A DNA stretch of 64,000 nucleotides from Candidatus Pelagibacter communis (lineage in GTDB: Bacteria > Pseudomonadota > Alphaproteobacteria > Pelagibacterales > Pelagibacteraceae), in the NCBI RefSeq assembly GCF_001179845.1, contig NZ_CVSB01000049.1, positions 1 through 64,000 on the forward strand. Reading direction: 5' to 3'. This document shows positions 1-64,000 of this stretch, in pieces. Position 1 is the first letter of the stretch. Every line of letters starts with the position of its first letter. The position numbers and the translations under genes were made by a program. The notes under the pieces are model-generated. The model saw only the letters and a list, made by a program, of their open reading frames with translations, searched no databases and was not told where the DNA came from.

Positions 1-125
1 CTCTTGAAAACATTAAAAACAATAAAGAATTAAGGCATTTAGCATTAATAAAACAAAGCAGATTATCTGTCATGCCAATTGACTCTAAGAGCTGGAAAAT
101 TATAAATAATATGAGTAAAATTTAA
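1..125 (+). CDS. EVE-domain protein, C-terminal end (partial)
   Basis: An open frame runs in from the left edge (codons begin at base 3) and stops with TAA at 123-125. The visible 40 residues include RQSRLSVMP-like sequence (KQSRLSVMPIDSKSW), which resembles the conserved end of EVE/thymocyte-nuclear-protein-1 type proteins, a family thought to bind modified bases in nucleic acids. Only the end is present, so the assignment rests on one motif. It stops 15 bp before the acetyl-CoA synthetase start on the same strand, so the two may share a transcript. Confidence 0.65.
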   Translation, partial: LENIKNNKELRHLALIKQSRLSVMPIDSKSWKIINNMSKI

Positions 126-140
126 AAAATTAATTATTTC

Positions 141-2192
141 ATGCCTAAAAAAAAAAAGAAAAAAACTAAAGTAAGAAAAAGAGCTTCAAAAAAAGTTAAG
201 AAGAAATCGAAATTAAGAAACAAAGTTAAAGTTAAAAAAAAAATTAACAATTCATCAGAAGAACTTATTATTAAAACTAAACCTGAATGGATTAAGAGTG
301 GTTTTGTTACAAAAAGTAAATATCAGGACAAATATTCTCAATCAATTAAAAATAATAATGAGTTTTGGAAAAAAGAAGGAAAAAGAATTACATGGATAAA
401 ACCATACAAAAAAATTAAAGATGTAAAATACAGCTCTAAAGAAGTTAAAATAAAATGGTTTCAAGACGGCACATTAAATGCATCTGCAAATTGTATTGAT
501 AGACATTTAAAAGATAAAAAAGATAAAACTGCAATAATTTGGGTTGGAGATGATCCAAAGGATAATCAGAAAATATCATATAAACAACTCCATCAAAAAG
601 TTTCGAAAGCAGCAAATGGTCTTAAAAAATTAGGAATTAAAAAGGGTGACAGAGTCACAATTTATTTAACTATGATACCTGAGCTTGCAATTTTGATGCT
701 TGCATGTGTTAGAATTGGAGCTGTTCACTCAATCATTTTTGGTGGTTTTTCAGCAGAATCGATTTCTGGAAGAGTAAATGATTGCAAATCTGAATATATT
801 ATTACAGCAGATGAAGGCGTTAGAGGTGGAAAAACTATTCCACTTAAAGATACTGTAGATGAAGCTCTAATGAGTTGTCCAAATGTTAAAAAATGTATTG
901 TTGTCAAACGTACAGGTAACTATATCAACTGGGATCAAAATAGAGATGTTTGGTACCACAATTTAATTAAAGATGCTCCTAATCACTGTGAACCAGAAGA
1001 AATGAATGCTGAAGATCCTTTGTTTATTTTATATACTTCAGGTTCTACAGGCAAACCTAAAGGAGTTCTTCACACGACGGGTGGTTATATGGTTTACGCA
1101 TCAATGACTCATCAATATATTTTTAATTATAAACCAAAGGATATTTATTGGTGCACTGCTGATATTGGGTGGGTAACCGGACATAGTTATATTATTTATG
1201 GACCCCTAGCGAATGGCGCTACTACTATCATGTTTGAGGGAATTCCAAATTATCCTGATAGTTCTAGGTGGTGGCAAATAGTTGACAAATACAAAGTAAA
1301 TACTTTCTACACAGCTCCAACAGCAATAAGAGCTTTGATGCGTGAAGGAGATAAACCAGTTAAAAAAACCTCTAGAAAATCACTTAAGCTTTTAGGAACG
1401 GTGGGAGAACCAATAAATCCAGAGGCTTGGATGTGGTACTATAAAACTGTTGGTAATTCTAAATGCCCAATTGTAGACACTTGGTGGCAAACAGAAACTG
1501 GAGGCATAATGATCGCTCCTCAAACTGGTGCTATGAATCTAAAACCAGGTTCTGCAACAAAACCTTTCTATGGAATTAAACCAGTATTAGTAGATAAACA
1601 AGGTAAAGAAATTAAAGGACCTGGAGAAGGCAGGCTATGTATTGCTCAATCTTGGCCTGGACAAATGAGATCAGTTTATGGTGATCACCAAAGATTTATT
1701 GATACATATTTTTCACAGTTTAATGGAAAATACTTCACAGGTGATGGATGTAGGAGAGATAAAGACGGATATTATTGGATCACAGGTCGTGTAGATGATG
1801 TAATTATTGTTTCAGGACACAACCTAGGAACAGCTGAAATTGAAAGTGCATTTGTTGCACATCCGAAAGTAGCTGAGGCCGCTGTAGTTGGTTACCCTCA
1901 TGATATTAAAGGGAATGGATTATATTGTTATGTAACTTTAAACGCTGGAGAAACAGAAACTGGTGAACTTGAGAGAGATCTTAAGCTTTGGGTAAGAAAA
2001 CAAATCGGACCTCTTGCAACTCCAGATCTAATTCATTTTACACCAGGTCTTCCCAAAACAAGATCAGGAAAAATAATGAGAAGGATTTTAAGAAAAATTG
2101 CTGCAAATGAACATGGTCAACTAGGAGATACAACTACTCTAGCAGATCCAAGTGTTGTTGATAGTTTGGTTGAAAATAGAAAAAATATTTAA
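141..2192 (+). CDS. acsA: acetyl-CoA synthetase (AMP-forming)
   Basis: Converts acetate, ATP and CoA to acetyl-CoA, AMP and PPi through acetyl-adenylate in the cytoplasm. The adenylate-forming signatures are intact: [11 protein letters not shown] at about 298-308, WWQTETGG from 448, ITGRVDDVI with [11 protein letters not shown] further on, and RSGKIMRR at about 641-648, where Lys644 is the catalytic and regulatory acetylation site of the family. At 683 residues it is roughly 30-40 longer than usual because of an N-terminal tail: 22 of the first 34 residues are Lys or Arg. No other ATG lies near the start of the conserved domain, so the tail is probably real unless a rare start codon is used. 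A sodium/solute symporter pair lies 0.75 kb downstream on the same strand, which fits acetate scavenging. The stop overlaps the next, opposing gene by 4 bp. Confidence 0.96.
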
Positions 2193-2812
2193 AACTGAAT
2201 TAAGTCTTTAAACTCTTGTTTAACAACATCCCATTTTAAAATCATCGAATTTAAAACAATCTTTCGATCTAAAGTTTTTAATTCATCTGCAATCGGAGCC
2301 CATTTATATAAAGAGAGTGCACTAGGATTAAAAGGCAAATCCTCATAATAAATATCCCAATTTATTTTATCCAATCTTTCATCAAAACTTTTCCTAGCTT
2401 CATCAATAATATTTAATGGCATCTTATTAGAAATTTCATCATCTAAAATTTTATTAAAAATTTCGTTTGCTTTATGAATATCATGAAAATTGAAATTAAC
2501 TTTCAAATATGAAAAAGTAAAAAAAGTTAAATCTTGTAATGCAACCGAATAAATATTCCATTTAGCAAGATTTACCGATGACATAAATTCATCATTATCA
2601 AAATGAAGAACATATCTTGTTCCCATTCTAGTTTTTAGATAATTATATAAAGTAACTTGAGTGGCCCATGCAGATTTAGTTTGAATAAACTGCTCTAATT
2701 CATCTAAAGTTTTTATTTTTTTCTTTGGAATAAACGCCTTAAACATGGCGAATAAATATGTTTTAAAATCGTCAAGTTTTATATCTCTCCAAGTTAATTT
2801 ATATTTTCCCAT
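2189..2812 (-). CDS. conserved hypothetical protein
   Basis: I do not recognise a named family. The product of about 207 residues looks soluble: it is rich in aromatic residues ([34 protein letters not shown]), with no signal peptide or clear membrane helix. The frame can be extended to a TTG at 2833, but a TATAAT hexamer on the minus strand (2833-2838) overlaps that TTG, so transcription would begin after it. The ATG at 2812 (MGKYKLTW) is therefore the better start, with a very short leader. It sits between acsA and the symporter pair in the opposite orientation, so a role in acetate metabolism is possible but unproven. Confidence 0.7.
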
Positions 2813-2832
2813 GTAAATTTGTAAGTGCGCCA

Positions 2833-2838
2833 ATTATA
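2833..2838 (-). promoter_or_regulatory. -10 box for the hypothetical gene at 2189-2812
   Basis: The minus strand reads TATAAT here, a perfect sigma-70 -10 hexamer 21 bp upstream of the ATG at 2812. No good -35 match is seen at 16-18 bp. It would give an RNA leader of roughly 10-15 nt. Confidence 0.4.
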
Positions 2839-2947
2839 TCTTAAAAAAGTCAGTAAATAAGTACCTAATATGATCAATTTTTAGGGTTTTCAAAGCTCTC
2901 ATAATGGTTATGGTTTTACCCAGTTATAACTAAAAAGAGAGGTATAA

Positions 2948-3208
2948 ATGTCAAATCAACAAAAACACTGGGAAAAAACCAGGTCATTGTTATTTATAAC
3001 ATTGGCAATTTGGTTTGTTTTCTCAATTGGCATCTTTCTCTTTGGAGCTGAAATGAACGAGGTCACAGGACCTTTCGGTTATCCATGGACATATTGGTTT
3101 ACATGTCAGGGATCTCTTGGCGCTTTCGTAATCCTAATTTTTTGGTTTGCGAACAGACAAGAAAAAATCGATGAAGAGTTCGGCTTTAGCGAAAGAGAGG
3201 ACGAATAA
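2948..3208 (+). CDS. DUF4212 symporter small subunit
   Basis: Small 86-residue membrane protein of the DUF4212 type, which is regularly encoded just before a large sodium/solute symporter and is taken to be its accessory subunit. Two hydrophobic helices are visible (about 13-33 and 46-67), joined by a loop with PFGYPWTYWF, and the tail is acidic (EEFGFSEREDE). A purine-rich ribosome binding site (AAGAGAGG) precedes the ATG by about 5 bp. The stop overlaps the symporter start by 1 bp, so the two are almost certainly translationally coupled. The upstream gap also holds a perfect 10-bp palindrome, AGTTATAACT, at 2922-2931. Confidence 0.9.
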   Translation: MSNQQKHWEKTRSLLFITLAIWFVFSIGIFLFGAEMNEVTGPFGYPWTYWFTCQGSLGAFVILIFWFANRQEKIDEEFGFSEREDE

Positions 3209-5019
3209 TGAAAGGTAATTTCATAGATAATTTGCCTAAGGTTTATGGAATCTATACTGGAGGATTTATAGGTTTTATAATCATCATGGCAATTGCTGAA
3301 CAGATGGGTATGACAGCTAAAGCGATCGGTATCGCTTTCGTTGCATTTACTGTATTCATCTATGCATTAATCGGTTGGCTATCAAGAACAGCCCAAGCGG
3401 ATGCATATTACGTAGCTGGTAGGCAAGTACCAACAGTCTTCAACGGAATGGCGACTGCAGCAGACTGGATGTCTGGTGCTTCATTCGTTGCAATGGCGGG
3501 TGGTATTTACTTTAAAGGTTACGGCTATATGGCTCTACTTGTAGGTTGGACTGGTGGTTACGTGCTTGTTGCATCTTTGTTAGCACCATACTTAAGAAAA
3601 TTTGGCTGTTATACAGTTCCAGATTTTATAGGTACTAGATACGGTGGTAATTTAGCTAGATTTAGCGCAGTTGTAGTTTTAACTGTTGCTTCATTTACTT
3701 ATGTGACTGCACAAATTAACGCTACAGGTACTATTGCATCTGTTGCACTTGATATCCCATTCCAATACGCAGTTTATGTTGGACTAATAAGTATTTTATT
3801 ATGTTCAATGTTAGGTGGTATGAGAGGGGTAACTTGGACACAGGTTGCACAATATATCGTACTGATTATAGCTTACTTACTTCCAGTTTTCTGGATCAGT
3901 AACAAAATGGGTGCGGGTTTCTTCCCTCACTTTATGTTAGCTGACGAGGTAGCTAGAATTGGTGAATTAGAACAACAGTTTGGTTTTGTTAAAAACGCAG
4001 CTGCTGATCTAAAATCAGTACCTAAAGGCTTAGCAGGAATAACTAAAGCTCACTCTGCAGTGAACGCTACACCTTGGGCATTTATTTCATTAGCACTAGC
4101 GATGATGATGGGAACAGCTTCATTACCGCACGTGATGATGAGATACTTTACTACTCCAAGTGTAAAAGCAGCTAGAAAATCAGTAGGTTGGTCATTATTC
4201 TTTATCTTCCTACTTTATTCTTCTGCTCCAATGTTAGCTACATTATCTAAGTTATCATTGATCGACCCGAATTTACCAACTGGTATTATCGGTAAAACAT
4301 TTGCAGAAGTGGAAGCGATAGATTGGTACCAAAACTGGAACCAAGCAAACCTAATGTTTATCAGCGACTTTAACGGAAATGGAACTCTGGAATTAAATGA
4401 GTTCTTCATGGGTGGTAAAGCCGTTGTATTAGCAACACCAGAGATAGCTGGATTACCTTATGTAATTTCAGGTCTGGTTGCTGCAGGAGGTATGGCAGCT
4501 GCCATGTCAACTGCTGATGGTTTGATTCTAGCAATTGCAAACGCTATATCACATGATGTTTACTATAAGATCATTGATCCAAAAGCGGAAACTGCAAAAA
4601 GACTACTTGTTGCAAGGGTATTACTTGTAGTAATTGGTTTTGCTGGAGCAACTATTGCAGCAATGGAGATTCAAGGAATCTTAGGTTCAGTTATCTGGGC
4701 TTTTGATTTTGCGATGTCTGGATTGTTCTTCCCACTTGTACTTGGTGTATGGTGGAAGAGAGCTAATAGACAAGGTGCGATTGCTGGTATGCTAGGTGGT
4801 CTAATCGCCGGTGCTTGGTACTTAATTTGGGTACGAACTGGTGGAAGCGGATTCCTAGGAATTACACAGTTAACATTTGGTATCTTCGGATCAGCTGTTA
4901 GTTTAGTTTTAATGGTAGTAGTTAGTTTAATGACTGCAGAACCAGATAAAGCTACTCAAAAAATGGTTGATGAAGTACGTGTACCAAGTGGTAAAACAAT
5001 TCTTGGTAAATCACACTAA
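3208..5019 (+). CDS. sodium/solute symporter, VC_2705/ActP-like
   Basis: Large inner-membrane Na+-coupled transporter of the SSS family with about 13 hydrophobic helices over 603 residues. The family core is present: YYVAGRQVPTVFNGMATAADW near residue 70, then LPHVMMRYFTTPSVKAARKS and VAAGGMAAAMSTADGL. With its DUF4212 partner and acsA nearby, the likely substrate is acetate or another short monocarboxylate; this is inferred from context. Between two helices lies an EF-hand-like loop, DFNGNGTLELNE at 387-398, with Asp387, Asn389, Asn391, Gly392 and Glu398 in the calcium-loop pattern. A strong intrinsic terminator follows 10 bp after the stop. The gene looks somewhat less AT-rich than its neighbours, as expected for a highly expressed transporter. 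Confidence 0.93.
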   Translation: MKGNFIDNLPKVYGIYTGGFIGFIIIMAIAEQMGMTAKAIGIAFVAFTVFIYALIGWLSRTAQADAYYVAGRQVPTVFNGMATAADWMSGASFVAMAGGIYFKGYGYMALLVGWTGGYVLVASLLAPYLRKFGCYTVPDFIGTRYGGNLARFSAVVVLTVASFTYVTAQINATGTIASVALDIPFQYAVYVGLISILLCSMLGGMRGVTWTQVAQYIVLIIAYLLPVFWISNKMGAGFFPHFMLADEVARIGELEQQFGFVKNAAADLKSVPKGLAGITKAHSAVNATPWAFISLALAMMMGTASLPHVMMRYFTTPSVKAARKSVGWSLFFIFLLYSSAPMLATLSKLSLIDPNLPTGIIGKTFAEVEAIDWYQNWNQANLMFISDFNGNGTLELNEFFMGGKAVVLATPEIAGLPYVISGLVAAGGMAAAMSTADGLILAIANAISHDVYYKIIDPKAETAKRLLVARVLLVVIGFAGATIAAMEIQGILGSVIWAFDFAMSGLFFPLVLGVWWKRANRQGAIAGMLGGLIAGAWYLIWVRTGGSGFLGITQLTFGIFGSAVSLVLMVVVSLMTAEPDKATQKMVDEVRVPSGKTILGKSH

Positions 5020-5029
5020 ATAATCTTTT

Positions 5030-5056
5030 AAAGGGGCGATTAATTTCGCCCCTTTT
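5030..5056 (+). terminator. Rho-independent terminator after the symporter
   Basis: A 9-bp perfect stem, AAAGGGGCG at 5030-5038 with CGCCCCTTT at 5047-5055, has an 8-nt loop and is followed by TATTT. It is one of the few GC-rich hairpins in the window and should stop transcription from the DUF4212-symporter operon. Confidence 0.9.
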
Positions 5057-5087
5057 ATTTCAATACATTTTCCAATATAAATTTTAA

Positions 5088-5438
5088 ATGTCAGCAAATT
5101 TTCATCCTTTAATATATTTTATAGATTATTTGCTTGGGATCATAATGTGGACTCTAATTGGAAGAGTAGCGATGAATATTTTTCAAAGAGAAGACTCTCA
5201 ATTCTTTTTCATGAGAGTATTTGTTAAATATACAAACCCTTTAATTAAATTATTTAAACCAATCACACCTTCATTTATTATTGGGCCATTGGTGCCTTTA
5301 TATGTAGCTTGGTTCTTTTACATGATCAGATTTTATTTAATGCCTTGGATCTTGGGCTATTCAGTGATGGGAATGTTGTCATTTCCTTTAGAGAGTGAAA
5401 TTTCTAGACAAATTTATCAATTTTTTAATTCATTTTAA
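5088..5438 (+). CDS. YggT-like membrane protein
   Basis: Protein of 116 residues with three hydrophobic stretches (about 8-28, 61-84 and 86-100) and the segment FVKYTNPLIKLFKPITPSFI. That segment resembles the NP..KPI..P pattern of the YggT family, small inner-membrane proteins of poorly known role. The match is by motif and topology only. It starts 32 bp after the symporter terminator and ends 35 bp before rpe, on the same strand. A different small membrane family cannot be excluded. Confidence 0.6.
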   Translation: MSANFHPLIYFIDYLLGIIMWTLIGRVAMNIFQREDSQFFFMRVFVKYTNPLIKLFKPITPSFIIGPLVPLYVAWFFYMIRFYLMPWILGYSVMGMLSFPLESEISRQIYQFFNSF

Positions 5439-5472
5439 TTTTTAAAATTGATACTAGTTAATTTAGTAATCA

Positions 5473-6132
5473 ATGAAAAATATACAAATTTCACCATCCA
5501 TTTTATCAGCTGACTTCAGTCAATTAGGATCAGAAATAAAAAGACTTGAGGAAGGCGGTGCTGATATGATTCATGTGGATGTGATGGATGGTCATTTTGT
5601 TCCTAATTTAACTATAGGTCCACCTGTAATTAAAGCTCTTCGAAAACATAGTTCATTAAAATTTGATGTTCATTTAATGATATCACCAGTTCACAAATAT
5701 ATAGATGCTTACGCTGATGCAGGAGCAGACATAATCACTATTCACCCTGAAGCAACTGATAATTTAGAAAATTCAATTAAAATAATAAAAGAAAAAAATA
5801 AAAAAGTTGGAGTTTCGCTAAATCCTGAAACTAAAATTGATTTAATAATAGATTTATTAGATCAAATAGATTTAGTCTTAATTATGAGTGTAAATCCTGG
5901 ATTTGGAGGGCAAAAATTTATGCCAGAAGTTTTAGATAAAATTAAAGAATTAAAAAAAATAAGAGAACACAAAAAGTTAGATTTTGACATAGAAATTGAT
6001 GGTGGAATCAATTTTGATAACTGCAAAAGTGCAATTGATGCTGGTGCAAATATTCTTGTTTCAGGTACTACGGTGTTCAAAAGTAATGATGGAGATATAA
6101 AGAAAAATATTAATTTATTAAAATTAAAATAA
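5473..6132 (+). CDS. rpe: ribulose-phosphate 3-epimerase
   Basis: Interconverts ribulose 5-phosphate and xylulose 5-phosphate in the pentose phosphate pathway. At 219 residues it has the usual TIM-barrel length. Metal-binding residues are visible: His34 and Asp36 in HVDVMDGHFVPN, His67 in FDVHLM, and the later Asp in EIDGGIN. The phosphate-binding segment VNPGFGGQKF is also intact. It lies 4 bp before the heparinase-like gene and probably shares a transcript with it and purH. Confidence 0.97.
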   Translation: MKNIQISPSILSADFSQLGSEIKRLEEGGADMIHVDVMDGHFVPNLTIGPPVIKALRKHSSLKFDVHLMISPVHKYIDAYADAGADIITIHPEATDNLENSIKIIKEKNKKVGVSLNPETKIDLIIDLLDQIDLVLIMSVNPGFGGQKFMPEVLDKIKELKKIREHKKLDFDIEIDGGINFDNCKSAIDAGANILVSGTTVFKSNDGDIKKNINLLKLK

Positions 6133-6136
6133 GTTA

Positions 6137-7762
6137 ATGATTAATACAAATTCCTTGGGCATTTTAGGTCAATTTTATTTTAATATAAAAGAAAGTTTTA
6201 AATCAATTTATCAAAATTCAAATTTTTACGAAAAAAAAATATCAAAAACTTTTGATAATAGATTTGAATATAAACCAAGTCCTCATTTGCTTTCTTCTAT
6301 AATTAAATACCAAAACAAAAAATATAAAATTGAAGACTTTGCTATCGAGTCCATTTGGCAAAATAATTTAAGCTCAAAAGATTATGAAAAATTAAATAAT
6401 TTTTTTTGGTTTTTTAGCTTAGATTTAAAATCTTCAAAAAAAACTACACAAACAGTTATTAAAAATTGGATTTCAAATAACAAAAAATTTCAAAAAAAAA
6501 GTTGGGAATTTGATTTAACAGCAAAAAGAATTATTTCATGGTTATCAAATCATCAACTCACTTATGAAGATGGTGATCAAGAATACAGATCTGCTTTTGA
6601 TCATATGATTCAAAAACAAACTAATCACTTGTTAAATGAAATCAAAAACTCAAAAGAAGTAGAAAATAAGATGATTGGGTGCGCTGCGATAATTTTAACT
6701 GGATTAGCTTATAAAAATGAAAAACAATATCTTGTAAATGGATTGAATTTATTAAAAAATATTATTAAATCCTCAATTGATAATCAAGGCTTTCCAAAAT
6801 CAAGAAATATTCGACAACTTATATTTTATTTAAAATACTTTATAATTATTAGAGAGTGGTTTAAAGAATCCCAGAGCTTAATTCCTGAATATATTGATGA
6901 GACCATTTATTATTTAGGATCAAGTTATGCTTTCATTTGGCAAAATATAAAACAAGATATTTTTTTTAATGGTAATTATTCTTCTGAAAATAAAGAATTT
7001 GATCAATACTTAAAAAGGTTTGGTTACACTTTTAAAAATCAAATTAATGAACTTGGTGGATATGCAATTCTTAAAAATAAAAAAATAATTCTTGCTGTTG
7101 ATATAGGTTCTAGTCCTAACAAAACTTTTTCTAATAACTATCAAGCAGGTGCCTTATCTTTTGAAATATTTTCAAATGAAAAAAAATTAATTTCAAATGC
7201 CGGTTATTACGCGGATAGAAATAATAAATTTAATAAATTATCAAGAAGCACTTCTCTCCATTGTGCTTTAACAATTGAGGATTATTCTTCTTGTAATTTT
7301 ATTAAGCATCAGCAAAATTTGATTACTGGTACAGGGCTGAAAATATCAAAAAAAAATGTAGTTTTTGAAAATAATTATTGGAAAATATCAGGTACACATG
7401 ATGGATATTTAATTAAATTTGGAACCATTTATGAAAGAGAAATTGAGTTCTACCCAGAACAAATGAAATTTATTGGCTATGATAAGTTATTTAGAAAAAG
7501 TTCAAATAAAGAAATTAAATTTGATATTAGATTTCATCTTGATCCAAACTCAAAAGTGATGAAAACACAAGATAACAAATCTATACTAATTGAATTAGAT
7601 GAGGAAGGTTGGAAATTTAGTTGTGATAACTTTGATATTAATATTGATAATGGTTTATATTTCGGTAATAAAAATTCATATAAAGAAAACCAAAATATTT
7701 TTATCTCAGGTATAAATAATAAAAAAGAACAGATAATAAAGTGGGAGATAAGTAAATTATAA
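6137..7762 (+). CDS. heparinase II/III family protein
   Basis: 541-residue protein whose shape fits the heparinase II/III-like family: a helical N-terminal half (to about residue 270, with FDLTAKRIISWLSNH) followed by a beta-rich C-terminal half containing GGYAILKNKKIILAVDIG, SFEIFSNEKKLISNAG and HDGY. These proteins are often found beside purH in alphaproteobacteria. The substrate is unknown and is probably not heparin; a uronate-containing polysaccharide is possible. No signal peptide is obvious. The stop codon overlaps the purH start by 1 bp (TAATG), which suggests translational coupling. Lysine, asparagine and isoleucine content is very high. Confidence 0.85.
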   Translation: MINTNSLGILGQFYFNIKESFKSIYQNSNFYEKKISKTFDNRFEYKPSPHLLSSIIKYQNKKYKIEDFAIESIWQNNLSSKDYEKLNNFFWFFSLDLKSSKKTTQTVIKNWISNNKKFQKKSWEFDLTAKRIISWLSNHQLTYEDGDQEYRSAFDHMIQKQTNHLLNEIKNSKEVENKMIGCAAIILTGLAYKNEKQYLVNGLNLLKNIIKSSIDNQGFPKSRNIRQLIFYLKYFIIIREWFKESQSLIPEYIDETIYYLGSSYAFIWQNIKQDIFFNGNYSSENKEFDQYLKRFGYTFKNQINELGGYAILKNKKIILAVDIGSSPNKTFSNNYQAGALSFEIFSNEKKLISNAGYYADRNNKFNKLSRSTSLHCALTIEDYSSCNFIKHQQNLITGTGLKISKKNVVFENNYWKISGTHDGYLIKFGTIYEREIEFYPEQMKFIGYDKLFRKSSNKEIKFDIRFHLDPNSKVMKTQDNKSILIELDEEGWKFSCDNFDINIDNGLYFGNKNSYKENQNIFISGINNKKEQIIKWEISKL

Positions 7763-9300
7763 TGAAGAAAAAAATCAAAACAGCCCTAATCTCTGTATCT
7801 GATAAAAATAACTTAAAACCATTATTAAATATTTTAAAAAAGAACAAAATTAAAATAATTAGCTCGGGTGGTACTTATAAAGAAATTAAAAGATTAAAAT
7901 TTAACTGTTTAGAAGTATCTGATTTTACCAATTCACCTGAGATTTTGGAGGGTAGAGTCAAAACTCTTCATCCAAAAATCCATGCAGGGATTTTAAATAA
8001 GAGAGAGAGAAAATCTCACTTAAAAGATCTAAAAGATAATGGCTTTGAGAATATTGATTTAGTCATAGTTAATTTTTATCCATTTGAGAACACTCTTAAA
8101 AAAACAAAAGACCATAAAAAAATTATAGAAAATATTGATGTAGGTGGTCCTACAATGGTTAGGTCTGCAGCTAAAAACTATAATGATGTGACTGTAATAA
8201 CTTCTTCAGACCAGTATGAGGATTTAATTGAAGAATTAAAAAAATTCAAAGGATCTACTTCCTTAAGTTTTAGGGAAAAACTGTCAAGAGTAGCTTTTAC
8301 TGAAACAGCTTATTATGACTCTGTTATTTCTGACTATTTTAATAAAAAAACAAATACTATTTTTCCTAAGAAAAAAGTTTTGCATGTAAATCTTACAGAA
8401 AAACTTAGATACGGAGAAAATCCTCATCAACAAAGTGCAATCTATTCAAGTAGTTTGAATACAAATTTAAAACAAATTCATGGAAAACAACTAAGTTATA
8501 ACAATTATAATGACATATTTAGTGCTCTAACTATTTCAAGATCTTTACCAAAAGGTAAAGGAACAGTCATAGTTAAACATGCAAATCCATGTGGAGTTTC
8601 TACTAAAAATGATCATTTAGAGAGTTATAAATCTGCTCTTTCTTGTGATCCTGTTAGTGCTTTTGGTGGAATAGTTTCTTGTAATTTCAAAATTAGTAAA
8701 AATTTAGCTTTAGAATTAAATAAATTATTTTTAGAAGTGATTATCGCAAATGGATTTGAAAGCAGTGCAATCAAAATATTAAAAGCTAAAAAAAACTTAA
8801 GATTAATTGATGGAACAAATTATACATCAGAAGAACTTCTTAAATTTGCATCATTTAACAAAAATATAATGGTACAATCAGAGGACTTAAATTTATTTTC
8901 AACCAAAAATTTTAAAATCGTTTCAAAACGAAAACCAACATCAAAACAACTTAAAGATCTTATTTTTGCTTTCAATATATGCAGATATGTCAAATCAAAC
9001 GCAATAGTGTTAGCATCAAACGAAACCACTGTTGGTATTGGTTCTGGTCAACCAAGCAGATTAGATAGTTGTCAAATAGCAATAAATAAAATGAAAAAAT
9101 TTAATCTTCAGAATGATAATTTAGTTGCTGCCTCAGATGCATTCTTTCCTTTTGTAGATGGTATTGAAAAATTGGTACAATCCGGCGTCAGAGCTGTAGT
9201 TCAACCCGCTGGATCAATAAGAGATAAAGAGATAATTAATTTTGCAAATGAAACCAGCACTGTGCTTCTCTTTTCAAAAACAAGACACTTCAGGCATTAG
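7762..9300 (+). CDS. purH: bifunctional AICAR transformylase / IMP cyclohydrolase
   Basis: Catalyses the last two steps of IMP synthesis. The N-terminal third is the MGS-like cyclohydrolase domain (ALISVSDKNNL, SSGGTYKEI, EGRVKTLHPKIHAGIL). The rest is the formyltransferase domain, with the family signature KLRYGENPHQQSAIY and the active-site Lys-His segment VKHANPCGVS. Length is 512, close to the family norm of about 520. It ends a same-strand run with rpe and the heparinase-like gene. Its end overlaps the opposing pterin dehydratase gene by 11 bp. Confidence 0.98.
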   Translation: MKKKIKTALISVSDKNNLKPLLNILKKNKIKIISSGGTYKEIKRLKFNCLEVSDFTNSPEILEGRVKTLHPKIHAGILNKRERKSHLKDLKDNGFENIDLVIVNFYPFENTLKKTKDHKKIIENIDVGGPTMVRSAAKNYNDVTVITSSDQYEDLIEELKKFKGSTSLSFREKLSRVAFTETAYYDSVISDYFNKKTNTIFPKKKVLHVNLTEKLRYGENPHQQSAIYSSSLNTNLKQIHGKQLSYNNYNDIFSALTISRSLPKGKGTVIVKHANPCGVSTKNDHLESYKSALSCDPVSAFGGIVSCNFKISKNLALELNKLFLEVIIANGFESSAIKILKAKKNLRLIDGTNYTSEELLKFASFNKNIMVQSEDLNLFSTKNFKIVSKRKPTSKQLKDLIFAFNICRYVKSNAIVLASNETTVGIGSGQPSRLDSCQIAINKMKKFNLQNDNLVAASDAFFPFVDGIEKLVQSGVRAVVQPAGSIRDKEIINFANETSTVLLFSKTRHFRH

Positions 9301-9634
9301 AAATTTTATCTATTTTTGCAGCAAGAATAAAATCGCTCTCTGCTAAACCTTTAATTGCGTGTGTGAATATTTTAATTCTCGCATAACCCCACCCAAACCA
9401 CAAATCAGGGTGATGACCTTCCGACTCAGCTATTTCTCCAACTTTATTTACGAATTCCTGACTTTTTAAAAAGTTATCAAATTTAAAACTTTTTATTAAA
9501 TGAAATCCATCGATTTTATCTTCTAAAACTTCCCAACCATCAACTTTTTTTAGATATTTATGTATTTCATCAGCATTAAAAGGCGGAATATTTCCTTCAC
9601 ATGGTACACACTTTTTATTTGCTAAATCACTCAT
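9290..9634 (-). CDS. phhB: 4a-hydroxytetrahydrobiopterin dehydratase
   Basis: Pterin-4a-carbinolamine dehydratase of 114 residues. Conserved active-site histidines sit in SEGHHPDLWFGWG (His74, His75) and in KIFTH (His92). In other bacteria the enzyme recycles pterin cofactor or acts in pterin metabolism; its role here is not clear because no hydroxylase is nearby. I start it at the ATG at 9634 (MSDLANKK). The frame stays open upstream only because it reads through the tRNA-Gly gene. The start is 11 nt from the tRNA 3' end with no Shine-Dalgarno, so the mRNA may be released by tRNA processing. Confidence 0.92.
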   Translation of the reverse strand: MSDLANKKCVPCEGNIPPFNADEIHKYLKKVDGWEVLEDKIDGFHLIKSFKFDNFLKSQEFVNKVGEIAESEGHHPDLWFGWGYARIKIFTHAIKGLAESDFILAAKIDKISNA

Positions 9635-9645
9635 AAAACTTTTTT

Positions 9646-9720
9646 TGGAGCGGGCAAAGGGGGTCGAACCCTCGACCTTCTCGTTGGCAACGAGACGCTC
9701 TACCACTGAGCTATGCCCGC
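9646..9720 (-). tRNA. tRNA-Gly (GCC)
   Basis: Full cloverleaf on the minus strand. The acceptor stem is GCGGGCA paired with TGCCCGC. The anticodon stem TCTCG/CGAGA encloses the loop TTGCCAA, whose anticodon GCC reads Gly codons GGC/GGU. The T-arm has GGTTCGACC and the CCA end is encoded. It lies directly upstream of phhB with no terminator between them. Confidence 0.97.
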
Positions 9721-9773
9721 AACTTAATTATAATTAAAAATAGAAGCTTTTTAAAAATATAGCAAGGGACAAA

Positions 9774-9854
9774 ATGAAAAAAAAATCAAAGACAAAATAT
9801 AACAATAAAGAGCTAAAAAATTTAGATATAATTAAAGATAACTTAAATCCTTAA
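9774..9854 (+). CDS. possible 26-residue basic small protein
   Basis: A short frame, MKKKSKTKYNNKELKN..., starts with ATG 4-5 bp after AAGGGAC, a fair ribosome binding site for this genome. It ends with TAA just inside the opposing sulfotransferase gene. Nothing recognisable is encoded and short Lys/Asn-rich frames arise by chance in AT-rich DNA, so this is only a candidate. It fills much of the 111-bp gap between tRNA-Gly and the sulfotransferase. Confidence 0.2.
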   Translation: MKKKSKTKYNNKELKNLDIIKDNLNP

Positions 9855-10680
9855 GATTTTCTTGAAAAATATCAAATAATTTTTTTTTTAAATTCTCATC
9901 CAACATTTTTTTCCAATCATTTTCAGGACCAAGATGAAAAAAAGGAATTTTTTTTTTTTCATTTTTTGAAATTAAAGACTCGATGAAACCTTGTCTTTTT
10001 TCTAAATTACTCAAATTATTAAATGAAGTTGTTCGCACTGAATTTAATGCTTTTTTTTTATTAAACTTCTTTTCTACATTTGATAATTTATTTATAAATT
10101 CTACAATTTCTTTAAAAATAATATATGTTTTATCTATCAGATCTTCGTATTTTATAAATTTAACTGGAATCAAAATTTGATTTTTCCACGACTTATAATT
10201 ATTTTCCCAAGAACTTATAAATTGAAAATCACTATAATCTTTTAATGCATGAAAATCATAAGTAAATTTTTTTTCGTTCATCATAAATTTCAATGCTTCC
10301 TCATTGTTTAATTCAAAATGATTTTTAAGTGATGTAATAACATTTCTTGGGTCTCTTATTACGTAAATGCATCCAATGGTATTTTTAAGATTGGTGAATT
10401 GATAACCATTTATTGCACTTAATGAATTGTGAGTTTTTAAAAATCTAATTTTATTATCTAAATTTATTTTTTCTTGAGCTTTAATCCAATGTTTGGCTGT
10501 ATCTCCAACTACTGATGAATTATATTTGAAATCTGCAAAAAATTTTTTTTGAGGAAATTGTTCAATATTAGCGAGTAGTTTCTGATTAAAAATTCCGTCA
10601 TTAGTAAAATAATAAGAAGATAATAGTGATCTTACCCAAGTATTTCCACTTTTAGGGTATGAAGCAATCCAAAATATCAT
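9832..10680 (-). CDS. sulfotransferase-domain protein
   Basis: 282-residue P-loop sulfotransferase that would move a sulfuryl group from PAPS to an unknown acceptor. The 5'-phosphosulfate loop YPKSGNTW is at residues 8-15, right at the N-terminus. The 3'-phosphate-binding motif is VIRDPRNVITSLKNHF in the middle, and the tail has FHLGPENDWKKML, typical of the cytosolic sulfotransferase fold. No signal peptide is present. It stands alone on the minus strand, diverging from the Lon-N-domain gene with 46 bp between. The acceptor cannot be told from context. A second, unrelated sulfotransferase lies at 30336-31901. Confidence 0.88.
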   Translation of the reverse strand: MIFWIASYPKSGNTWVRSLLSSYYFTNDGIFNQKLLANIEQFPQKKFFADFKYNSSVVGDTAKHWIKAQEKINLDNKIRFLKTHNSLSAINGYQFTNLKNTIGCIYVIRDPRNVITSLKNHFELNNEEALKFMMNEKKFTYDFHALKDYSDFQFISSWENNYKSWKNQILIPVKFIKYEDLIDKTYIIFKEIVEFINKLSNVEKKFNKKKALNSVRTTSFNNLSNLEKRQGFIESLISKNEKKKIPFFHLGPENDWKKMLDENLKKKLFDIFQENLKDLSYL

Positions 10681-10726
10681 AAATTTAATTATAGATTAAT
10701 TAAAATAAATTAGTAAATTTTATATT

Positions 10727-11365
10727 ATGAATGACTTGCCTAAAAAAATATCAGTTTTTCCACTAAGTAATTTTATTATATTTCCAAAAACTACAGTGCC
10801 TCTCAATATTTTTGAACCACGATATATTGATATGATAAATGATAGTATGAAATCAAATAAAATGATCGGTATAATACAACCTAAAAATTCAAATAATGAT
10901 CAAATTATACCTGAATTACATGAAGTTGGCTGTCTAGGAAAAATTACCAGTTTTAGAGAAACAGAAGATGGTAGATATTTAATCGAATTAAAAGGTTTAA
11001 TAAGATTTAAAGTGATAAAAGAAATTGATTCTAAAAAAAAATATAGAGTTTTGGAAGTTAATTTTAAAGACTTCCAGCAGGATTTAAGTGATGAAAAAGA
11101 AAATTTAAAATTCTCTGATCTTGAGCTAATTTTTAAAGATTTAAAATCGTTATTTGAAAAAAGAGGTTTTATAATTAATTGGAAAGCTTTAGAAAAGCAA
11201 AGTCTTGATGAAACAATCAATGCACTTGCGATGGCTTCACCTTTTTCTTTAGAGGAAAAACAAATTCTTTTAGAAGCACAAAATTTAGATAACAGAAAAG
11301 AAAAGATTTCTCAAATTTTGAGCACTTATACTTTTGATAATTTTGATAACACAACGATTCAATAA
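10727..11365 (+). CDS. Lon N-terminal-domain protein (no protease domain)
   Basis: 212-residue protein made only of the Lon substrate-binding domain. ISVFPLSNFIIFPKTTVPLN followed by FEPRYIDMI is the classic start of this family, and GIIQPK, GCLGKIT and GRYLIELKG follow. There is no AAA+ or Ser-Lys protease part, so it is not Lon itself. Such stand-alone proteins are common in alphaproteobacteria and their role is unknown; substrate recognition or an adaptor role is a guess. It converges with the ubiH-type gene, with stops 1 bp apart. Confidence 0.9.
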   Translation: MNDLPKKISVFPLSNFIIFPKTTVPLNIFEPRYIDMINDSMKSNKMIGIIQPKNSNNDQIIPELHEVGCLGKITSFRETEDGRYLIELKGLIRFKVIKEIDSKKKYRVLEVNFKDFQQDLSDEKENLKFSDLELIFKDLKSLFEKRGFIINWKALEKQSLDETINALAMASPFSLEEKQILLEAQNLDNRKEKISQILSTYTFDNFDNTTIQ

Positions 11366-11366
11366 T

Positions 11367-12449
11367 TTAAAAGTTTATCCCCTTATCAGCCACTTTGGTA
11401 AATAATTTATTTATATAACTGTTTTTACCTAAAATTTTCAAAGATTTGCTTAAAACATTATTATTTAATTTTCTCTCAAAATTAAAAAATTCTTGAACAA
11501 AATCAATACTATTTGAAAAAATATAATTTTTATGTTTCAAATTTTTTTCAAATTCATAATTTACAGAACTATCAATAGGCAAACCTAAATTTATTTTATT
11601 TTTAATAATACGAATAAAAACGTTTATATCTCTAATTGTCATATTGAAACCCTGACCGGCAAGTGGATGAATTCTATGTAGCAAATCACCAAAAGCTAAA
11701 ATATTATTATAATAATAAGATCTTAAATTAAAAGATTTAAGTTCAAAATTTTCTATTTTCTGAATTTTTGTTATTTTGTATTTAATATTATGTTGATTAA
11801 TGAGATGGATTATTTTTTTTCTATCAACATCCTTTGAATTATATATTGAATACACAATTGAAGTTTTATTTTTTGATAATGGTAAAAAAGCAAGTGGCCC
11901 AATTTTAGTGAATATTTGGACAGCAATTTGGTTTGAAATAGTTTTATGATTAATTACAGTTGTGTAAGCAGAACTATTATAAACTTTTTCAATTTTTTTG
12001 CTAAAATATTTTTTTGTAAAAACGTTATTATATTCGGTATTTACAATTAAATTGTATTTTTCTATTTTTATTAATTTTTTTTTTGATTTTATTTTTTTAA
12101 AATATTTATTTTTAAATAAACCTTTATTTAAAACTTCGTATAATTGGTAGTTTTTTATTATTGAAAAAAGTTGATTGTTACTATTTTCAAAATTTAATAT
12201 TTTTTCATTTTTATTTTTATTTTTATCAGTATAAATTTCGATTTTCTTTAATTTCCAGCTAATTTTTTCTATATTTGATATATTTTTATTAAAATAATTA
12301 AAGTTACTCTCTGAAATGCCTATCGTTCTAGAATGATTAATTTTATGATTTTTGTTCGATGAAATTAAATCAACAAAAATATTTTGATTAACTAAAGCTT
12401 TTGCTAAAGTTAAAGCAGTTAAACCTGAACCAAGTATACAAACTCTCAT
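11367..12449 (-). CDS. UbiH/UbiF/COQ6-type FAD monooxygenase
   Basis: Flavin-dependent hydroxylase of about 360 residues, probably a ring hydroxylase of ubiquinone synthesis. The N-terminus MRVCILGSGLTALTLAKAL is the FAD dinucleotide fold. GDLLHRIHPLAGQGFNMTIRD is the second FAD motif and is diagnostic of the UbiH/COQ6 group. I start at the ATG at 12449; the frame extends 13 codons upstream, but those residues precede the FAD fold and look unneeded. Which ring position it hydroxylates cannot be told from sequence. It diverges from ftsK with 62 bp between starts. Codon use is extremely AT-rich, with many Lys and Asn. Confidence 0.88.
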   Translation of the reverse strand: MRVCILGSGLTALTLAKALVNQNIFVDLISSNKNHKINHSRTIGISESNFNYFNKNISNIEKISWKLKKIEIYTDKNKNKNEKILNFENSNNQLFSIIKNYQLYEVLNKGLFKNKYFKKIKSKKKLIKIEKYNLIVNTEYNNVFTKKYFSKKIEKVYNSSAYTTVINHKTISNQIAVQIFTKIGPLAFLPLSKNKTSIVYSIYNSKDVDRKKIIHLINQHNIKYKITKIQKIENFELKSFNLRSYYYNNILAFGDLLHRIHPLAGQGFNMTIRDINVFIRIIKNKINLGLPIDSSVNYEFEKNLKHKNYIFSNSIDFVQEFFNFERKLNNNVLSKSLKILGKNSYINKLFTKVADKGINF

Positions 12450-12511
12450 ATTATTTTTAATTTTAACAAGAAAAATTAGATGATACAAAGTGGTAAAATT
12501 GATTCATAAAT

Positions 12512-14596
12512 ATGGATATAAAAAAAACAGCTAATTCATTTGCTAATTTTACTATTAAAAGAATAGCGGAAATTTTCGGGATAACTGTTTTTTGTGCTGG
12601 GGTTTTATTATTATTGGCGCTGATAACCTATTCACCGGAAGACCCTAATTTCATTTTTCCAGAAAGCACAAAAATTGAAAATATTTTGGGTTTTCAAGGA
12701 AGTTTTGTTTCAGATGTATTTTTTCAATCAATAGGCCTAATTTCGTATTTCTTTTCATTTACTTTAATTATAACTGGTATCAACATTATTAGAAGTAAAG
12801 AATTTTTTTTAATAATTGAAAATATATTCTTTACAATAATTTATTCTATATTTGGAACTTTATTTTTTGCACATTTTTATTCAGAAGCGTTTACTCTATA
12901 TATAAATGGAAATGGTGGATTTATAGGTGCTTATTTAAATCAAACATATTTAAATTCAATAATTTTAATTAACGAGGTAATTTCTTATTATTTGTTAATT
13001 ATTTTAAATATTTTTTTATTTTTAATAAGTATTAATTTTCATCCAATAAAATTTTATGAATTAATAAAAAGTTTAAATAAATTTTTTACAAAAAAAGAAA
13101 GAAAAAATTATACTGATAAAAGTGAAGTAATCAGTGAATATATCCCTCAAGAAGAAATAAAAAATCTTATTCAAGAGGATTTACCTTTTATTAAGGCTGA
13201 GAATAAAAGTAAAAATTCACCTAAATTTAAATTACCAGACTTGGATTTATTGAAAACCCCTTCTAAAAAAGAAAGAGAAAATTTTGAAAAAAGTGAAACA
13301 CAAGATCCTGAATTTTTAGAAAAAATTCTCTTAGATTTTGGTGTTAATGGAAACATCAAGAAAGTTAGCCATGGACCTGTGGTAACTTTAAATGAGTTTG
13401 AGCCAGCAGCTGGTGTAAAGGTTTCAAAAATAATTAATTTATCTGACGACATTGCAAGAAATACCAGTTCAGAGTCTGCAAGAATAGCTACAATACCTGG
13501 AAGCAATACTGTTGGTATTGAGCTACCAAACAATGTTAGAGAAAATGTTTATTTAAGCGAAATTTTGAACAATCCTGATTTTAAAAAAAGAGACATTAAA
13601 TTGCCGATCGCATTAGGAAAAAGTATTTCTGGTAAACCTATAGTCGGAGATTTGTCATCAATGCCTCATCTACTTATCGCAGGTACTACAGGATCAGGTA
13701 AATCGGTCTGCATCAACACTATTATTTTATCTCTTCTCTATCGACATACTCCTGAAAAATGTAAATTTATTTTAATAGATCCGAAAATGCTTGAGCTTTC
13801 AACATATGAAGGTATTCCACATTTATTGTGTCCTGTAATAACAGAAGCTAAAAAAGCTGCGTCTGTTCTTGGTTGGGTAGTTAAGGAAATGGAGAGTAGA
13901 TATAGACTTATGACTAAAGAAGGAGTCAGAAATATCGATAGCTATAATACAAAACACAAACTTCCAATGCCCTATATAGTTGTTGTTGTTGATGAAATGT
14001 CGGATTTAATGTTGGTAGCAGGTAAAGAAATTGAGAACTATATCCAAAAATTATCACAAATGGCAAGAGCAGCCGGAATTCATATCATTATGGCCACTCA
14101 AAGACCTAGTGTTGATGTAATTACTGGAACAATTAAAGCAAATTTTCCCACAAGGATATCATTTCAAGTTACTTCAAAAATAGATAGTAGAACAATTTTG
14201 GGTGAGCAAGGAGCAGAGCAATTATTAGGAAAAGGAGATATGCTATATATGTCTTCTGCTAATCGTATAGTGAGAATTCATGCTCCTTTCGTTTCAGATG
14301 GAGAAATTGAACAAATAAACAATTTTTTAAGATCACAGGCTGAACCTGATTATGTTGATGAAATTTTAAATTTTGCAGATGAAAAGGAGATGGGAGATAG
14401 TCAAAATCTAGGTGATAAAGACGAACTCTATGAACAAGCTTTGGAAATTATAAGATCAGAAGGAAAAGCTTCCACTTCTTTTTTACAAAGGAAACTCCAA
14501 ATTGGTTACAACAGAGCTGCAAGAATTATTGATATGATGGAGTCAGATGGAATTGTGAGTAAAGCTAATCATGTTGGTAAAAGAGACGTTCTCTGA
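12512..14596 (+). CDS. ftsK: DNA translocase FtsK
   Basis: Membrane-anchored, ATP-driven DNA pump that clears chromosome ends through the division septum and activates dimer resolution. The N-terminal 190 residues hold about four hydrophobic helices. A short linker follows, far shorter than in E. coli. The motor has Walker A GTTGSGKS at about 391-398 and Walker B IVVVVDEMSDLM, with MARAAGIHIIMATQRPS after it. The C-terminal gamma winged-helix domain (FLQRKLQIGYNRAARIID) that reads KOPS sequences is present. At 694 residues it is a compact version. The last codon overlaps the lolA start by 1 bp. Confidence 0.97.
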   Translation: MDIKKTANSFANFTIKRIAEIFGITVFCAGVLLLLALITYSPEDPNFIFPESTKIENILGFQGSFVSDVFFQSIGLISYFFSFTLIITGINIIRSKEFFLIIENIFFTIIYSIFGTLFFAHFYSEAFTLYINGNGGFIGAYLNQTYLNSIILINEVISYYLLIILNIFLFLISINFHPIKFYELIKSLNKFFTKKERKNYTDKSEVISEYIPQEEIKNLIQEDLPFIKAENKSKNSPKFKLPDLDLLKTPSKKERENFEKSETQDPEFLEKILLDFGVNGNIKKVSHGPVVTLNEFEPAAGVKVSKIINLSDDIARNTSSESARIATIPGSNTVGIELPNNVRENVYLSEILNNPDFKKRDIKLPIALGKSISGKPIVGDLSSMPHLLIAGTTGSGKSVCINTIILSLLYRHTPEKCKFILIDPKMLELSTYEGIPHLLCPVITEAKKAASVLGWVVKEMESRYRLMTKEGVRNIDSYNTKHKLPMPYIVVVVDEMSDLMLVAGKEIENYIQKLSQMARAAGIHIIMATQRPSVDVITGTIKANFPTRISFQVTSKIDSRTILGEQGAEQLLGKGDMLYMSSANRIVRIHAPFVSDGEIEQINNFLRSQAEPDYVDEILNFADEKEMGDSQNLGDKDELYEQALEIIRSEGKASTSFLQRKLQIGYNRAARIIDMMESDGIVSKANHVGKRDVL

Positions 14597-15144
14597 TGTT
14601 AAGATTTTTTTTGATAATCATCTTCTTTTTTTTAACATTAAATTCGAATGCAGAAATAAAAGAGAAAATTATTCAAAACCTTAAGAATACAAAAAATTTA
14701 GATTTTAAATTTGAACAAAATGTTAATGGTAAAATAGAGAATGGTAACTGTACGATAGAATATCCAAAAAAAATATTTTGTGAATATGCAAGAAGTAACA
14801 ATAAAATTTTAGTTTCGAATGGAAATTCTTTAGTTATTAAAACTATTTCGAGCTATTATCGGTATCCTTTAGAAAAAACTCCCTTAAATGTTATTTTGGA
14901 TAAAAATATTCTAATCAATAAAATTGAATCTTTAAAAGAAAGAACAATCGATAACAATCTGATTAATTTTACAATTTTTGAAAATAATAACGAGATAAGT
15001 ATATTTTTTGACAAACAAACTTATGATTTAATTGGTTGGCAAAATACAGACATGTATCAAAATTTTAATATCACTTTCCTTTCATCTATTAGAAAAAATA
15101 GGGTGCTATCTAAGAACTTATTTAAGATACCTGCACAAAATTAA
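14596..15144 (+). CDS. lolA: outer-membrane lipoprotein carrier LolA
   Basis: Periplasmic chaperone that carries lipoproteins from the inner membrane to the outer membrane. It has a signal peptide (MLRFFLIIIFFFLTLNSNA, cleavage likely before EIKEK) and the family pattern: LDFKFEQN, NGNCTIEYPKKIFCEY, and NLFKIP at the end. 182 residues fits. It directly follows ftsK, a common pairing in alphaproteobacteria. Its stop overlaps by 4 bp the reconstructed end of the opposing GNAT gene. Confidence 0.9.
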   Translation: MLRFFLIIIFFFLTLNSNAEIKEKIIQNLKNTKNLDFKFEQNVNGKIENGNCTIEYPKKIFCEYARSNNKILVSNGNSLVIKTISSYYRYPLEKTPLNVILDKNILINKIESLKERTIDNNLINFTIFENNNEISIFFDKQTYDLIGWQNTDMYQNFNITFLSSIRKNRVLSKNLFKIPAQN

Positions 15145-15287
15145 ATATTTAATATTTCACTTTTAAATATTTTCATGCCTCTTGAAATATAATTACTTAA
15201 AGCATTTTTGTGATCTAAAGAACATGTATGCACCCAAACTCGTTTGGTATTATTTGCAAAAGATTTTTTAATAGCTTCTGACAATAA
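15141..15287 (-). pseudogene. displaced C-terminal frame of the GNAT gene
   Basis: In the minus-strand frame shifted by one base, the DNA encodes LLSEAIKKSFANNTKRVWVH followed by TCSLDHKNALSNYISRGMKI, ending ILNI then TAA. The RVWVHTCSLDHKNAL...YISRGM pattern is the usual acetyl-CoA-binding and C-terminal part of a GNAT enzyme, so this is coding sequence cut off from its own start. The restored gene would end 4 bp inside the lolA stop, leaving no unexplained gap here. Confidence 0.75.
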
Positions 15288-15643
15288 AAAGATCCTAATT
15301 TTTTATTTTGATATTCTTCTAAAATTCCAAAATATGCAATTTCTGTTTCATTATTTTCTGGATGAAAAATTAATTCAAAAAAACCTACTAAATCATCTTT
15401 ATGTTTAAAAACATATGAATTAACATTTTTAGAAGAAACATAATTAATCCATTTTTCTTCTGACCAAGTAAGTCTATCTACCCACTTATGTTTTTTACCA
15501 ATGTTTTTGTAAAAAAATTTATTTAATTGAAAATTAATTGGATTTATTAAACTTAAAGAATAATCTTCAGATGGTTTATTTCCCTCGATTAGATCTTGAA
15601 GTGAATTAATTTCTAAGTAATTTCTTTTAACTTCTTCTGTCAC
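15215..15643 (-). CDS. GNAT-family acetyltransferase, C-terminus frameshifted
   Basis: Acetyl-CoA-dependent N-acyltransferase fold. The N-terminal part reads well through VGFFELIFHPENNETEIAYFGILEEYQNKKLGS, which covers the central strands. After that the frame goes through a T5 run on the minus strand (15286-15290) and ends in an unconvincing tail, FYCQKLLKNLLQIIPNEFG, at a stop at 15215. Adding one T would restore a typical GNAT ending that stops at 15141-15143 (next entry). So the gene is recently broken, has a base-call error, or slips at the homopolymer. It overlaps the HIT gene upstream by 4 bp, at the tail of the histidine operon. Confidence 0.75.
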   Translation of the reverse strand: MTEEVKRNYLEINSLQDLIEGNKPSEDYSLSLINPINFQLNKFFYKNIGKKHKWVDRLTWSEEKWINYVSSKNVNSYVFKHKDDLVGFFELIFHPENNETEIAYFGILEEYQNKKLGSFYCQKLLKNLLQIIPNEFGCIHVL

Positions 15644-16005
15644 TCGACCATTTTCCCAACTCGTTCTCCTCCAAATAAATGAAAATGTAAATGAGGCACT
15701 TCTTGACCACCGTGATCACTAATATTTGTTAAAGCTCTATAGCCTTTGCCTACTTCTGTTGAAATACCAAGCTTTTTAGCAACTATATTAATCCCTTTTA
15801 TCAAACCAACCATTTCCTCAGAAGAGGCTTTTAAACAAAAATCATCTAAGTCATTATATTTTCCTTTAGGAATTACTAGTGCATGAATTTTTTTTTGAGG
15901 ATTAATGTCATGAAATGATAAAACAAAATCGTCCTCATAAATTTTATTACAAGGGATCTCTCCACGTAAAATTTTTGCAAAAATGTTATTGTCGTCGTAA
16001 CTCAT
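15640..16005 (-). CDS. HIT-family hydrolase
   Basis: Histidine-triad nucleotide-binding protein, 121 residues, the usual HINT size. It starts IFAKILRGEIPCNKIYEDD and ends with the catalytic triad HLHFHLFGGERVGKM, where the middle histidine attacks the nucleoside phosphoramidate. The cellular substrate is unclear even in well-studied bacteria. It overlaps hisE by 4 bp (ATGA-type junction) and the GNAT gene by 4 bp, so it is translated as part of the histidine operon. Confidence 0.95.
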   Translation of the reverse strand: MSYDDNNIFAKILRGEIPCNKIYEDDFVLSFHDINPQKKIHALVIPKGKYNDLDDFCLKASSEEMVGLIKGINIVAKKLGISTEVGKGYRALTNISDHGGQEVPHLHFHLFGGERVGKMVE

Positions 16006-16274
16006 TTTTTTCTTTTTTCTAACTCTGACATTACCTCTTCAATTTTTACATCATTAGCCTCTAAATATATTAACAAGTGGTAAAATACATCTGCAGCTTC
16101 ATGGATTTTATTAGAATTTTTTTCTACAGCTTCAATTAATTCATCAACTTCTTCTAAAACTTTTGCTTTACTTAATGATTTATCTGTAAGCAACTTATTA
16201 GTATACGAACCTTCAACAGGCGAAGATTTTCTCTCTCGTGCAAGTTTAATTAAGTTTTCTAATGTGTTAAGCAT
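16002..16274 (-). CDS. hisE: phosphoribosyl-ATP diphosphatase
   Basis: Second step of histidine synthesis: hydrolyses PR-ATP to PR-AMP. The 90-residue helical protein has the MazG-like acidic motif KVLEEVDELIEAVEKN and HEAADVFYHLLIYL, whose Glu and Asp residues bind Mg2+. It is a separate hisE rather than a hisIE fusion; no hisI is in the window. It begins 1 bp after the hisF stop in the minus-strand operon. Confidence 0.96.
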   Translation of the reverse strand: MLNTLENLIKLARERKSSPVEGSYTNKLLTDKSLSKAKVLEEVDELIEAVEKNSNKIHEAADVFYHLLIYLEANDVKIEEVMSELEKRKK

Positions 16275-16275
16275 A

Positions 16276-17031
16276 TTAAATTCTAACAGGAATTCCTTTT
16301 GAATCCAAATACTCCTTAGCTTCTTTTACAGAATGTTTGCCATAGTGAAATATTGATGCTGCTAAAACTGCGCTTGCATTTCCTAATTTGATTCCATCTA
16401 CTAAATGATCTAAATTTCCTACTCCGCCTGAAGCAATAACTGGAATATTTACCATAGAAGATATCTTAGACATAAGCTCTATATCATAACCAACTTGGGT
16501 ACCATCCCGATCCATAGAAGTAACTAGAAGCTCGCCTGCCCCACTATCTTCCATTTTTTTTGCAAATTCTATAGCATCAATTCCAGTATTGTTTCTTCCT
16601 CCATGAGTAAATATTTCCCATTTTTCACCTTTTTTTTTAGCATCTATCGCAACCACAATACATTGTGACCCAAATTTTTTTGAACTTTCTTCAACTACTT
16701 CCGGATTTTGAACTGCAGCAGTATTGATTGATACTTTGTCTGCACCACAGTTCAGTAGTTTGTTGATGTCATCAACACTTCTAACACCACCTCCAAATGT
16801 CAGAGGAACAAAACATTTCTTCGACGTTTTCCCTACTACATCGTAAATAGTATCTCTATTTTCATTTGATGCAGTAATATCTAAAAAACAAATTTCATCT
16901 GCTCCACCGTCTGAATAAATTTTAGCTTGTTCAACAGGATCACCCGCATCTTTTAGATCAACAAAATTAATCCCTTTAACTACACGGCCATTTTTCACAT
17001 CTAAACAAGGTATTATTCTATTTTTAAGCAT
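16276..17031 (-). CDS. hisF: imidazole glycerol phosphate synthase, cyclase subunit
   Basis: Cyclase half of IGP synthase: uses ammonia delivered by HisH to turn PRFAR into IGP and AICAR. 251-residue TIM barrel. The start [19 protein letters not shown] carries the catalytic first-strand Asp, and [13 protein letters not shown] carries the second catalytic Asp. Phosphate-binding loops GGGVRSVDD and ASGGVGN are intact. The start overlaps the end of hisA by 8 bp. The AICAR by-product re-enters purine synthesis through PurH, encoded at 7762-9300. Confidence 0.98.
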
Positions 17032-17749
17032 CTAATTCCTTCACTAATTCGTCTAATTTAATATTCCCATCATAGATAGCTTTCCCTACTATGATACCTT
17101 CGATGTTCTTATTTTTAAATTCCTTCGCTTTTTTAATGTCATCAATTGAAGAAACACCTCCTGATATAATTACTGGGCAATTGGATGTATTAGCAATCTT
17201 TGCTGTCTCTTCAAAATTAGGACTTTGCTTCATTCCATCTCTATTAATATCAGTATAAATAAGTCTACTTGCTCCATAATCATTCACTTCTTTTAAGTAA
17301 TCTAAAGTTAATTGATTTGAATTTTCTTTCCAACCATAAACAGATAAATAGCCATCTTTAGCATCTAACCCTAAGGCAATTTTATTTGGAAATTTTTCAC
17401 AAGCTTCTTTTAAAAAATTTTTATCTTTTATAGCAGCACTTCCTAAAATAACTTTCTCTACACCGGCATCGGTATACTTCTGTATACTTTCAAAATTTCT
17501 AACTCCTCCACCTATTTCAATTTTAAGATCAAATTTAGTTACTATTTCTTGAACAATATCTAAATTCACTGTTTCGCCAGTTAAAGCCCCATCTAAATCA
17601 ACAACATGTAAGTTTTTAAAACCATGATCTTTGTATTTACCTGCTTGTTCAATTGGGGATATTTCATATTCGGTTTTATTATCGAAGTTTCCTTTAACTA
17701 ACCTCACACATTTTTTATCTTTAATATCTATGGCTGGGAATATTTTCAT
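17024..17749 (-). CDS. hisA: ProFAR isomerase
   Basis: Isomerises ProFAR to PRFAR, the step before IGP synthase. 241-residue TIM barrel homologous to HisF. The start [20 protein letters not shown] holds the catalytic Asp, [15 protein letters not shown] the second catalytic Asp, and IEIGGGVRN and ISGGVSS the phosphate loops. It starts immediately before the hisH stop, with no gap, so coupling is likely. Confidence 0.98.
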
Positions 17750-18376
17750 TTACAAATTTATAAAATTATCAATTATTTTCAGTCCAATTTTATCGCTTTT
17801 CTCAGGGTGAAATTGAGTTCCAAAAATATTTTCTTTTTCAACACAGCAAACAATATTTGATGAATAATCTGTTGTTGCAGAAATTAAACTTTTATCCTCA
17901 GGAATAAATTCGTAACTATGTACAAAATACATGTGAGAATTGTTTTCTATATCTTTAAAAATTTTACTATCTTTAACGATGTTAATTTGATTCCAACCAA
18001 TGTGAGGAAGTTTGTACTTTCCGTTTTTATTATCTATTTTTGATACTTTTCCTGAAATCCAACCAAGGCCTTTGGTTTCTGTTTCCTCATATCCAATGTC
18101 TGCAAACATTTGTAATCCAACACAAATTCCAAGAAGAGGCTTTTTATTACTTGTCGCAAAGTCATTTAATGTATCAACTAAACCATTGATATCATTTAGT
18201 GCATCAACACAACTTTTAAACGAGCCCTGCCCCGGTAAAACTACTTTATCTGATGATTTAATCTTGTTTAAATCTGATGTTACTTCGATATTTACTTTAT
18301 CTTTAGCAACTTCCTTAAAGGAGTTTATTACCGAGCTTATATTGCCAGAATTATAATCAACAATTGTGACGTTCAT
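17750..18376 (-). CDS. hisH: imidazole glycerol phosphate synthase, glutaminase subunit
   Basis: Class I glutamine amidotransferase that feeds ammonia to HisF. 208 residues. The nucleophile elbow LLGICVGLQMF contains the active-site Cys, and GTQFHPEKSD contains the catalytic His-Glu pair. The oxyanion-related segment LPGQGSFKSC is also present. It begins 5 bp after hisB and is followed without a gap by hisA. Confidence 0.98.
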   Translation of the reverse strand: MNVTIVDYNSGNISSVINSFKEVAKDKVNIEVTSDLNKIKSSDKVVLPGQGSFKSCVDALNDINGLVDTLNDFATSNKKPLLGICVGLQMFADIGYEETETKGLGWISGKVSKIDNKNGKYKLPHIGWNQINIVKDSKIFKDIENNSHMYFVHSYEFIPEDKSLISATTDYSSNIVCCVEKENIFGTQFHPEKSDKIGLKIIDNFINL

Positions 18377-18381
18377 TAAAC

Positions 18382-18972
18382 TTATAATGAGCCTTTAGTG
18401 GATGGAATGCTTTTCTTATTTCTTGGATCCATCTCTAATGCAGCTCTTAATGATCTTGCTAATGCTTTATAACAAGACTCAATTATGTGATGGCTATTAT
18501 CACCATAAATATTTTCAACATGCATTGTAATTCCAGCGGATTGGGAGAAAGCTTGGAACCATTCTTTAAATAATTCAGTATCCATTTCTCCAAGTTTTTC
18601 AACTTTCAATTTTACCTTCCAAATCAAATAAGGTCTGTTTGAAACATCTATGGCAACCCTTGTTAATGTTTCATCCATTGGGATAACTATATGAGCATAT
18701 CTTTTTATCCCTACAAATTTTTTAGCAGCTTTTTTTAGAGCCTCTCCAATAGCAATTCCAGTATCTTCTGTTGTGTGGTGAAGATCAATGTGTGTATCTC
18801 CTTTAGCTTTAACTTTTAAATCAATCAATGAATGCTTTGATAACTGCTCAAGCATGTGATCTAGGAAACCTATACCAGTGTCAATTTGGTACTTACCCTT
18901 GCCGTCAATATTTACTTCAACATTAATACTAGTTTCTTTAGTTTTTCGAGATACTTTTCCTTTTCTAGCCAT
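18382..18972 (-). CDS. hisB: imidazoleglycerol-phosphate dehydratase
   Basis: Dehydrates IGP to imidazole-acetol phosphate. 196 residues, monofunctional (no phosphatase domain). Two metal-binding His clusters are present: [11 protein letters not shown] with [12 protein letters not shown], and [20 protein letters not shown]. First gene of the minus-strand run hisB-hisH-hisA-hisF-hisE-HIT-GNAT. It diverges from hslV with an 89-bp shared upstream region; the hslV promoter there looks heat-shock type, and the hisB promoter is not clear. Confidence 0.98.
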
Positions 18973-19026
18973 ATATTTTTAATGGTATACATACATAATT
19001 CCACTATATCAATATTAGTCTAAACA

Positions 19027-19054
19027 CTTGAAGTATCAAAAATAGTTACCATTT
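19027..19054 (+). promoter_or_regulatory. RpoH (sigma-32)-type promoter of hslV-hslU
   Basis: CTTGAA at 19027-19032, a 14-bp spacer, and TACCATTT at 19047-19054 match the sigma-32 pattern CTTGAA-N14-CCCCATNT at the whole -35 and six of eight -10 positions. The same spacing recurs before grpE and dnaK in this window. The -10 ends only 7 bp before the hslV ATG, so the transcript may have almost no leader. Confidence 0.7.
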
Positions 19055-19061
19055 ATTAATT

Positions 19062-19577
19062 ATGACAACAATCGTACTAGTTAGAAAAAATAATGAAGTA
19101 GTAGTTGCTGGCGATGGACAAGTAAGTATGGGAAATACTGTTGTTAAAAGCACAGCCTCAAAAGTCAGAAAAATTGAAAAAAGAGATGTGGTTGCTGGAT
19201 TTGCTGGATCCACTGCAGATGCGTTAACTTTATTTGAAAGATTAGAGGGAAAGTTAGAAAAACATGCAGGCAACTTATCAAGAGCTGCTGTGGAGTTAGC
19301 GAAAGATTGGAGAACAGATAAATATTTAAGAAGATTAGAAGCGCTAATGGCTGTCGGTGATAAAAACAACAGCTATATTATTTCTGGGACTGGTGATGTC
19401 CTTGAGCCTGAAGGAGATGTTATTGGAATAGGTTCAGGTGGTAATTATGCACTTGCTGCAGGAAAAGTTTTAATGGAAGGTAATATGTCTGCAGAGGAAG
19501 TTGCTAAAAAAGCGATTAAAGTAGCAGCTGATATATGTGTATTTACAAACGATAATGTTAAAATTGAAAAAATATAA
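19062..19577 (+). CDS. hslV: ATP-dependent protease subunit HslV
   Basis: Proteolytic core of the HslUV (ClpQY) complex. 171 residues. After removal of Met1 the N-terminus is [20 protein letters not shown], with Thr as the nucleophile, as in the family. [11 protein letters not shown] and [19 protein letters not shown] follow. It is coupled to hslU by a 1-bp overlap. Expression is probably heat-induced through the promoter at 19027-19054. There is no Shine-Dalgarno before the ATG. Confidence 0.98.
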
Positions 19578-20950
19578 TGGATAATTCAAACGTAACACAG
19601 CTACACCCAAAAGATAAAAACCAAAAAGAAGATGCCTCTTTGGTTAGTTCTTTATCTCCAAGAGAAATTGTATCTGAATTAGATAGATTTGTTGTTGGAC
19701 AAAATAAAGCCAAAAGAGCCGTTGCTGTTGCTCTGAGAAACAGATGGAGACGTCAAGCTCTTAAAGGTGAAATGAAAAATGAAGTTTTACCAAAAAATAT
19801 TTTAATGATTGGGCCAACTGGTGTTGGAAAAACTGAAATTTCAAGAAGATTATCAAAGTTAGCGGAAGCTCCTTTTGTAAAAGTTGAAGCAACAAGATTT
19901 ACTGAAGTTGGTTACGTTGGAAGAGATGTAGAACAAATTGTAAGAGACTTAATTGAAATTGCAATATCAATGGAAAAAGTAAAAAAAAGAAAAGAAGTTT
20001 ATGCGCAAGCTCAAAAATCTGCAGAAGAAAAGGTTCTAGACGCATTGGTTGGCAAAAAAGCAAGTTTAGCAACAAGAGAAAGTTTTAGAAAAAGACTTAG
20101 AAATGGTGATTTAGATGATAACGAAATTGAAATAGCTGTTAGTAATAATGGTTCGAGTGGTGCTTCTTTTGAAATACCTGGAATGCCCGGAGCTAACGTT
20201 GGAATGATTAACATTGGTGAAATGATTGGAAAATCAATGGGCAATAAAGAAAAAAAGAAAAAAATGACAGTAAAAGAATCTCATGAAATTTTAATAAATG
20301 ATGAGTCTGATAAATTAATTGAAGAAGATAAAATTGTTAAGGCAGCAAAACTTTCAACTGAAAACAATGGTATCGTTTTCTTAGATGAAATAGATAAAAT
20401 TTCAGCAAGAACAGATAGAGTTGGAGGAGATGTTTCAAGAGAAGGTGTACAAAGAGATTTGTTGCCTCTAATTGAAGGAACTACTGTAAACACAAAACAT
20501 GGTCCAATAAAAACAGATCATATTTTGTTTATAGCATCTGGTGCATTTCAGCTAGCAAAACCATCTGATTTGCTTCCTGAATTGCAAGGGAGATTGCCTA
20601 TTAGGGTCGAGCTAGAAGCTTTAACTAGTGAAGATTTTAAAAGAATTTTAAGAGAGCCTGATTTCAGTTTAATAAAACAATATGTGGCTCTTTTAAAAAC
20701 TGAAAATGTTGATCTTGAATTTTCTGATGATGGTATAGATGCTATTGCCAATATTGCTTCGGAAGTAAATACTAGTGTTGAAAATATTGGAGCTAGAAGA
20801 CTGCATACTATAATTGAGAAAATATTGGATGAAATTAGCTTCACTGCAACAGACCGAGCAGGTGAAAAAATTATTATTGACAAACAATACATTAATAAAA
20901 ATTTAGATACTTTGGTAAAAGATACAGATCTATCGAAATTTATTTTATAA
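19577..20950 (+). CDS. hslU: HslUV protease ATPase subunit HslU
   Basis: AAA+ unfoldase that feeds substrates into HslV. 457 residues. Walker A GPTGVGKT at about 79-86, Walker [11 protein letters not shown], and the region between contains the family's substrate-recognition I-domain (about 120-240), which is rather lysine-rich. The C-terminal sensor-2 segment is [15 protein letters not shown], and the end LSKFIL is the tail that docks into HslV. It converges on and overlaps the Smr gene by 11 bp. Confidence 0.98.
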
Positions 20951-21362
20951 GTTTATTTTTTTTCAGATAAATATAAAAAGCTCCGGTGCCTCCGTCCTCA
21001 ATTTTTGCATCTGTTATTTCATTTATCATGCTCATTAAACTTGCATTATTTGAAATAAATTCTGGAACAGAATATTTTAAAATACCAAGATCTTTCGACA
21101 CGTAAGGGTCTTTTTCATTTTCTGAGTGAAGTCCTTTTCCTGTAACGATAATTAATTTATTTATATTTTCTGAAAAAGCTTTATTTATAAAATTTTCTAT
21201 AGTTTTATTAGCTTCATCTAAAGTAAATCCATGTAGATCTATTGATCTAGTTTTGTTATTTTTTTTTTCTATATTCTTAAAATCTTTATCTGGTAATTTT
21301 TCTGTGCTATTTATAAATTTGTTCCAGTCTTTTTTATCTTTGTCTGAAATATTATCGTTCAA
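20940..21362 (-). CDS. Smr-domain protein
   Basis: 140-residue protein with a C-terminal Smr (small MutS-related) domain: [20 protein letters not shown], the LDxH-like DLHG motif, [10 protein letters not shown], and a closing [13 protein letters not shown]. Smr domains bind or nick nucleic acid. The first 45 residues are charged and probably disordered. This is the usual alphaproteobacterial neighbour of the Tim44-like gene and lies 1 bp from it, so they form a pair. Cellular role unknown. Confidence 0.9.
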
Positions 21363-21959
21363 TTATGTTAATATATTAACTAGCTGCCAATTTGGATTTG
21401 ATGACGTGGTATCTCGCGAAAAAATCCAAGTATCATAAATTTTTTTAATCTTTTCAGGATCTCCAGAAACAATTTTTTTATCTTTATCTCTTATGCAAGT
21501 AATCACCTCAGCTATAAAGTCTACTGTTACGTTTAAAATATTTCCAATTTTTTTATGCTCTTTAATCTCAGCTTTATTAACTCCAATAAATGTTATTTCT
21601 GCAAAATGACCTCTCTTTGCTCTTTCTTTCAGTGCATCATCAAATTGATTATATATATCTTTATTTAACAGAGATTTTGCATTTGTAATCTTATTATCAT
21701 TATCACTGAAATCAGTAATAATTGTTTCATAAGCAATTTTTGCACCTTTTAAAAATTCTTTTTGAGCTTCATCATCAAACTTCTCTTTTGGTTTCACCGC
21801 TTGATCCACTTTAATATTTTTTAAAACCTCTTTAAATTGAGCTGGTGATTTTCCCTCAAAACCTGTTCTTTTTCCAAGAATGCCCCGAAGTCTTAAAAAA
21901 ATAAATCCTGCAATCATCGCCAATAAAATAATGTCGATATATTCGAAACTATAATTCAT
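21363..21959 (-). CDS. Tim44-like domain protein
   Basis: 198 residues from the ATG at 21959 (MNYSFEYIDIILLAMIAGFI). It has one N-terminal membrane helix, a linker with GKRTGFEGKSPAQ, then a Tim44-like domain (about 75-198; FLKGAKIAYETIITDF, AEITFIGVNKAEI, VDFIAEVITCIRD, DTWIFSRDTTSSNPNWQL). The bacterial TimA-type protein is a membrane-anchored relative of the mitochondrial import motor tether; its bacterial job is not settled. An upstream frame extension to 22001 was not used because it places extra residues before the membrane helix. Confidence 0.9.
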   Translation of the reverse strand: MNYSFEYIDIILLAMIAGFIFLRLRGILGKRTGFEGKSPAQFKEVLKNIKVDQAVKPKEKFDDEAQKEFLKGAKIAYETIITDFSDNDNKITNAKSLLNKDIYNQFDDALKERAKRGHFAEITFIGVNKAEIKEHKKIGNILNVTVDFIAEVITCIRDKDKKIVSGDPEKIKKIYDTWIFSRDTTSSNPNWQLVNILT

Positions 21960-22017
21960 GACTAGATTGTAATTACTATGTTGATTAATTTCAACCAGCA
22001 ATTTAGATTAAGGACAA

Positions 22018-22443
22018 ATGAACACAATTTTAGTATCAATAATTTTAATACCAATAATTGAAATTTATGTTCTTATTAAAATTGGTTCACAAATTGGTGC
22101 GATTACTACTATATTACTTATTTTTTCCACAGCAATTATTGGTGTTTATTACGCAAAATACGAGGGTTTAAATACAATAAAATCAGGATTTATTCAGTTA
22201 AGTAAAAATGAAGCGCCTGCTTTTGAAATTTTATCAGGTGCAGCCATAGCCTTTGCTGCTCTTCTTTTGATAGTTCCGGGGTTTGTAACTGACATTGTGG
22301 GTTTTTCATTAATTTTTCCTCCTAGCAGAAAGCTAATTTTTAAAAATTTATCAAAAAAATTTAGTAAAAAAGAAAATATAAAAAAAGATTATATTGATGG
22401 AGACTTTGAAGATATAGAAGATGACAATGACAGAAAATTATAA
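22018..22443 (+). CDS. FxsA-family membrane protein
   Basis: 141-residue inner-membrane protein. Hydrophobic helices at about 3-19, 25-46 and 72-95 surround the family pattern IEIYVLIKIGSQIGAITTI, GAAIAFAALLLIVPGFVTD and FPPSRKL. E. coli FxsA affects phage exclusion by F plasmid when over-expressed, but the normal role is unknown. It diverges from the Tim44-like gene (58 bp) and overlaps secB by about 20 bp. This tim44-fxsA-secB arrangement is typical of alphaproteobacteria. Confidence 0.92.
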   Translation: MNTILVSIILIPIIEIYVLIKIGSQIGAITTILLIFSTAIIGVYYAKYEGLNTIKSGFIQLSKNEAPAFEILSGAAIAFAALLLIVPGFVTDIVGFSLIFPPSRKLIFKNLSKKFSKKENIKKDYIDGDFEDIEDDNDRKL

Positions 22444-22849
22444 GATTTTAGCTAAATTTATAAAAGACCTATCTAGTGAAACTCCAAACACAGAAACATA
22501 TTTATTTGTTAAAGATAACATCTCAAAATACCAACTTGGAATTGATATCACTTCAAAAGCTTTAAAAAATCAAATGGTTGAAATAAATACAAAACTTAAA
22601 TTTGAAGATAAAGAAGGAAACGAAAAAAAATCATATTTTGAAATAATATATGCAACAATAATTAAAGTGAATGATAGTATAAAAGAAAAAAAAGAATTAG
22701 AAAAAATTATATTATGTGATGTTCAAATTGAGATTTATTCTGATCTAGAAAAATCTTTACTAGATCTCCTTCATAACTCAGGATATCCGGGTATTAAATT
22801 TGAAAAAAAAGTTGATTTTGAAAAACTATACAATCAAAGATTCAATTAA
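22421..22849 (+). CDS. secB: protein-export chaperone SecB
   Basis: Cytosolic chaperone that keeps exported proteins unfolded and hands them to SecA. 142 residues, with LAKFIKDLSSETPNTETYLF, NQMVEINTKLKFEDKEG and a C-terminal GYPGIKFEKKVDFEKLYNQR that corresponds to the family's G(Y/F)P.....FE..Y pattern. Start is uncertain between 22421 and 22427 (MTMTENYK or MTENYK); the second has AGAAG at better spacing. The gene starts inside fxsA and its end overlaps dnaQ by 4 bp. Confidence 0.93.
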   Translation: MTMTENYKILAKFIKDLSSETPNTETYLFVKDNISKYQLGIDITSKALKNQMVEINTKLKFEDKEGNEKKSYFEIIYATIIKVNDSIKEKKELEKIILCDVQIEIYSDLEKSLLDLLHNSGYPGIKFEKKVDFEKLYNQRFN

Positions 22850-23508
22850 AAATAATTTTTTTTCAAATTGTTCTTTAAATATTCTTTATGATTTTTTTCT
22901 TCTGTCTCTGATGGTTTAACTATTTTTTTATAGTAATTCAAAATAGCATTATCTTTTTTTTCGTATTGATTATTTATTTCTTTAAAATTTAAAGATGGCT
23001 CTTTTTGATCTATTAAATTAATATAAACCTTGGCAAGCAAATCACAATCAATTAATGCTGTATGTGTTACTCTTCTTGAATTATCTATTCTAAATCTTTT
23101 ACATAGAGCATCTAGACTAATTTGAGATCCTGGAAATCTATCTCTAGCTAAAACTAATGTATCAATTACATTGTTATCAACTTTTTCTAATCCAAGTAAT
23201 TTAAGCTCATTATTTAAATGTGTTAAGTCAAACTCAGCATTATGAATTATAAGCCTTTTATCCTTAATAAATTCCAAAAACTCATCGACTATTTCATGGA
23301 ATTTTTTTTGTTTAGATAAAAATTCATCACTATAACCATGAATTTTAAAAGCTTGTTCTGAAACCTTTCTTTCTGGATTTAAATAACAATGAAATTTATT
23401 TTTTGTTGGTATTAGATTTTCAAGCTCAATACAGCCTATTTCAACTATTCTGTGACCATCTTTTACAGATATCCCTGTTGTCTCAGTATCTAAAACTATT
23501 TCTCTCAT
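22846..23508 (-). CDS. dnaQ: DNA polymerase III epsilon subunit (3'-5' exonuclease)
   Basis: Proofreading subunit of the replicative polymerase. 220 residues. The DEDDh active site is intact: Asp7 and Glu9 in LDTETTG, the Asp in HNAEFDLTHLN, and His/Asp in HTALIDCDLLAKVY. GSQISLDALCKRFRI is another family segment. Last gene of the minus-strand run ppsR-maf-aroE-coaE-dnaQ leading away from the origin; no gap to coaE. Confidence 0.97.
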   Translation of the reverse strand: MREIVLDTETTGISVKDGHRIVEIGCIELENLIPTKNKFHCYLNPERKVSEQAFKIHGYSDEFLSKQKKFHEIVDEFLEFIKDKRLIIHNAEFDLTHLNNELKLLGLEKVDNNVIDTLVLARDRFPGSQISLDALCKRFRIDNSRRVTHTALIDCDLLAKVYINLIDQKEPSLNFKEINNQYEKKDNAILNYYKKIVKPSETEEKNHKEYLKNNLKKNYF

Positions 23509-24078
23509 TTATAAAATTTTTTTTAAAATATTTTTAATTTCATTTTTAACAGATTGTTTTTTAAAATCATTTTTAATAACGAAATGAGATTTCTTCTTTT
23601 TATAAGAAGATGAAAGCTGTATTTTTTTAAATTTATTAAACAATTTTTGATCAAAATTTTTTCTTTTAATCAGTCTTTTTTCAATATCTTTTTTTTTTGA
23701 ATCAACGAAAATTAATATGTCTTTTTTAATATTAATTTTATTTTCTAATAATAGAGGTATATCCAATATTACAATTTTCTTGCTTTTATTTTTCTTAAGA
23801 AATAATTTCATTTTTTTTTTAATCTCTTTGTGAACAATAGTAATTATTTTTTTTAAATTATTTTTATTACTTAGTATTGCTACTGTAATCTCATTTTTAT
23901 CTATTGGAAATTTAGAAATATACTTTGGTAATTTTTTATTTAATTTAATGAAAATTTTTTTATCTTTTTTGTAAAGTTTTGATACTTCGTAATCTGCATT
24001 GAAAACTGGATGACCAAAAACTTTTGCAACAAAACTTTTTCCAGATCCTATCTCTCCTAAAATTCCAATCCTAATCAT
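23509..24078 (-). CDS. coaE: dephospho-CoA kinase
   Basis: Last step of coenzyme A synthesis. 189 residues. P-loop GEIGSGKS at about 8-15, with FNADYEVSKLY carrying the substrate-binding Asp, and VILDIPLLLENK in the middle. The C-terminal half is extraordinarily lysine-rich (KKKSHFVIKNDFKKQSVKNE), as expected from the AT drift here. The start overlaps the end of aroE by 8 bp. Confidence 0.95.
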   Translation of the reverse strand: MIRIGILGEIGSGKSFVAKVFGHPVFNADYEVSKLYKKDKKIFIKLNKKLPKYISKFPIDKNEITVAILSNKNNLKKIITIVHKEIKKKMKLFLKKNKSKKIVILDIPLLLENKINIKKDILIFVDSKKKDIEKRLIKRKNFDQKLFNKFKKIQLSSSYKKKKSHFVIKNDFKKQSVKNEIKNILKKIL

Positions 24079-24865
24079 TATCTAAAAGCTTAAATATGTC
24101 GGTATTAACTTTTGGTTTTTTTTTGTGCCATAATTTAAATGCCTCTAAAGCTTGGTAAACAAACATAGTTTTTCCATTCTCTGTCTTGTATCCTAATTGT
24201 TTCCCTACCTTTAAAAAAGGAGTTTCTTGAGGATTATAAATTACGTCATAAAACAATTTATCGTGTCCTAAACTTGGAAAATCTAAATTTATTTTTTCAT
24301 TATTCAAACCAAGACTTGTGGCATTTATTATCATATGAAAATCCGTTAAATCTCCCCATTCTAAAATTTTGAGATTATTAAATAAAACTTTCAATGTTTC
24401 TGCCCTCTCCCTAGTCCTATTGCTGATTATTATCTCTTGAACACCCATATTTTTTAATGCAAAAATTATTGAAGGGACTACACCGCCGGCCCCTAATATT
24501 AAAACCTTCTTGCCTTTTATTTTAAAGTTTAACTTTTTAATCGCGGTATCAAAACCACTAATGTCTGTATTATGTCCAATTAAATCACCATTATCAAAAG
24601 TAATTGTGTTTACTGATTGAGTCTGTTCTGCCTCATGACTTAATTTATCTAAAAAGGGAATAACTTTTTTTTTGAAAGGCACAGTTACATTGCAGCCAGC
24701 TATTTTTTGTTCCTTAATATCTTGGATGAAATTTTTAATTTCATGGTCCTCTAGTTTAATTTTGTCATACTTTGCATCAATATTATTTTCTTTTAACCAC
24801 CGGTTTTGAAGTTTTGGTGACAGTGAATGATTAATTGGATTGCCTATAACGAAATATTTTTTCAT
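24071..24865 (-). CDS. aroE: shikimate dehydrogenase
   Basis: NADPH-dependent reduction of 3-dehydroshikimate in aromatic amino acid synthesis. 264 residues. Substrate site: VIGNPINHSLSPKLQNRWL and CNVTVPFKKKVIPFLD (catalytic Lys). Nucleotide site: LILGAGGVVPSIIFAL and ISNRTRERAE. Near the end is the family segment NGKTMFVYQALEAFKLW. Overlaps maf by 1 bp and coaE by 8 bp in the minus-strand run. Confidence 0.97.
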   Translation of the reverse strand: MKKYFVIGNPINHSLSPKLQNRWLKENNIDAKYDKIKLEDHEIKNFIQDIKEQKIAGCNVTVPFKKKVIPFLDKLSHEAEQTQSVNTITFDNGDLIGHNTDISGFDTAIKKLNFKIKGKKVLILGAGGVVPSIIFALKNMGVQEIIISNRTRERAETLKVLFNNLKILEWGDLTDFHMIINATSLGLNNEKINLDFPSLGHDKLFYDVIYNPQETPFLKVGKQLGYKTENGKTMFVYQALEAFKLWHKKKPKVNTDIFKLLDND

Positions 24866-25449
24866 TACAAAGAGCTTATATACTCCTTTATTTTTGCAAC
24901 CGGAAGTCCCATAATAGTGTTTTCATCACCTTTTATACTGTCAAACAAATTTCTACCATCTCCCTCTATTTGGTAAACATTATATGCGTAAAGTTTTTCA
25001 TCTGATATTTGAGACAAATAGGTTTTTAACTCTTCGTTAGAAAGATTTTTCATGGTTAACTCCGCCTTGTCAGTATAATTCCAAATCATAGTTCCATTTT
25101 TTGATATACAGACAGAACTAATTAAATGATGAGTTTTACCATTTAGTTTTTTCAATATAGTCATGGCTTCTTCCCTGTTCTCTGGTTTAGAAATTAATTC
25201 ACCTTCCAAATCAATAACGCTATCAGCGCCCAGTACTATTTGATCAACTTTTTTTAAACTAACTTTGTTTGCTTTTAATTCTGCTAAATTTTTTGATATA
25301 ATCTCAGGACTTGCTCGTTCTTTTAATAAACTAATTTTAACAACATCTTCATCAACATTTGATGGAACAACGTCGTTTTTAATATTGTGTTTGTCTAAAA
25401 TTTCTTTTCTGACCTTGCTTTTAGATGCAAGTATAATTTTATTTAACAT
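24865..25449 (-). CDS. maf: Maf-type nucleotide pyrophosphatase
   Basis: House-cleaning nucleoside triphosphate pyrophosphatase, probably removing modified or non-canonical nucleotides. 194 residues. The start IILASKSKVRKEILDKHNI and GADSVIDLEGELISKPENRE with LKKLNGKTHHLISSV are the family's substrate and metal-binding segments. The end ENTIMGLPVAKI is also typical. It overlaps ppsR by 11 bp. maf beside ppsR close to the origin is usual in alphaproteobacteria. Confidence 0.96.
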   Translation of the reverse strand: MLNKIILASKSKVRKEILDKHNIKNDVVPSNVDEDVVKISLLKERASPEIISKNLAELKANKVSLKKVDQIVLGADSVIDLEGELISKPENREEAMTILKKLNGKTHHLISSVCISKNGTMIWNYTDKAELTMKNLSNEELKTYLSQISDEKLYAYNVYQIEGDGRNLFDSIKGDENTIMGLPVAKIKEYISSL

Positions 25450-26266
25450 TGTTTGAATATATTTCGTGAATTTTAATTATAGAGGCTGCTGTCTCTTCTA
25501 CAGATTTTCTTGTTACATCTATGAATGGCCATTTATATTTTTGAAAAGTTTTTTTTGCATTTATAACTTCTTTCCTAATGTTTTCTAAGTCTGTATATTT
25601 TATGTTTTCAGTTTCTCTCAGCGTGTTCATTCTGTTTTTTCTTAAGTCAACTAATCTTTCAGGTTCGGTACTTAAGCCAACCACACAGGTCATATTAGGA
25701 TTTTTTTTTAGAGCTTCTGGTAATGAATTTTCATTCACTAAAGGAATGTTCGTCGTTTTATACCCTTTGTTGGCTAAATAGATAGATGTAGGTGTTTTAC
25801 TTGTTCTACTAACTCCCACAAGAATTATATCCGATTTATGTGCTTCATTTATTAAATTTCCATCATCGTGATTCATGGTAAACTGAATTGCTTCAATCCT
25901 TTCATAGTACTCTTCATTTAAAATATGCTGACCACTTGGCTCATGGGTTGCTTTTTGATTAAGAATTTTTGAAAAATTTAAAATTAAATTTCCGAGTACT
26001 CCAAAGCATGGAATATTTTTATCTTCACTAACATTAGCCAAATACTTGGCTAAATTATTATCCACAATAGTATATAAAATTATTGCGTTTGTGTTCTTTT
26101 CTGCATCAACTAAAATTTTTAAAATTTGATTTTCTGTTCTTGTAAAAGAATAAGAATGAACTTTATATTTTATATTTAAAAATTGAGCTTTAAGAGCTAA
26201 AAAAATCCTGTCTAAAGTTTCACCAGTTGAATCTGAAATTAAATATATTTGATATGTATTACTCAT
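25439..26266 (-). CDS. ppsR: pyruvate,phosphate dikinase / PEP synthase regulatory protein
   Basis: DUF299-type bifunctional kinase/pyrophosphorylase that switches PPDK or PEP synthase on and off by reversible phosphorylation. 275 residues. N-terminal ISDSTGETLDRIFLALKAQF and the P-loop GVSRTSKT at about 151-158 are diagnostic. The target enzyme gene is not in the window. It corresponds to the gene called RP001 in Rickettsia, which flanks the replication origin opposite hemE, exactly as here. First gene of the leftward run from the origin. Confidence 0.95.
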   Translation of the reverse strand: MSNTYQIYLISDSTGETLDRIFLALKAQFLNIKYKVHSYSFTRTENQILKILVDAEKNTNAIILYTIVDNNLAKYLANVSEDKNIPCFGVLGNLILNFSKILNQKATHEPSGQHILNEEYYERIEAIQFTMNHDDGNLINEAHKSDIILVGVSRTSKTPTSIYLANKGYKTTNIPLVNENSLPEALKKNPNMTCVVGLSTEPERLVDLRKNRMNTLRETENIKYTDLENIRKEVINAKKTFQKYKWPFIDVTRKSVEETAASIIKIHEIYSNNVK

Positions 26267-26533
26267 GAATAAATTGTTAATAAATTTGTATTATTTTTAT
26301 TAATTTATACAATTTTAAATTTCTTTAATTATGCTAGTAAAACCTGATTTTTATTAACAATAATAATAAATAGGCTAAAACAATCCACAAAAATTAAAAG
26401 AACCAAAAAAGCTTCATTTTAAACAATTTTAGTTAATAAAGATGTTAGTAAACTGTGAAAATAATGTTTACAAAAAATAATCACCTTTATTCACAGGATA
26501 TATTACAACTACTATAATTTATAATATTTATTT
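26267..26533. other. oriC: probable chromosomal replication origin (oriC)
   Basis: A 267-bp gap between ppsR (leftward) and hemE (rightward), the largest non-coding stretch in the window and one of the most AT-rich. It has a perfect DnaA box TTATTCACA at 26487-26495 and two 7-of-9 matches: CAATCCACA at 26381-26389 and, on the minus strand, a TGTGAAAAT at 26454-26462. Long A/T tracts at about 26285-26335 and 26350-26372 could be the unwinding region. In Caulobacter and Rickettsia the origin lies between these same two genes. Genes run away from it on both sides for several kilobases, and parAB and parS follow 9-11 kb to the right. It must also hold the hemE and ppsR promoters. Confidence 0.8.
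26487..26495 (+). promoter_or_regulatory. perfect DnaA box
   Basis: TTATTCACA matches the DnaA-binding consensus TTATNCACA at all nine positions. It lies 38 bp before the hemE start, inside the proposed origin. Confidence 0.8.
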
Positions 26534-27538
26534 ATGAAACCTTTGCATAAAATAATTATCAACAAAGACACTTCATTTAATCCTATTTGGATTATGAGAC
26601 AAGCAGGAAGATATCTTCCCGAATTTAGAGAAATTAGAAAAAAAAATCCGAATTTTATCAATTTATGCTTAAACGACGAATTATCGTCAAAAATAACTTT
26701 ACAACCCTTAAAGAGATTTAATTTAGATGCTGCTATAATATTTTCAGATATTTTAATGCTTCCATATGGGTTGGGCCAGAAAGTAGAATTTGAAAAAAAT
26801 TTTGGGCCTAAGTTAGGAGAATTAAATTTAAACGAAATTGCTAAAATTGATGAAATTGATTTTGTAAAGAAAATTCATCGTGTGTATAAGGCAATAAAAA
26901 ATGTTAGTTCAAATCCATCTTTAAACAATAAAAATACTATTGGATTTGTTGGTGCTCCTTGGACATTATTAGTTTATATGATTAATCAACAGTCACCTAA
27001 AAAAAACCTGAAAAAAGATTTTTTTAAAGATGAGTTTTTAATAAACAGAATTTTATTAATCATAGAAAAATTTTTAAAGGTTCATATAAAGAATCAAATT
27101 GATAATGGAGCAAATATAATTCAAATCTTTGATAGTTGGGCGGGTTTATTAGATGAAAAAGATTTACCAAATTATGTTTATTCTCCTACTTTAAATTTGG
27201 TAAATTATGTAAAATCTTTAAAAGTACCAGTTATATGTTTCCCTAGAGAAGTAAAAAATTATAAAGAATTTTGTGAAATAGTTAAACCAGATGCCGTTAG
27301 TATCGATTATAATGTTGATCCAAAAAATATACTTAAGGATATAAAAATACCTATTCAAGGTGGTTTAGACCCTAAAATTTTATTAACAGACAAAGAAACT
27401 TTGAAAAAGGAAGTCTCTAAATATTTGGAAATCTTTAGAGATCATCCATATATATTTAATCTTGGGCACGGTATTTTACCTGAGACTAATCCAGAAATGT
27501 TAGAAAATTTAATTAAAGTTGTAAAAAATTTCAAATGA
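26534..27538 (+). CDS. hemE: uroporphyrinogen decarboxylase
   Basis: Converts uroporphyrinogen III to coproporphyrinogen III in heme synthesis. 334 residues. The substrate-site motif IWIMRQAGRYLPEFREIR is at the N-terminus, AIIFSDILMLPYGLG carries the catalytic Asp, and GFVGAPWTLLVYMI and LGHGILPETNPEM are other family blocks. It is the first gene to the right of the origin. The stop overlaps the hemH start by 4 bp. Confidence 0.98.
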   Translation: MKPLHKIIINKDTSFNPIWIMRQAGRYLPEFREIRKKNPNFINLCLNDELSSKITLQPLKRFNLDAAIIFSDILMLPYGLGQKVEFEKNFGPKLGELNLNEIAKIDEIDFVKKIHRVYKAIKNVSSNPSLNNKNTIGFVGAPWTLLVYMINQQSPKKNLKKDFFKDEFLINRILLIIEKFLKVHIKNQIDNGANIIQIFDSWAGLLDEKDLPNYVYSPTLNLVNYVKSLKVPVICFPREVKNYKEFCEIVKPDAVSIDYNVDPKNILKDIKIPIQGGLDPKILLTDKETLKKEVSKYLEIFRDHPYIFNLGHGILPETNPEMLENLIKVVKNFK

Positions 27539-28530
27539 TGGAAAAAAACCATCCTCTTGTAAAGTTTGGCAAAACAGGCGTTCTGATAGTTAATTTAGGA
27601 ACACCCGACTCTACTAGTTGGTTTGATGTAAGAAAATATTTAAGAGAGTTTCTTTCTGATAGAAGGGTTATTGAGGTAAATCCTGTGATTTGGCAAACAA
27701 TTTTAAATGTTTTTATTTTAAATTTTAGGCCCTCCAAAACAGCCAAAGCTTATAAAGAAATATGGATGAAAGACAAAAATATGTCCCCGCTCCTCTATTA
27801 TACAAAAATGCAAAGTGAGAAAATTTCAAACTCAATTTCTAAAAAAAATATCATTATAGATTTTGCAATGAGATATGGAAACCCTAGTATTAAAAGCAAG
27901 ATTCATAAATTACATGAAATGGGCTGCGAAAATTTAGTTATTCTTCCTCTTTATCCACAGTATGCTGCTGCCACAACAGCAACGGTCTGTGATGAAGTTT
28001 ATAGAACTTTAATGAAAATGAGATGGCAACCCTCTTTAAAAATAATACCACACTACGAATCTGATCCTTTTTATATTGATGCACTTGTTAATTCTATTAA
28101 CAGAAAACTTAACGAAATAAATTGGAAGCCAGATCTTATTATAGCCTCTTATCATGGCATACCAAAAAAATATTTTGACAAAGGTGATCCTTACCATTGT
28201 TATTGTCATAAAACGACAAGACTTATTTCAGAAAAATTTACTTCAATTGAAATTAAAACTACATTTCAGTCAAGATTTGGTCCACAAGAATGGCTTCAAC
28301 CATATACTGATAAGACTCTAGATAACTTACCCAAAGAAGGAGTCAAAAATGTTCTTACAATTTGCCCAGGCTTTTCATCTGACTGCGTTGAAACGTTGGA
28401 GGAAATTTTAATTCAGGGCAAAGAGAGCTTTATTACTGCTGGAGGAGAAAATTTTGATATGGTTCCTTGCTTAAATGATAATAATGATCATATCCTTTTA
28501 TTAAAATCCTTAATCGAAAGAAATATTTGA
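27535..28530 (+). CDS. hemH: ferrochelatase
   Basis: Inserts Fe2+ into protoporphyrin IX. 331 residues. Start GVLIVNLGTPDSTSWFDVRKY; active site IIASYHGIPKKYFDKGDPYH (catalytic His); FQSRFGPQEWLQPYTD and NVLTICPGFSSDCVETLEEI are the remaining signatures. Two Met codons start the frame (27535 and 27538); the first gives the ATGA overlap with hemE. Followed after 3 bp by hemJ. Confidence 0.98.
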   Translation: MMEKNHPLVKFGKTGVLIVNLGTPDSTSWFDVRKYLREFLSDRRVIEVNPVIWQTILNVFILNFRPSKTAKAYKEIWMKDKNMSPLLYYTKMQSEKISNSISKKNIIIDFAMRYGNPSIKSKIHKLHEMGCENLVILPLYPQYAAATTATVCDEVYRTLMKMRWQPSLKIIPHYESDPFYIDALVNSINRKLNEINWKPDLIIASYHGIPKKYFDKGDPYHCYCHKTTRLISEKFTSIEIKTTFQSRFGPQEWLQPYTDKTLDNLPKEGVKNVLTICPGFSSDCVETLEEILIQGKESFITAGGENFDMVPCLNDNNDHILLLKSLIERNI

Positions 28531-28533
28531 TAT

Positions 28534-28968
28534 ATGAACTTGTATTTATTATTTAAATCTTTGCATTTGATTGCAGTCATTTCTTGGATGGCTGGTCTTT
28601 TGTATCTTCCTAGAATTTTTGTTTACCACGTTGAAAATAAAGAGAAAAAAGAAGCAACAGATATTTTTGAAGTTATGGAAAGAAGGTTGTTTAACTACAT
28701 TATGCGTCCTGCAATGATTTTTAGTTGGGTTTTTGGGTTAGTATTAATTTATCTCAATGGAATAGATATTATTTCTCAATTATGGTTTCAGATAAAAATT
28801 GTGCTAATAATTTTGTTATCAGCTTACAATGATTACTTAGGGAAATGTCTTGTTGCTCTAAAAAATTCTACAAACACAAGATCTGCAAAATTTTTCAGAA
28901 TAATTAATGAAATACCAACGGTTATCTTAATTATTATTGTGTTTTTAGCCATTTTTAAGCCAATCTAG
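28534..28968 (+). CDS. hemJ: protoporphyrinogen oxidase HemJ
   Basis: Membrane enzyme that oxidises protoporphyrinogen IX, used where HemG/HemY are missing. 144 residues and about four helices. The conserved His near the N-terminus is in LFKSLHLIAVISWMAGLLYL, with LPRIFVYHVE following, and RPAMIFSWVFGLVLIYLNG in the middle. The hemE-hemH-hemJ-rho order is common in this group and gives three heme steps in one unit. Confidence 0.94.
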   Translation: MNLYLLFKSLHLIAVISWMAGLLYLPRIFVYHVENKEKKEATDIFEVMERRLFNYIMRPAMIFSWVFGLVLIYLNGIDIISQLWFQIKIVLIILLSAYNDYLGKCLVALKNSTNTRSAKFFRIINEIPTVILIIIVFLAIFKPI

Positions 28969-29034
28969 GGTTGAAATAATAACATTAGTATATATATTAA
29001 ATCCATCTGATAAGTCCTTATCGAAAGAATAATC

Positions 29035-30303
29035 ATGAATATTCAAGAACTTAAACTAAAATCATCTGAACAACTTATTACGCAAGCAGAAGAGCTTGGC
29101 ATTGAAAATGCTAGCACACTAAGAAAACAGGAAATACTTTTTGCAATTTTAAAGAAGGTTGCAGAAAAAGAAGAAATTACTGGTGTAGGTGTATTGCAGC
29201 TATTACAAGATGGCTTTGGTTTTTTAAGAGCAATGGAGTCAAATTACCTACCAGGACCAGATGATATTTACGTTAGTCCAAGTCAGATCAGAAAGTTTGG
29301 TTTAAGAACAGGAGATACAGTTGAGGGTCCCGTTAGAGCACCCAAAGAAGGTGAAAGATATTTTGCTTTACTCCAGGTAAGTAAGATTAATTTTGAAGAG
29401 CCAGAAAAATCAAGACACAAAATTGCATTTGAAAACTTAACCCCATTATACCCAGATAAGCAATTGGTGATGGAAATAGAAACTACAAAAATTGAAAAAA
29501 AACCAGATCTAACTCCAAGATTAATTGATTTGGTAAGTCCTATTGGCAAAGGTCAAAGATCAATAATTATATCACCGCCTAAAGCTGGTAAGACGATGAT
29601 TTTGCAAAGTATTGCAAACTCAATTGCAAAGAATTATCCAGAGTGCTATTTGATTGTACTGCTTATTGATGAAAGACCTGAGGAAGTAACGGATATGCAA
29701 AGATCTGTAAAAGGTGAAGTTATAAGTTCAACTTTTGATGAACCTGCCCAAAGGCATGTTGCTGTAGCTGAAATGGTAATTGAAAAAGCTAAGAGATTAA
29801 CAGAAAACAAAAAGGATGTTGTCATTTTATTAGATTCAATCACAAGATTAGGAAGAGCTTATAACGCTGTTATCCCAAGTTCTGGTAAAGTTTTAACTGG
29901 AGGTGTGGATGCAAATGCACTTCAAAGACCAAAAAGATTTTTTGGGGCTGCAAGAAATATTGAAGAAGGCGGTTCATTAACTATTATTTCAACTGCACTA
30001 ATTGACACCGGTAGTAGAATGGATGAAGTTATTTTTGAGGAGTTTAAAGGAACAGGTAATAGTGAAACAGTTCTAGATAGAAAAATTGCTGATAAAAGAA
30101 TTTATCCAGCAATCGATATAACAAAATCTGGAACCAGAAGAGAAGAATTATTATTTGATAAAAACGACCTACAAAAAATGAATGTATTAAGAAGAATAAT
30201 TGCTCCAATGGGAACTATGGATGCAATTGAGTTTATTAGTTCAAAATTAAAAGACACTAAAAATAATTCTGAGTTTTTTAATTCTATGAATAAACCATCT
30301 TAA
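29035..30303 (+). CDS. rho: transcription termination factor Rho
   Basis: Hexameric RNA-dependent ATPase helicase. 422 residues: Rho-N domain (1-45, [18 protein letters not shown]), RNA-binding OB fold with [20 protein letters not shown], then the ATPase with Walker A SPPKAGKT at 180-187, Walker [18 protein letters not shown] and the Q-loop/R-loop region. The hexamer signature [11 protein letters not shown] is intact. In a genome where many convergent genes overlap with no room for hairpins, Rho is likely important. A hairpin follows directly after the stop. Confidence 0.98.
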
Positions 30304-30329
30304 AAAACTATTTTAAAAAAATAGTTTTT
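30303..30329. terminator. AT-rich hairpin after rho
   Basis: A perfect 12-bp inverted repeat, AAAAACTATTTT at 30303-30314 and AAAATAGTTTTT at 30318-30329, has a 3-nt loop. The descending arm supplies a T-run, so it could work as a weak intrinsic terminator in either direction. It ends 6 bp before the next ATG. Confidence 0.55.
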
Positions 30330-30335
30330 AAATTT

Positions 30336-31901
30336 ATGGATATAAAAGAAAAAATAGCAATTATTCATAATTTGATGTGTGCAAAAAAATTTACACAGGC
30401 AATAATAAACTCTCATAAATTAATTAAACTTTATCCAAATGTTTCTTATCTTTATAACCTCTGTGGTATGGCCTATCAGGGCAATAACCAAATAAAAAAA
30501 TCAGTAGAAAGTTTTAATATCGCTTTGAACCATGATCCAGAAAATCTAGCTGCAATGAACAATTTAGCAAACTCTTATAAATCATTAAATTACTTTAATA
30601 GAGCCGAAGAGATATATGAAAAGGTATTAAGAAAAGACCCTAACAATATTAAGTGTTTAAATAATTTTTCGAACTTAAAACAAACTCTTCGAGATTATGA
30701 GACGGCAAAAAAATTATTATTGAAAGCATTAGAAATCGAGGAAAAAAATTTAAACATTCTTTTTAATCTTGCTGAATGTTATCAAAGTTTAGGAGAATTA
30801 GATCAGGCTAAAGATTGTGCACTTAAAATACTTAATTTACAACCAAACCACACAGCAGCTCATAGATTTATTTGTGGAATTATAAACCACAGATCTGATA
30901 AATCCTATTTTCCAAAAATAATTGAAATAGAGAAGAGCGATGATTTTAAAAATTTTTCATCAGAGGAAAAAAAAGACATATATTTTTCATTGGGAAAAGC
31001 ATACGAGGATAATCAAGATTATGAAAAGTCTTTTAATTATCTTCAAAAAGGAAATTTAATTAAAAATAAAGAGATAAATTATAATCAATATGCACACGAA
31101 AAACTTATTAAAAGTATTATTAAATTATTTCATGATTTTGATTTTGAAAAAATTAAAAAAAAAAAACTCCAAAACAAGATAATTTTTATATGTGGAATGC
31201 CTAGATCAGGCTCAACTTTAATTGAACAAATGATAGCATCCCATGAAGAAGTTAGTGGAGCAGGTGAATTAAGTTATTTGCGAGATGTAGTAGCAAAAAA
31301 TTTTCTACAAGATTTTAAATTTAATAAACAAAAATTAATTGAAGAAGCTTCTTTAGAAAGAAACATTATAGCAGAAGAATATATTGAAATATTAAAATAT
31401 CATAAATTTAAAACGAATATTGTTACAGATAAAGCTCCACAGAATTTTCTTTGGATGGGTTTTATAAAAATTTTTTTTCCAAATAGTAAAATTATTCATT
31501 CCTATAGAAATCCAAGGGATAATTGTCTTTCTATATATAAAAATTATTTTCCATCTAACGATATGTTATGGTCTTTTGACCAAACAAATATAGCTAATTA
31601 TTATAATTCTTATTTAGATTTGATGGATTTTTGGAAAAATAAATTTAAAGATAGTATTTTAGATGTTAATTATGAACGTCTTGTTGAGTTTCCTGAAGAC
31701 GAATTAAAAAAAATTTTTTCTTTTTGCAATTTAACATGGGATCCAAACTGTCTAAATTTCTATAAAACCAAAAAAACTCCAATTTCAACAGTAAGTGTTA
31801 ATCAAGCAAGTAAACCAATTTATAAATCATCAGTTAATTCAAATGAAGGATTTTCAAAATATTTAACTGAAATGTTCCACATTCTTGATACCAAGAAGTA
31901 A
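30336..31901 (+). CDS. TPR-repeat sulfotransferase
   Basis: 521-residue two-part protein. Residues 1 to about 200 are tandem tetratricopeptide repeats (for example YLYNLCGMAYQGNNQIKKSV, AAMNNLANSYKSLNYFNRAE, NILFNLAECYQSLGELDQAK). Residues about 280-510 are a sulfotransferase domain with the PAPS loop PRSGST at about 289-294 and the 3'-phosphate motif SYRNPRDNCLSIYKNYF. This layout is widespread in marine bacteria and resembles protein-tyrosine sulfotransferases; the acceptor is unknown. No signal peptide or Shine-Dalgarno is seen. It interrupts the usual rho-mnmE neighbourhood near the origin, so it may be an insertion in this lineage. Confidence 0.9.
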   Translation: MDIKEKIAIIHNLMCAKKFTQAIINSHKLIKLYPNVSYLYNLCGMAYQGNNQIKKSVESFNIALNHDPENLAAMNNLANSYKSLNYFNRAEEIYEKVLRKDPNNIKCLNNFSNLKQTLRDYETAKKLLLKALEIEEKNLNILFNLAECYQSLGELDQAKDCALKILNLQPNHTAAHRFICGIINHRSDKSYFPKIIEIEKSDDFKNFSSEEKKDIYFSLGKAYEDNQDYEKSFNYLQKGNLIKNKEINYNQYAHEKLIKSIIKLFHDFDFEKIKKKKLQNKIIFICGMPRSGSTLIEQMIASHEEVSGAGELSYLRDVVAKNFLQDFKFNKQKLIEEASLERNIIAEEYIEILKYHKFKTNIVTDKAPQNFLWMGFIKIFFPNSKIIHSYRNPRDNCLSIYKNYFPSNDMLWSFDQTNIANYYNSYLDLMDFWKNKFKDSILDVNYERLVEFPEDELKKIFSFCNLTWDPNCLNFYKTKKTPISTVSVNQASKPIYKSSVNSNEGFSKYLTEMFHILDTKK

Positions 31902-31919
31902 AAAAGCAAGTATAATGAG

Positions 31920-33254
31920 TTGATGACAATTTTTGCGCTATCAACTGGGCCAGGTATTTCTGGCATAGCGGTTATAAGAATTTCAGGAGATAATACAAAA
32001 AAAGTTATTAAGCTATTAACAGGAAAAGATATTCCCGAGCCGAGAGTGGCAACTCTTAGAAAAATCAATAAAATCAATACTTCTGAACTGATTGATGAAG
32101 GCATAATACTGTGGTTTCCTGGGCCTGAGAGCTATACAGGAGAAGATATGGCTGAAATACAAGTACATGGAAGCAAAGCAGTTGTCGATGCTCTTCACAC
32201 TTCTATTTCAGATATTGAAAATTGTCGTCTAGCGGAACCTGGTGAGTTTACTAAACTTGCATTTCAAAATGGAAAAATAAACTTACTTAAAGCAGAAAGC
32301 ATTGCAGATTTAATTTCTTCTGAAACTGAAATTCAAAGACAGCAAGCAATTAAAATTATGAATGGAAAATCTGCTGATCAATTTAATTTTCTAAGAGAAA
32401 AACTTTTAAAAATTTTATCGCACGTTGAAGCCAAGATAGATTTTCCAGATGAGGATTTACCTGATGATATTTTAAAAGAAATCAAAAAAAGTTCTGATGA
32501 AGTTTTAATAAATATTGAAAAAATTTTAGATGATCAAAAAGTTGGAGAAAGAATTAGAGAAGGATTCAAGATTGCAATTCTTGGACCAACCAATGCAGGT
32601 AAGTCCAGTCTTCTGAATCATTTATCAAATAGAGATGTTGCAATAGTTTCAGAAATTGCAGGAACAACAAGAGATGTAATTGAAACCCATCTTAATATTG
32701 ATGGTTATCCAGTAATTGTTTCTGACACTGCTGGGATTAGAGATTCTAAAAATGAAATTGAAAAGAAAGGTATAAAGTTATCTTTAAATAGAGCAGAAGA
32801 AGCTGATCTGAAGCTGGTAGTTGTTGATGCCAAAAACCTCGATTTTACTGATGTTTTGAAGGGATTGTTGGACCAAAATGCAATTTTAGTAATAAATAAA
32901 TCAGATCTTTTGAAGGGAGATATTGATCATGAGATTAAAAAATTAAATCATGTATTAATTTCAATTAAAGATAATTTAAACATTGATGAGTTAATTTTAA
33001 AAATAAAAAATAATTTAAAAAATAAATTTATAACCAGTGATGATATTTTAATTACCAGAGAACGTCACAGACAACATCTTGAACAATGCTTAGAGCATCT
33101 AAAAAATTTTAATAAAAAAAATGAAGTTGAGGATTTTGATAAAGCTGCAGAAGATTTAAGATTAGCTACTAGACATCTTGGTATGATTGTTGGAAAAGTA
33201 GATGTTGAGGAGATATTAGGTAGTATTTTCAACGATTTTTGTATAGGTAAATAA
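31920..33254 (+). CDS. mnmE: tRNA modification GTPase MnmE
   Basis: With MnmG, puts the carboxymethylaminomethyl group on U34 of several tRNAs. 444 residues: N-terminal folate-binding domain (IFALSTGPGISGIAVIRISG), G domain with GPTNAGKS at about 222-229, SDTAGIRDS and NKSD, and the C-terminal CIGK with the essential Cys. Either of two adjacent ATGs (31920, 31923) can start it. Its partner gene mnmG is next but 118 bp away, with a possible -10 (TATAAT, 33346-33351) in the gap. Confidence 0.97.
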   Translation: MMTIFALSTGPGISGIAVIRISGDNTKKVIKLLTGKDIPEPRVATLRKINKINTSELIDEGIILWFPGPESYTGEDMAEIQVHGSKAVVDALHTSISDIENCRLAEPGEFTKLAFQNGKINLLKAESIADLISSETEIQRQQAIKIMNGKSADQFNFLREKLLKILSHVEAKIDFPDEDLPDDILKEIKKSSDEVLINIEKILDDQKVGERIREGFKIAILGPTNAGKSSLLNHLSNRDVAIVSEIAGTTRDVIETHLNIDGYPVIVSDTAGIRDSKNEIEKKGIKLSLNRAEEADLKLVVVDAKNLDFTDVLKGLLDQNAILVINKSDLLKGDIDHEIKKLNHVLISIKDNLNIDELILKIKNNLKNKFITSDDILITRERHRQHLEQCLEHLKNFNKKNEVEDFDKAAEDLRLATRHLGMIVGKVDVEEILGSIFNDFCIGK

Positions 33255-33372
33255 TAGCCTTTTTTTCCTTGATTTTAAGCCCTTTTTTACTGAAAAACGT
33301 TGATAATTAAAGCTTATTTAAGCAAAATTTTACGCGCCTTGTAAATATAATAATCAGTTATAAATTTAGCAT

Positions 33373-35244
33373 ATGAAAAATGATTTATCATTTGATGTTG
33401 TAGTAATAGGTGGTGGCCATGCTGGTTGTGAAGCAGCTGCAGCTTCTGCACGATTAGGAGTTAACACTGCCCTATTCACTCATAAGAAAGAAACTATTGG
33501 AGAGATGTCTTGTAACCCAGCAATTGGTGGTTTGGGTAAAGGACATTTAGTAAGAGAGATAGATGCCCTTGATGGTGTTATGGGTGAGGTTGCAGATAAA
33601 TCGGGTATACAATTTAGATTATTAAATCGAAGTAGAGGTCCAGCAGTAAGAGGGCCAAGAACTCAATCTGATAGATCATTATATCGTAAATATATGCAAC
33701 AAAAACTTGCAAACTACTGTAATTTAAAGATTTTTTCAGATCCAGTTATAAAGTTTATTTTTGATAAAAATACAATAAATGGCTTTTTAACTAAAGCAGG
33801 TAAAAAAGTTTTATGTTCTAAGCTAATACTAACAACGGGCACTTTTTTAAATGGTTTGATACATATAGGTGATGAACGAACACCTGCAGGAAGATATGAT
33901 GAAAAACCTTCAACAGGATTAAGTGAACAATTAGAAAAATATAATTTTAAAATAGGAAGATTAAAAACAGGAACCCCTCCTCGACTTGATTCAAGAACAA
34001 TTAATTATGAAAATTTAGAAGAACAGTTTGCAGATGATGATCCTTATTTTTTTTCTTTCCTAACAAAAAAAAATATTAACAAACAAGTTTCATGTCGTAT
34101 GACTTATACTAATGACAAGGTTCATCAAATTATCAAAAAAAATTTATCTAAGAGTGCCATGTACTCAGGCAGCATACAAGGTGTTGGACCAAGATACTGT
34201 CCATCGATAGAAGACAAAATAGTAAAATTTGCTGATAAGGGTAGACATCAGATATTTTTAGAGCCAGAAGGACTCAATGACCATACAATTTACCCAAATG
34301 GTATCTCAACATCACTTCCCGTTGAAGTTCAACATGAAATATGTAATAATATCAATGGTTTAGAGAATGTATCTATTATAAGGCCGGGATATGCCATAGA
34401 ATATGACTATATAGATCCAAGAGAACTGTTTTTAACACTTGAAACTAAGAAGATTAGCAACCTTTATCTTGCTGGGCAGATTAATGGAACAACTGGATAT
34501 GAAGAAGCAGCAGCTCAAGGCCTTATTGCCGGGATAAATGCTGCTCTATCTTTTAAAAAGTCAGAACCTTTTATTCTTGATAGATCTGATGCTTACATAG
34601 GAGTGATGATAGATGATTTAGTGACCAAAGGTGTGGCCGAACCATATCGTATGTTTACATCAAGAGCAGAATATCGATTAAGTCTTAGATCTGATAATGC
34701 GGATCAAAGATTAACTGCAAAAGGAATAGAGATAGGACTAATTGGCGATGTTAGAAAAAATCTATATTTAGATAAATTCAATAAAATTAGTCAAATAAAT
34801 CTAAAAATGGATCAATCCACTATATCACCAAATAAAGCTGAGAAATTTGGGGTAAAAATAGCAAAAGATGGAATTTTAAGATCTTCTAAAGAAATATTAA
34901 CTCAAAAAGGGGTAGATATGAGCAAAATCAGGGAAATGTGGCCTGATATACCTTATTTTAGCAAAGAAATCGATGAACAAGTTGAAATTAATGCACATTA
35001 TAGGGGTTATTTAAAAAAACAAAAAGCTGATATTTTGGCCTTTAAAAGAGATGAAAACCTCATAATACCGGATAAAATTAATTATGATAGCCTTTCAGGT
35101 TTATCAAATGAAGTAAAAGCTAAATTTAAGGAAATTAAACCAAAAACAATGGGACAAGCGCTGAGAATTGATGGAATTACTCCAGCTGCTGTATATATTT
35201 TGTTGTCACACGTTAAAAGAAAGTCTATTAAGCATATAGCTTAA
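33373..35244 (+). CDS. mnmG: tRNA uridine-5-carboxymethylaminomethyl(34) synthesis enzyme MnmG
   Basis: FAD partner of MnmE. 623 residues. FAD fold [20 protein letters not shown], then [20 protein letters not shown] (family-specific), [11 protein letters not shown] and [30 protein letters not shown], and the C-terminal helical part that binds MnmE and tRNA. Overlaps rsmG by 1 bp. The mnmE-mnmG-rsmG-parA-parB order is conserved near many bacterial origins. Confidence 0.98.
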
Positions 35245-35909
35245 TGGATCAAGAAATTTTAAATTCATACTCTAAACTCAATGGCTTAAATGTTTCACGT
35301 GAAACATTTTTGGACTTTGAAAACTATATATCCATGATTAATGAAAAAAATAAAAAAATTAACATAATCAGCCAAAAAACATCGTCAAAAAAATCTATAA
35401 TTGAGCGTCATATAATTGATTCAGCACAAATCATTGATTTTGTTGACTTTAATTGTAATACAACCACAGATTTAGGATCAGGAGCCGGTATGCCAGGAAT
35501 TGTAGTGGCAATTATACTTAAAAACATGAAAAATAGTATGAGTGTGCACCTTTATGAAAAAAGCTACCATAAAAGCCGTTTTTTAAAGGAGGTTTCAGAA
35601 AAACTAAATTTAAATACAAAAATTTTTCAAAAAAATATTTTTGAAATAAAAAATTTAGAAACAGGTACTATAATGTCAAGAGCTTTCAAGCCAATGCCAG
35701 TAGTTTTAGATTTAGTCTATGAAAATTTTTCAAAATATAAAAATTTAATTTTTTTTATGGGAAAGAGTGGAAAAAAAATATTTGAAAAATCTAGAAACGA
35801 TTGGGATTTAGAATACATAGAAAAAAAAAGTTTAACGAATGAGGATTCATTTTTATTAAATATAAAAAAAATTACTAAGAAAAATAAAAAAAGATATAAG
35901 AAAAATTAA
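35244..35909 (+). CDS. rsmG: 16S rRNA (guanine527-N7)-methyltransferase
   Basis: SAM-dependent methylation of 16S G527. 221 residues with the SAM-binding segment TTDLGSGAGMPGIVVAIIL, KINIISQKTS and ERHIIDSAQI before it, and IMSRAFKPMPVVLDLV after. The C-terminus is very lysine-rich (KKITKKNKKRYKKN). Codons 16-21 (NVSRET) are encoded by a perfect parS palindrome, so this stretch is constrained both as protein and as the ParB site. It lies flush with parA. Confidence 0.96.
   Translation: MDQEILNSYSKLNGLNVSRETFLDFENYISMINEKNKKINIISQKTSSKKSIIERHIIDSAQIIDFVDFNCNTTTDLGSGAGMPGIVVAIILKNMKNSMSVHLYEKSYHKSRFLKEVSEKLNLNTKIFQKNIFEIKNLETGTIMSRAFKPMPVVLDLVYENFSKYKNLIFFMGKSGKKIFEKSRNDWDLEYIEKKSLTNEDSFLLNIKKITKKNKKRYKKN
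35291..35306. promoter_or_regulatory. parS: parS centromere site inside rsmG
   Basis: TGTTTCACGTGAAACA is a perfect 16-bp palindrome matching the bacterial parS consensus. It would be the ParB loading site for the parAB genes that start 0.6 kb downstream and lies about 8.8 kb from the proposed origin. I saw no other full copy in the window. Confidence 0.93.
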
Positions 35910-36704
35910 ATGCAAATTATTTCAGTAATAAATCAAAAGGGTGGGGTAGGAAAAACAACAACCGTTATAAATTTAGCAGCTGGATTGACTCAACTTAATA
36001 AAAAAATTTTAGTTATTGATTTGGATCCCCAAGGAAATGCCACAACAGGTCTTGGATTATCAAACATAGATAATTCAAGCGACACAATTTATGGGGTACT
36101 GAATGGAACCAGAGAGATTAATCAGATAATCAAGAAAACAGAGTTTGAAAATTTAGATATAATCACTTCCAATGTAGATTTATCTGGACTTGAAGTTGAA
36201 ACAGCTGATGATAGTAATAGAGCCTTTATATTAAAGGCTAAATTAAGCGCTTATTTAAACAATTCTAGTGGATCATATGATTATGTGCTAATTGATTGTC
36301 CACCATCCTTAAGTCTTCTGACAGTTATGGCGCTTGTATGTTCCAACTCACTTTTGGTTCCTTTGCAAACAGAATTCTTTGCACTTGAGGGATTAACCCA
36401 ATTAATGAAAACGATTGAGAGGATAAAAGTAAGTTTAAATCCTGATTTAAAAATTAGAGGGATCCTTTTGACTATGTATGACAAGAGAAATAAGCTTTCT
36501 TCACAAGTCGAAAAAGAAGCCAGAGATTATTTTAATGAAAAAGTTTATACAACGGTAATACCAAGGAATGTTAGATTATCAGAAGCACCTTCACATGGAA
36601 TGCCAGTATTAATTTATGATAAATCATGTCCTGGTAGTAAGTCGTATTTTAGCTTTACAGATGAATTTATTAATCAAGAGACAACAATCGGAAGCGCTGC
36701 ATAA
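35910..36704 (+). CDS. parA: chromosome partitioning ATPase ParA
   Basis: Walker-type ATPase that moves ParB-parS complexes to the cell poles or halves. 264 residues. Deviant Walker A KGGVGKTTTVINLAAG with Lys10 (signature) and Lys15, LVIDLDPQGNATTGLG, DYVLIDCPPSLSLL, and VPLQTEFFALEGL are all intact. Starts immediately after rsmG and overlaps parB by 1 bp. Confidence 0.98.
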   Translation: MQIISVINQKGGVGKTTTVINLAAGLTQLNKKILVIDLDPQGNATTGLGLSNIDNSSDTIYGVLNGTREINQIIKKTEFENLDIITSNVDLSGLEVETADDSNRAFILKAKLSAYLNNSSGSYDYVLIDCPPSLSLLTVMALVCSNSLLVPLQTEFFALEGLTQLMKTIERIKVSLNPDLKIRGILLTMYDKRNKLSSQVEKEARDYFNEKVYTTVIPRNVRLSEAPSHGMPVLIYDKSCPGSKSYFSFTDEFINQETTIGSAA

Positions 36705-37546
36705 TGGATAAAATTAAAAAGGGTTTAGGTAGAGGTTTGTCATCCCTGATTGGTGAGACTAAAGTTGAAGCCAAAACAAATCAGCTACCTGTTAGTGACT
36801 TAATACCAAACAAGTACCAACCAAGAAAAAATTTTGATGAGAAACATTTAGAGGACCTAACAAATTCAATTAAAGAAAGAGGAATGATACAACCGATCAT
36901 AGTTAGAAAATCATATAATGAAAATTTAAAATTTGAAATTATAGCAGGCGAGAGAAGATGGCTTGCTGCACAGAGAGCAGGCATTCACAATATTCCTGTG
37001 GTGATCACTGAGGCAGATGATTTAAAATCTTTAGAATTTGCAATAGTTGAAAACGTTCAAAGACATGATTTAAATCCATTAGAAGAAGCCCAAGGTTATA
37101 AAAGATTGATAGATGAATTTTCATATGATCAAGAAAAGGTCTCAAAGTTTATTGGTAAAAGTAGAAGTTATATAACTAATTCTTTAAGAATACTTACCTT
37201 GCCAGATGATGTTATAAAACTAATAGAGTCCCATAAGTTATCTACAGGACATGCTAAGATTTTAGTAGGTCTCGACAATGCTAGCTTTGTAGCAAATAAA
37301 ATAATAGAAAATAAACTTTCAGTAAGGCAAGCAGAAAAATTTGTACAATTATTTAAAAATAAAAGACAAAAGTCAAAGATCACAAAAGATGCTAATATTA
37401 TTGCTCTTGAACTATCAGTATCAAATAAAATAGGATTAAACGTAGAAATAAACAACAGTAAGAGAAATAAAGGAAAAATTTCTTTTGAATATAAAGACTT
37501 AGATCAACTAAATAAAATTATAGATATAATTAAGTCTAATTACTAG
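36704..37546 (+). CDS. parB: chromosome partitioning protein ParB
   Basis: parS-binding CTPase clamp. 280 residues: N-terminal basic patch GLGRGLSSLIGE for ParA contact, the CTP-binding region with PRKNFDEKHLEDL and IAGERRWLAAQRAG, the helix-turn-helix with VSKFIGKSRSYITNSLRIL, and a C-terminal dimerisation domain. Its cognate site is inside rsmG. Its end overlaps the opposing holA by 11 bp. Confidence 0.98.
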   Translation: MDKIKKGLGRGLSSLIGETKVEAKTNQLPVSDLIPNKYQPRKNFDEKHLEDLTNSIKERGMIQPIIVRKSYNENLKFEIIAGERRWLAAQRAGIHNIPVVITEADDLKSLEFAIVENVQRHDLNPLEEAQGYKRLIDEFSYDQEKVSKFIGKSRSYITNSLRILTLPDDVIKLIESHKLSTGHAKILVGLDNASFVANKIIENKLSVRQAEKFVQLFKNKRQKSKITKDANIIALELSVSNKIGLNVEINNSKRNKGKISFEYKDLDQLNKIIDIIKSNY

Positions 37547-38528
37547 TTGTTGAAGAAGATTGAAGTAAAATAAAATCTGTAATTAAATTTATTGAATTGT
37601 TAATATTTTTTTTAATTTGTAATTCAGCTTCACTTAATGCGTAGATCAGATCTTTGATATTATTTGGTTTCCATTTTTGAATTTGTTGTTTTGTAATTTC
37701 TTTTTCTTTCCAAAAAATTGGTGGTTTTGCTGATGAGATGGTTAAATCTATATTTTTGTTAGTTTCATAGGTTTTTGACAGTACCAACAACTTTTTGGCT
37801 TTTATAATAAAAGATCTAATAATCATAATGCAATCTTCATTACTAAAATTATTTTCATTTAAGATGCTTATTATCTTTTTTTTGTTTTGAGCAAGACAAT
37901 TATCAATAAGTTCAGATATACTGTGGTTTTCATTTAAATTGATCAGCTTTGATATGTTTTCACTATTAATTTTTTTTCCATTCTTGCCAAAATATTCTAT
38001 CTTTTGAAGCTCATTGATAAGAGCTTCTCTGTCTCCACTGCATTTGCTAACTATCAAGTTTACATTTGAAGGAGAAAGTGAAATCTTTTTATTATTTAAA
38101 AAGTTATAAGCTAATTTAGATAATGTTTGATCGTTGTCAGGATAAAAGGGGATACAAACTAATTTTTTGTCTTTTTCGAAAAAAGATCTTAATTTTGATC
38201 TTTTTTCTAAATTATCTGAGTTTAAAATAATTGTTGTGTTTTCAAGGTTTTTTAAAAGTAACGTTTCGATTACCTTTAAAATTTTGTCTGTAGTTCTTTT
38301 AATAACAATAAATTTTTCTTTTTCAAAAAGAGATTTGGTTAAAATATTTTCAATAAAATTATTTTCATTGTCCAAAACTTCCTTTTCTTCATAATTTTGA
38401 ACATCGTTTTTATCTTTAATCAAAATACTAAGAGCTTCATTTTTTAAACCCTCATTTTTTCCATAAAACAATATTAGTTGATTTATTTTTTTATTAATTT
38501 TATTTATTTCAAAAGATTTAAAAATCAT
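37536..38528 (-). CDS. holA: DNA polymerase III delta subunit
   Basis: Clamp-loader subunit that opens the beta ring. 330 residues with the weakly conserved delta pattern: FYGKNEGLKNEALSILIK at the start, LKNLENTTIILNSDNLEKRS, VSKCSGDREALINELQKIEY, and a C-terminal helical domain with PPIFWKEKEITKQQIQKW. Divergent, as usual for this subunit, but the neighbours lptE and leuS on the same strand (leuS-lptE-holA) are the standard context and support the call. Overlaps lptE by 4 bp. Confidence 0.9.
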   Translation of the reverse strand: MIFKSFEINKINKKINQLILFYGKNEGLKNEALSILIKDKNDVQNYEEKEVLDNENNFIENILTKSLFEKEKFIVIKRTTDKILKVIETLLLKNLENTTIILNSDNLEKRSKLRSFFEKDKKLVCIPFYPDNDQTLSKLAYNFLNNKKISLSPSNVNLIVSKCSGDREALINELQKIEYFGKNGKKINSENISKLINLNENHSISELIDNCLAQNKKKIISILNENNFSNEDCIMIIRSFIIKAKKLLVLSKTYETNKNIDLTISSAKPPIFWKEKEITKQQIQKWKPNNIKDLIYALSEAELQIKKNINNSINLITDFILLQSSSTTSN

Positions 38529-38977
38529 TTTAGATTTGTTAAATCAATTAAAATTTTTGATATCATTTTATTATAAATGTTTGATCTAATTTCACTTTCG
38601 TAGCTGTTTAATTCAAATTTTTTACTCAAGTTTTGGTAATTAAATTGTTCGTTGTATTCTTTTTTCGTAATTAGTTTATCTTTCTCATAAACTTCAATTT
38701 TCAGATTAATTTTTAAACCTAAAAGCAAAGGATCGCCTTTAGTGTCTTTTGATAGTATTAATTTTTTTTCAGACGTTAATAATTTTAATTCATATAAAAA
38801 AATATTATTTTTTTCATATGAATAATTCTCAAGTCTAGTAGCTAAAATCTTATTTGATCTATTTTCATTAAATTCTATAATTTTAATTCCAAAATTCTGA
38901 TTATTTTTTGAATAAATCGGTTTATAATCACATTGAGTAAACAATAGTAAAATAATAAATAAATAATATTTTTTCAT
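38525..38977 (-). CDS. lptE: LPS-assembly lipoprotein LptE-like
   Basis: 150-residue lipoprotein. Signal peptide with lipobox LLFTQC (Cys16) then DYKPIYS, the usual short LptE start. It would plug the LptD barrel that inserts LPS in the outer membrane. The primary sequence is poorly conserved; the call rests on the lipobox, length, and position between leuS and holA. Two base pairs separate it from the leuS stop. Confidence 0.8.
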   Translation of the reverse strand: MKKYYLFIILLLFTQCDYKPIYSKNNQNFGIKIIEFNENRSNKILATRLENYSYEKNNIFLYELKLLTSEKKLILSKDTKGDPLLLGLKINLKIEVYEKDKLITKKEYNEQFNYQNLSKKFELNSYESEIRSNIYNKMISKILIDLTNLK

Positions 38978-38979
38978 AA

Positions 38980-41538
38980 TTATAAAATTATTAAGTTCAT
39001 TAGTCTATTTTTAACAAATATAGTTTTTTTTATATCCATAGCACTATAATTTTTTATAAAATATGCTTCTTTAACAACTTTATCGTATACATCTTTTTCA
39101 GTTGAGTCAGTATTACTTTGAATAGTAAATCGTTTTTTGCCATTTATTTGTATTACTATCTCGACAATATCTTCTTGCAGGTATTTTTTATTGGCTTCTG
39201 GCCAGATAATCTTATTTTTAATATTTAACTCAGATAAACATTCTTGTGCAAAATGAGGTATGATTGGTGAAAGTAAAAATAATATATTTTTATAGTTTTC
39301 TCTAAGAGAGTCTTTTTTAATGAAATTATTTATTTCTTTTGAAAAATAATTATAAATTTCATGAAAATTTGCAATGATTACATTATAGTTAAATTTTTCT
39401 AAGTTGTTGGTAATCTTATGTGTCATTTGATTTGTGAATTTATTTAACTCTTCCGTCCTTTCATTTTTTTTATCTTCAATTTCTATTTCATCGTTTAAGA
39501 TTGCTTTTATTTTCTTATGAAGAGCCCATAATTTTTGTATAAATTTATATGAGGCAATCATACCTTCCTCTGACCACTGAACATCCTTTTCTGGAGGACT
39601 ATCAGATAATATAAATAATCTTACCGAATCTGCACCATACTGCTCAATTATTTTAGCTGGCTCAATTGTGTTTTTTTTTGATTTAGACATTGACTCTATT
39701 GGTCCAACTATAACTTTTTCATTTAAGTTATCTTTTTTAAAATAATTTTTACCATCATCTGATTTTACTTCATCAGGATGAAGCCAATTACCTTTTTGAT
39801 CTTTGTAAGTTTCATGACAAACCATTCCTTGAGTAAAAAGACCATCAAAAGGTTCTTTCATATCAAAGTTGTTATTTTTATAGGATATTGCTTTCACAAA
39901 AAATCGAGAATAAAGAAGATGTAAAATTGCATGTTCAACGCCACCTATATATTGGTCAACTGGCATCCAATATTTAACTTCCTCATTGTTAAATGGTACT
40001 TTTGAATTATCACTTGAGCAAAATCTTAAAAAATACCAAGAAGAATCTACAAATGTGTCTAATGTGTCTGTCTCACGAACACATTTTTTTCCATCTATTT
40101 CAATATTTTTCCATTTATCTTGATGATCTAGAGGGTTTCCTTGAACGTTAAGATCTACTCCATCCGGTAATTTCACTGGTAGTTGTTTTTCAGGTATTTT
40201 TAAAATTTGATTATTTTCATCATAGGCTATTGGTATTGGACAACCCCAATATCTTTGTCTTGAAATACCCCAATCTTTTAATCTAAAATTAATTTTTTTA
40301 TTTCCAAACTTTTTTTCTTCTAAAATTTTTATAGTTGTTGGAATAGACTCATCTGGAACTTTCAGTCCATCTAATTTTTGGGAGTTTATAAGTATACCAT
40401 TTTCAGTGTATGCCTTATTTTTTACTTTGAAATTTAAATCTTTATCTAATGGTCTCACGACTGTTTTGACTGGTAAATTATATTTTAAAGCAAAATCTAA
40501 ATCTCTTTGGTCGTGAGCCGGACATCCAAAAACAGCTCCAAAGCCGTAGTCCATTAAAACAAAATTTGCAAAATAAACTGGCACAGACAATGTTTCATCA
40601 AGTGGATTAATTGCATTTAGATTTGTTTTAAATCCCAATTTCTCGGCTTGTGCTATTGCTTCTTCTGTAGTTCCTGTTTTAGAACATTCTTCTTTAAATT
40701 TTAAAAATTCAGCATTTTTTTCATATAATTTTGATAATGGGTGATCTACGGAAACAGCAAGAAATGACATACCATAAAGGGTGTCAGGCCTAGTTGTATA
40801 ACATTTTATCTCATTAATATCTTGATTGTCTTTAATTTTAAAATTAATTTCACATCCAAAAGATTTTCCAATCCAATTTTTTTGCATTACCTTTACTTTG
40901 TTTGGCCAAAGTTCTAAATCATCTAAACTTCTTAAAAGGTCGTCAGAAAATTTTGAAATATTAAAAAACCACTGATTTAATTTTTTTCTTTCCACTTGAG
41001 CTCCTGATCTCCATCCCTTACCGTCGATTACTTGTTCATTTGCAAGTACTGTTTGATCAACTGGATCCCAATTGACATAATTTTCTTTACGATATACTAA
41101 GCCTTTATCATAAAATTCTAAAAATAATTTCTGCTGATGTTTGTAGTAATCAGACGAACAGGTTGATATCTCTTTATTCCAATCAATTGAAAGACCCAAC
41201 TTTTTAAGTTGTTTTTTCATATTTGAAATATTTTTTTCAGTCCAACTTTTAGGATCAAGATTATTTTGTTTCGCAGCATTTTCAGCTGGCATACCAAATG
41301 AATCCCAACCCATTGGGTGAAGGACATTGAAATTTTTCATCATTTTATACCGAGCAAGAACATCACCTATAGTGTAGTTCCTTACATGTCCCATGTGAAT
41401 ATTACCCGAGGGATAGGGAAACATTTCCAAACAATAGAATTTTTTTTTGTCTTTTTTTATTTCAGATTTGAAGGTTTGATTTTTATCCCAAAATTCTTGC
41501 CATTTTTTTTCAACTATTTTGAAATTATATCTTTCCAC
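38980..41538 (-). CDS. leuS: leucyl-tRNA synthetase
   Basis: Class I synthetase, 852 residues. HIGH motif as HMGH at 48-51 within [18 protein letters not shown], editing (CP1) domain with [16 protein letters not shown], and KMSKS motif as [20 protein letters not shown]. The catalytic tail [19 protein letters not shown] and anticodon domain follow. Heads the minus-strand run leuS-lptE-holA. The DUF3576 lipoprotein gene lies 18 bp upstream on the same strand. Confidence 0.99.
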
Positions 41539-41556
41539 TTACGACTTTGATTTACA

Positions 41557-42114
41557 CTAATTTCTAAATTCTTTAACTCGGATTTCTCTACCTTTATTTT
41601 TCTTTTCAAAATCACTTGTTTTGTATTTTGCTGCTCTTTTCAGAATAGCAACTCTAAGTTCCTGGTCGATATCAGATTGGGATTGTATTACCTTACAATT
41701 TGATAAATTAGTACATTTTTTTTTAAACACTTTTATGCTTAGTGCATCTGATCTAACCTCGTTTGAAAGAAATTGAATTGTAATTTTAATTTCATCATTT
41801 GTGTTTTCTTCACCATACCAATCAGTAATTATTATGCCTCCACCATAATCTACAGAAAGCAAGGGCATAAAATCAATTACATCTAATGAAGCTCTCCATA
41901 AAGGATTTGCATTTGCAAACTCGAATTTTCCACCTTTACCCCCATTAAATCCACTCATTAATCTAAAACCTCTGCCTTCTTCCTGATTTTTTTTTACTCT
42001 TAACTCAGGTTGGGGAGGGTATTTCTTTGCATCTACAGGCCTATAAATCCCACAGGATACAAGTGTTTGAAAAACCATAAAATATATAGTAAATATACAG
42101 AATAATTTTTTCAT
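41557..42114 (-). CDS. DUF3576 lipoprotein
   Basis: 185 residues from the ATG at 42114 (MKKLFCIFTIYFMVFQTLVS then Cys). The lipobox LVSC predicts a lipid-anchored, probably outer-membrane protein. The mature part has NPLWRASLDVIDFMPLLSVD and GGGIIITDWYGEE, the characteristic blocks of DUF3576, a family found beside leuS in alphaproteobacteria and of unknown role. The frame extends 14 codons upstream to 42156, but a signal peptide must sit at the very start, so the internal ATG is preferred. Confidence 0.88.
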   Translation of the reverse strand: MKKLFCIFTIYFMVFQTLVSCGIYRPVDAKKYPPQPELRVKKNQEEGRGFRLMSGFNGGKGGKFEFANANPLWRASLDVIDFMPLLSVDYGGGIIITDWYGEENTNDEIKITIQFLSNEVRSDALSIKVFKKKCTNLSNCKVIQSQSDIDQELRVAILKRAAKYKTSDFEKKNKGREIRVKEFRN

Positions 42115-42195
42115 AGATATGTCAGAATTCTTATTAATTAGGGCTTTTAATATCATAAAATTGCATATTTATTATGAAAATAATCTATTCCAATA

Positions 42196-42221
42196 AAATT
42201 GTTGTATATATGCAACAATTT
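42196..42221. promoter_or_regulatory. 26-bp palindrome upstream of the porin gene
   Basis: The left arm AAATTGTTGTATA (42196-42208) and right arm TATGCAACAATTT (42209-42221) are reverse complements at 12 of 13 positions with no spacer. It lies 107 bp before the porin start. A dimeric repressor or activator site is the likely reading, but the regulator is unknown. A shorter inverted repeat, CACTTT/AAAGTG, lies at 42253-42274, and a 16-bp A/T palindrome at 42290-42305. Confidence 0.55.
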
Positions 42222-42327
42222 CGGTTTATTATTGATAAATAACATAATTTAACACTTTTAAACGTATGAAAGTGATAATTAAGGATCAATTATAATTAAT
42301 TATAAATAACAATAACAGGAGTCAATT

Positions 42328-43248
42328 ATGACAAACTTAAAAAAACTAGGATTAACTGCATTAGCAGGATCTTTAGTTGCTAGTACTGCGTACGCTGGAT
42401 CTTTAGACGTAGCAGGTGCTGCTAAAGTGTCTTACACAAGTGCAGATGAAACTGAAAGTGGTGGAAACCCATGGTCAATGACTAGAGATATTACTTTCTC
42501 TGGTTCAGGTGAAATGGACAATGGAATGACTATCAGCTACCACCAAATGTTAACTGCCGGTAGTTTCTCATCTTCAGGATTAAAACTTGATATGGGTGAT
42601 TCTGGTATGCTAACATTCGCAAACGGAACTTCTCAAGGTCAAGGTATTTCAGCTTACGAAGATAAAGTACCAACAGCTGCAGAGCAAGTATGGGATGATA
42701 TGGATGGTCAAGCTAATGGTGTACTAACTGGTAATAAGGTTAATAAAATCGGTTATGGTAACTCTTTAGGCGGAGCTAACTTTTCTGTAGATTACAACAA
42801 ACAAGAAGATGGTGGATCTGCTAAATCATTTGGTGTTGACATGTCTCCAGTAGACGGTGCAATGGTTTTCCTTGCAATGTCTGATGAATACGCTGGAAGT
42901 AACGCTTCAACTGACCAAACGACATTTGGTGGAACTTACACTGTAGGTGCTACTACACTTGGTCTTCAGTTAACATCTATAGATTTCTCTACAGCAAATG
43001 CTGATACAGATAGAACTCACATTGGTGCATCTTTTGCAGTAAATGAAGATTTATCGGTTTCATTCGGTATGTCTACTGTTGAGTTTGAAGATGGTTCAAA
43101 AACTGACCAAGAAGATTCAGGTTTCTCTGTTTCTTACACAATGGGATCTATGTCGTTAACAGCTGCAGCCAATGCATCTGACAACGTAGGTGGAACAAAT
43201 GGTACAGACGATACTCATAAAGAGGTTGGTCTTGCATTTTCATTCTAA
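42328..43248 (+). CDS. outer-membrane porin
   Basis: 306-residue beta-barrel protein. A signal peptide of 23 residues ends SLVASTAYA before GSLDVAG. The mature chain is rich in alternating polar/non-polar strands with Gly, Ser and Thr, and the protein ends in the strand EVGLAFSF with C-terminal Phe, the BAM signal. Glutamate/aspartate content suggests an acidic surface suited to seawater. It has a strong Shine-Dalgarno (AGGAG, 8 bp before ATG), a 213-bp upstream region with symmetric elements, and a strong terminator, all signs of high expression. Codon use is visibly less A/T-biased than its neighbours. Confidence 0.9.
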   Translation: MTNLKKLGLTALAGSLVASTAYAGSLDVAGAAKVSYTSADETESGGNPWSMTRDITFSGSGEMDNGMTISYHQMLTAGSFSSSGLKLDMGDSGMLTFANGTSQGQGISAYEDKVPTAAEQVWDDMDGQANGVLTGNKVNKIGYGNSLGGANFSVDYNKQEDGGSAKSFGVDMSPVDGAMVFLAMSDEYAGSNASTDQTTFGGTYTVGATTLGLQLTSIDFSTANADTDRTHIGASFAVNEDLSVSFGMSTVEFEDGSKTDQEDSGFSVSYTMGSMSLTAAANASDNVGGTNGTDDTHKEVGLAFSF

Positions 43249-43824
43249 TTAGATACTTATTAGATAATTTAAACGGCCTCCTTGTGGGGCCGTTTTTTTT
43301 TGGAAGTAAGAAATTCCAGCAAAACCTTTACAATTAATTAAACTTAATTTTTTTAAATTCTCATTTGTTATACCACCTAAAGCTATAACTTTTTTGTTAG
43401 TTAAATTTGTCAATAATTTAAATTTATTCAATCCCAAATAGTTTTTATTTTTTTTAAAAACTGAAGAGAAAAATAATATACTTACACCCTGTCTTTCTTT
43501 AATTTTAATTTCTTTATTGTTATGTGCAGATCCAATTAATAAAAAATTTTTACTCTTAGAATATGAAAGGTGATTTGTACTTTTGTTAAATGAAGGAATA
43601 TATGCTCCATCTAAATTCAGGTTTATTGCTAATTTAACATTATTTGACAAAAAGAATTTGTGACCTTTTTTTTTACAGTAATTTTTAAGTTTAATAATAG
43701 TTGATAAACTATCTTCTGCCTCATAATTTCTATAAATAATTCCTGTATTTAGTGTTTGTTTATCTATATTTTTTGTATCAAATTTATTAATAAAGTAATA
43801 TTTTCTAAAATTATTTATATGCAT
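43249..43824 (-). CDS. ThiE/TenI-like thiamine phosphate synthase-family protein
   Basis: 191 residues with a TenI/ThiE-type barrel pattern: GIIYRNYEAED, KFFLSNNVKLAINLNLDGAY (cf. NDR..LA....A.GVH in ThiE), LLIGSAHNNKEI, ILFFSSVFKKNKNYLG, and VIALGGITNENLKKL with the phosphate-binding GG. The catalytic motifs of true ThiE are weakened, so a different substrate or a partial role is possible. The start ATG abuts the start of the divergent YggS gene (shared ATGCAT), and the stop abuts the porin stop. Confidence 0.75.
   Translation of the reverse strand: MHINNFRKYYFINKFDTKNIDKQTLNTGIIYRNYEAEDSLSTIIKLKNYCKKKGHKFFLSNNVKLAINLNLDGAYIPSFNKSTNHLSYSKSKNFLLIGSAHNNKEIKIKERQGVSILFFSSVFKKNKNYLGLNKFKLLTNLTNKKVIALGGITNENLKKLSLINCKGFAGISYFQKKTAPQGGRLNYLISI
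43271..43301 (+). terminator. Rho-independent terminator of the porin gene
   Basis: Stem AAACGGCC (43271-43278) with GGCCGTTT (43288-43295), 9-nt loop, then a T-run to 43301. It lies inside the last codons of the convergent ThiE-like gene, so the same bases serve as hairpin and as coding sequence (KTAPQGGRLN on the other strand). Confidence 0.92.
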
Positions 43825-44478
43825 AGTACAGTAAAAAATTTATTAGATATACAAGACACTATAAAAGTTAAGTTAAACAAAATAAATATTAATAATTATC
43901 CAAAAATTATAGCAGTTTCCAAGACATTTAAAATTGATCAAATATCGCCTCTGATAGATTATGGGCATATAGATTTTGGTGAAAATAAAGTTCAGGAAGC
44001 TGTCGAAAAATGGACAGAAATAAAAAAAATAAATCCAGAATTACAACTACATATGATTGGAAAATTGCAGACCAATAAAGTTAAATTTGCTGTAAAATTA
44101 TTTGATTATATTCATTCGGTAGATAGTGAAAAGCTTGCAAAAAAAATTGCTGATGAACAAAATAAAATAAATAAAAATATAAAAATATTCTTGCAAGTTA
44201 ATATTGGTGATGAAAATCAAAAATCCGGAATTAACAAAAATGAGCTAAAAAGTCTAGTTAATTACTGCATAGAAATTAATTTAGATTTAATTGGCTTAAT
44301 GTGTATTCCGCCTGCTAACATTGATCCAGAAGTTTATTTTGAGGAGATGAAAAATCTAAACAAATCTCTTGGTTTAACTGAACTTAGCATGGGAATGTCT
44401 TCAGATTTCATTATCGCTGCCAAATATGAGTCAACATTTATCAGAGTTGGATCTAGTATTTTTGGTCAAAGATCCTAA
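43819..44478 (+). CDS. YggS-family PLP homeostasis protein
   Basis: Pyridoxal-phosphate-binding protein of the PLPBP/YggS family, which buffers PLP and affects amino-acid metabolism. About 219 residues from the ATG at 43819 (MHSTVKNLL). The PLP lysine is Lys35 in IIAVSKTFKIDQI. FGENKVQEAVEKW, LQLHMIGKLQTNKVKFAV, DYIHSVDSEKLA, LMCIPPAN and LSMGMSSDFIIAAKYESTFIRVGSS-type segments complete the pattern. Its ATG is directly back-to-back with that of the ThiE-like gene, so each promoter must lie within the other gene. It overlaps the L,D-transpeptidase gene by 4 bp at its end. Confidence 0.93.
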   Translation: MHSTVKNLLDIQDTIKVKLNKININNYPKIIAVSKTFKIDQISPLIDYGHIDFGENKVQEAVEKWTEIKKINPELQLHMIGKLQTNKVKFAVKLFDYIHSVDSEKLAKKIADEQNKINKNIKIFLQVNIGDENQKSGINKNELKSLVNYCIEINLDLIGLMCIPPANIDPEVYFEEMKNLNKSLGLTELSMGMSSDFIIAAKYESTFIRVGSSIFGQRS

Positions 44479-44969
44479 AAAATTTTTATTTTTGAATCTT
44501 TTTTTATTAATTTTAGCATAATTAAAAAATCATTTTCTTTTAAAGCAATGCATCCAGCAGTAGGCTTATAATTTTTGGTAAGATGAATAAAAATACAACT
44601 ACCCTTTCCATTGATAGGTTTTTTATAGTTGTATTTAATTGGAATTAATAAATCATATTTATTATCTTTTCTTTTTAATTTTTCGTGCCCAATTTTTTTT
44701 TCAATTTTAATAAGCTTGTTGTATTTTTGTGGAAAACTAATGTCATCACACCAACCCATATTTTTTTTTATTTTGATACATTTTAATAAAGTCAAAGGTT
44801 TTTTAACTCTATCTTCTCTAAAATAGAGATTTTCAATTTTAAAAGTACCTTTTGGTGTTTTTTTATCTCCTTCTATTTTGTTATCAGTTGAACCTTTCTC
44901 TCCAATGCAGCACTTAAATTTAAATTCATCTATTTGAAGAGTATGTTTATTTTTTACAAAAATTGTCAT
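44475..44969 (-). CDS. L,D-transpeptidase (YkuD) family protein
   Basis: 164-residue YkuD-domain protein. The catalytic His129 and Cys140 lie in HLTKNYKPTAGCIAL, and GDKKTPKGTFKIENLYF is the other family block. Such enzymes make 3-3 peptidoglycan cross-links or attach proteins to the wall. No signal peptide is visible, which is odd for a periplasmic activity but is seen in this short YkuD subgroup. A good Shine-Dalgarno (AGAGGTAGA) precedes the ATG. It diverges from an orphan regulator gene 12 bp away, which may control it. Confidence 0.85.
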   Translation of the reverse strand: MTIFVKNKHTLQIDEFKFKCCIGEKGSTDNKIEGDKKTPKGTFKIENLYFREDRVKKPLTLLKCIKIKKNMGWCDDISFPQKYNKLIKIEKKIGHEKLKRKDNKYDLLIPIKYNYKKPINGKGSCIFIHLTKNYKPTAGCIALKENDFLIMLKLIKKDSKIKIF

Positions 44970-44981
44970 ATTCTACCTCTA

Positions 44982-45545
44982 GTGAGCAGTCAGAATTTAA
45001 TAATATATAAGTTTACAAGATTATATCAAATCCTTGATGAAATTGGAGCAGATTTAAATTTTAATATTGAATTTGAAGATAGAGATGATGCTTTAAATGA
45101 AAGAGTTAAAAATTTTAATAATTATTTAATTATATCAAATAAAAAATACTCAGATATTCCCAATCAATTTGTTTTAGATAATTTACCAATTAATGTATTT
45201 AAATTAATTGAAAAGATAAATATTGAATTTTTAAAATTGCAATTTAACAGCCAATCTGAGGTGAAAATAAATAATTATATTATTGATCTAAATTCTAGAG
45301 AAATGTTAACAAAAAATACAAAGCTTAAGTTGACTGAAAAAGAAATAAATACAATTACTTATTTATCTAAATCAGACAAACCGGTTAGTGTTGTTGAGTT
45401 ACAAGAAAAAGTTTGGAGTTATCAATCTGATATAGAAACTCACACAGTTGAAACTCACATTTATCGACTAAGAAAAAAAATTTTAAATACATTTAATGAT
45501 GATAATTTCATAACTAGTGAGAAAAATGGCTATCAAATCAAATAA
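44982..45545 (+). CDS. orphan OmpR-type winged-helix regulator
   Basis: The C-terminal 95 residues are a Trans_reg_C winged helix: INNYIIDLNSREMLTKN, KLTEKEINTITYLSKS, VSVVELQEKVWSYQ, then recognition helix THTVETHIYRLRKKI and wing FITSEKNGYQIK. The N-terminal about 85 residues have receiver-like length but none of the usual acidic pocket, phosphoacceptor Asp or Lys, so control by phosphorylation is unlikely. No kinase gene is beside it. I start at GTG 44982, just outside the divergent transpeptidase gene; ATGs at 44934 and 44943 would add residues overlapping that gene. Ends 10 bp before the ArfA-like gene. Confidence 0.82.
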   Translation: MSSQNLIIYKFTRLYQILDEIGADLNFNIEFEDRDDALNERVKNFNNYLIISNKKYSDIPNQFVLDNLPINVFKLIEKINIEFLKLQFNSQSEVKINNYIIDLNSREMLTKNTKLKLTEKEINTITYLSKSDKPVSVVELQEKVWSYQSDIETHTVETHIYRLRKKILNTFNDDNFITSEKNGYQIK

Positions 45546-45555
45546 GAAAAATCCT

Positions 45556-45651
45556 ATGGCTAAGGACTTATTCACTAAAAAATATAAACCAAAAATAGTT
45601 AAACCAAAAAAAGGTAAGGGAAGCTTTAAAAGAAACAAAAATAAAATTTAA
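45556..45651 (+). CDS. arfA: ArfA-like alternative ribosome-rescue factor
   Basis: A 31-residue frame (MAKDLFTKKYKPKIVKPKKG and KGSFKRNKNKI). The KKGKGSFKRNK segment matches the ribosome-binding signature of ArfA (KKGKGSYxRK), and DLFTKKYKPKIVKP lines up with the DPLFRxRVxKxK stretch before it. ArfA recruits release factor to ribosomes stalled on mRNAs lacking a stop codon, as a backup to tmRNA. E. coli ArfA is longer, but the active truncated form ends soon after this motif, so a 31-residue version may be complete. It lies 10 bp after the regulator gene on the same strand and its stop overlaps the opposing kinase gene by 4 bp. No strong Shine-Dalgarno. Confidence 0.75.
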   Translation: MAKDLFTKKYKPKIVKPKKGKGSFKRNKNKI

Positions 45652-46577
45652 AGTCTTGCCCCAATTTGCTGTATTACTTTGGATGACATCTCAGTACCTT
45701 TTTCAAGGCAATCATGTGTAGGCAATTTGTTAATATATCCGTGTAAAAAACCAGCAGCAAATAAATCACCTGCGCCTGTAAGATCAATAACTTTTAGATT
45801 TTTTTGTATACCTCTTTCAATAACTTCACCATCATCAATTGCAACGGCACCTTTTTCTCCTCTAGTTACAATCATTAATTTATTAAGTTGTTTTGAAAAG
45901 TGTATAACTTCATCAAAATTTTTTGCATTAATTAATGATGTAATTTCTTGTTCGTTAGCAAAAATTATATCAAGTTTATTTTTTACTAAGTTTAAAAAAT
46001 GGGGTTTGTGTCTATCTACGCAAAATAGATCAGAGAGTGACATAGCAATTTTGTTTGCATTATTTATAGCTTTATCGAATGCTCTCTTAGGATCTCCCTC
46101 ATCCCATAAGTAACCTTCTAAAAAAATTATTTCACTTTTTTTAATTGCATCAGAACTTATGTCATTTTCATTAATTTTTCCTGCAGTTCCAAGAAATGTG
46201 CACATTGTTCTTTCTGAGTCTGGAGTTACCAAAATTAAACACGTTCCGGTCGGTAATTCCTCTTTCTTTTTCGAATAAAAATACTCGACATTTTCTTTTT
46301 TTAAACCTTCTTCGTATTTACTACCAAATTCATCATCAGATACTTTGCCTATAAATCCAACCTTGTCACCAAGTTGAGATAATCCAACTATAGAGTTAGC
46401 TACAGATCCTCCAGAGACAGTTTTTTCAATTTTAAGATTTGTTATTAAGTTTTTAAACTCTTTTTCATCAAAAAATAATTTCATTGTGCTCTTTGTAAGA
46501 TTATTTTGATCAATAAAATTGTCATTTACTTTGCAAATAACATCAACTATTGCATTTCCTATTCCTAAAATTTTCAT
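45648..46577 (-). CDS. PfkB-family kinase, adenosine kinase-like
   Basis: 309-residue ribokinase-fold sugar/nucleoside kinase. VSGGSVANSIVGLSQLGDKV is the substrate-side motif and DLTGAGDLFAAGFLHGY the PfkB signature 2, with catalytic Asp271. The start LGIGNAIVDVICKVNDNFI resembles the adenosine kinase-like branch common in alphaproteobacteria. The substrate (adenosine, inosine or a sugar) cannot be fixed from sequence. One base pair separates it from nth upstream on the minus strand. Confidence 0.9.
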   Translation of the reverse strand: MKILGIGNAIVDVICKVNDNFIDQNNLTKSTMKLFFDEKEFKNLITNLKIEKTVSGGSVANSIVGLSQLGDKVGFIGKVSDDEFGSKYEEGLKKENVEYFYSKKKEELPTGTCLILVTPDSERTMCTFLGTAGKINENDISSDAIKKSEIIFLEGYLWDEGDPKRAFDKAINNANKIAMSLSDLFCVDRHKPHFLNLVKNKLDIIFANEQEITSLINAKNFDEVIHFSKQLNKLMIVTRGEKGAVAIDDGEVIERGIQKNLKVIDLTGAGDLFAAGFLHGYINKLPTHDCLEKGTEMSSKVIQQIGARL

Positions 46578-46578
46578 A

Positions 46579-47232
46579 TTAAGCCTTTTTGGTAATAACA
46601 GGTTTTTTTCTATTTGGGTAGCAAGTAGTGCATATTTTGCAACTTAAGCCATAACAATTTCTTGCTTTACAATATTCTCTGCCATAAAAAATTATTTGTA
46701 AGTGAAGTTTAGACCAGGTTTTTTTAGGAAATATTCTTTTTAAATCTTTTTCAGTTTGCGCTACATTTTTTCCATTTGTTAAACCCCATCTTTGAGCAAG
46801 TCTATGAATATGAGTATCAACAGCAAAAGCTGGATAACCAAAACCTTGAGACATCACAACGCTTGCTGTTTTATGGCCTACACCAGGTAGTTTTTCTAGT
46901 TCTTCAAAAGTTTTAGGTACTTTACCTTTATGTTTTTCCAAAACTTGTTTTGACATTAAGTAAATACTTTTTGCTTTGATTCTAAAAATACCAATTTTTT
47001 TTATTGATTTTTCAATTTTCTTTCTTCCCAATTTTACAAAGTGTTCTGGTTTATAGTATTTTGGATAGATATTTTTTGTTACATTGTTTACGTTTATATC
47101 AGTACATTGTGCAGAAAGCAGAACAGAAATCAAAAGTGTAAAAGTATTTTTACTTTTTAATGGAACTGGTGTTTTAGGATAAATTTTATTTAGGGTTTTA
47201 ATGATGATTTTTGCTTTTTGTCTTTCATTCAT
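46579..47232 (-). CDS. nth: endonuclease III
   Basis: Base-excision repair glycosylase/AP lyase. 217 residues. Helix-hairpin-helix LEKLPGVGHKTASVV with catalytic Lys, and catalytic Asp in AFAVDTHIHRLAQRWG. The C-terminal Cys cluster is unusual: Cys188, 193, 198, 201 and 204, where the usual spacing C-x6-C-x2-C-x5-C would need Cys at 195 (here Gly). An iron-sulfur cluster with altered spacing is possible. Overlaps dapB by 1 bp. Confidence 0.95.
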   Translation of the reverse strand: MNERQKAKIIIKTLNKIYPKTPVPLKSKNTFTLLISVLLSAQCTDINVNNVTKNIYPKYYKPEHFVKLGRKKIEKSIKKIGIFRIKAKSIYLMSKQVLEKHKGKVPKTFEELEKLPGVGHKTASVVMSQGFGYPAFAVDTHIHRLAQRWGLTNGKNVAQTEKDLKRIFPKKTWSKLHLQIIFYGREYCKARNCYGLSCKICTTCYPNRKKPVITKKA

Positions 47233-48008
47233 TATGAAAAATTAAGCAAATCTCTCATGGAGTATAAACCTGGTTTTTTTTTCATTAACCATTTAGAAGC
47301 AGTTAAAGCTCCATCTGAGTAGAGTGCTCTATCAAAAGCCTCATGGTTTAATGTAATTATTTCTTTACCACTTGAGAATTTTACCTCATGCTCACCAATA
47401 ATTTCACCTTTTCTAATAGAATTAAAATTAATTTTTTTTCCATAAGGAAAAGATTTTTTATTTAAGAATTTCTTACCAATTAAATTATATAAATTTTTAT
47501 TTTTTCCATCAGCAATTCCTTTACCTAGCATTAATGCAGTACCGGATGGATAGTCTTTTTTATGTTTATGATGTACTTCAAATATCTTACTTAAGTATTC
47601 ATCTTTTAATGATTTAGATGCAATCTCTGTTAAATACATTAATAAATTTACACCTAAACTCATATTACCAGCTTTTAAAATAGGTATCTTTTTTGAATAT
47701 TTTTTAATTTGATTTTCTTGGCTTCTGTTAAATCCGGTAGTACCAATTACTACTTTTTTTCGTAGTTTTGATGCTATTTTGAGTATTTCAAGCGTACAAT
47801 TTGGAACTGTGAAATCAATAATTACATCAGTTTTTTTAAACGCTTTATCAGAATTTAATTCAGGTTTAACTCCATTAAATTTTTTATTCACCAATCTATT
47901 TTCTGTAAGTGTGACTAGTTTAAAATTTTTATTTTTTTTTGAGGATTTAATTAGTTGTTGGCCCATTCTACCCATACAACCGGATATAGCTAAATTAATT
48001 TTTGCCAT
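47232..48008 (-). CDS. dapB: 4-hydroxy-tetrahydrodipicolinate reductase
   Basis: Lysine and diaminopimelate pathway reductase. 258 residues. N-terminal nucleotide fold INLAISGCMGRMGQQLIKSS, VIIDFTVPNCTLEIL, VVIGTTGFN, and the substrate/catalytic block EVHHKHKKDYPSGTALMLGK with the conserved His pair and Lys. RKGEIIGEHEV and DRALYSDGALTASKW follow. Lies between nth and the methyltransferase-like gene on the minus strand. Confidence 0.97.
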   Translation of the reverse strand: MAKINLAISGCMGRMGQQLIKSSKKNKNFKLVTLTENRLVNKKFNGVKPELNSDKAFKKTDVIIDFTVPNCTLEILKIASKLRKKVVIGTTGFNRSQENQIKKYSKKIPILKAGNMSLGVNLLMYLTEIASKSLKDEYLSKIFEVHHKHKKDYPSGTALMLGKGIADGKNKNLYNLIGKKFLNKKSFPYGKKINFNSIRKGEIIGEHEVKFSSGKEIITLNHEAFDRALYSDGALTASKWLMKKKPGLYSMRDLLNFS

Positions 48009-48015
48009 GTTATAA

Positions 48016-48834
48016 TTATTTCAATTTTATATAAGTAATATGATTATAGTTCAATAATTCTTCTTTAGTAATTTCAAATTCAAAATTTTTATTTTCGAAC
48101 ATTGGTTTTGTTGAATTTTCACTATGAAAAAATATAGGTGGAAACTCGTAGTATATATCAATATTTTTTTCTATGTTGTTAAAATCATTTTTATTTATTT
48201 TATGATCTTTTAGTCTAGAAATAATTTTATCCTTTGAAATATTGTAATTTTTAAAAAATATCTTTTTTATAATTTCATTAAAGAAAAGGTATAGAGTTTT
48301 AATAAGACTTATGAACTTGTAATTATGATTAAATCCAAATCCTTGATATGAGTGTTTAATAGAATAAAAGTCTCCTTTGCTTTCAGAATAATTGTCCTCT
48401 AAGATAATATTTTTAATATTAAAAAATTTTGCTTGCATTAATCTTTCATAATGACTGACATGATCGTCAAAAAAAACAAGGGTATCATGTGGAATATTAG
48501 AAAAGTCATGATACTTAAAATCTAGATTAGAATACTCAGCTTTTTTTGAGATATATTCACGGTTAGTAAGATCTATATCAATTGATAATATTTTAGAGTC
48601 TGGGAGAGTTTTTTCAATTAACCATGTTGATTGACCCCTAAATACTCCAGACTCAATTACAAATGATGGATTGATTTTTTTTAAAATAAAATATGTAGCA
48701 AACATATGAGGAAATTGCATGCCACCAATATTATTTTTAATCGGTCTTGACTCGTAAATTTTTTTAAATGTGTCTAATGATTTAATTAGTTCATCATTTT
48801 TCCAATGAGGAATATTTTTATAAAAGTATTTCAT
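48016..48834 (-). CDS. methyltransferase-like protein of unknown function
   Basis: About 272 residues. A Rossmann-type SAM-binding pattern is visible: PSFVIESGVFRGQSTWLIEK (motif I-like), KILSIDIDLTN (acidic motif II), and HDTLVFFDDHVSHYERLMQA with NIILEDNY (motifs III-IV), resembling the cephalosporin-hydroxylase/FkbM-like class of small-molecule methyltransferases. The acceptor is unknown. I use ATG 48834 rather than the TTG at 48849, because 48834 lies 3 bp after the dnaJ stop. It sits unexpectedly between dnaJ and dapB, which usually are closer neighbours in this lineage; that suggests an inserted gene. Confidence 0.7.
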   Translation of the reverse strand: MKYFYKNIPHWKNDELIKSLDTFKKIYESRPIKNNIGGMQFPHMFATYFILKKINPSFVIESGVFRGQSTWLIEKTLPDSKILSIDIDLTNREYISKKAEYSNLDFKYHDFSNIPHDTLVFFDDHVSHYERLMQAKFFNIKNIILEDNYSESKGDFYSIKHSYQGFGFNHNYKFISLIKTLYLFFNEIIKKIFFKNYNISKDKIISRLKDHKINKNDFNNIEKNIDIYYEFPPIFFHSENSTKPMFENKNFEFEITKEELLNYNHITYIKLK

Positions 48835-48836
48835 TA

Positions 48837-49964
48837 TTAACTTTTCCAAAAGTCTTTTGCTTTTTGAAAAAATTTTTTAATACTTGGATTTGACTTGTCG
48901 TTTTCAATTTCTCTAAATTGTTCCAGTAATTCTTTTTGTTTTTTATTTAAATACACAGGTACTTCTGTTTTAACTTGAACATATAAGTCCCCAAAATCAC
49001 CTCTTCTCATAAATGGCATGCCTTTACCCTTTAATCTAAATTGTTTACCATTTTGAGTACCATCAGGAATTTTAATTTTAGCTTTTCCTCCATCAATTGT
49101 AGGTATTTCAATTGTTGTTCCCAAAGCAGCATCTGCAAAAGAAAGTGGAAATTCAAAAAATAAATTTTCATCAGATCTTTTAAATAAGTTATGTGAATTT
49201 ACATTAATAAACAAATAAAGATCACCAGTCGCTCCACCTCTAGTTCCTGCTTCACCTTTTCCTGCAAGTCTTATTCTTGTTCCATCATCTACACCTTTTG
49301 GAATTGTTACAGATATTCTTTTAGATGCCTGTTTTTTACCCTGACCATTGCAATCATTACAAGGGTTAGTAATTTCCTCACCATTTCCATTACATTGAGG
49401 ACAGGTTTGCTGAACAGTAAAGAACCCTTGATTAGATCTTATTCTGCCATTCCCACCACAATATGAACATCTGTCTGGAGAATAACCTGGTTTTGATCCA
49501 TTTCCTTTACAAGTGCTGCATTGCTCTGATGTTGAAAATTTAATATCTTGTTTTTTTCCGTGATAAGCTTCTTCTAGAGAAATTGATAAATCATACCTTA
49601 AATCTGAACCTCTATTGTTTGATTTTCTACCTCTTGATCTTCCTCCGCCTCCAAAATCACTAAAGAAATCCTCAAAAATATCTGAAAAATCTGCTCCACT
49701 GAAACCACTAAAGCCACCTCCTGGTCTACCACCACCGTTTTCAAATGCAGCATGACCAAAGTTATCATAGTTTTGTTTTTTTTCTTTATCAGAAAGAATT
49801 CCGTATGCTTCACTAGCTTCTTTGAATTTTTCTTCTGCTTTAGAGTCCCCAGGATTTTTATCAGGATGATACTTAACAGCTAATTTTCTATATGCAGATT
49901 TTAATTCTTCAGGGCTTGCGCTTTTATTAACGCCTAGGACATCGTAATAGTCTCTTTTAGCCAT
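48837..49964 (-). CDS. dnaJ: chaperone protein DnaJ
   Basis: Hsp40 co-chaperone of DnaK. 375 residues: J domain with [20 protein letters not shown] and HPD in KYHPDKNPG, Gly/Phe-rich region, zinc domain with four CxxCxGxG repeats ([32 protein letters not shown]), and the substrate domains. Start is the ATG at 49964; the codon before it is TTG. It follows dnaK by about 30 bp in the same direction, so it is probably co-transcribed with dnaK. Confidence 0.98.
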
Positions 49965-49993
49965 CAAATTACCCCAGACAATTAAATGTCAGT

Positions 49994-51919
49994 TTAAGCG
50001 CTTTTTTCTTTATTTTCGTCTTTTACTTCTTCGAAATCAGCATCAACAACATTTTCGTCTTTTTTACCTGCATCATCTCCACCATCATCTTTTCCAGATT
50101 CTGGTTTTGCACTTTGTTGTGATTTATAGATTGCCTCTCCAAGTTTCATAGAAGCTTGAACTAGAGCCTCAGTTTTTTTCTTAATATCTTCAATATCTTC
50201 ACCTTTTAAAGCTTCTTTTACAGCTGTTGATGCATCTTCAATTGCTTTTTTCTCTGCATCAGAAATCTTTGATCCATGCTCTTTTAAGTTCTTTTCAGTA
50301 GAGTGAATTAGAGTATCTGCTTGGTTTCTAACATCAACAGACTCTCTTTTCTTTTTATCAGCTTCTTTATTTGCCTCTGCATCTTTGACCATTTTTTCAA
50401 TTTCTTCATCACTTAGTCCGCCTGAAGCTTGGATTTGAATTTTTTGCTCTTTACCAGTTCCCTTATCTTTTGCTGAAACATTTACAATACCATTAGCATC
50501 AATATCAAATGTAACTTCAATTTGAGGCACTCCTCTTGGTGCTGGAGCAATACCTACTAATTCAAAATTACCAAGGGCCTTATTATCAGCTGCCATTTCT
50601 CTTTCACCCTGTAGAACTCTAATAGATACAGCTGGCTGATTATCTTCTGCAGTTGAAAATACCTGACTTTTTTTAGTTGGTATTGTTGTGTTTTTATCAA
50701 TCAGTTTTGTAGAAACTCCTCCAAGTGTTTCGATACCCAGTGATAGTGGAGTTACATCTAATAAAAGTACGTCTTTAACATCTCCTTGTAAAACACCTGC
50801 CTGAATAGCAGCACCCATTGCAACTACTTCATCCGGGTTTACACTTTTGTTGGGGTCTTTTCCAAAAAAGTTTTTTACTTCTTCAATTACTTTTGGCATT
50901 CTAGTCATACCACCAACCATTACTACTTCATCAATTTCACCAGCAGTAATTCCTGCATCTTTTAATGCGGTTTTACATGGAGGTATTGTTCTAGCAATTA
51001 AGTCTTCAACTAGAGCCTCAAGTTTTGCTCTAGTCATTTTTAAGTTAATATGTTTTGGACCTGTTTTATCTGCAGTAATAAAAGGTAAATTTATATCTGT
51101 TTGTTCGGCAGAAGATAATTCAATTTTTGCTTTTTCAGCAGCTTCTTTTAATCTTTGTAAAGCAAGTTTATCTGACTTAAGATCAATTCCGTTATCTTTC
51201 TTGAATTCTGAAATTAAATAATCAACAACAGCGTTATCAAAATCTTCACCACCCAAAAAAGTATCACCATTAGTTGATTTAACTTCAAAAACACCGTCAC
51301 CTAATTCTAAAATCGAAACATCAAATGTTCCTCCACCTAAGTCATACACAGCAATTTTTTTATTTTGTTTTTTATCTAAACCATATGCAAGTGACGCTGC
51401 AGTTGGTTCGTTAATAATTCTTAAAACTTCTAACCCAGCAATTTTACCAGCATCTTTTGTTGCTTGTCTTTGTGCATCATTAAAGTAAGCAGGAACTGTA
51501 ATAACAGCTTTTGTTACAGCTTGACCTAGATATTTTTCAGCGGTTTCTTTCATTTTTTGTAAAATGAAAGCAGAAATTTGAGAAGGAGAGTATTTTTCAC
51601 CTTTAGCTTCAATCCAAGCATCACCTTTTTCAGAATTAACTATTTTGAAAGGTGCAGCTTCTACATCTTTTTTCACCGTTGGGTCATCAAAGTTTCTTCC
51701 GATTAATCTTTTAACTGCAAATATGGTATTTTCTGGATTTGTAACAGCCTGTCTTTTTGCTGGTTGTCCAATTAGTTTTTCATTTTCATCTGTAAATGCT
51801 ACAACTGATGGAGTAGTTCTTGCTCCTTCAGCATTTTCTAAAACCTTAGCTTGTGTTCCTTCCATAATGGCAACACACGAATTTGTTGTTCCTAGGTCTA
51901 TTCCAATAATTTTACTCAT
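49994..51919 (-). CDS. dnaK: chaperone protein DnaK (Hsp70)
   Basis: ATP-driven folding chaperone, 641 residues. Nucleotide domain with [36 protein letters not shown] and [12 protein letters not shown]; linker [19 protein letters not shown]; substrate domain; and an acidic C-terminal tail ([12 protein letters not shown]). Transcribed from the RpoH-type promoter at 51943-51970, with a short purine-rich leader (AAAGAGAG). grpE, dnaK and dnaJ lie in one minus-strand cluster, but dnaK has its own promoter. Confidence 0.99.
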
Positions 51920-51942
51920 AATATTAATATCTCTCTTTCGTC

Positions 51943-51970
51943 ATATAGGGTTTAAATATAAAACTACAAG
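51943..51970 (-). promoter_or_regulatory. RpoH (sigma-32)-type promoter of dnaK
   Basis: Minus strand: CTTGTA at 51970-51965, a 14-bp spacer, and CCCTATAT at 51950-51943, matching the CTTGAA-N14-CCCCATNT pattern at five of six and seven of eight positions. Predicted start is about 15-20 nt before the dnaK ATG. Confidence 0.75.
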
Positions 51971-51982
51971 TTGGTCTCATAA

Positions 51983-52636
51983 TTATTTATTTTCAGGATT
52001 TTCCTGATTTTCCTCAGCTTTTTCTTCTTTTTTTGTAACTTTTTTTGACACTCCTACCAATGAAGGTCTAAGTAATCTGTCTTTTATCATAAAGCCCTTT
52101 TGAATTTCTTGGATTATTGTTCCAGGTTCTTTCGTATCATCTTCTATCTCCATCATTGCTTGATGAAAGTTTGGATCTAGTTTTTTATTAATGCTCTCAA
52201 TTGGTTTAATGTTATTTTTTTCAAATATTGAGATTAGATCTTTTTTAATTATATCTAAATGTTCTAGCGTTTTATTTAATGCTTCAGTTTCTTTTAACTT
52301 ATCATCACTTTCAAGAACATGTTTTGATCGATCCAAGTTATCAATTAAATTTAATGCTTCTTTAGCAAAACTATAACCACCATATTCAAAAGCATCCTCT
52401 TTTTCTTTTTCAAACCTTCTTCTTTGATTTTCCATTTCAGCAAAAGTTCTTGTTACTTTATCCTCAAGTTCAACAATTTTTTCTTCTGGGGTTGGTTCCT
52501 TAATTTCTTCTTTGGGCTCTTGTTCTGTTTCTTGCTTATTTTCTTCAGCTGAACTTTCCTCAAGCTTTTCAGATTTCTTTGCTATATCCTGATTTTTATC
52601 TGAAGCAGTGCTATTTTGGTTTTCCTCTTTTTCCAT
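51983..52636 (-). CDS. grpE: nucleotide exchange factor GrpE
   Basis: Exchange factor for DnaK. 217 residues: a long acidic, Glu-rich and probably disordered N-terminus (1-70), then the coiled-coil region (FAEMENQRRRFEKEKEDAFE), and the C-terminal head with FHQAMMEIEDDTKEPGTIIQ and LLRPSLVGVSKK. It is preceded by an RpoH-type promoter at 52645-52672. Diverges from rdgB with only 36 bp between starts. Confidence 0.96.
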   Translation of the reverse strand: MEKEENQNSTASDKNQDIAKKSEKLEESSAEENKQETEQEPKEEIKEPTPEEKIVELEDKVTRTFAEMENQRRRFEKEKEDAFEYGGYSFAKEALNLIDNLDRSKHVLESDDKLKETEALNKTLEHLDIIKKDLISIFEKNNIKPIESINKKLDPNFHQAMMEIEDDTKEPGTIIQEIQKGFMIKDRLLRPSLVGVSKKVTKKEEKAEENQENPENK

Positions 52637-52644
52637 AACCTCTT

Positions 52645-52672
52645 ATATGGTAAGGATTTTAGTAATTTCTAG
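52645..52672 (-). promoter_or_regulatory. RpoH (sigma-32)-type promoter of grpE
   Basis: Minus strand: CTAGAA at 52672-52667, a 14-bp spacer, and TACCATAT at 52652-52645. Same spacing as at hslV and dnaK; the -10 octamer differs from the hslV one at a single base. It fills the 36-bp gap between grpE and rdgB. Confidence 0.68.
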
Positions 52673-53275
52673 ATGTCTAAAAAAAAAATTAATAAATTAA
52701 TTATTGGTACTAATAACAAGGGCAAATTACGTGAAATCAAGAGTTTGTTGCCAAAAAGTATTAAAATTTACTCTACATCCGAATTTAGTCTTAAGAGTCC
52801 GACTGAAAATGGAAAGACTTTTAAAGAAAATTCGTTAATTAAATCTAAATATTTTTCAAAAAAAACAGGATTAATTTGTTTGGCTGATGATTCTGGTTTA
52901 GAGATAGATTTTTTAGACAAAAGCCCAGGAATTTATTCTGCAAGGTGGGGTGGAAAGCACGGAGATTTTGTTAAAGCAATAAGAAGAGTTTATAAAGAGT
53001 TAAATAAAAAAGATAAAAATTGGAAAAATAAAAAAATTAAAGCGAGATTTATTTGTGCTATTTCTATTTCATATTTAAATAAAAAAATAGCTTGTGTTGT
53101 AGGAAAAGTAGAGGGTTATATTTCACATAAACCAAAAGGTAAAAATGGATTTGGCTATGATCCAATTTTTATTCCTGTAAAAAAAAGAAAAACTTTTGCA
53201 GAAATGAAGCCATCTCAAAAATATAAGATGGATCATAGATACAAAGCTTTTAAAAAAATTAGAAAATTTCTATAA
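52673..53275 (+). CDS. rdgB: dITP/XTP pyrophosphatase
   Basis: Removes non-canonical purine nucleotides (dITP, XTP) from the pool. 200 residues. Substrate motif GTNNKGKLREI at 12-22, the metal-binding LADDSGLEIDFLDKSPGIYS, and KGKNGFGYDPIFIP near the end, all diagnostic of the RdgB/Ham1 family. Lysine-rich. Its ATG is 36 bp from the divergent grpE start and its end overlaps the LpoA-like gene by 17 bp. Confidence 0.96.
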   Translation: MSKKKINKLIIGTNNKGKLREIKSLLPKSIKIYSTSEFSLKSPTENGKTFKENSLIKSKYFSKKTGLICLADDSGLEIDFLDKSPGIYSARWGGKHGDFVKAIRRVYKELNKKDKNWKNKKIKARFICAISISYLNKKIACVVGKVEGYISHKPKGKNGFGYDPIFIPVKKRKTFAEMKPSQKYKMDHRYKAFKKIRKFL

Positions 53276-54413
53276 GTTTTTGATCTTCAATTTTATAAAA
53301 ATTAAGTCTGTGATTTATTTTATTATTTTTGATATCAAAAATTCCTATTTTTCCTTTGAATGAATTTTTACTTTTAAAAATTTTATTTAAGTTTTCCTCA
53401 TTTGAATTTACTGATAAATAATAAACTAATCCAATAAGATCATAGCTTAATAAGGATAAATGAGTTGGATCTTCATTGAATGCGTTAAAGTATTTTATTT
53501 TGTAAGTATCAAAATTTTCTTTATTTATTGATGGATAATATAATGGTTGAATATCAGTTTCGTTTAATAAACTTTCATCGAACCATTGATTTAAAGTTAT
53601 AAAATATTTATTTTTAGGAAGCACATCTGTGTATAAAAGTGATGTAGATACACTTTTGAGACTTTCATTAAAATCTGCAATTACAACAGCATCAAAATTT
53701 AAATTGCCTAAAGTATATCTTTTTTCCAGTCTTTTTATTTTTTTTTCTTTATTTGGATCATTCGAATTTTTTATCTTATTTATTTCATCTTCTAAATTTT
53801 GTTTTCTAATTCTATAGTTTGTGATTTCTTCTATTTGTTTTGTTAGTTTTGTAGGTTCTGTATTGTATTCATAATCTTTATAAATTTTAATTTTTGAATT
53901 TTTCATCCCTATTTTAATTTCAAATTCATAATCTCGGATTGGTGTTAAAAAAACAGTTCTTTGTATTTGATTAGTTTCTAAAAATTTTTTTATTGTATTA
54001 AATTGTGAAGTAGAATTAATTCCAGCAGAAATTACATTTTTCGGAAGATCTAAAGTTTTATTTGTTAATGATAAAAATGTTAAATTTTTCATTTCATTTA
54101 AATAGGCTAAACTTTCATGAAAGACAGGCCCAATGACAATTTTTATTCCCATTTCACTTAATTCAAACGCTGATTTTAAAGTTTGGTTAGCTTTAGTTGC
54201 TGTATCTTTTGGAAAGATTTCAATTAAGTCATTATCAATATCTTTGACAGCTAATCCGACTGCCTTAATGATTGATTCTCCAATTTCTTTATTTTCTCCT
54301 GTCATAGGAACTAATAGTCCTATTTTTATTTTTTCTTTAGCATTAACAGTTGAAAAAAAAAGAAAGTGAAGACTTAAAAAAATAAAAAAAATAATTTTAA
54401 TTAATTTAATCAT
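53259..54413 (-). CDS. LpoA-like / type-1 periplasmic-binding-fold protein
   Basis: 384 residues. A signal peptide ([20 protein letters not shown], cleavage likely after TVNA) leads into KIGLLVPMTGENKEIGESI and IKIVIGPVFHESLAYL, the pattern of the penicillin-binding-protein activator LpoA C-domain and of amino-acid ABC receptors. No lipobox is seen, unlike E. coli LpoA. It diverges from rsmI, 33 bp apart, with a BON lipoprotein after rsmI, matching the lpoA-rsmI-yraN-diaA-dolP neighbourhood of gammaproteobacteria and supporting an LpoA-like role. Confidence 0.75.
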   Translation of the reverse strand: MIKLIKIIFFIFLSLHFLFFSTVNAKEKIKIGLLVPMTGENKEIGESIIKAVGLAVKDIDNDLIEIFPKDTATKANQTLKSAFELSEMGIKIVIGPVFHESLAYLNEMKNLTFLSLTNKTLDLPKNVISAGINSTSQFNTIKKFLETNQIQRTVFLTPIRDYEFEIKIGMKNSKIKIYKDYEYNTEPTKLTKQIEEITNYRIRKQNLEDEINKIKNSNDPNKEKKIKRLEKRYTLGNLNFDAVVIADFNESLKSVSTSLLYTDVLPKNKYFITLNQWFDESLLNETDIQPLYYPSINKENFDTYKIKYFNAFNEDPTHLSLLSYDLIGLVYYLSVNSNEENLNKIFKSKNSFKGKIGIFDIKNNKINHRLNFYKIEDQKLIEIF

Positions 54414-54446
54414 TTAATGTTAGTATAATGTTTTTTAAGCTAAATT

Positions 54447-55310
54447 ATGATCATAAAACCACAATTTAAATTAAAAGAATACGAAAATGGTCTTTATTTG
54501 GTATCAACTCCTTTAGGAAATCTAAAAGATATCACTTTAAGGGCAATTGAAGTTTTGCAGCAATCTGATTATATTTTATGCGAAGACACTCGAGTTTCAA
54601 AAAATCTTTTAGATAAATATCAAATAAAATCAAAATTAATTTCAAATCATAAATTTAATGAAAAAAAAAATCTAATAAAAATTATAGAATATCTGAAGAC
54701 TGGAAAAATAATTTCCTTGATATCTGATGCTGGTACGCCAAGCATTTCTGATCCAGGCTCAATATTAGTTAATGAGTGTATTAATAATGATATAAGAATT
54801 TTTCCGATTCCCGGACCATCGGCTGTTGCTGTAGCTGTTTCAATCAGTGGATTTTCGGATAAATTTTCTTTTTGTGGTTTTTTTCCAGACAAAAAACAGG
54901 AATTATCTAATCAATTAAAAAAACTTTCAGAATTTGAGAATTCTTTAGTTTTTTTTATTTCTCCTAAAAAAATTAATAAAATCATACCTGAAATAAAAAA
55001 GAATTTTAATGGAAGAAAGATAGTTTTTTGTAGGGAAATATCGAAAATGTACGAAGAATTTATTAGAAAAAATGTAAATGAATTAGAATTATTTGAAAAA
55101 GAACCAAAAGGTGAACTCACAGTTGTTATTTCTGAGAGAAAAATAAATAAAAATATCTCTAAAAAATTAACTGAATCAGATATGAATGTAATAAAAAAAA
55201 TGATTAATAAATTATCTACTAAAGAAATTACAGATATTTTAAGTCAAACTAGCAATGCATCAAAAAAAGAAATATATAATTATTGCTTAGAATTAAAAAA
55301 TGAAAAATAA
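54447..55310 (+). CDS. rsmI: 16S rRNA (cytidine1402-2'-O)-methyltransferase
   Basis: Methylates C1402 of 16S rRNA in the decoding centre. 287 residues. YLVSTPLGNLKDITLRAIEV, ILCEDTRVSKNLLDKY, ISLISDAGTPSISDPG and PIPGPSAVAVAVSISG are the family blocks. The C-terminal extension is lysine-rich. Overlaps the BON lipoprotein start by 11 bp, so the two are coupled. Confidence 0.97.
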   Translation: MIIKPQFKLKEYENGLYLVSTPLGNLKDITLRAIEVLQQSDYILCEDTRVSKNLLDKYQIKSKLISNHKFNEKKNLIKIIEYLKTGKIISLISDAGTPSISDPGSILVNECINNDIRIFPIPGPSAVAVAVSISGFSDKFSFCGFFPDKKQELSNQLKKLSEFENSLVFFISPKKINKIIPEIKKNFNGRKIVFCREISKMYEEFIRKNVNELELFEKEPKGELTVVISERKINKNISKKLTESDMNVIKKMINKLSTKEITDILSQTSNASKKEIYNYCLELKNEK

Positions 55311-55893
55311 ATTTTTAATTTTTATCTTAATGAGTTTTATTTTGACTGGATGCATTGGTGTTAGTTCTAAAGGTCTTTTTGGAACTGGTGTTTCGGTTGC
55401 TTTAGATCCAAGAACAGTAGGAACTCAAATAGATGACTCAATAATGCAAAAAAGTTTAGCAGCGAAAATAATTGCTAGAGATAAAAAATATTTTTTATCA
55501 GTAAAATCTAAAGTAATAGATGGAAAAATTTTTCTTACAGGAAAAGTAGATGAGCCTGAAGAAAAATTATATTTAACAAAACTGGCTTGGGAAACAAAAG
55601 GTGCGCGTTCAGTTAGGAATGACATAAAAATTAAAGAACAATTTAAATTTAAACAATCAGCTAAGGATGTTTTAATTACATCTCAGCTTAGAACAGCTTT
55701 AATTTTAAATAAAAATATTAAATCTACCAATTATCAAATCGATACATATAAAAAAAAAATTTATGTTTATGGTATTGCACTTACAATTGAAGAAAAAGAT
55801 TTAGTAATAAGTGAAGCTAAGGAAATTCTTGATGTTGAGGATGTGATTGCAAGTATAATACTTGTTGAAGATTTAAGAATTCAAAGAGAGTAA
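55300..55893 (+). CDS. BON-domain lipoprotein, DolP/YraP-like
   Basis: 197 residues. The signal sequence ends in the lipobox ILTGC (Cys18). Two BON domains follow (about 45-115: KSLAAKIIARDKKY, KVIDGKIFLTGKVDEPEEKL, ARSVRNDIKI; and 120-195: ITSQLRTALILNK, KKKIYVYGIALTIEEKDLVI). This is the layout of DolP, an outer-membrane lipoprotein that supports membrane integrity and amidase activation. Position next to rsmI supports it. Convergent with maeB, stops adjacent. Confidence 0.85.
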   Translation: MKNKFLIFILMSFILTGCIGVSSKGLFGTGVSVALDPRTVGTQIDDSIMQKSLAAKIIARDKKYFLSVKSKVIDGKIFLTGKVDEPEEKLYLTKLAWETKGARSVRNDIKIKEQFKFKQSAKDVLITSQLRTALILNKNIKSTNYQIDTYKKKIYVYGIALTIEEKDLVISEAKEILDVEDVIASIILVEDLRIQRE

Positions 55894-58179
55894 TTATTTT
55901 TTATAGTCAATTACTTCTGAAGAATACGCTGCAATAGAGGCAAGGTTTAGTATTTCTGAGGTTGAAGATCTAAGTGGAGCAATCTCTATTGGTAAACCTA
56001 AACCAATTAAGAGGGGACCTATAACTTTTGTTTCTCCAATTGTTTTAATTAATTTGTATGAAATTGCAGCACTATGCTGGCCTGGCATTATCAGAATATT
56101 TGCTTTACCAACAATCTTTGCGAAAGGATAAAGTTCCTCGTATTCTGGATTTAAAGCAACGTCTGGCTGCATGTCTCCATCAAATTCAAAATCAACTTTT
56201 TTTTCTTTTAATATCTCAACTGCATTCCTGATATGTTTTGTTCTACTTGTAAGAGGTTGTCCAAAAGTTGAGTGTGAAACAAAAGCAACTTTAGGATCAA
56301 ATCCGAAAAGTCTAACTACTCTTGCAGTAGATATTGCTATTTCAGCCATTTGTTCAGATGTAGGATATTCATGAACACTTGTATCGCCAACAAAAATAGT
56401 TCTTCCCTTATGAACTATCATGTTTAATCCAAACATTATTTCTCCTTTTCTTACATCCACAACTTGCTTAATCTTTTCAAATGAAGCCCCAAAACGCCTT
56501 GTATTGCCTGTAACAGCACCATCAGCATCACCACATGCAACCATACTTGTGGCCCAAACTACCCTATCATTTCTAATCATTCTGTCACAATCTCGTTCTA
56601 ATAATCCTTGCTCTCTTTGCAATTTTTTAAATAAATGTTTAACGTATCTTTTTCTTTTTTCTTCATCTTTTGAATTAACAATTTCAATGTCAAAATTTTC
56701 ACTGTAGCCAATATTTTTGATCTGTTCTTTAATTTTACTTTCTTTACCGACCAAGATTGGAATACCTAATTTAGAATTTTTAAATGCTATAGCGGCTTTT
56801 AAAGTATTTTCATCTTCACCATCTGCAAAAACAATTTTTTTCTGATTTTTCTTAATAAATGAATTTATACCTTGCATGATAGTTACTGTTGGGTCTAATC
56901 TTTGTTTTAGTTGATCTTTATAAATATCAAAATCATCTATATTTTTTCTAGCTACACCGCTATCCATAGCTGCTTTTGCTACAGCTGCTGGTATTACACT
57001 AATTAATCTTGGATCAAATGTAGATGGAATAATATAATCTTTTCCATAATGAGGTCTTTCTCCACCCATAGCAGCAACCACTTCATCAGGAACATCTTCT
57101 CTTGCAAGCTTAGCTATTGCGTTAGCTGCAGCAACTTTCATTTCTTCATTTATTGTTTTGGATCTAACATCTAAAGCTCCTCTAAAGATATAAGGAAATC
57201 CAATTAAATTATTTACTTGATTGGGGTAATCTGATCTTCCTGTTGCAACAATTGCATCATTTCTAACCTCATTAATTTCCTCAGGGGTAATTTCTGGATC
57301 AGGATTAGCACAGGCAAATATAATTGGATTTTTTGCCATAGATTTAACCATCTCTTTTTTTAGAACACCTTTTGTAGACAATCCTAAAAAAACATCTGCA
57401 CCTTTAACAGCATCCTCTAAAGTTCTATGTTTAGTTTTAACTGTATATCTGGATTTCCATTGATCAATTCCTTCAGTTCTTCCTTCATATATAACACCTT
57501 TTCTGTCTAGCATTATTATATTTTCAGATTTTACTCCTGAGTTTTTAAATAATTCAGTACAAGCTTGTGCTGAGGCCCCAGCACCATTAACTACAACTTT
57601 AATTTTTTTTATTGATTTACCAGAAATATCTAAAGCATTAATTAATGCTGCGGTTGTTATAATTGCTGTTCCATGTTGATCATCATGAAAAACTGGAATA
57701 TCCAAAATTTCTTTTAATTTCTGCTCTATTACAAAACAATCTGGGGCCGCTATGTCTTCTAAATTTATTCCACCAAAACTAGGTGCAAAATTTTTAATTG
57801 AATTTATAATTTCGTCTGAATCTTTACAATCAATCTCTAAATCAATCGAATCTATATCTGCAAATCTTTTAAATAATACGGCCTTCCCTTCCATCACAGG
57901 CTTTGAGGCAAGAGCACCTAAATTTCCCATACCTAATATTGCTGAACCATTACTTATCACGGCAACAAGGTTTCCTTTACTTGTGTAATCATAAGCTGCT
58001 TCTGGGTTTTCACTTATTTTTTTTACAGGAGCAGCAACTCCTGGAGAATATGCTAAAGCTAGATCACGCTTAGTTATCATATTTTTTGAGGAAATAATCT
58101 CAATCTTGCCTGGTTTTTTGTCTTTATGAAAATCTAAAGCTTCTTTATCTGTGTAATGGTCGATTTTTGTTTTTTTCAT
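55894..58179 (-). CDS. maeB: NADP-dependent malic enzyme with phosphotransacetylase-like domain
   Basis: Decarboxylates malate to pyruvate with NADP+ reduction. About 761 residues from the ATG at 58179 (MKKTKIDHYTD). The malic enzyme half (to about 430) has DLALAYSPGVAAPVKKI, MEGKAVLFKRFADID and VFHDDQHGTAIITTAA. The second half (about 440-760) is a phosphate-acetyltransferase-like domain (VFADGEDENTLKAAI, MIRNDRVVWATSM, VGDTSVHEYPTSEQMAE) that is regulatory in MaeB enzymes. The frame extends 26 codons upstream to 58257, but that would overlap the murJ start region and adds nothing conserved. Confidence 0.95.
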   Translation of the reverse strand: MKKTKIDHYTDKEALDFHKDKKPGKIEIISSKNMITKRDLALAYSPGVAAPVKKISENPEAAYDYTSKGNLVAVISNGSAILGMGNLGALASKPVMEGKAVLFKRFADIDSIDLEIDCKDSDEIINSIKNFAPSFGGINLEDIAAPDCFVIEQKLKEILDIPVFHDDQHGTAIITTAALINALDISGKSIKKIKVVVNGAGASAQACTELFKNSGVKSENIIMLDRKGVIYEGRTEGIDQWKSRYTVKTKHRTLEDAVKGADVFLGLSTKGVLKKEMVKSMAKNPIIFACANPDPEITPEEINEVRNDAIVATGRSDYPNQVNNLIGFPYIFRGALDVRSKTINEEMKVAAANAIAKLAREDVPDEVVAAMGGERPHYGKDYIIPSTFDPRLISVIPAAVAKAAMDSGVARKNIDDFDIYKDQLKQRLDPTVTIMQGINSFIKKNQKKIVFADGEDENTLKAAIAFKNSKLGIPILVGKESKIKEQIKNIGYSENFDIEIVNSKDEEKRKRYVKHLFKKLQREQGLLERDCDRMIRNDRVVWATSMVACGDADGAVTGNTRRFGASFEKIKQVVDVRKGEIMFGLNMIVHKGRTIFVGDTSVHEYPTSEQMAEIAISTARVVRLFGFDPKVAFVSHSTFGQPLTSRTKHIRNAVEILKEKKVDFEFDGDMQPDVALNPEYEELYPFAKIVGKANILIMPGQHSAAISYKLIKTIGETKVIGPLLIGLGLPIEIAPLRSSTSEILNLASIAAYSSEVIDYKK

Positions 58180-58231
58180 TTCTGATAACAATAAGTGTAC
58201 AATTGGGGTAAAATTAAGACTAATATGATTT

Positions 58232-59761
58232 ATGAACTTACTTAAGTCAACAGGCACATTTAGTTTCTATACTATCATTAGTAGATTGCTTGGTTATTTA
58301 AGAGATATTTTAATAGCAATTTTCCTAGGAACAGGGATGTTGGCGGATGCCTTTTTTGTAGCATTTAGAATTCCAAATACTTTTAGAAGATTGTTTGCAG
58401 AAGGCACCTTTAATGCAGCATTAGTTCCAAGTTATTCATCAGAAATTATTAAGGGAAAAAAACAATCAAACAAATTCGCTAACGATATTTTCAATCTACT
58501 TTTTTTAGGGTTGCTATTCTTAACAATAATAATTGAAATTTTCATGCCTGCATTTGTTTCAATTATTGCACCAGGCTTTATTGGTGACTTAGAAAAAATG
58601 GAGATAGCAATTAATTTAACAAGAATTACTTTTCCTTTTTTATTTTTTATTTGTTTGGCCTCATTTTTTTCTGCAATCCTAAATTCACATAATAAATTTG
58701 CAGCTGCTGCTGCAGCTCCAATAATTTTGAATATTGTTCTAATTTCGGTATTAATTTTTTCTAGCTCTTTAGGTGACCAGTTAGTTTATTACTTATCTTA
58801 TGGTGTTTCTTTAGCTGGTTTCTTACAGTTAATATTTTTATACAAATACGTTTCAAAATATTACTCACTTAAATTTAGTTTTGAATTAAAAGTAAATAAC
58901 AAAGTTAAATTTTTTTTTAAAAAACTTTTACCAAGTATTTTTTCATCAGGTGTTACTCAAATTAATATTTTAATTGGTACAATAATTGCATCATTTCAAG
59001 CAAGTGCAGTTTCTTATCTATATTATGCAGATAGAATTTATCAAATTAACCTAGCTATAGCTGGTATTGCAATTGGTGTTGTTATACTTCCACAGCTTTC
59101 AAAACATATTCAATCTAGAAAAAAAAATAAGATTTTGCTTATACAAAACAAAGCTCTTGAATTAAGCTTATTTTTAAGTCTCCCAGCAACTATCGCTTTA
59201 ATAATTGGATCAGAACAAATTATTTCAGCCTTGTTTGGCTATGGTTCTTTTAATGAAAATTCAGTCAATAACTCAAGTTTAGCTTTATATTATTTTGCAT
59301 TAGGCCTACCGGCTTTTGCTATGATAAAAGTTTTTTCAAGTTTTTTCTTTGCAAATCACGATACTAAAACTCCATTTTACATTTCTTTAATTTCAGTATT
59401 GGTTAATATTTTTATCAGTTTGTATTATTTTAGAGAAATTGGCTTTATAATAATTCCAATAGCCACATCCATTTCATCTTGGTTTAATTCAATTTTGTTA
59501 TTTTTATTTTTAAAAAATCGACAATTATTTTATTTTAATCAAATATTTTTTATCAAACTTATTAAAATAATTTTTTCATCAATTCTGATGGGTTTATTTT
59601 TTAAATTCTTATTAAACTTTTTTCAAAACGAGTTAGGATTTGATCAATCAAATAAATCTTTATATTTAGTTTTATCTGTTATATTGGGATTATTGTTTTA
59701 TTTAATTGTTTGTTATTTCATCAAAGCTTTCCAAATGAGTGATATTAAATTAGAGTATTAA
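58232..59761 (+). CDS. murJ: lipid II flippase MurJ
   Basis: Moves lipid-linked peptidoglycan precursor across the inner membrane. 509 residues with about 14 hydrophobic helices. N-terminal [20 protein letters not shown] and [20 protein letters not shown] are the MurJ/MviN signature, and [20 protein letters not shown]-type sequence follows. Diverges from maeB with 52 bp between starts. Ends 4 bp before trpS. Confidence 0.96.
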
Positions 59762-59765
59762 TTTT

Positions 59766-60767
59766 ATGGGTAAAAAAATTTTCTCTGGTGTACAGCCAAC
59801 TGGCAATCTTCATTTAGGAAATTATTTGGGAGCTATAAAAAACTTTGTAGATTTAAATAATGATAATGACAACAAATGCATTTTTTGTGTAGTCGATCTA
59901 CACGCTATTACAGTAAAGCAAGACCCTAAAGAGTTAAAAAACAATATTAGAGAAACTGTTGCTACTTTTATAGCAAGCGGAATAGATCCTAAAAAAAGTA
60001 TAATATTTAATCAATCCAGAGTAGCAGCTCATGCTGAGGGAGCATGGATATTAAGTTGTGTTGCAAGAATGGGTTGGTTAAATAGAATGACACAATTTAA
60101 GGAGAAAGCTGGTAAAGATAAAGAGAAAGCTAGTATTGGATTGTACTCCTACCCAGTTTTAATGGCAGCTGATATTCTTCTATATGATGCTACTCATGTT
60201 CCTGTGGGTGACGATCAAAAGCAACATTTGGAGTTATGTAGAGATATAGCTCAAAAATTTAATAACGATTTTGAAGTAGAAAATTTTCTTCAAGTTCCTG
60301 AACCCTTAATTCAAAAAGAATTTTCAAGAATAATGAGTTTAAAAGATGGTTCAAAAAAAATGAGTAAATCAGAGTTATCAGATTTAAGTAGAATAAATTT
60401 AACAGATGAAAAAGACCAAATAATAAACAAAATTAAAAAAGCGAAGACCGATCCTTTGCCTATGCCACAAGACATAAAGGAACTTGAGGAAAGATTAGAG
60501 GCGAAAAATCTTTTAGGAATTTATTCAAGTTTAACTAATTCTACATTAGAAAATTCAGTAAAAAATTTTGCTGGTAAAAACTTTTCAGAATTTAAAGACG
60601 AATTAGCAGAAAATCTTGTGAATAAAATTGAACCTATTTCTAATGAGATAAAAAAACTTTTAGGAGATAAAAATTATTTAGATGAAATTCTTCTAGATGG
60701 AGTTGAAAAAGCTAATTTAATTGCATCCAAAAAGATTGAAAGAATTAAAGAAATAGTAGGTTTTTAA
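59766..60767 (+). CDS. trpS: tryptophanyl-tRNA synthetase
   Basis: Class I synthetase, 333 residues. [20 protein letters not shown] carries the HIGH-type motif (HLGN 16-19), [13 protein letters not shown] and [20 protein letters not shown] form the Trp/ATP site, and GSKKMSKSE the KMSKS loop. Usual length. Follows murJ by 4 bp; a 52-bp gap then precedes nfu. Confidence 0.98.
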
Positions 60768-60819
60768 TAAAAATTTATTATCAAGTTTTAATTTTTAAAA
60801 TATTCACTATATATAAAAT

Positions 60820-61362
60820 ATGTTCATTCAAACAGAAGTAACACCAAATCCAAATTCTTTAAAATTTCTTCCTGGGAAGAAAGTTTCAAACAGTGGTCCT
60901 TATGAAATTACAAATAAAGAAGATATGCAAAATGAATTGGTGAGAAATATTTTGTCAATTAATGGTGTTGAGGGTATTTTTTTAGGGCAAGATTTTATTT
61001 CAGTAAATAAAAACGAAAACATTAAGTGGGACGAAATAAAACACATCGTAATTTCTCTAATAAATGATTTTTACGCAGATGGTAAAGAATTTGTAATTGA
61101 TGAAAATATAAAAGAGGAAGTTTTAGATTTAAGTGAAATTGAGGAAAAAATTGTAAAGATTTTAGAGCAAAAAATAAGACCTGCTGTTGCAAGAGATGGT
61201 GGAGATATAAAATTTAAAGAGTTTAAAGATGGAGTTGTAAAGGTACAATTACAAGGGAGTTGTTCTGGTTGTCCTAGTTCAACAATGACTTTAAAACAAG
61301 GTGTTCAAAATCTTTTATGTCATTACCTACCAGAGGTAAAAGAGGTTGTTGCAATACAATAA
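60820..61362 (+). CDS. NifU-family Fe-S scaffold (Nfu)
   Basis: Iron-sulfur carrier, 180 residues: an Nfu N-terminal domain (VTPNPNSLKFLPGKKV, NILSINGVEGIFLGQDF) and a NifU-like C-terminal domain with IRPAVARDGGDIKF and the cluster-binding CSGCPSS, Cys148 and Cys151. This is the mitochondrial NFU1/alphaproteobacterial type, which delivers 4Fe-4S clusters to target enzymes. Followed after 6 bp by the Bax-like gene. Confidence 0.95.
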   Translation: MFIQTEVTPNPNSLKFLPGKKVSNSGPYEITNKEDMQNELVRNILSINGVEGIFLGQDFISVNKNENIKWDEIKHIVISLINDFYADGKEFVIDENIKEEVLDLSEIEEKIVKILEQKIRPAVARDGGDIKFKEFKDGVVKVQLQGSCSGCPSSTMTLKQGVQNLLCHYLPEVKEVVAIQ

Positions 61363-61368
61363 TTTACT

Positions 61369-62433
61369 ATGAGAAAATTTAAAAAACCAAATTTTATGAA
61401 AAATAAAAGTTTTGACATAATTTCAAGATTTTTTTTAAGTTCTTTTATTTTGATTTCATTCTTTTATGTGGCACCCATAGTTATTAATTTTAATGATAAA
61501 AATTTTATTAATAAAGAATTCACAAACAATTCAAAAAATATTTTAAATAGAGCTTTAAACAAAGATGAACTAATAGAAGAAGACTCAAAAGCAAATGCTG
61601 ATGAAAGAGATTTATTATATGATATTTTAGAAGAGAATAATTCTGAAATTAATCTAGTCAGATACACAACATCCGAGATAGACTCACTATTTAAAGAGGT
61701 AAATTATAATTTAAAAGATGTCAGAGATAAAAAATTAGTAAAACCAATAGATATTGGTCTTTTACCGAATGAAATTAAAAATATCGGAAACACTAAAAAA
61801 AGAAAAGATATGTTTATAAAAATTGTTCTCCCTTTAATAGTTAAGGAAAATAATAAAATTAGAGTTGATAGAAAAAGATTATTCACAATTTTAAATAAAA
61901 ATAGCAACACTGATATTGAAAAAAAATGGTTAGAAAAAAAATATAAACAATATGGTGTTAAACAGAATGATTTATCTACTTTAAAAATAAGGATGGATGA
62001 AATACCAGTTTCGCTTGCTATAGCTCAAGCTGCTAAAGAAACTGGCTGGGGTACTTCAAGATTTGCTTTAAAGGGAAATGCTTTATTTGGACAATGGACT
62101 TGGTCTGGTGAGGGCTTGAAACCTAAAAATGCAGATGAGGGCAAAGATCATAAGGTTATGAAATTTCATAGTTTGCAGTTGTCAGTAAGAGCTTACTTAA
62201 GAAATTTAAATACCCATTCAACATACAGAGATTTAAGAAAAGCTAGAACAGAACTTAGAAATCAAAATAAACCTTTAGACAGTTTAATTTTGTCTAAATA
62301 TTTAGATAAATATGCTGAAACTGGTAGTCAATATATTGAAGTTTTGCAGAAAATTATTGAACAGAATAACTTAAAAGATTTTGATGAGGCGAGATTGTTG
62401 CCTTCAAGTAAAGATCTAGAAAGTTTGATTTAA
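61369..62433 (+). CDS. Bax-like glucosaminidase-domain protein
   Basis: 354 residues. One hydrophobic N-terminal helix (about 18-36) as membrane anchor or uncleaved signal, a charged middle part, and a C-terminal Bax/FlgJ-type glucosaminidase domain: VSLAIAQAAKETGWGTSRFA, with Glu224 as the predicted catalytic acid, then GNALFGQWTWSGEG, LQLSVRAYLRNLNTHSTY and YAETGSQYIEVLQKII. It would cut peptidoglycan glycan strands in the periplasm. Either Met1 or Met10 may start it. Convergent with the deacetylase gene, 3 bp between stops. Confidence 0.88.
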   Translation: MRKFKKPNFMKNKSFDIISRFFLSSFILISFFYVAPIVINFNDKNFINKEFTNNSKNILNRALNKDELIEEDSKANADERDLLYDILEENNSEINLVRYTTSEIDSLFKEVNYNLKDVRDKKLVKPIDIGLLPNEIKNIGNTKKRKDMFIKIVLPLIVKENNKIRVDRKRLFTILNKNSNTDIEKKWLEKKYKQYGVKQNDLSTLKIRMDEIPVSLAIAQAAKETGWGTSRFALKGNALFGQWTWSGEGLKPKNADEGKDHKVMKFHSLQLSVRAYLRNLNTHSTYRDLRKARTELRNQNKPLDSLILSKYLDKYAETGSQYIEVLQKIIEQNNLKDFDEARLLPSSKDLESLI

Positions 62434-62436
62434 TAT

Positions 62437-63498
62437 TCATTTATTTTTTATAGGGAATTGAACACCAAACCATCTCCATTTTCCATTTTCATTCAGAGAA
62501 CAATTAATTCTACCTCTTCTTGGTTTGAATGGCTCTCTAAATTCAATTGTTAAAGAATTATTAGCAAAACTTGTTTTTGATTTTTTCCAAACATCACCCT
62601 CATTAGAATAACAATTAATATTAGATAAATTTTTTTGTTGCTTGAAAAATTCAACTTTAAAATTTGGAGGGTTTGTATTTTCGAATAATTGTTTTTCCTC
62701 CGGAAGTATTCTTTTATATTCAAGTGGAAAATAATTTATTATTGATCTAAATCTTTTTAACTCTCCATATTTTTCATTAATTGGAAATCTAGGTAATTCA
62801 AATTTATCTTTATTTAAATCAATTACACCAGAATGCTGACCAAAAGCATATTTAAAATTTTTAGATATATAATCTTTCATAAACTTAGAGTATTCACCAA
62901 ATGGATATGAAAATAGATTAGGGACATAACCAAGTTCTCTTAAAAAAATTGTATTGGCTGTTTCAATATCTAAAATAAATTCGTCATTGCTTACATCGAT
63001 AAGATATTCATGAGTATGAGAATGATGACCTATATATGTAAAATCATTAGCTTCAATTTCTTTAATTTGTTCCCAAGTCATATAACCTTTATTTCCCACT
63101 GGCTCAGTTGAAACAAATAAAATAAATGGAATTTTATTTTCTTTTAGATAAGGCCATGCTTCAGTATAAAAAGATTCAAAAGCATCATCGATAGTTATAA
63201 GAATTTCTTTTTTTTGTTTTGGTTTATTAAACTGTTCATCAAAATTATTTGGATTATGAAAATTAAAATCTGAGTTCTTAATAATATTTATATGTTCCTC
63301 AAATATATCCATTTTAATATTGGTTGAGGGGTACTTATTCTCATTAAAACGATGATACATAATTGATAGAATTCCTTCATCATTGGAATAGTATTTGATA
63401 TTATTTTCATCTGATTTAGAACTGATATTAGAAAATAAAAGAATTATGAATAAACTGATAATTGATGTAGCCAGTGAAAAAATTTTTTTAATGATCAT
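62437..63498 (-). CDS. polysaccharide deacetylase family protein
   Basis: 353 residues with an N-terminal signal or anchor (about 4-26) and a NodB-type deacetylase domain. Metal-binding residues are Asp104/Asp105 in ITIDDAFESF and His159/His163 in HSHTH; SYPFGEYSKFMKDYI is motif 3. The family motif TFDDG here has Ala in place of Gly. It probably removes N-acetyl groups from peptidoglycan or another periplasmic glycan, near the Bax-like hydrolase. The last 90 residues form a separate region (RRGRINCSLNENGKWRWFGV). Its first 53 bp overlap tsaB on the other strand. Confidence 0.88.
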   Translation of the reverse strand: MIIKKIFSLATSIISLFIILLFSNISSKSDENNIKYYSNDEGILSIMYHRFNENKYPSTNIKMDIFEEHINIIKNSDFNFHNPNNFDEQFNKPKQKKEILITIDDAFESFYTEAWPYLKENKIPFILFVSTEPVGNKGYMTWEQIKEIEANDFTYIGHHSHTHEYLIDVSNDEFILDIETANTIFLRELGYVPNLFSYPFGEYSKFMKDYISKNFKYAFGQHSGVIDLNKDKFELPRFPINEKYGELKRFRSIINYFPLEYKRILPEEKQLFENTNPPNFKVEFFKQQKNLSNINCYSNEGDVWKKSKTSFANNSLTIEFREPFKPRRGRINCSLNENGKWRWFGVQFPIKNK

Positions 63499-63832
63499 AA
63501 CTAGTAATGATATTTATAATATTACTAAAGAGAATACTAAAATTAATTATGAAAAATTAACTTTAATTATTAATGATTTTTTAAATTCTCATCAATTAAA
63601 CTTGAAAGATATTAATACAATTTATTTAAATAGAGGGCCTGGAAGTTTTGCAGGAATACGAAATTCGCTTTCTATAGTTAAAGCATTTAATTTAACTAAT
63701 AATATTGATTATTATTGTTACAGTATTCAAGATTTTAAAGGTGAAAAAAACATAAAACACGAAAATATCCCTGATTTGTGCGATAAATTTAATATTAAAA
63801 AAAATTTGATTAACCCTATTTATTTAAGTTAA
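63446..63832 (+). CDS. tsaB: tRNA threonylcarbamoyladenosine synthesis protein TsaB, short form
   Basis: 128 residues from the ATG at 63446 (MNKLIIDVASEKIFLMIITS). The signature block YLNRGPGSFAGIRNSLSIVK matches TsaB (xGPGSFTGxR). Usual TsaB proteins have about 220 residues; this one stops after the first ASKHA half, so it keeps the dimer interface part but lacks the second lobe. It partners TsaD, TsaE and TsaC in t6A synthesis. The frame extends upstream to 63395, but that runs further inside the deacetylase gene. A fur gene follows after 9 bp; the rimI gene common between them in related bacteria is absent. Confidence 0.85.
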   Translation: MNKLIIDVASEKIFLMIITSNDIYNITKENTKINYEKLTLIINDFLNSHQLNLKDINTIYLNRGPGSFAGIRNSLSIVKAFNLTNNIDYYCYSIQDFKGEKNIKHENIPDLCDKFNIKKNLINPIYLS

Positions 63833-63841
63833 AATTATTTT

Positions 63842-64000
63842 ATGTCAGAAACAATAGAGCAAAAATGTATAGCAAAAGGAGTTAAATTAACTGATCAAAG
63901 AAGAGTAATTGCACAAGTAATGTCCGACTCTTCTGACCATCCGGATGTAGATGAGCTTTACAATAGAGTATCTAAAATTGATCCAAAAATAAGTATTGCA
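63842..64000 (+). CDS. fur: Fur-family transcriptional regulator (partial)
   Basis: Begins with ATG at 63842 and runs off the right edge after 53 residues. KGVKLTDQRRVIAQVMSDSS and HPDVDELYNRVSKIDPKISI are the winged-helix start of the Fur superfamily. Whether it is Fur, Irr or Zur cannot be told without the metal-binding C-terminus, although the tsaB neighbour is typical of the alphaproteobacterial fur/mur branch. Confidence 0.9.
   Translation, partial: MSETIEQKCIAKGVKLTDQRRVIAQVMSDSSDHPDVDELYNRVSKIDPKISIA

Follow-up and report, generated by a model that had tools for sequence, protein, structure and literature searches.

A 64,000-nucleotide stretch of the Candidatus Pelagibacter communis genome (hereafter the window) carries a 41-residue gene that, on comparative sequence evidence, is a real, natively terminated homologue of ArfA, from a class reported to lack arfA. 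A nucleotide-profile survey covering over 15,000 genomes recorded arfA in none of 2,376 Alphaproteobacteria (PMC11633108); if the SAR11 factor works, release-factor-dependent rescue extends beyond its known distribution. SAR11 rank among the ocean's most abundant bacteria, and a working factor would make the order's backup for trans-translation a protein of about 40 residues, free of E. coli-style gating. The natural SAR11 sequence also indicates how little of ArfA may suffice, and the phage copies described below suggest that rescue matters during infection.

Correspondence with ArfA and a proposed mechanism

The window protein was searched against the Pfam ArfA profile (PF03889) and matched with E 1.1e-5 and 25.2 bits, 0.3 bits below the cut-off of 25.5, the match being confined to the C-terminal half (profile positions 23-41 of 44). 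Orthologues from genus g5, a sister genus, scored above the cut-off at 30.6-31.4 bits, and an NCBIfam search with the window protein gave no match. A profile built from SAR11 members only was then compared with all PDB chains and returned all six distinct ArfA sequences there (E 5e-6 to 1.5e-5), followed by a next match at E 1.5; the single 41-aa sequence gave no match in the PDB, where the profile did. The sequence-only reading had proposed an ArfA-like identity from the core KKGKGSFKRNK. The profile searches bear this out, although the Pfam match falls marginally short by its bit score.

In hmmsearch, the SAR11 profile aligned with E. coli ArfA over about 33 residues without a gap, from K12/N14 to K44. 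The module N9-V25 falls, likewise ungapped, on E. coli N14-E30, where ArfA touches RF2 and the decoding centre (PMC5378476). Across 105 unique cores, K28, G30, G32, S33 and R36 are invariant, as are N9 and L15 of the N-terminal module; the position of E. coli F25 is always Tyr or Phe, and that of L20 is an invariant Leu. Other positions have changed: L19 corresponds to D/E/N, L24 to K/R, A18 to K, and P23 to K in most SAR11 proteins and to P in a few. In ArfA, L19, L24 and F25 make contact with Trp319 and with the Val198/Phe217 pocket of RF2 (PMC5378476), and two of these three residues of the hydrophobic patch (L19 and L24) have non-hydrophobic counterparts in SAR11. E. coli ArfA begins with 5-10 residues that have no counterpart. 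The SAR11 protein ends at E. coli residue 46 in the window and at 43-46 in most relatives, about where, or a little before, the shortest active truncation of the E. coli protein ends (~N47, cited in PMC5378476). Judged by homology, the 41-residue protein is a minimal ArfA homologue.

We infer that the gene very probably encodes a minimal, conventionally terminated, RF2-dependent rescue factor of the ArfA type. Its targets would be ribosomes that have stalled on reaching the 3' end of a broken mRNA; the protein would bind these, its lysine-rich KKGKGSFKR tail entering the empty mRNA channel. At the decoding centre, the N-terminal NPxAxxL...YK module would hold a release factor open, most likely RF2, and the GGQ loop of the opened factor would cut the peptidyl-tRNA. 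For ArfA, the N-terminal region is reported to stay disordered until RF2 has opened on the ribosome. The gene differs from E. coli arfA in its normal stop just after the channel-binding part, which suggests that intact mRNA would yield active protein, with translation coupled to that of the regulator gene upstream, and not only upon failure of trans-translation. The predicted properties of the protein are ribosome binding, use of RF2, constitutive expression and rescue.

The cellular setting is compatible with this proposal. The RF2 of the window's genome (G000:C63) contains SPF, Phe217 (RRHTSF) and, in the switch loop, Trp319 (GWG), with Ile in place of Val198; taken with the partly changed patch of the SAR11 protein, this makes dependence on RF2 likely rather than proven. 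The window's genome also has an alpha-type tmRNA, and SmpB was found in 18/18 Pelagibacterales genomes tested. The same 18 genomes hold at most two RF-1-domain genes each, both release-factor sized (G062, at 87% completeness, showed one), and none of ArfB size. With SmpB present and ArfB not found, the ArfA-like protein is the only alternative rescue factor recognised in those genomes. A test for mutual exclusion of ArfA-like genes and ArfB across Alphaproteobacteria gave no support for it, an ArfB-sized RF-1 gene occurring in 6/20 genomes with an ArfA-like hit and 6/16 without.

An unlikely alternative is that the homologue has changed its partner and activates RF1 besides or in place of RF2, like Francisella ArfT. 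Only part of the patch that accounts for RF2 dependence survives (L19 has become D and L24 K), and both the size of 34-42 aa and the lack of hairpin control recall ArfT. However, the aromatic at the F25 position, missing in ArfT, is invariantly Tyr/Phe in the SAR11 cores, the RF2 of the window's genome keeps the pocket and Trp319, and KGKGS is intact where ArfT has KKGGSTNKK. With its KKGKGSFKR tail, and with Tyr/Phe in every core, the window protein does not show the features of the ArfT type. Very unlikely is a reading as a small, basic protein that binds ribosomes and shares the ArfA-like tail but has another role, such as ribosome hibernation or inhibition, and no release activity. The best Pfam match does cover only the C-terminal half, and short lysine-rich proteins are compositionally simple. 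Yet the SAR11 profile spans E. coli ArfA N14-K44 without gaps, the N-terminal module is conserved at least as widely as the tail, and it is this module that the sister SAR11 family and the DUF7230-like relatives retain.

Start, selection and locus of the gene

Table 1. Features at the arfA-like locus, in coordinates of the window.
Feature	Position	Strand	Basis or remark
Winged-helix regulator	44982..45545	+	Trans_reg_C Pfam 3.1e-13; GTG start inferred; last 20 nt overlap arfA
arfA-like gene	45526..45651	+	41 aa, MAIKSNKKNPMAKDLFTKKYKPKIVKPKKGKGSFKRNKNKI, stop TAA; Pfam ArfA E 1.1e-5; conserved start and length; dN/dS 0.08
N-terminal conserved module N9-V25	45550..45600	+	N-P-[IM]-A-x-x-L-x4-[YF]-K-x-[KR]-[IV]-[VI]; hmmsearch alignment
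Inner ATG (start codon of the sequence-only reading)	45556..45558	+	Judged non-start; ATG there in 25/110 orthologues
KKGKGSFKR, mRNA-channel-binding core of ArfA	45607..45633	+	Aligned with E. coli K33-R41
pfkB-family sugar/nucleoside kinase gene	45648..46577	-	ORF list; convergent; stop codon overlaps arfA stop

The gene had been proposed as a 31-residue frame at 45556-45651. The residues quoted for it are indeed there, reading MAKDLFTKKYKPKIVKPKKGKGSFKRNKNKI and then a TAA stop, and they stand above chance by the Pfam ArfA match and by a frame that is open in every orthologous locus. Its length was wrong. The open reading frame list offers three in-frame starts, which are, from 5' to 3', GTG 45517, ATG 45526 and the inner ATG 45556. 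Conservation begins 5' of M45556, from KKNP; ATG 45526, which gives 41 aa, is kept among near relatives; and most of the 110 orthologues have Ile, Leu, Val or Phe in place of the inner Met, so the product is 41 aa rather than 31. A 31-aa form would also truncate the conserved part, as the invariance of N9 and L15 indicates. From these comparisons, ATG 45526 is the supported start and 41 aa the predicted product. The inferred start is ATG in 102/110 Pelagibacteraceae loci, and orthologues are 34-42 aa long with a mode of 39. The description as one of the smallest rescue factors is fair in that the protein is very short, but it is not unique, since Francisella ArfT, with about 40 residues, equals it in size (PMC6299226).

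The sequence-only reading had made its claim depend on purifying selection and open frames in relatives. The frame is open in 110/110 orthologous loci of Pelagibacteraceae, with none closed, and dN/dS over 28 core codons is ~0.08, a ratio that is only approximate given a mean dS of 1.2. Diversity at codon positions 1, 2 and 3 is 0.13, 0.10 and 0.40, respectively. Close named relatives, with as much as 97% identity over the residues matched, belong to uncultured Pelagibacteraceae and place the window in SAR11. As judged from this conservation, the 41-residue frame is a real gene under strong selection across SAR11. A chance open frame overlapping the 3' end of the regulator and facing pfkB has next to no likelihood and is already refuted by the conservation data: the frame is short, AT-rich and lysine-rich, and one reverse frame is likewise open in 94% of loci, but all 110 loci are open with a dN/dS of 0.08, variation sits at third positions, start and gene order are conserved, and the same protein occurs at other loci in the sister genus (L034) and in phages.

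Gene order is well kept within the genus. The regulator, in which Pfam recognised no receiver domain, lies upstream of the arfA-like gene in 108/110 loci, and pfkB is convergent in 101/110, with the two stops usually only a few bases apart. The siting between regulator and PfkB kinase genes that had been singled out earlier therefore holds in nearly all relatives of the genus. Regulator stop and arfA start overlap by 20 nt in 62/110 loci and by 4 nt in 9. The overlap in the window suggests that regulator and arfA may form one operon with translational coupling. Outside the genus the gene is sited elsewhere, being away from the regulator and pfkB in genus g5 (L034) and, likewise, in the relatives from the sister SAR11 family.

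Orthologues were found in 20/21 near-complete relatives, and a wider profile matched 179/198 genomes of Pelagibacterales (137/149 of those at least 90% complete). In the closed genomes G377 and G287 the regulator directly adjoins pfkB, a clean absence which shows that these genomes do not need the gene. Among loci L064, L065 and L068 (G377, G287 and G033), arfA has been lost cleanly in the two closed genomes and other sequence is found in the third. G287 carries a KGKGS-less relative at another locus (L106).

In E. coli, a stem-loop in arfA gives rise to a non-stop mRNA, and ArfA appears only when trans-translation fails (PMC8012679). Non-stop expression is a regulatory feature of that gene and not part of the protein's mechanism. 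The SAR11 gene has a normal stop five codons after the channel-binding tail, and no terminator-like site was found at it. Its mRNA is no more stably folded than shuffled sequence (z = +1.0), and z was below -2 in 0/55 orthologues. With a native TAA stop and no hairpin, the non-stop control of E. coli is absent, in agreement with the earlier proposal that truncation of the E. coli type would not be needed.

Relatives in Alphaproteobacteria and phages

Beyond SAR11, PF03889 matched 12/385 alphaproteobacterial genomes, eight above the cut-off, and a profile including the SAR11 members matched 29/385, some weakly. Several relatives have no KGKGS but share the NPxAxxL...[YF][RK]x[RK]V module; tails are of the NKKKIIEKKRIKLKF type in the sister SAR11 family and KK--xYxRK in other Alphaproteobacteria. 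In the PDB, a profile of the KGKGS-less alphaproteobacterial relatives had E. coli ArfA as its sole match (E 1.1e-5 to 2.5e-5, values that are somewhat optimistic because the sequences were gathered with an ArfA-containing profile). As independent support, Pfam DUF7230 (PF23876) picks up three of the same KGKGS-less loci. The sister-family protein matches DUF7230 weakly (0.0077). No published function for DUF7230 was found in the literature. A phylum-wide DUF7230 search matched 1/249 genomes, so this model in its present form is either rare or of low sensitivity.

Similarity in sequence supports counting the KGKGS-less, DUF7230-type proteins as putative ArfA-family factors. We give even credence to a wider reading in which the SAR11 gene would belong, as a single branch, to a broad ArfA superfamily of Alphaproteobacteria and their phages that has gone largely unrecognised. 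Its N-terminal module, which activates the release factor, would be constant and its mRNA-channel tail exchangeable, be it KKGKGSY, the KK--YxRK of DUF7230 or the NKKKIIEKKRIKLKF type of the sister family. If this is true, release-factor-dependent rescue would be common in a class reported to be without any, and DUF7230 would gain a function.

Many marine phages carry related genes. Gene product gp30 of pelagiphage HTVC027P was named ArfA earlier and is strongly expressed during infection (PMC12753301), and a Citromicrobium phage ArfA was previously reported (PMC8953757). A scan of IMG/VR gave at least 148 contigs with a relative, some of which could be host sequence. Some phage copies are free-standing, some are extended and some are ArfA cores fused to another phage domain. 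The 41-aa protein found nothing by tblastn in phage records, where the low-complexity filter possibly masks lysine-rich sequence; the 58-aa phage protein matched 84 records. Of the matched records, 68 belong to Acinetobacter phages.

Two related roseophages, CRP-212 (L277) and CRP-9 (L282), have unannotated ORFs at matching places, between a coat-protein-adjacent gene and a very large gene beside the portal gene. The CRP-212 ORF scores as ArfA (3.3e-8) and the CRP-9 ORF as DUF7230 (4.9e-7), with 86% DNA identity between them over 36 nt; this points to DUF7230 as a member of the ArfA superfamily.

Several further phage loci were recorded. The IMG/VR fusions, of about 120-145 aa, consist of an ArfA core followed by phage domain phrog_17747 (...STVNKAGNYTKPTMRKRLFERIKAGGKGGAPGQWSARKAQMLAKRYKKAGGGY) and lie at L241:1980-2408, L221:1875-2291, L222-L224, L231, L232, L245 and L246, as well as L250, L256, L263, L265, L271 and L274; two of the fusion proteins were tested against Pfam ArfA and gave E 8e-8 and 2e-6. 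Acinetobacter phage Acj61, which is T4-like, encodes a 41-aa DUF7230 protein, Acj61p003 (L280:286-411, E 2.3e-12). Unannotated ArfA-like ORFs occupy annotation gaps in Caulobacter phage Cr30 (L278:262-402) and Pseudomonas phage pf16 (L281:262-420).

Comparison with known systems

E. coli ArfA (YhdL, PF03889) shares with the SAR11 protein the KKGKGS[YF]xR motif within the ungapped alignment of about 33 residues and the corresponding positions N14, I16 (I/M/L in SAR11), L20, F25 (Y/F), R28 (K/R) and K31, and the window's genome has an RF2 with the ArfA-contacting residues. The SAR11 protein differs in its shorter N-terminus, its lack of the hydrophobic C-terminal tail and the replacement of L19, L24 and A18. 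Its gene is without hairpin or RNase III-type non-stop control and has no ArfB alongside. ArfB itself (YaeJ), with an RF-1 domain and GGQ, is a different protein, the SAR11 product being 41 aa long and without GGQ.

DUF7230 has the N-terminal module NPVAKxLRTxxYRxKVV and the same size class but lacks the GKG of KKGKGSY (KK---xYxRK), and the window protein gave no DUF7230 match at E up to 10. Francisella ArfT resembles the SAR11 protein in its length of about 40 aa, the absence of hairpin control, the ease with which annotation misses it and release-factor-dependent rescue, which for the SAR11 protein is predicted; it differs in having KKGGSTNKK in place of KGKGS, no aromatic at the F25 position and the use of RF1 or RF2 (PMC6299226). 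HTVC027P gp30 has the same core as the SAR11 protein, NPVAKEVRTPKYKSQIIKPKKGRGSFKR, within 58 aa that include an extra N-terminal MKKEKWDGRSRPATDKYKEEWNRIF, and the phage gene adjoins the small terminase gene.
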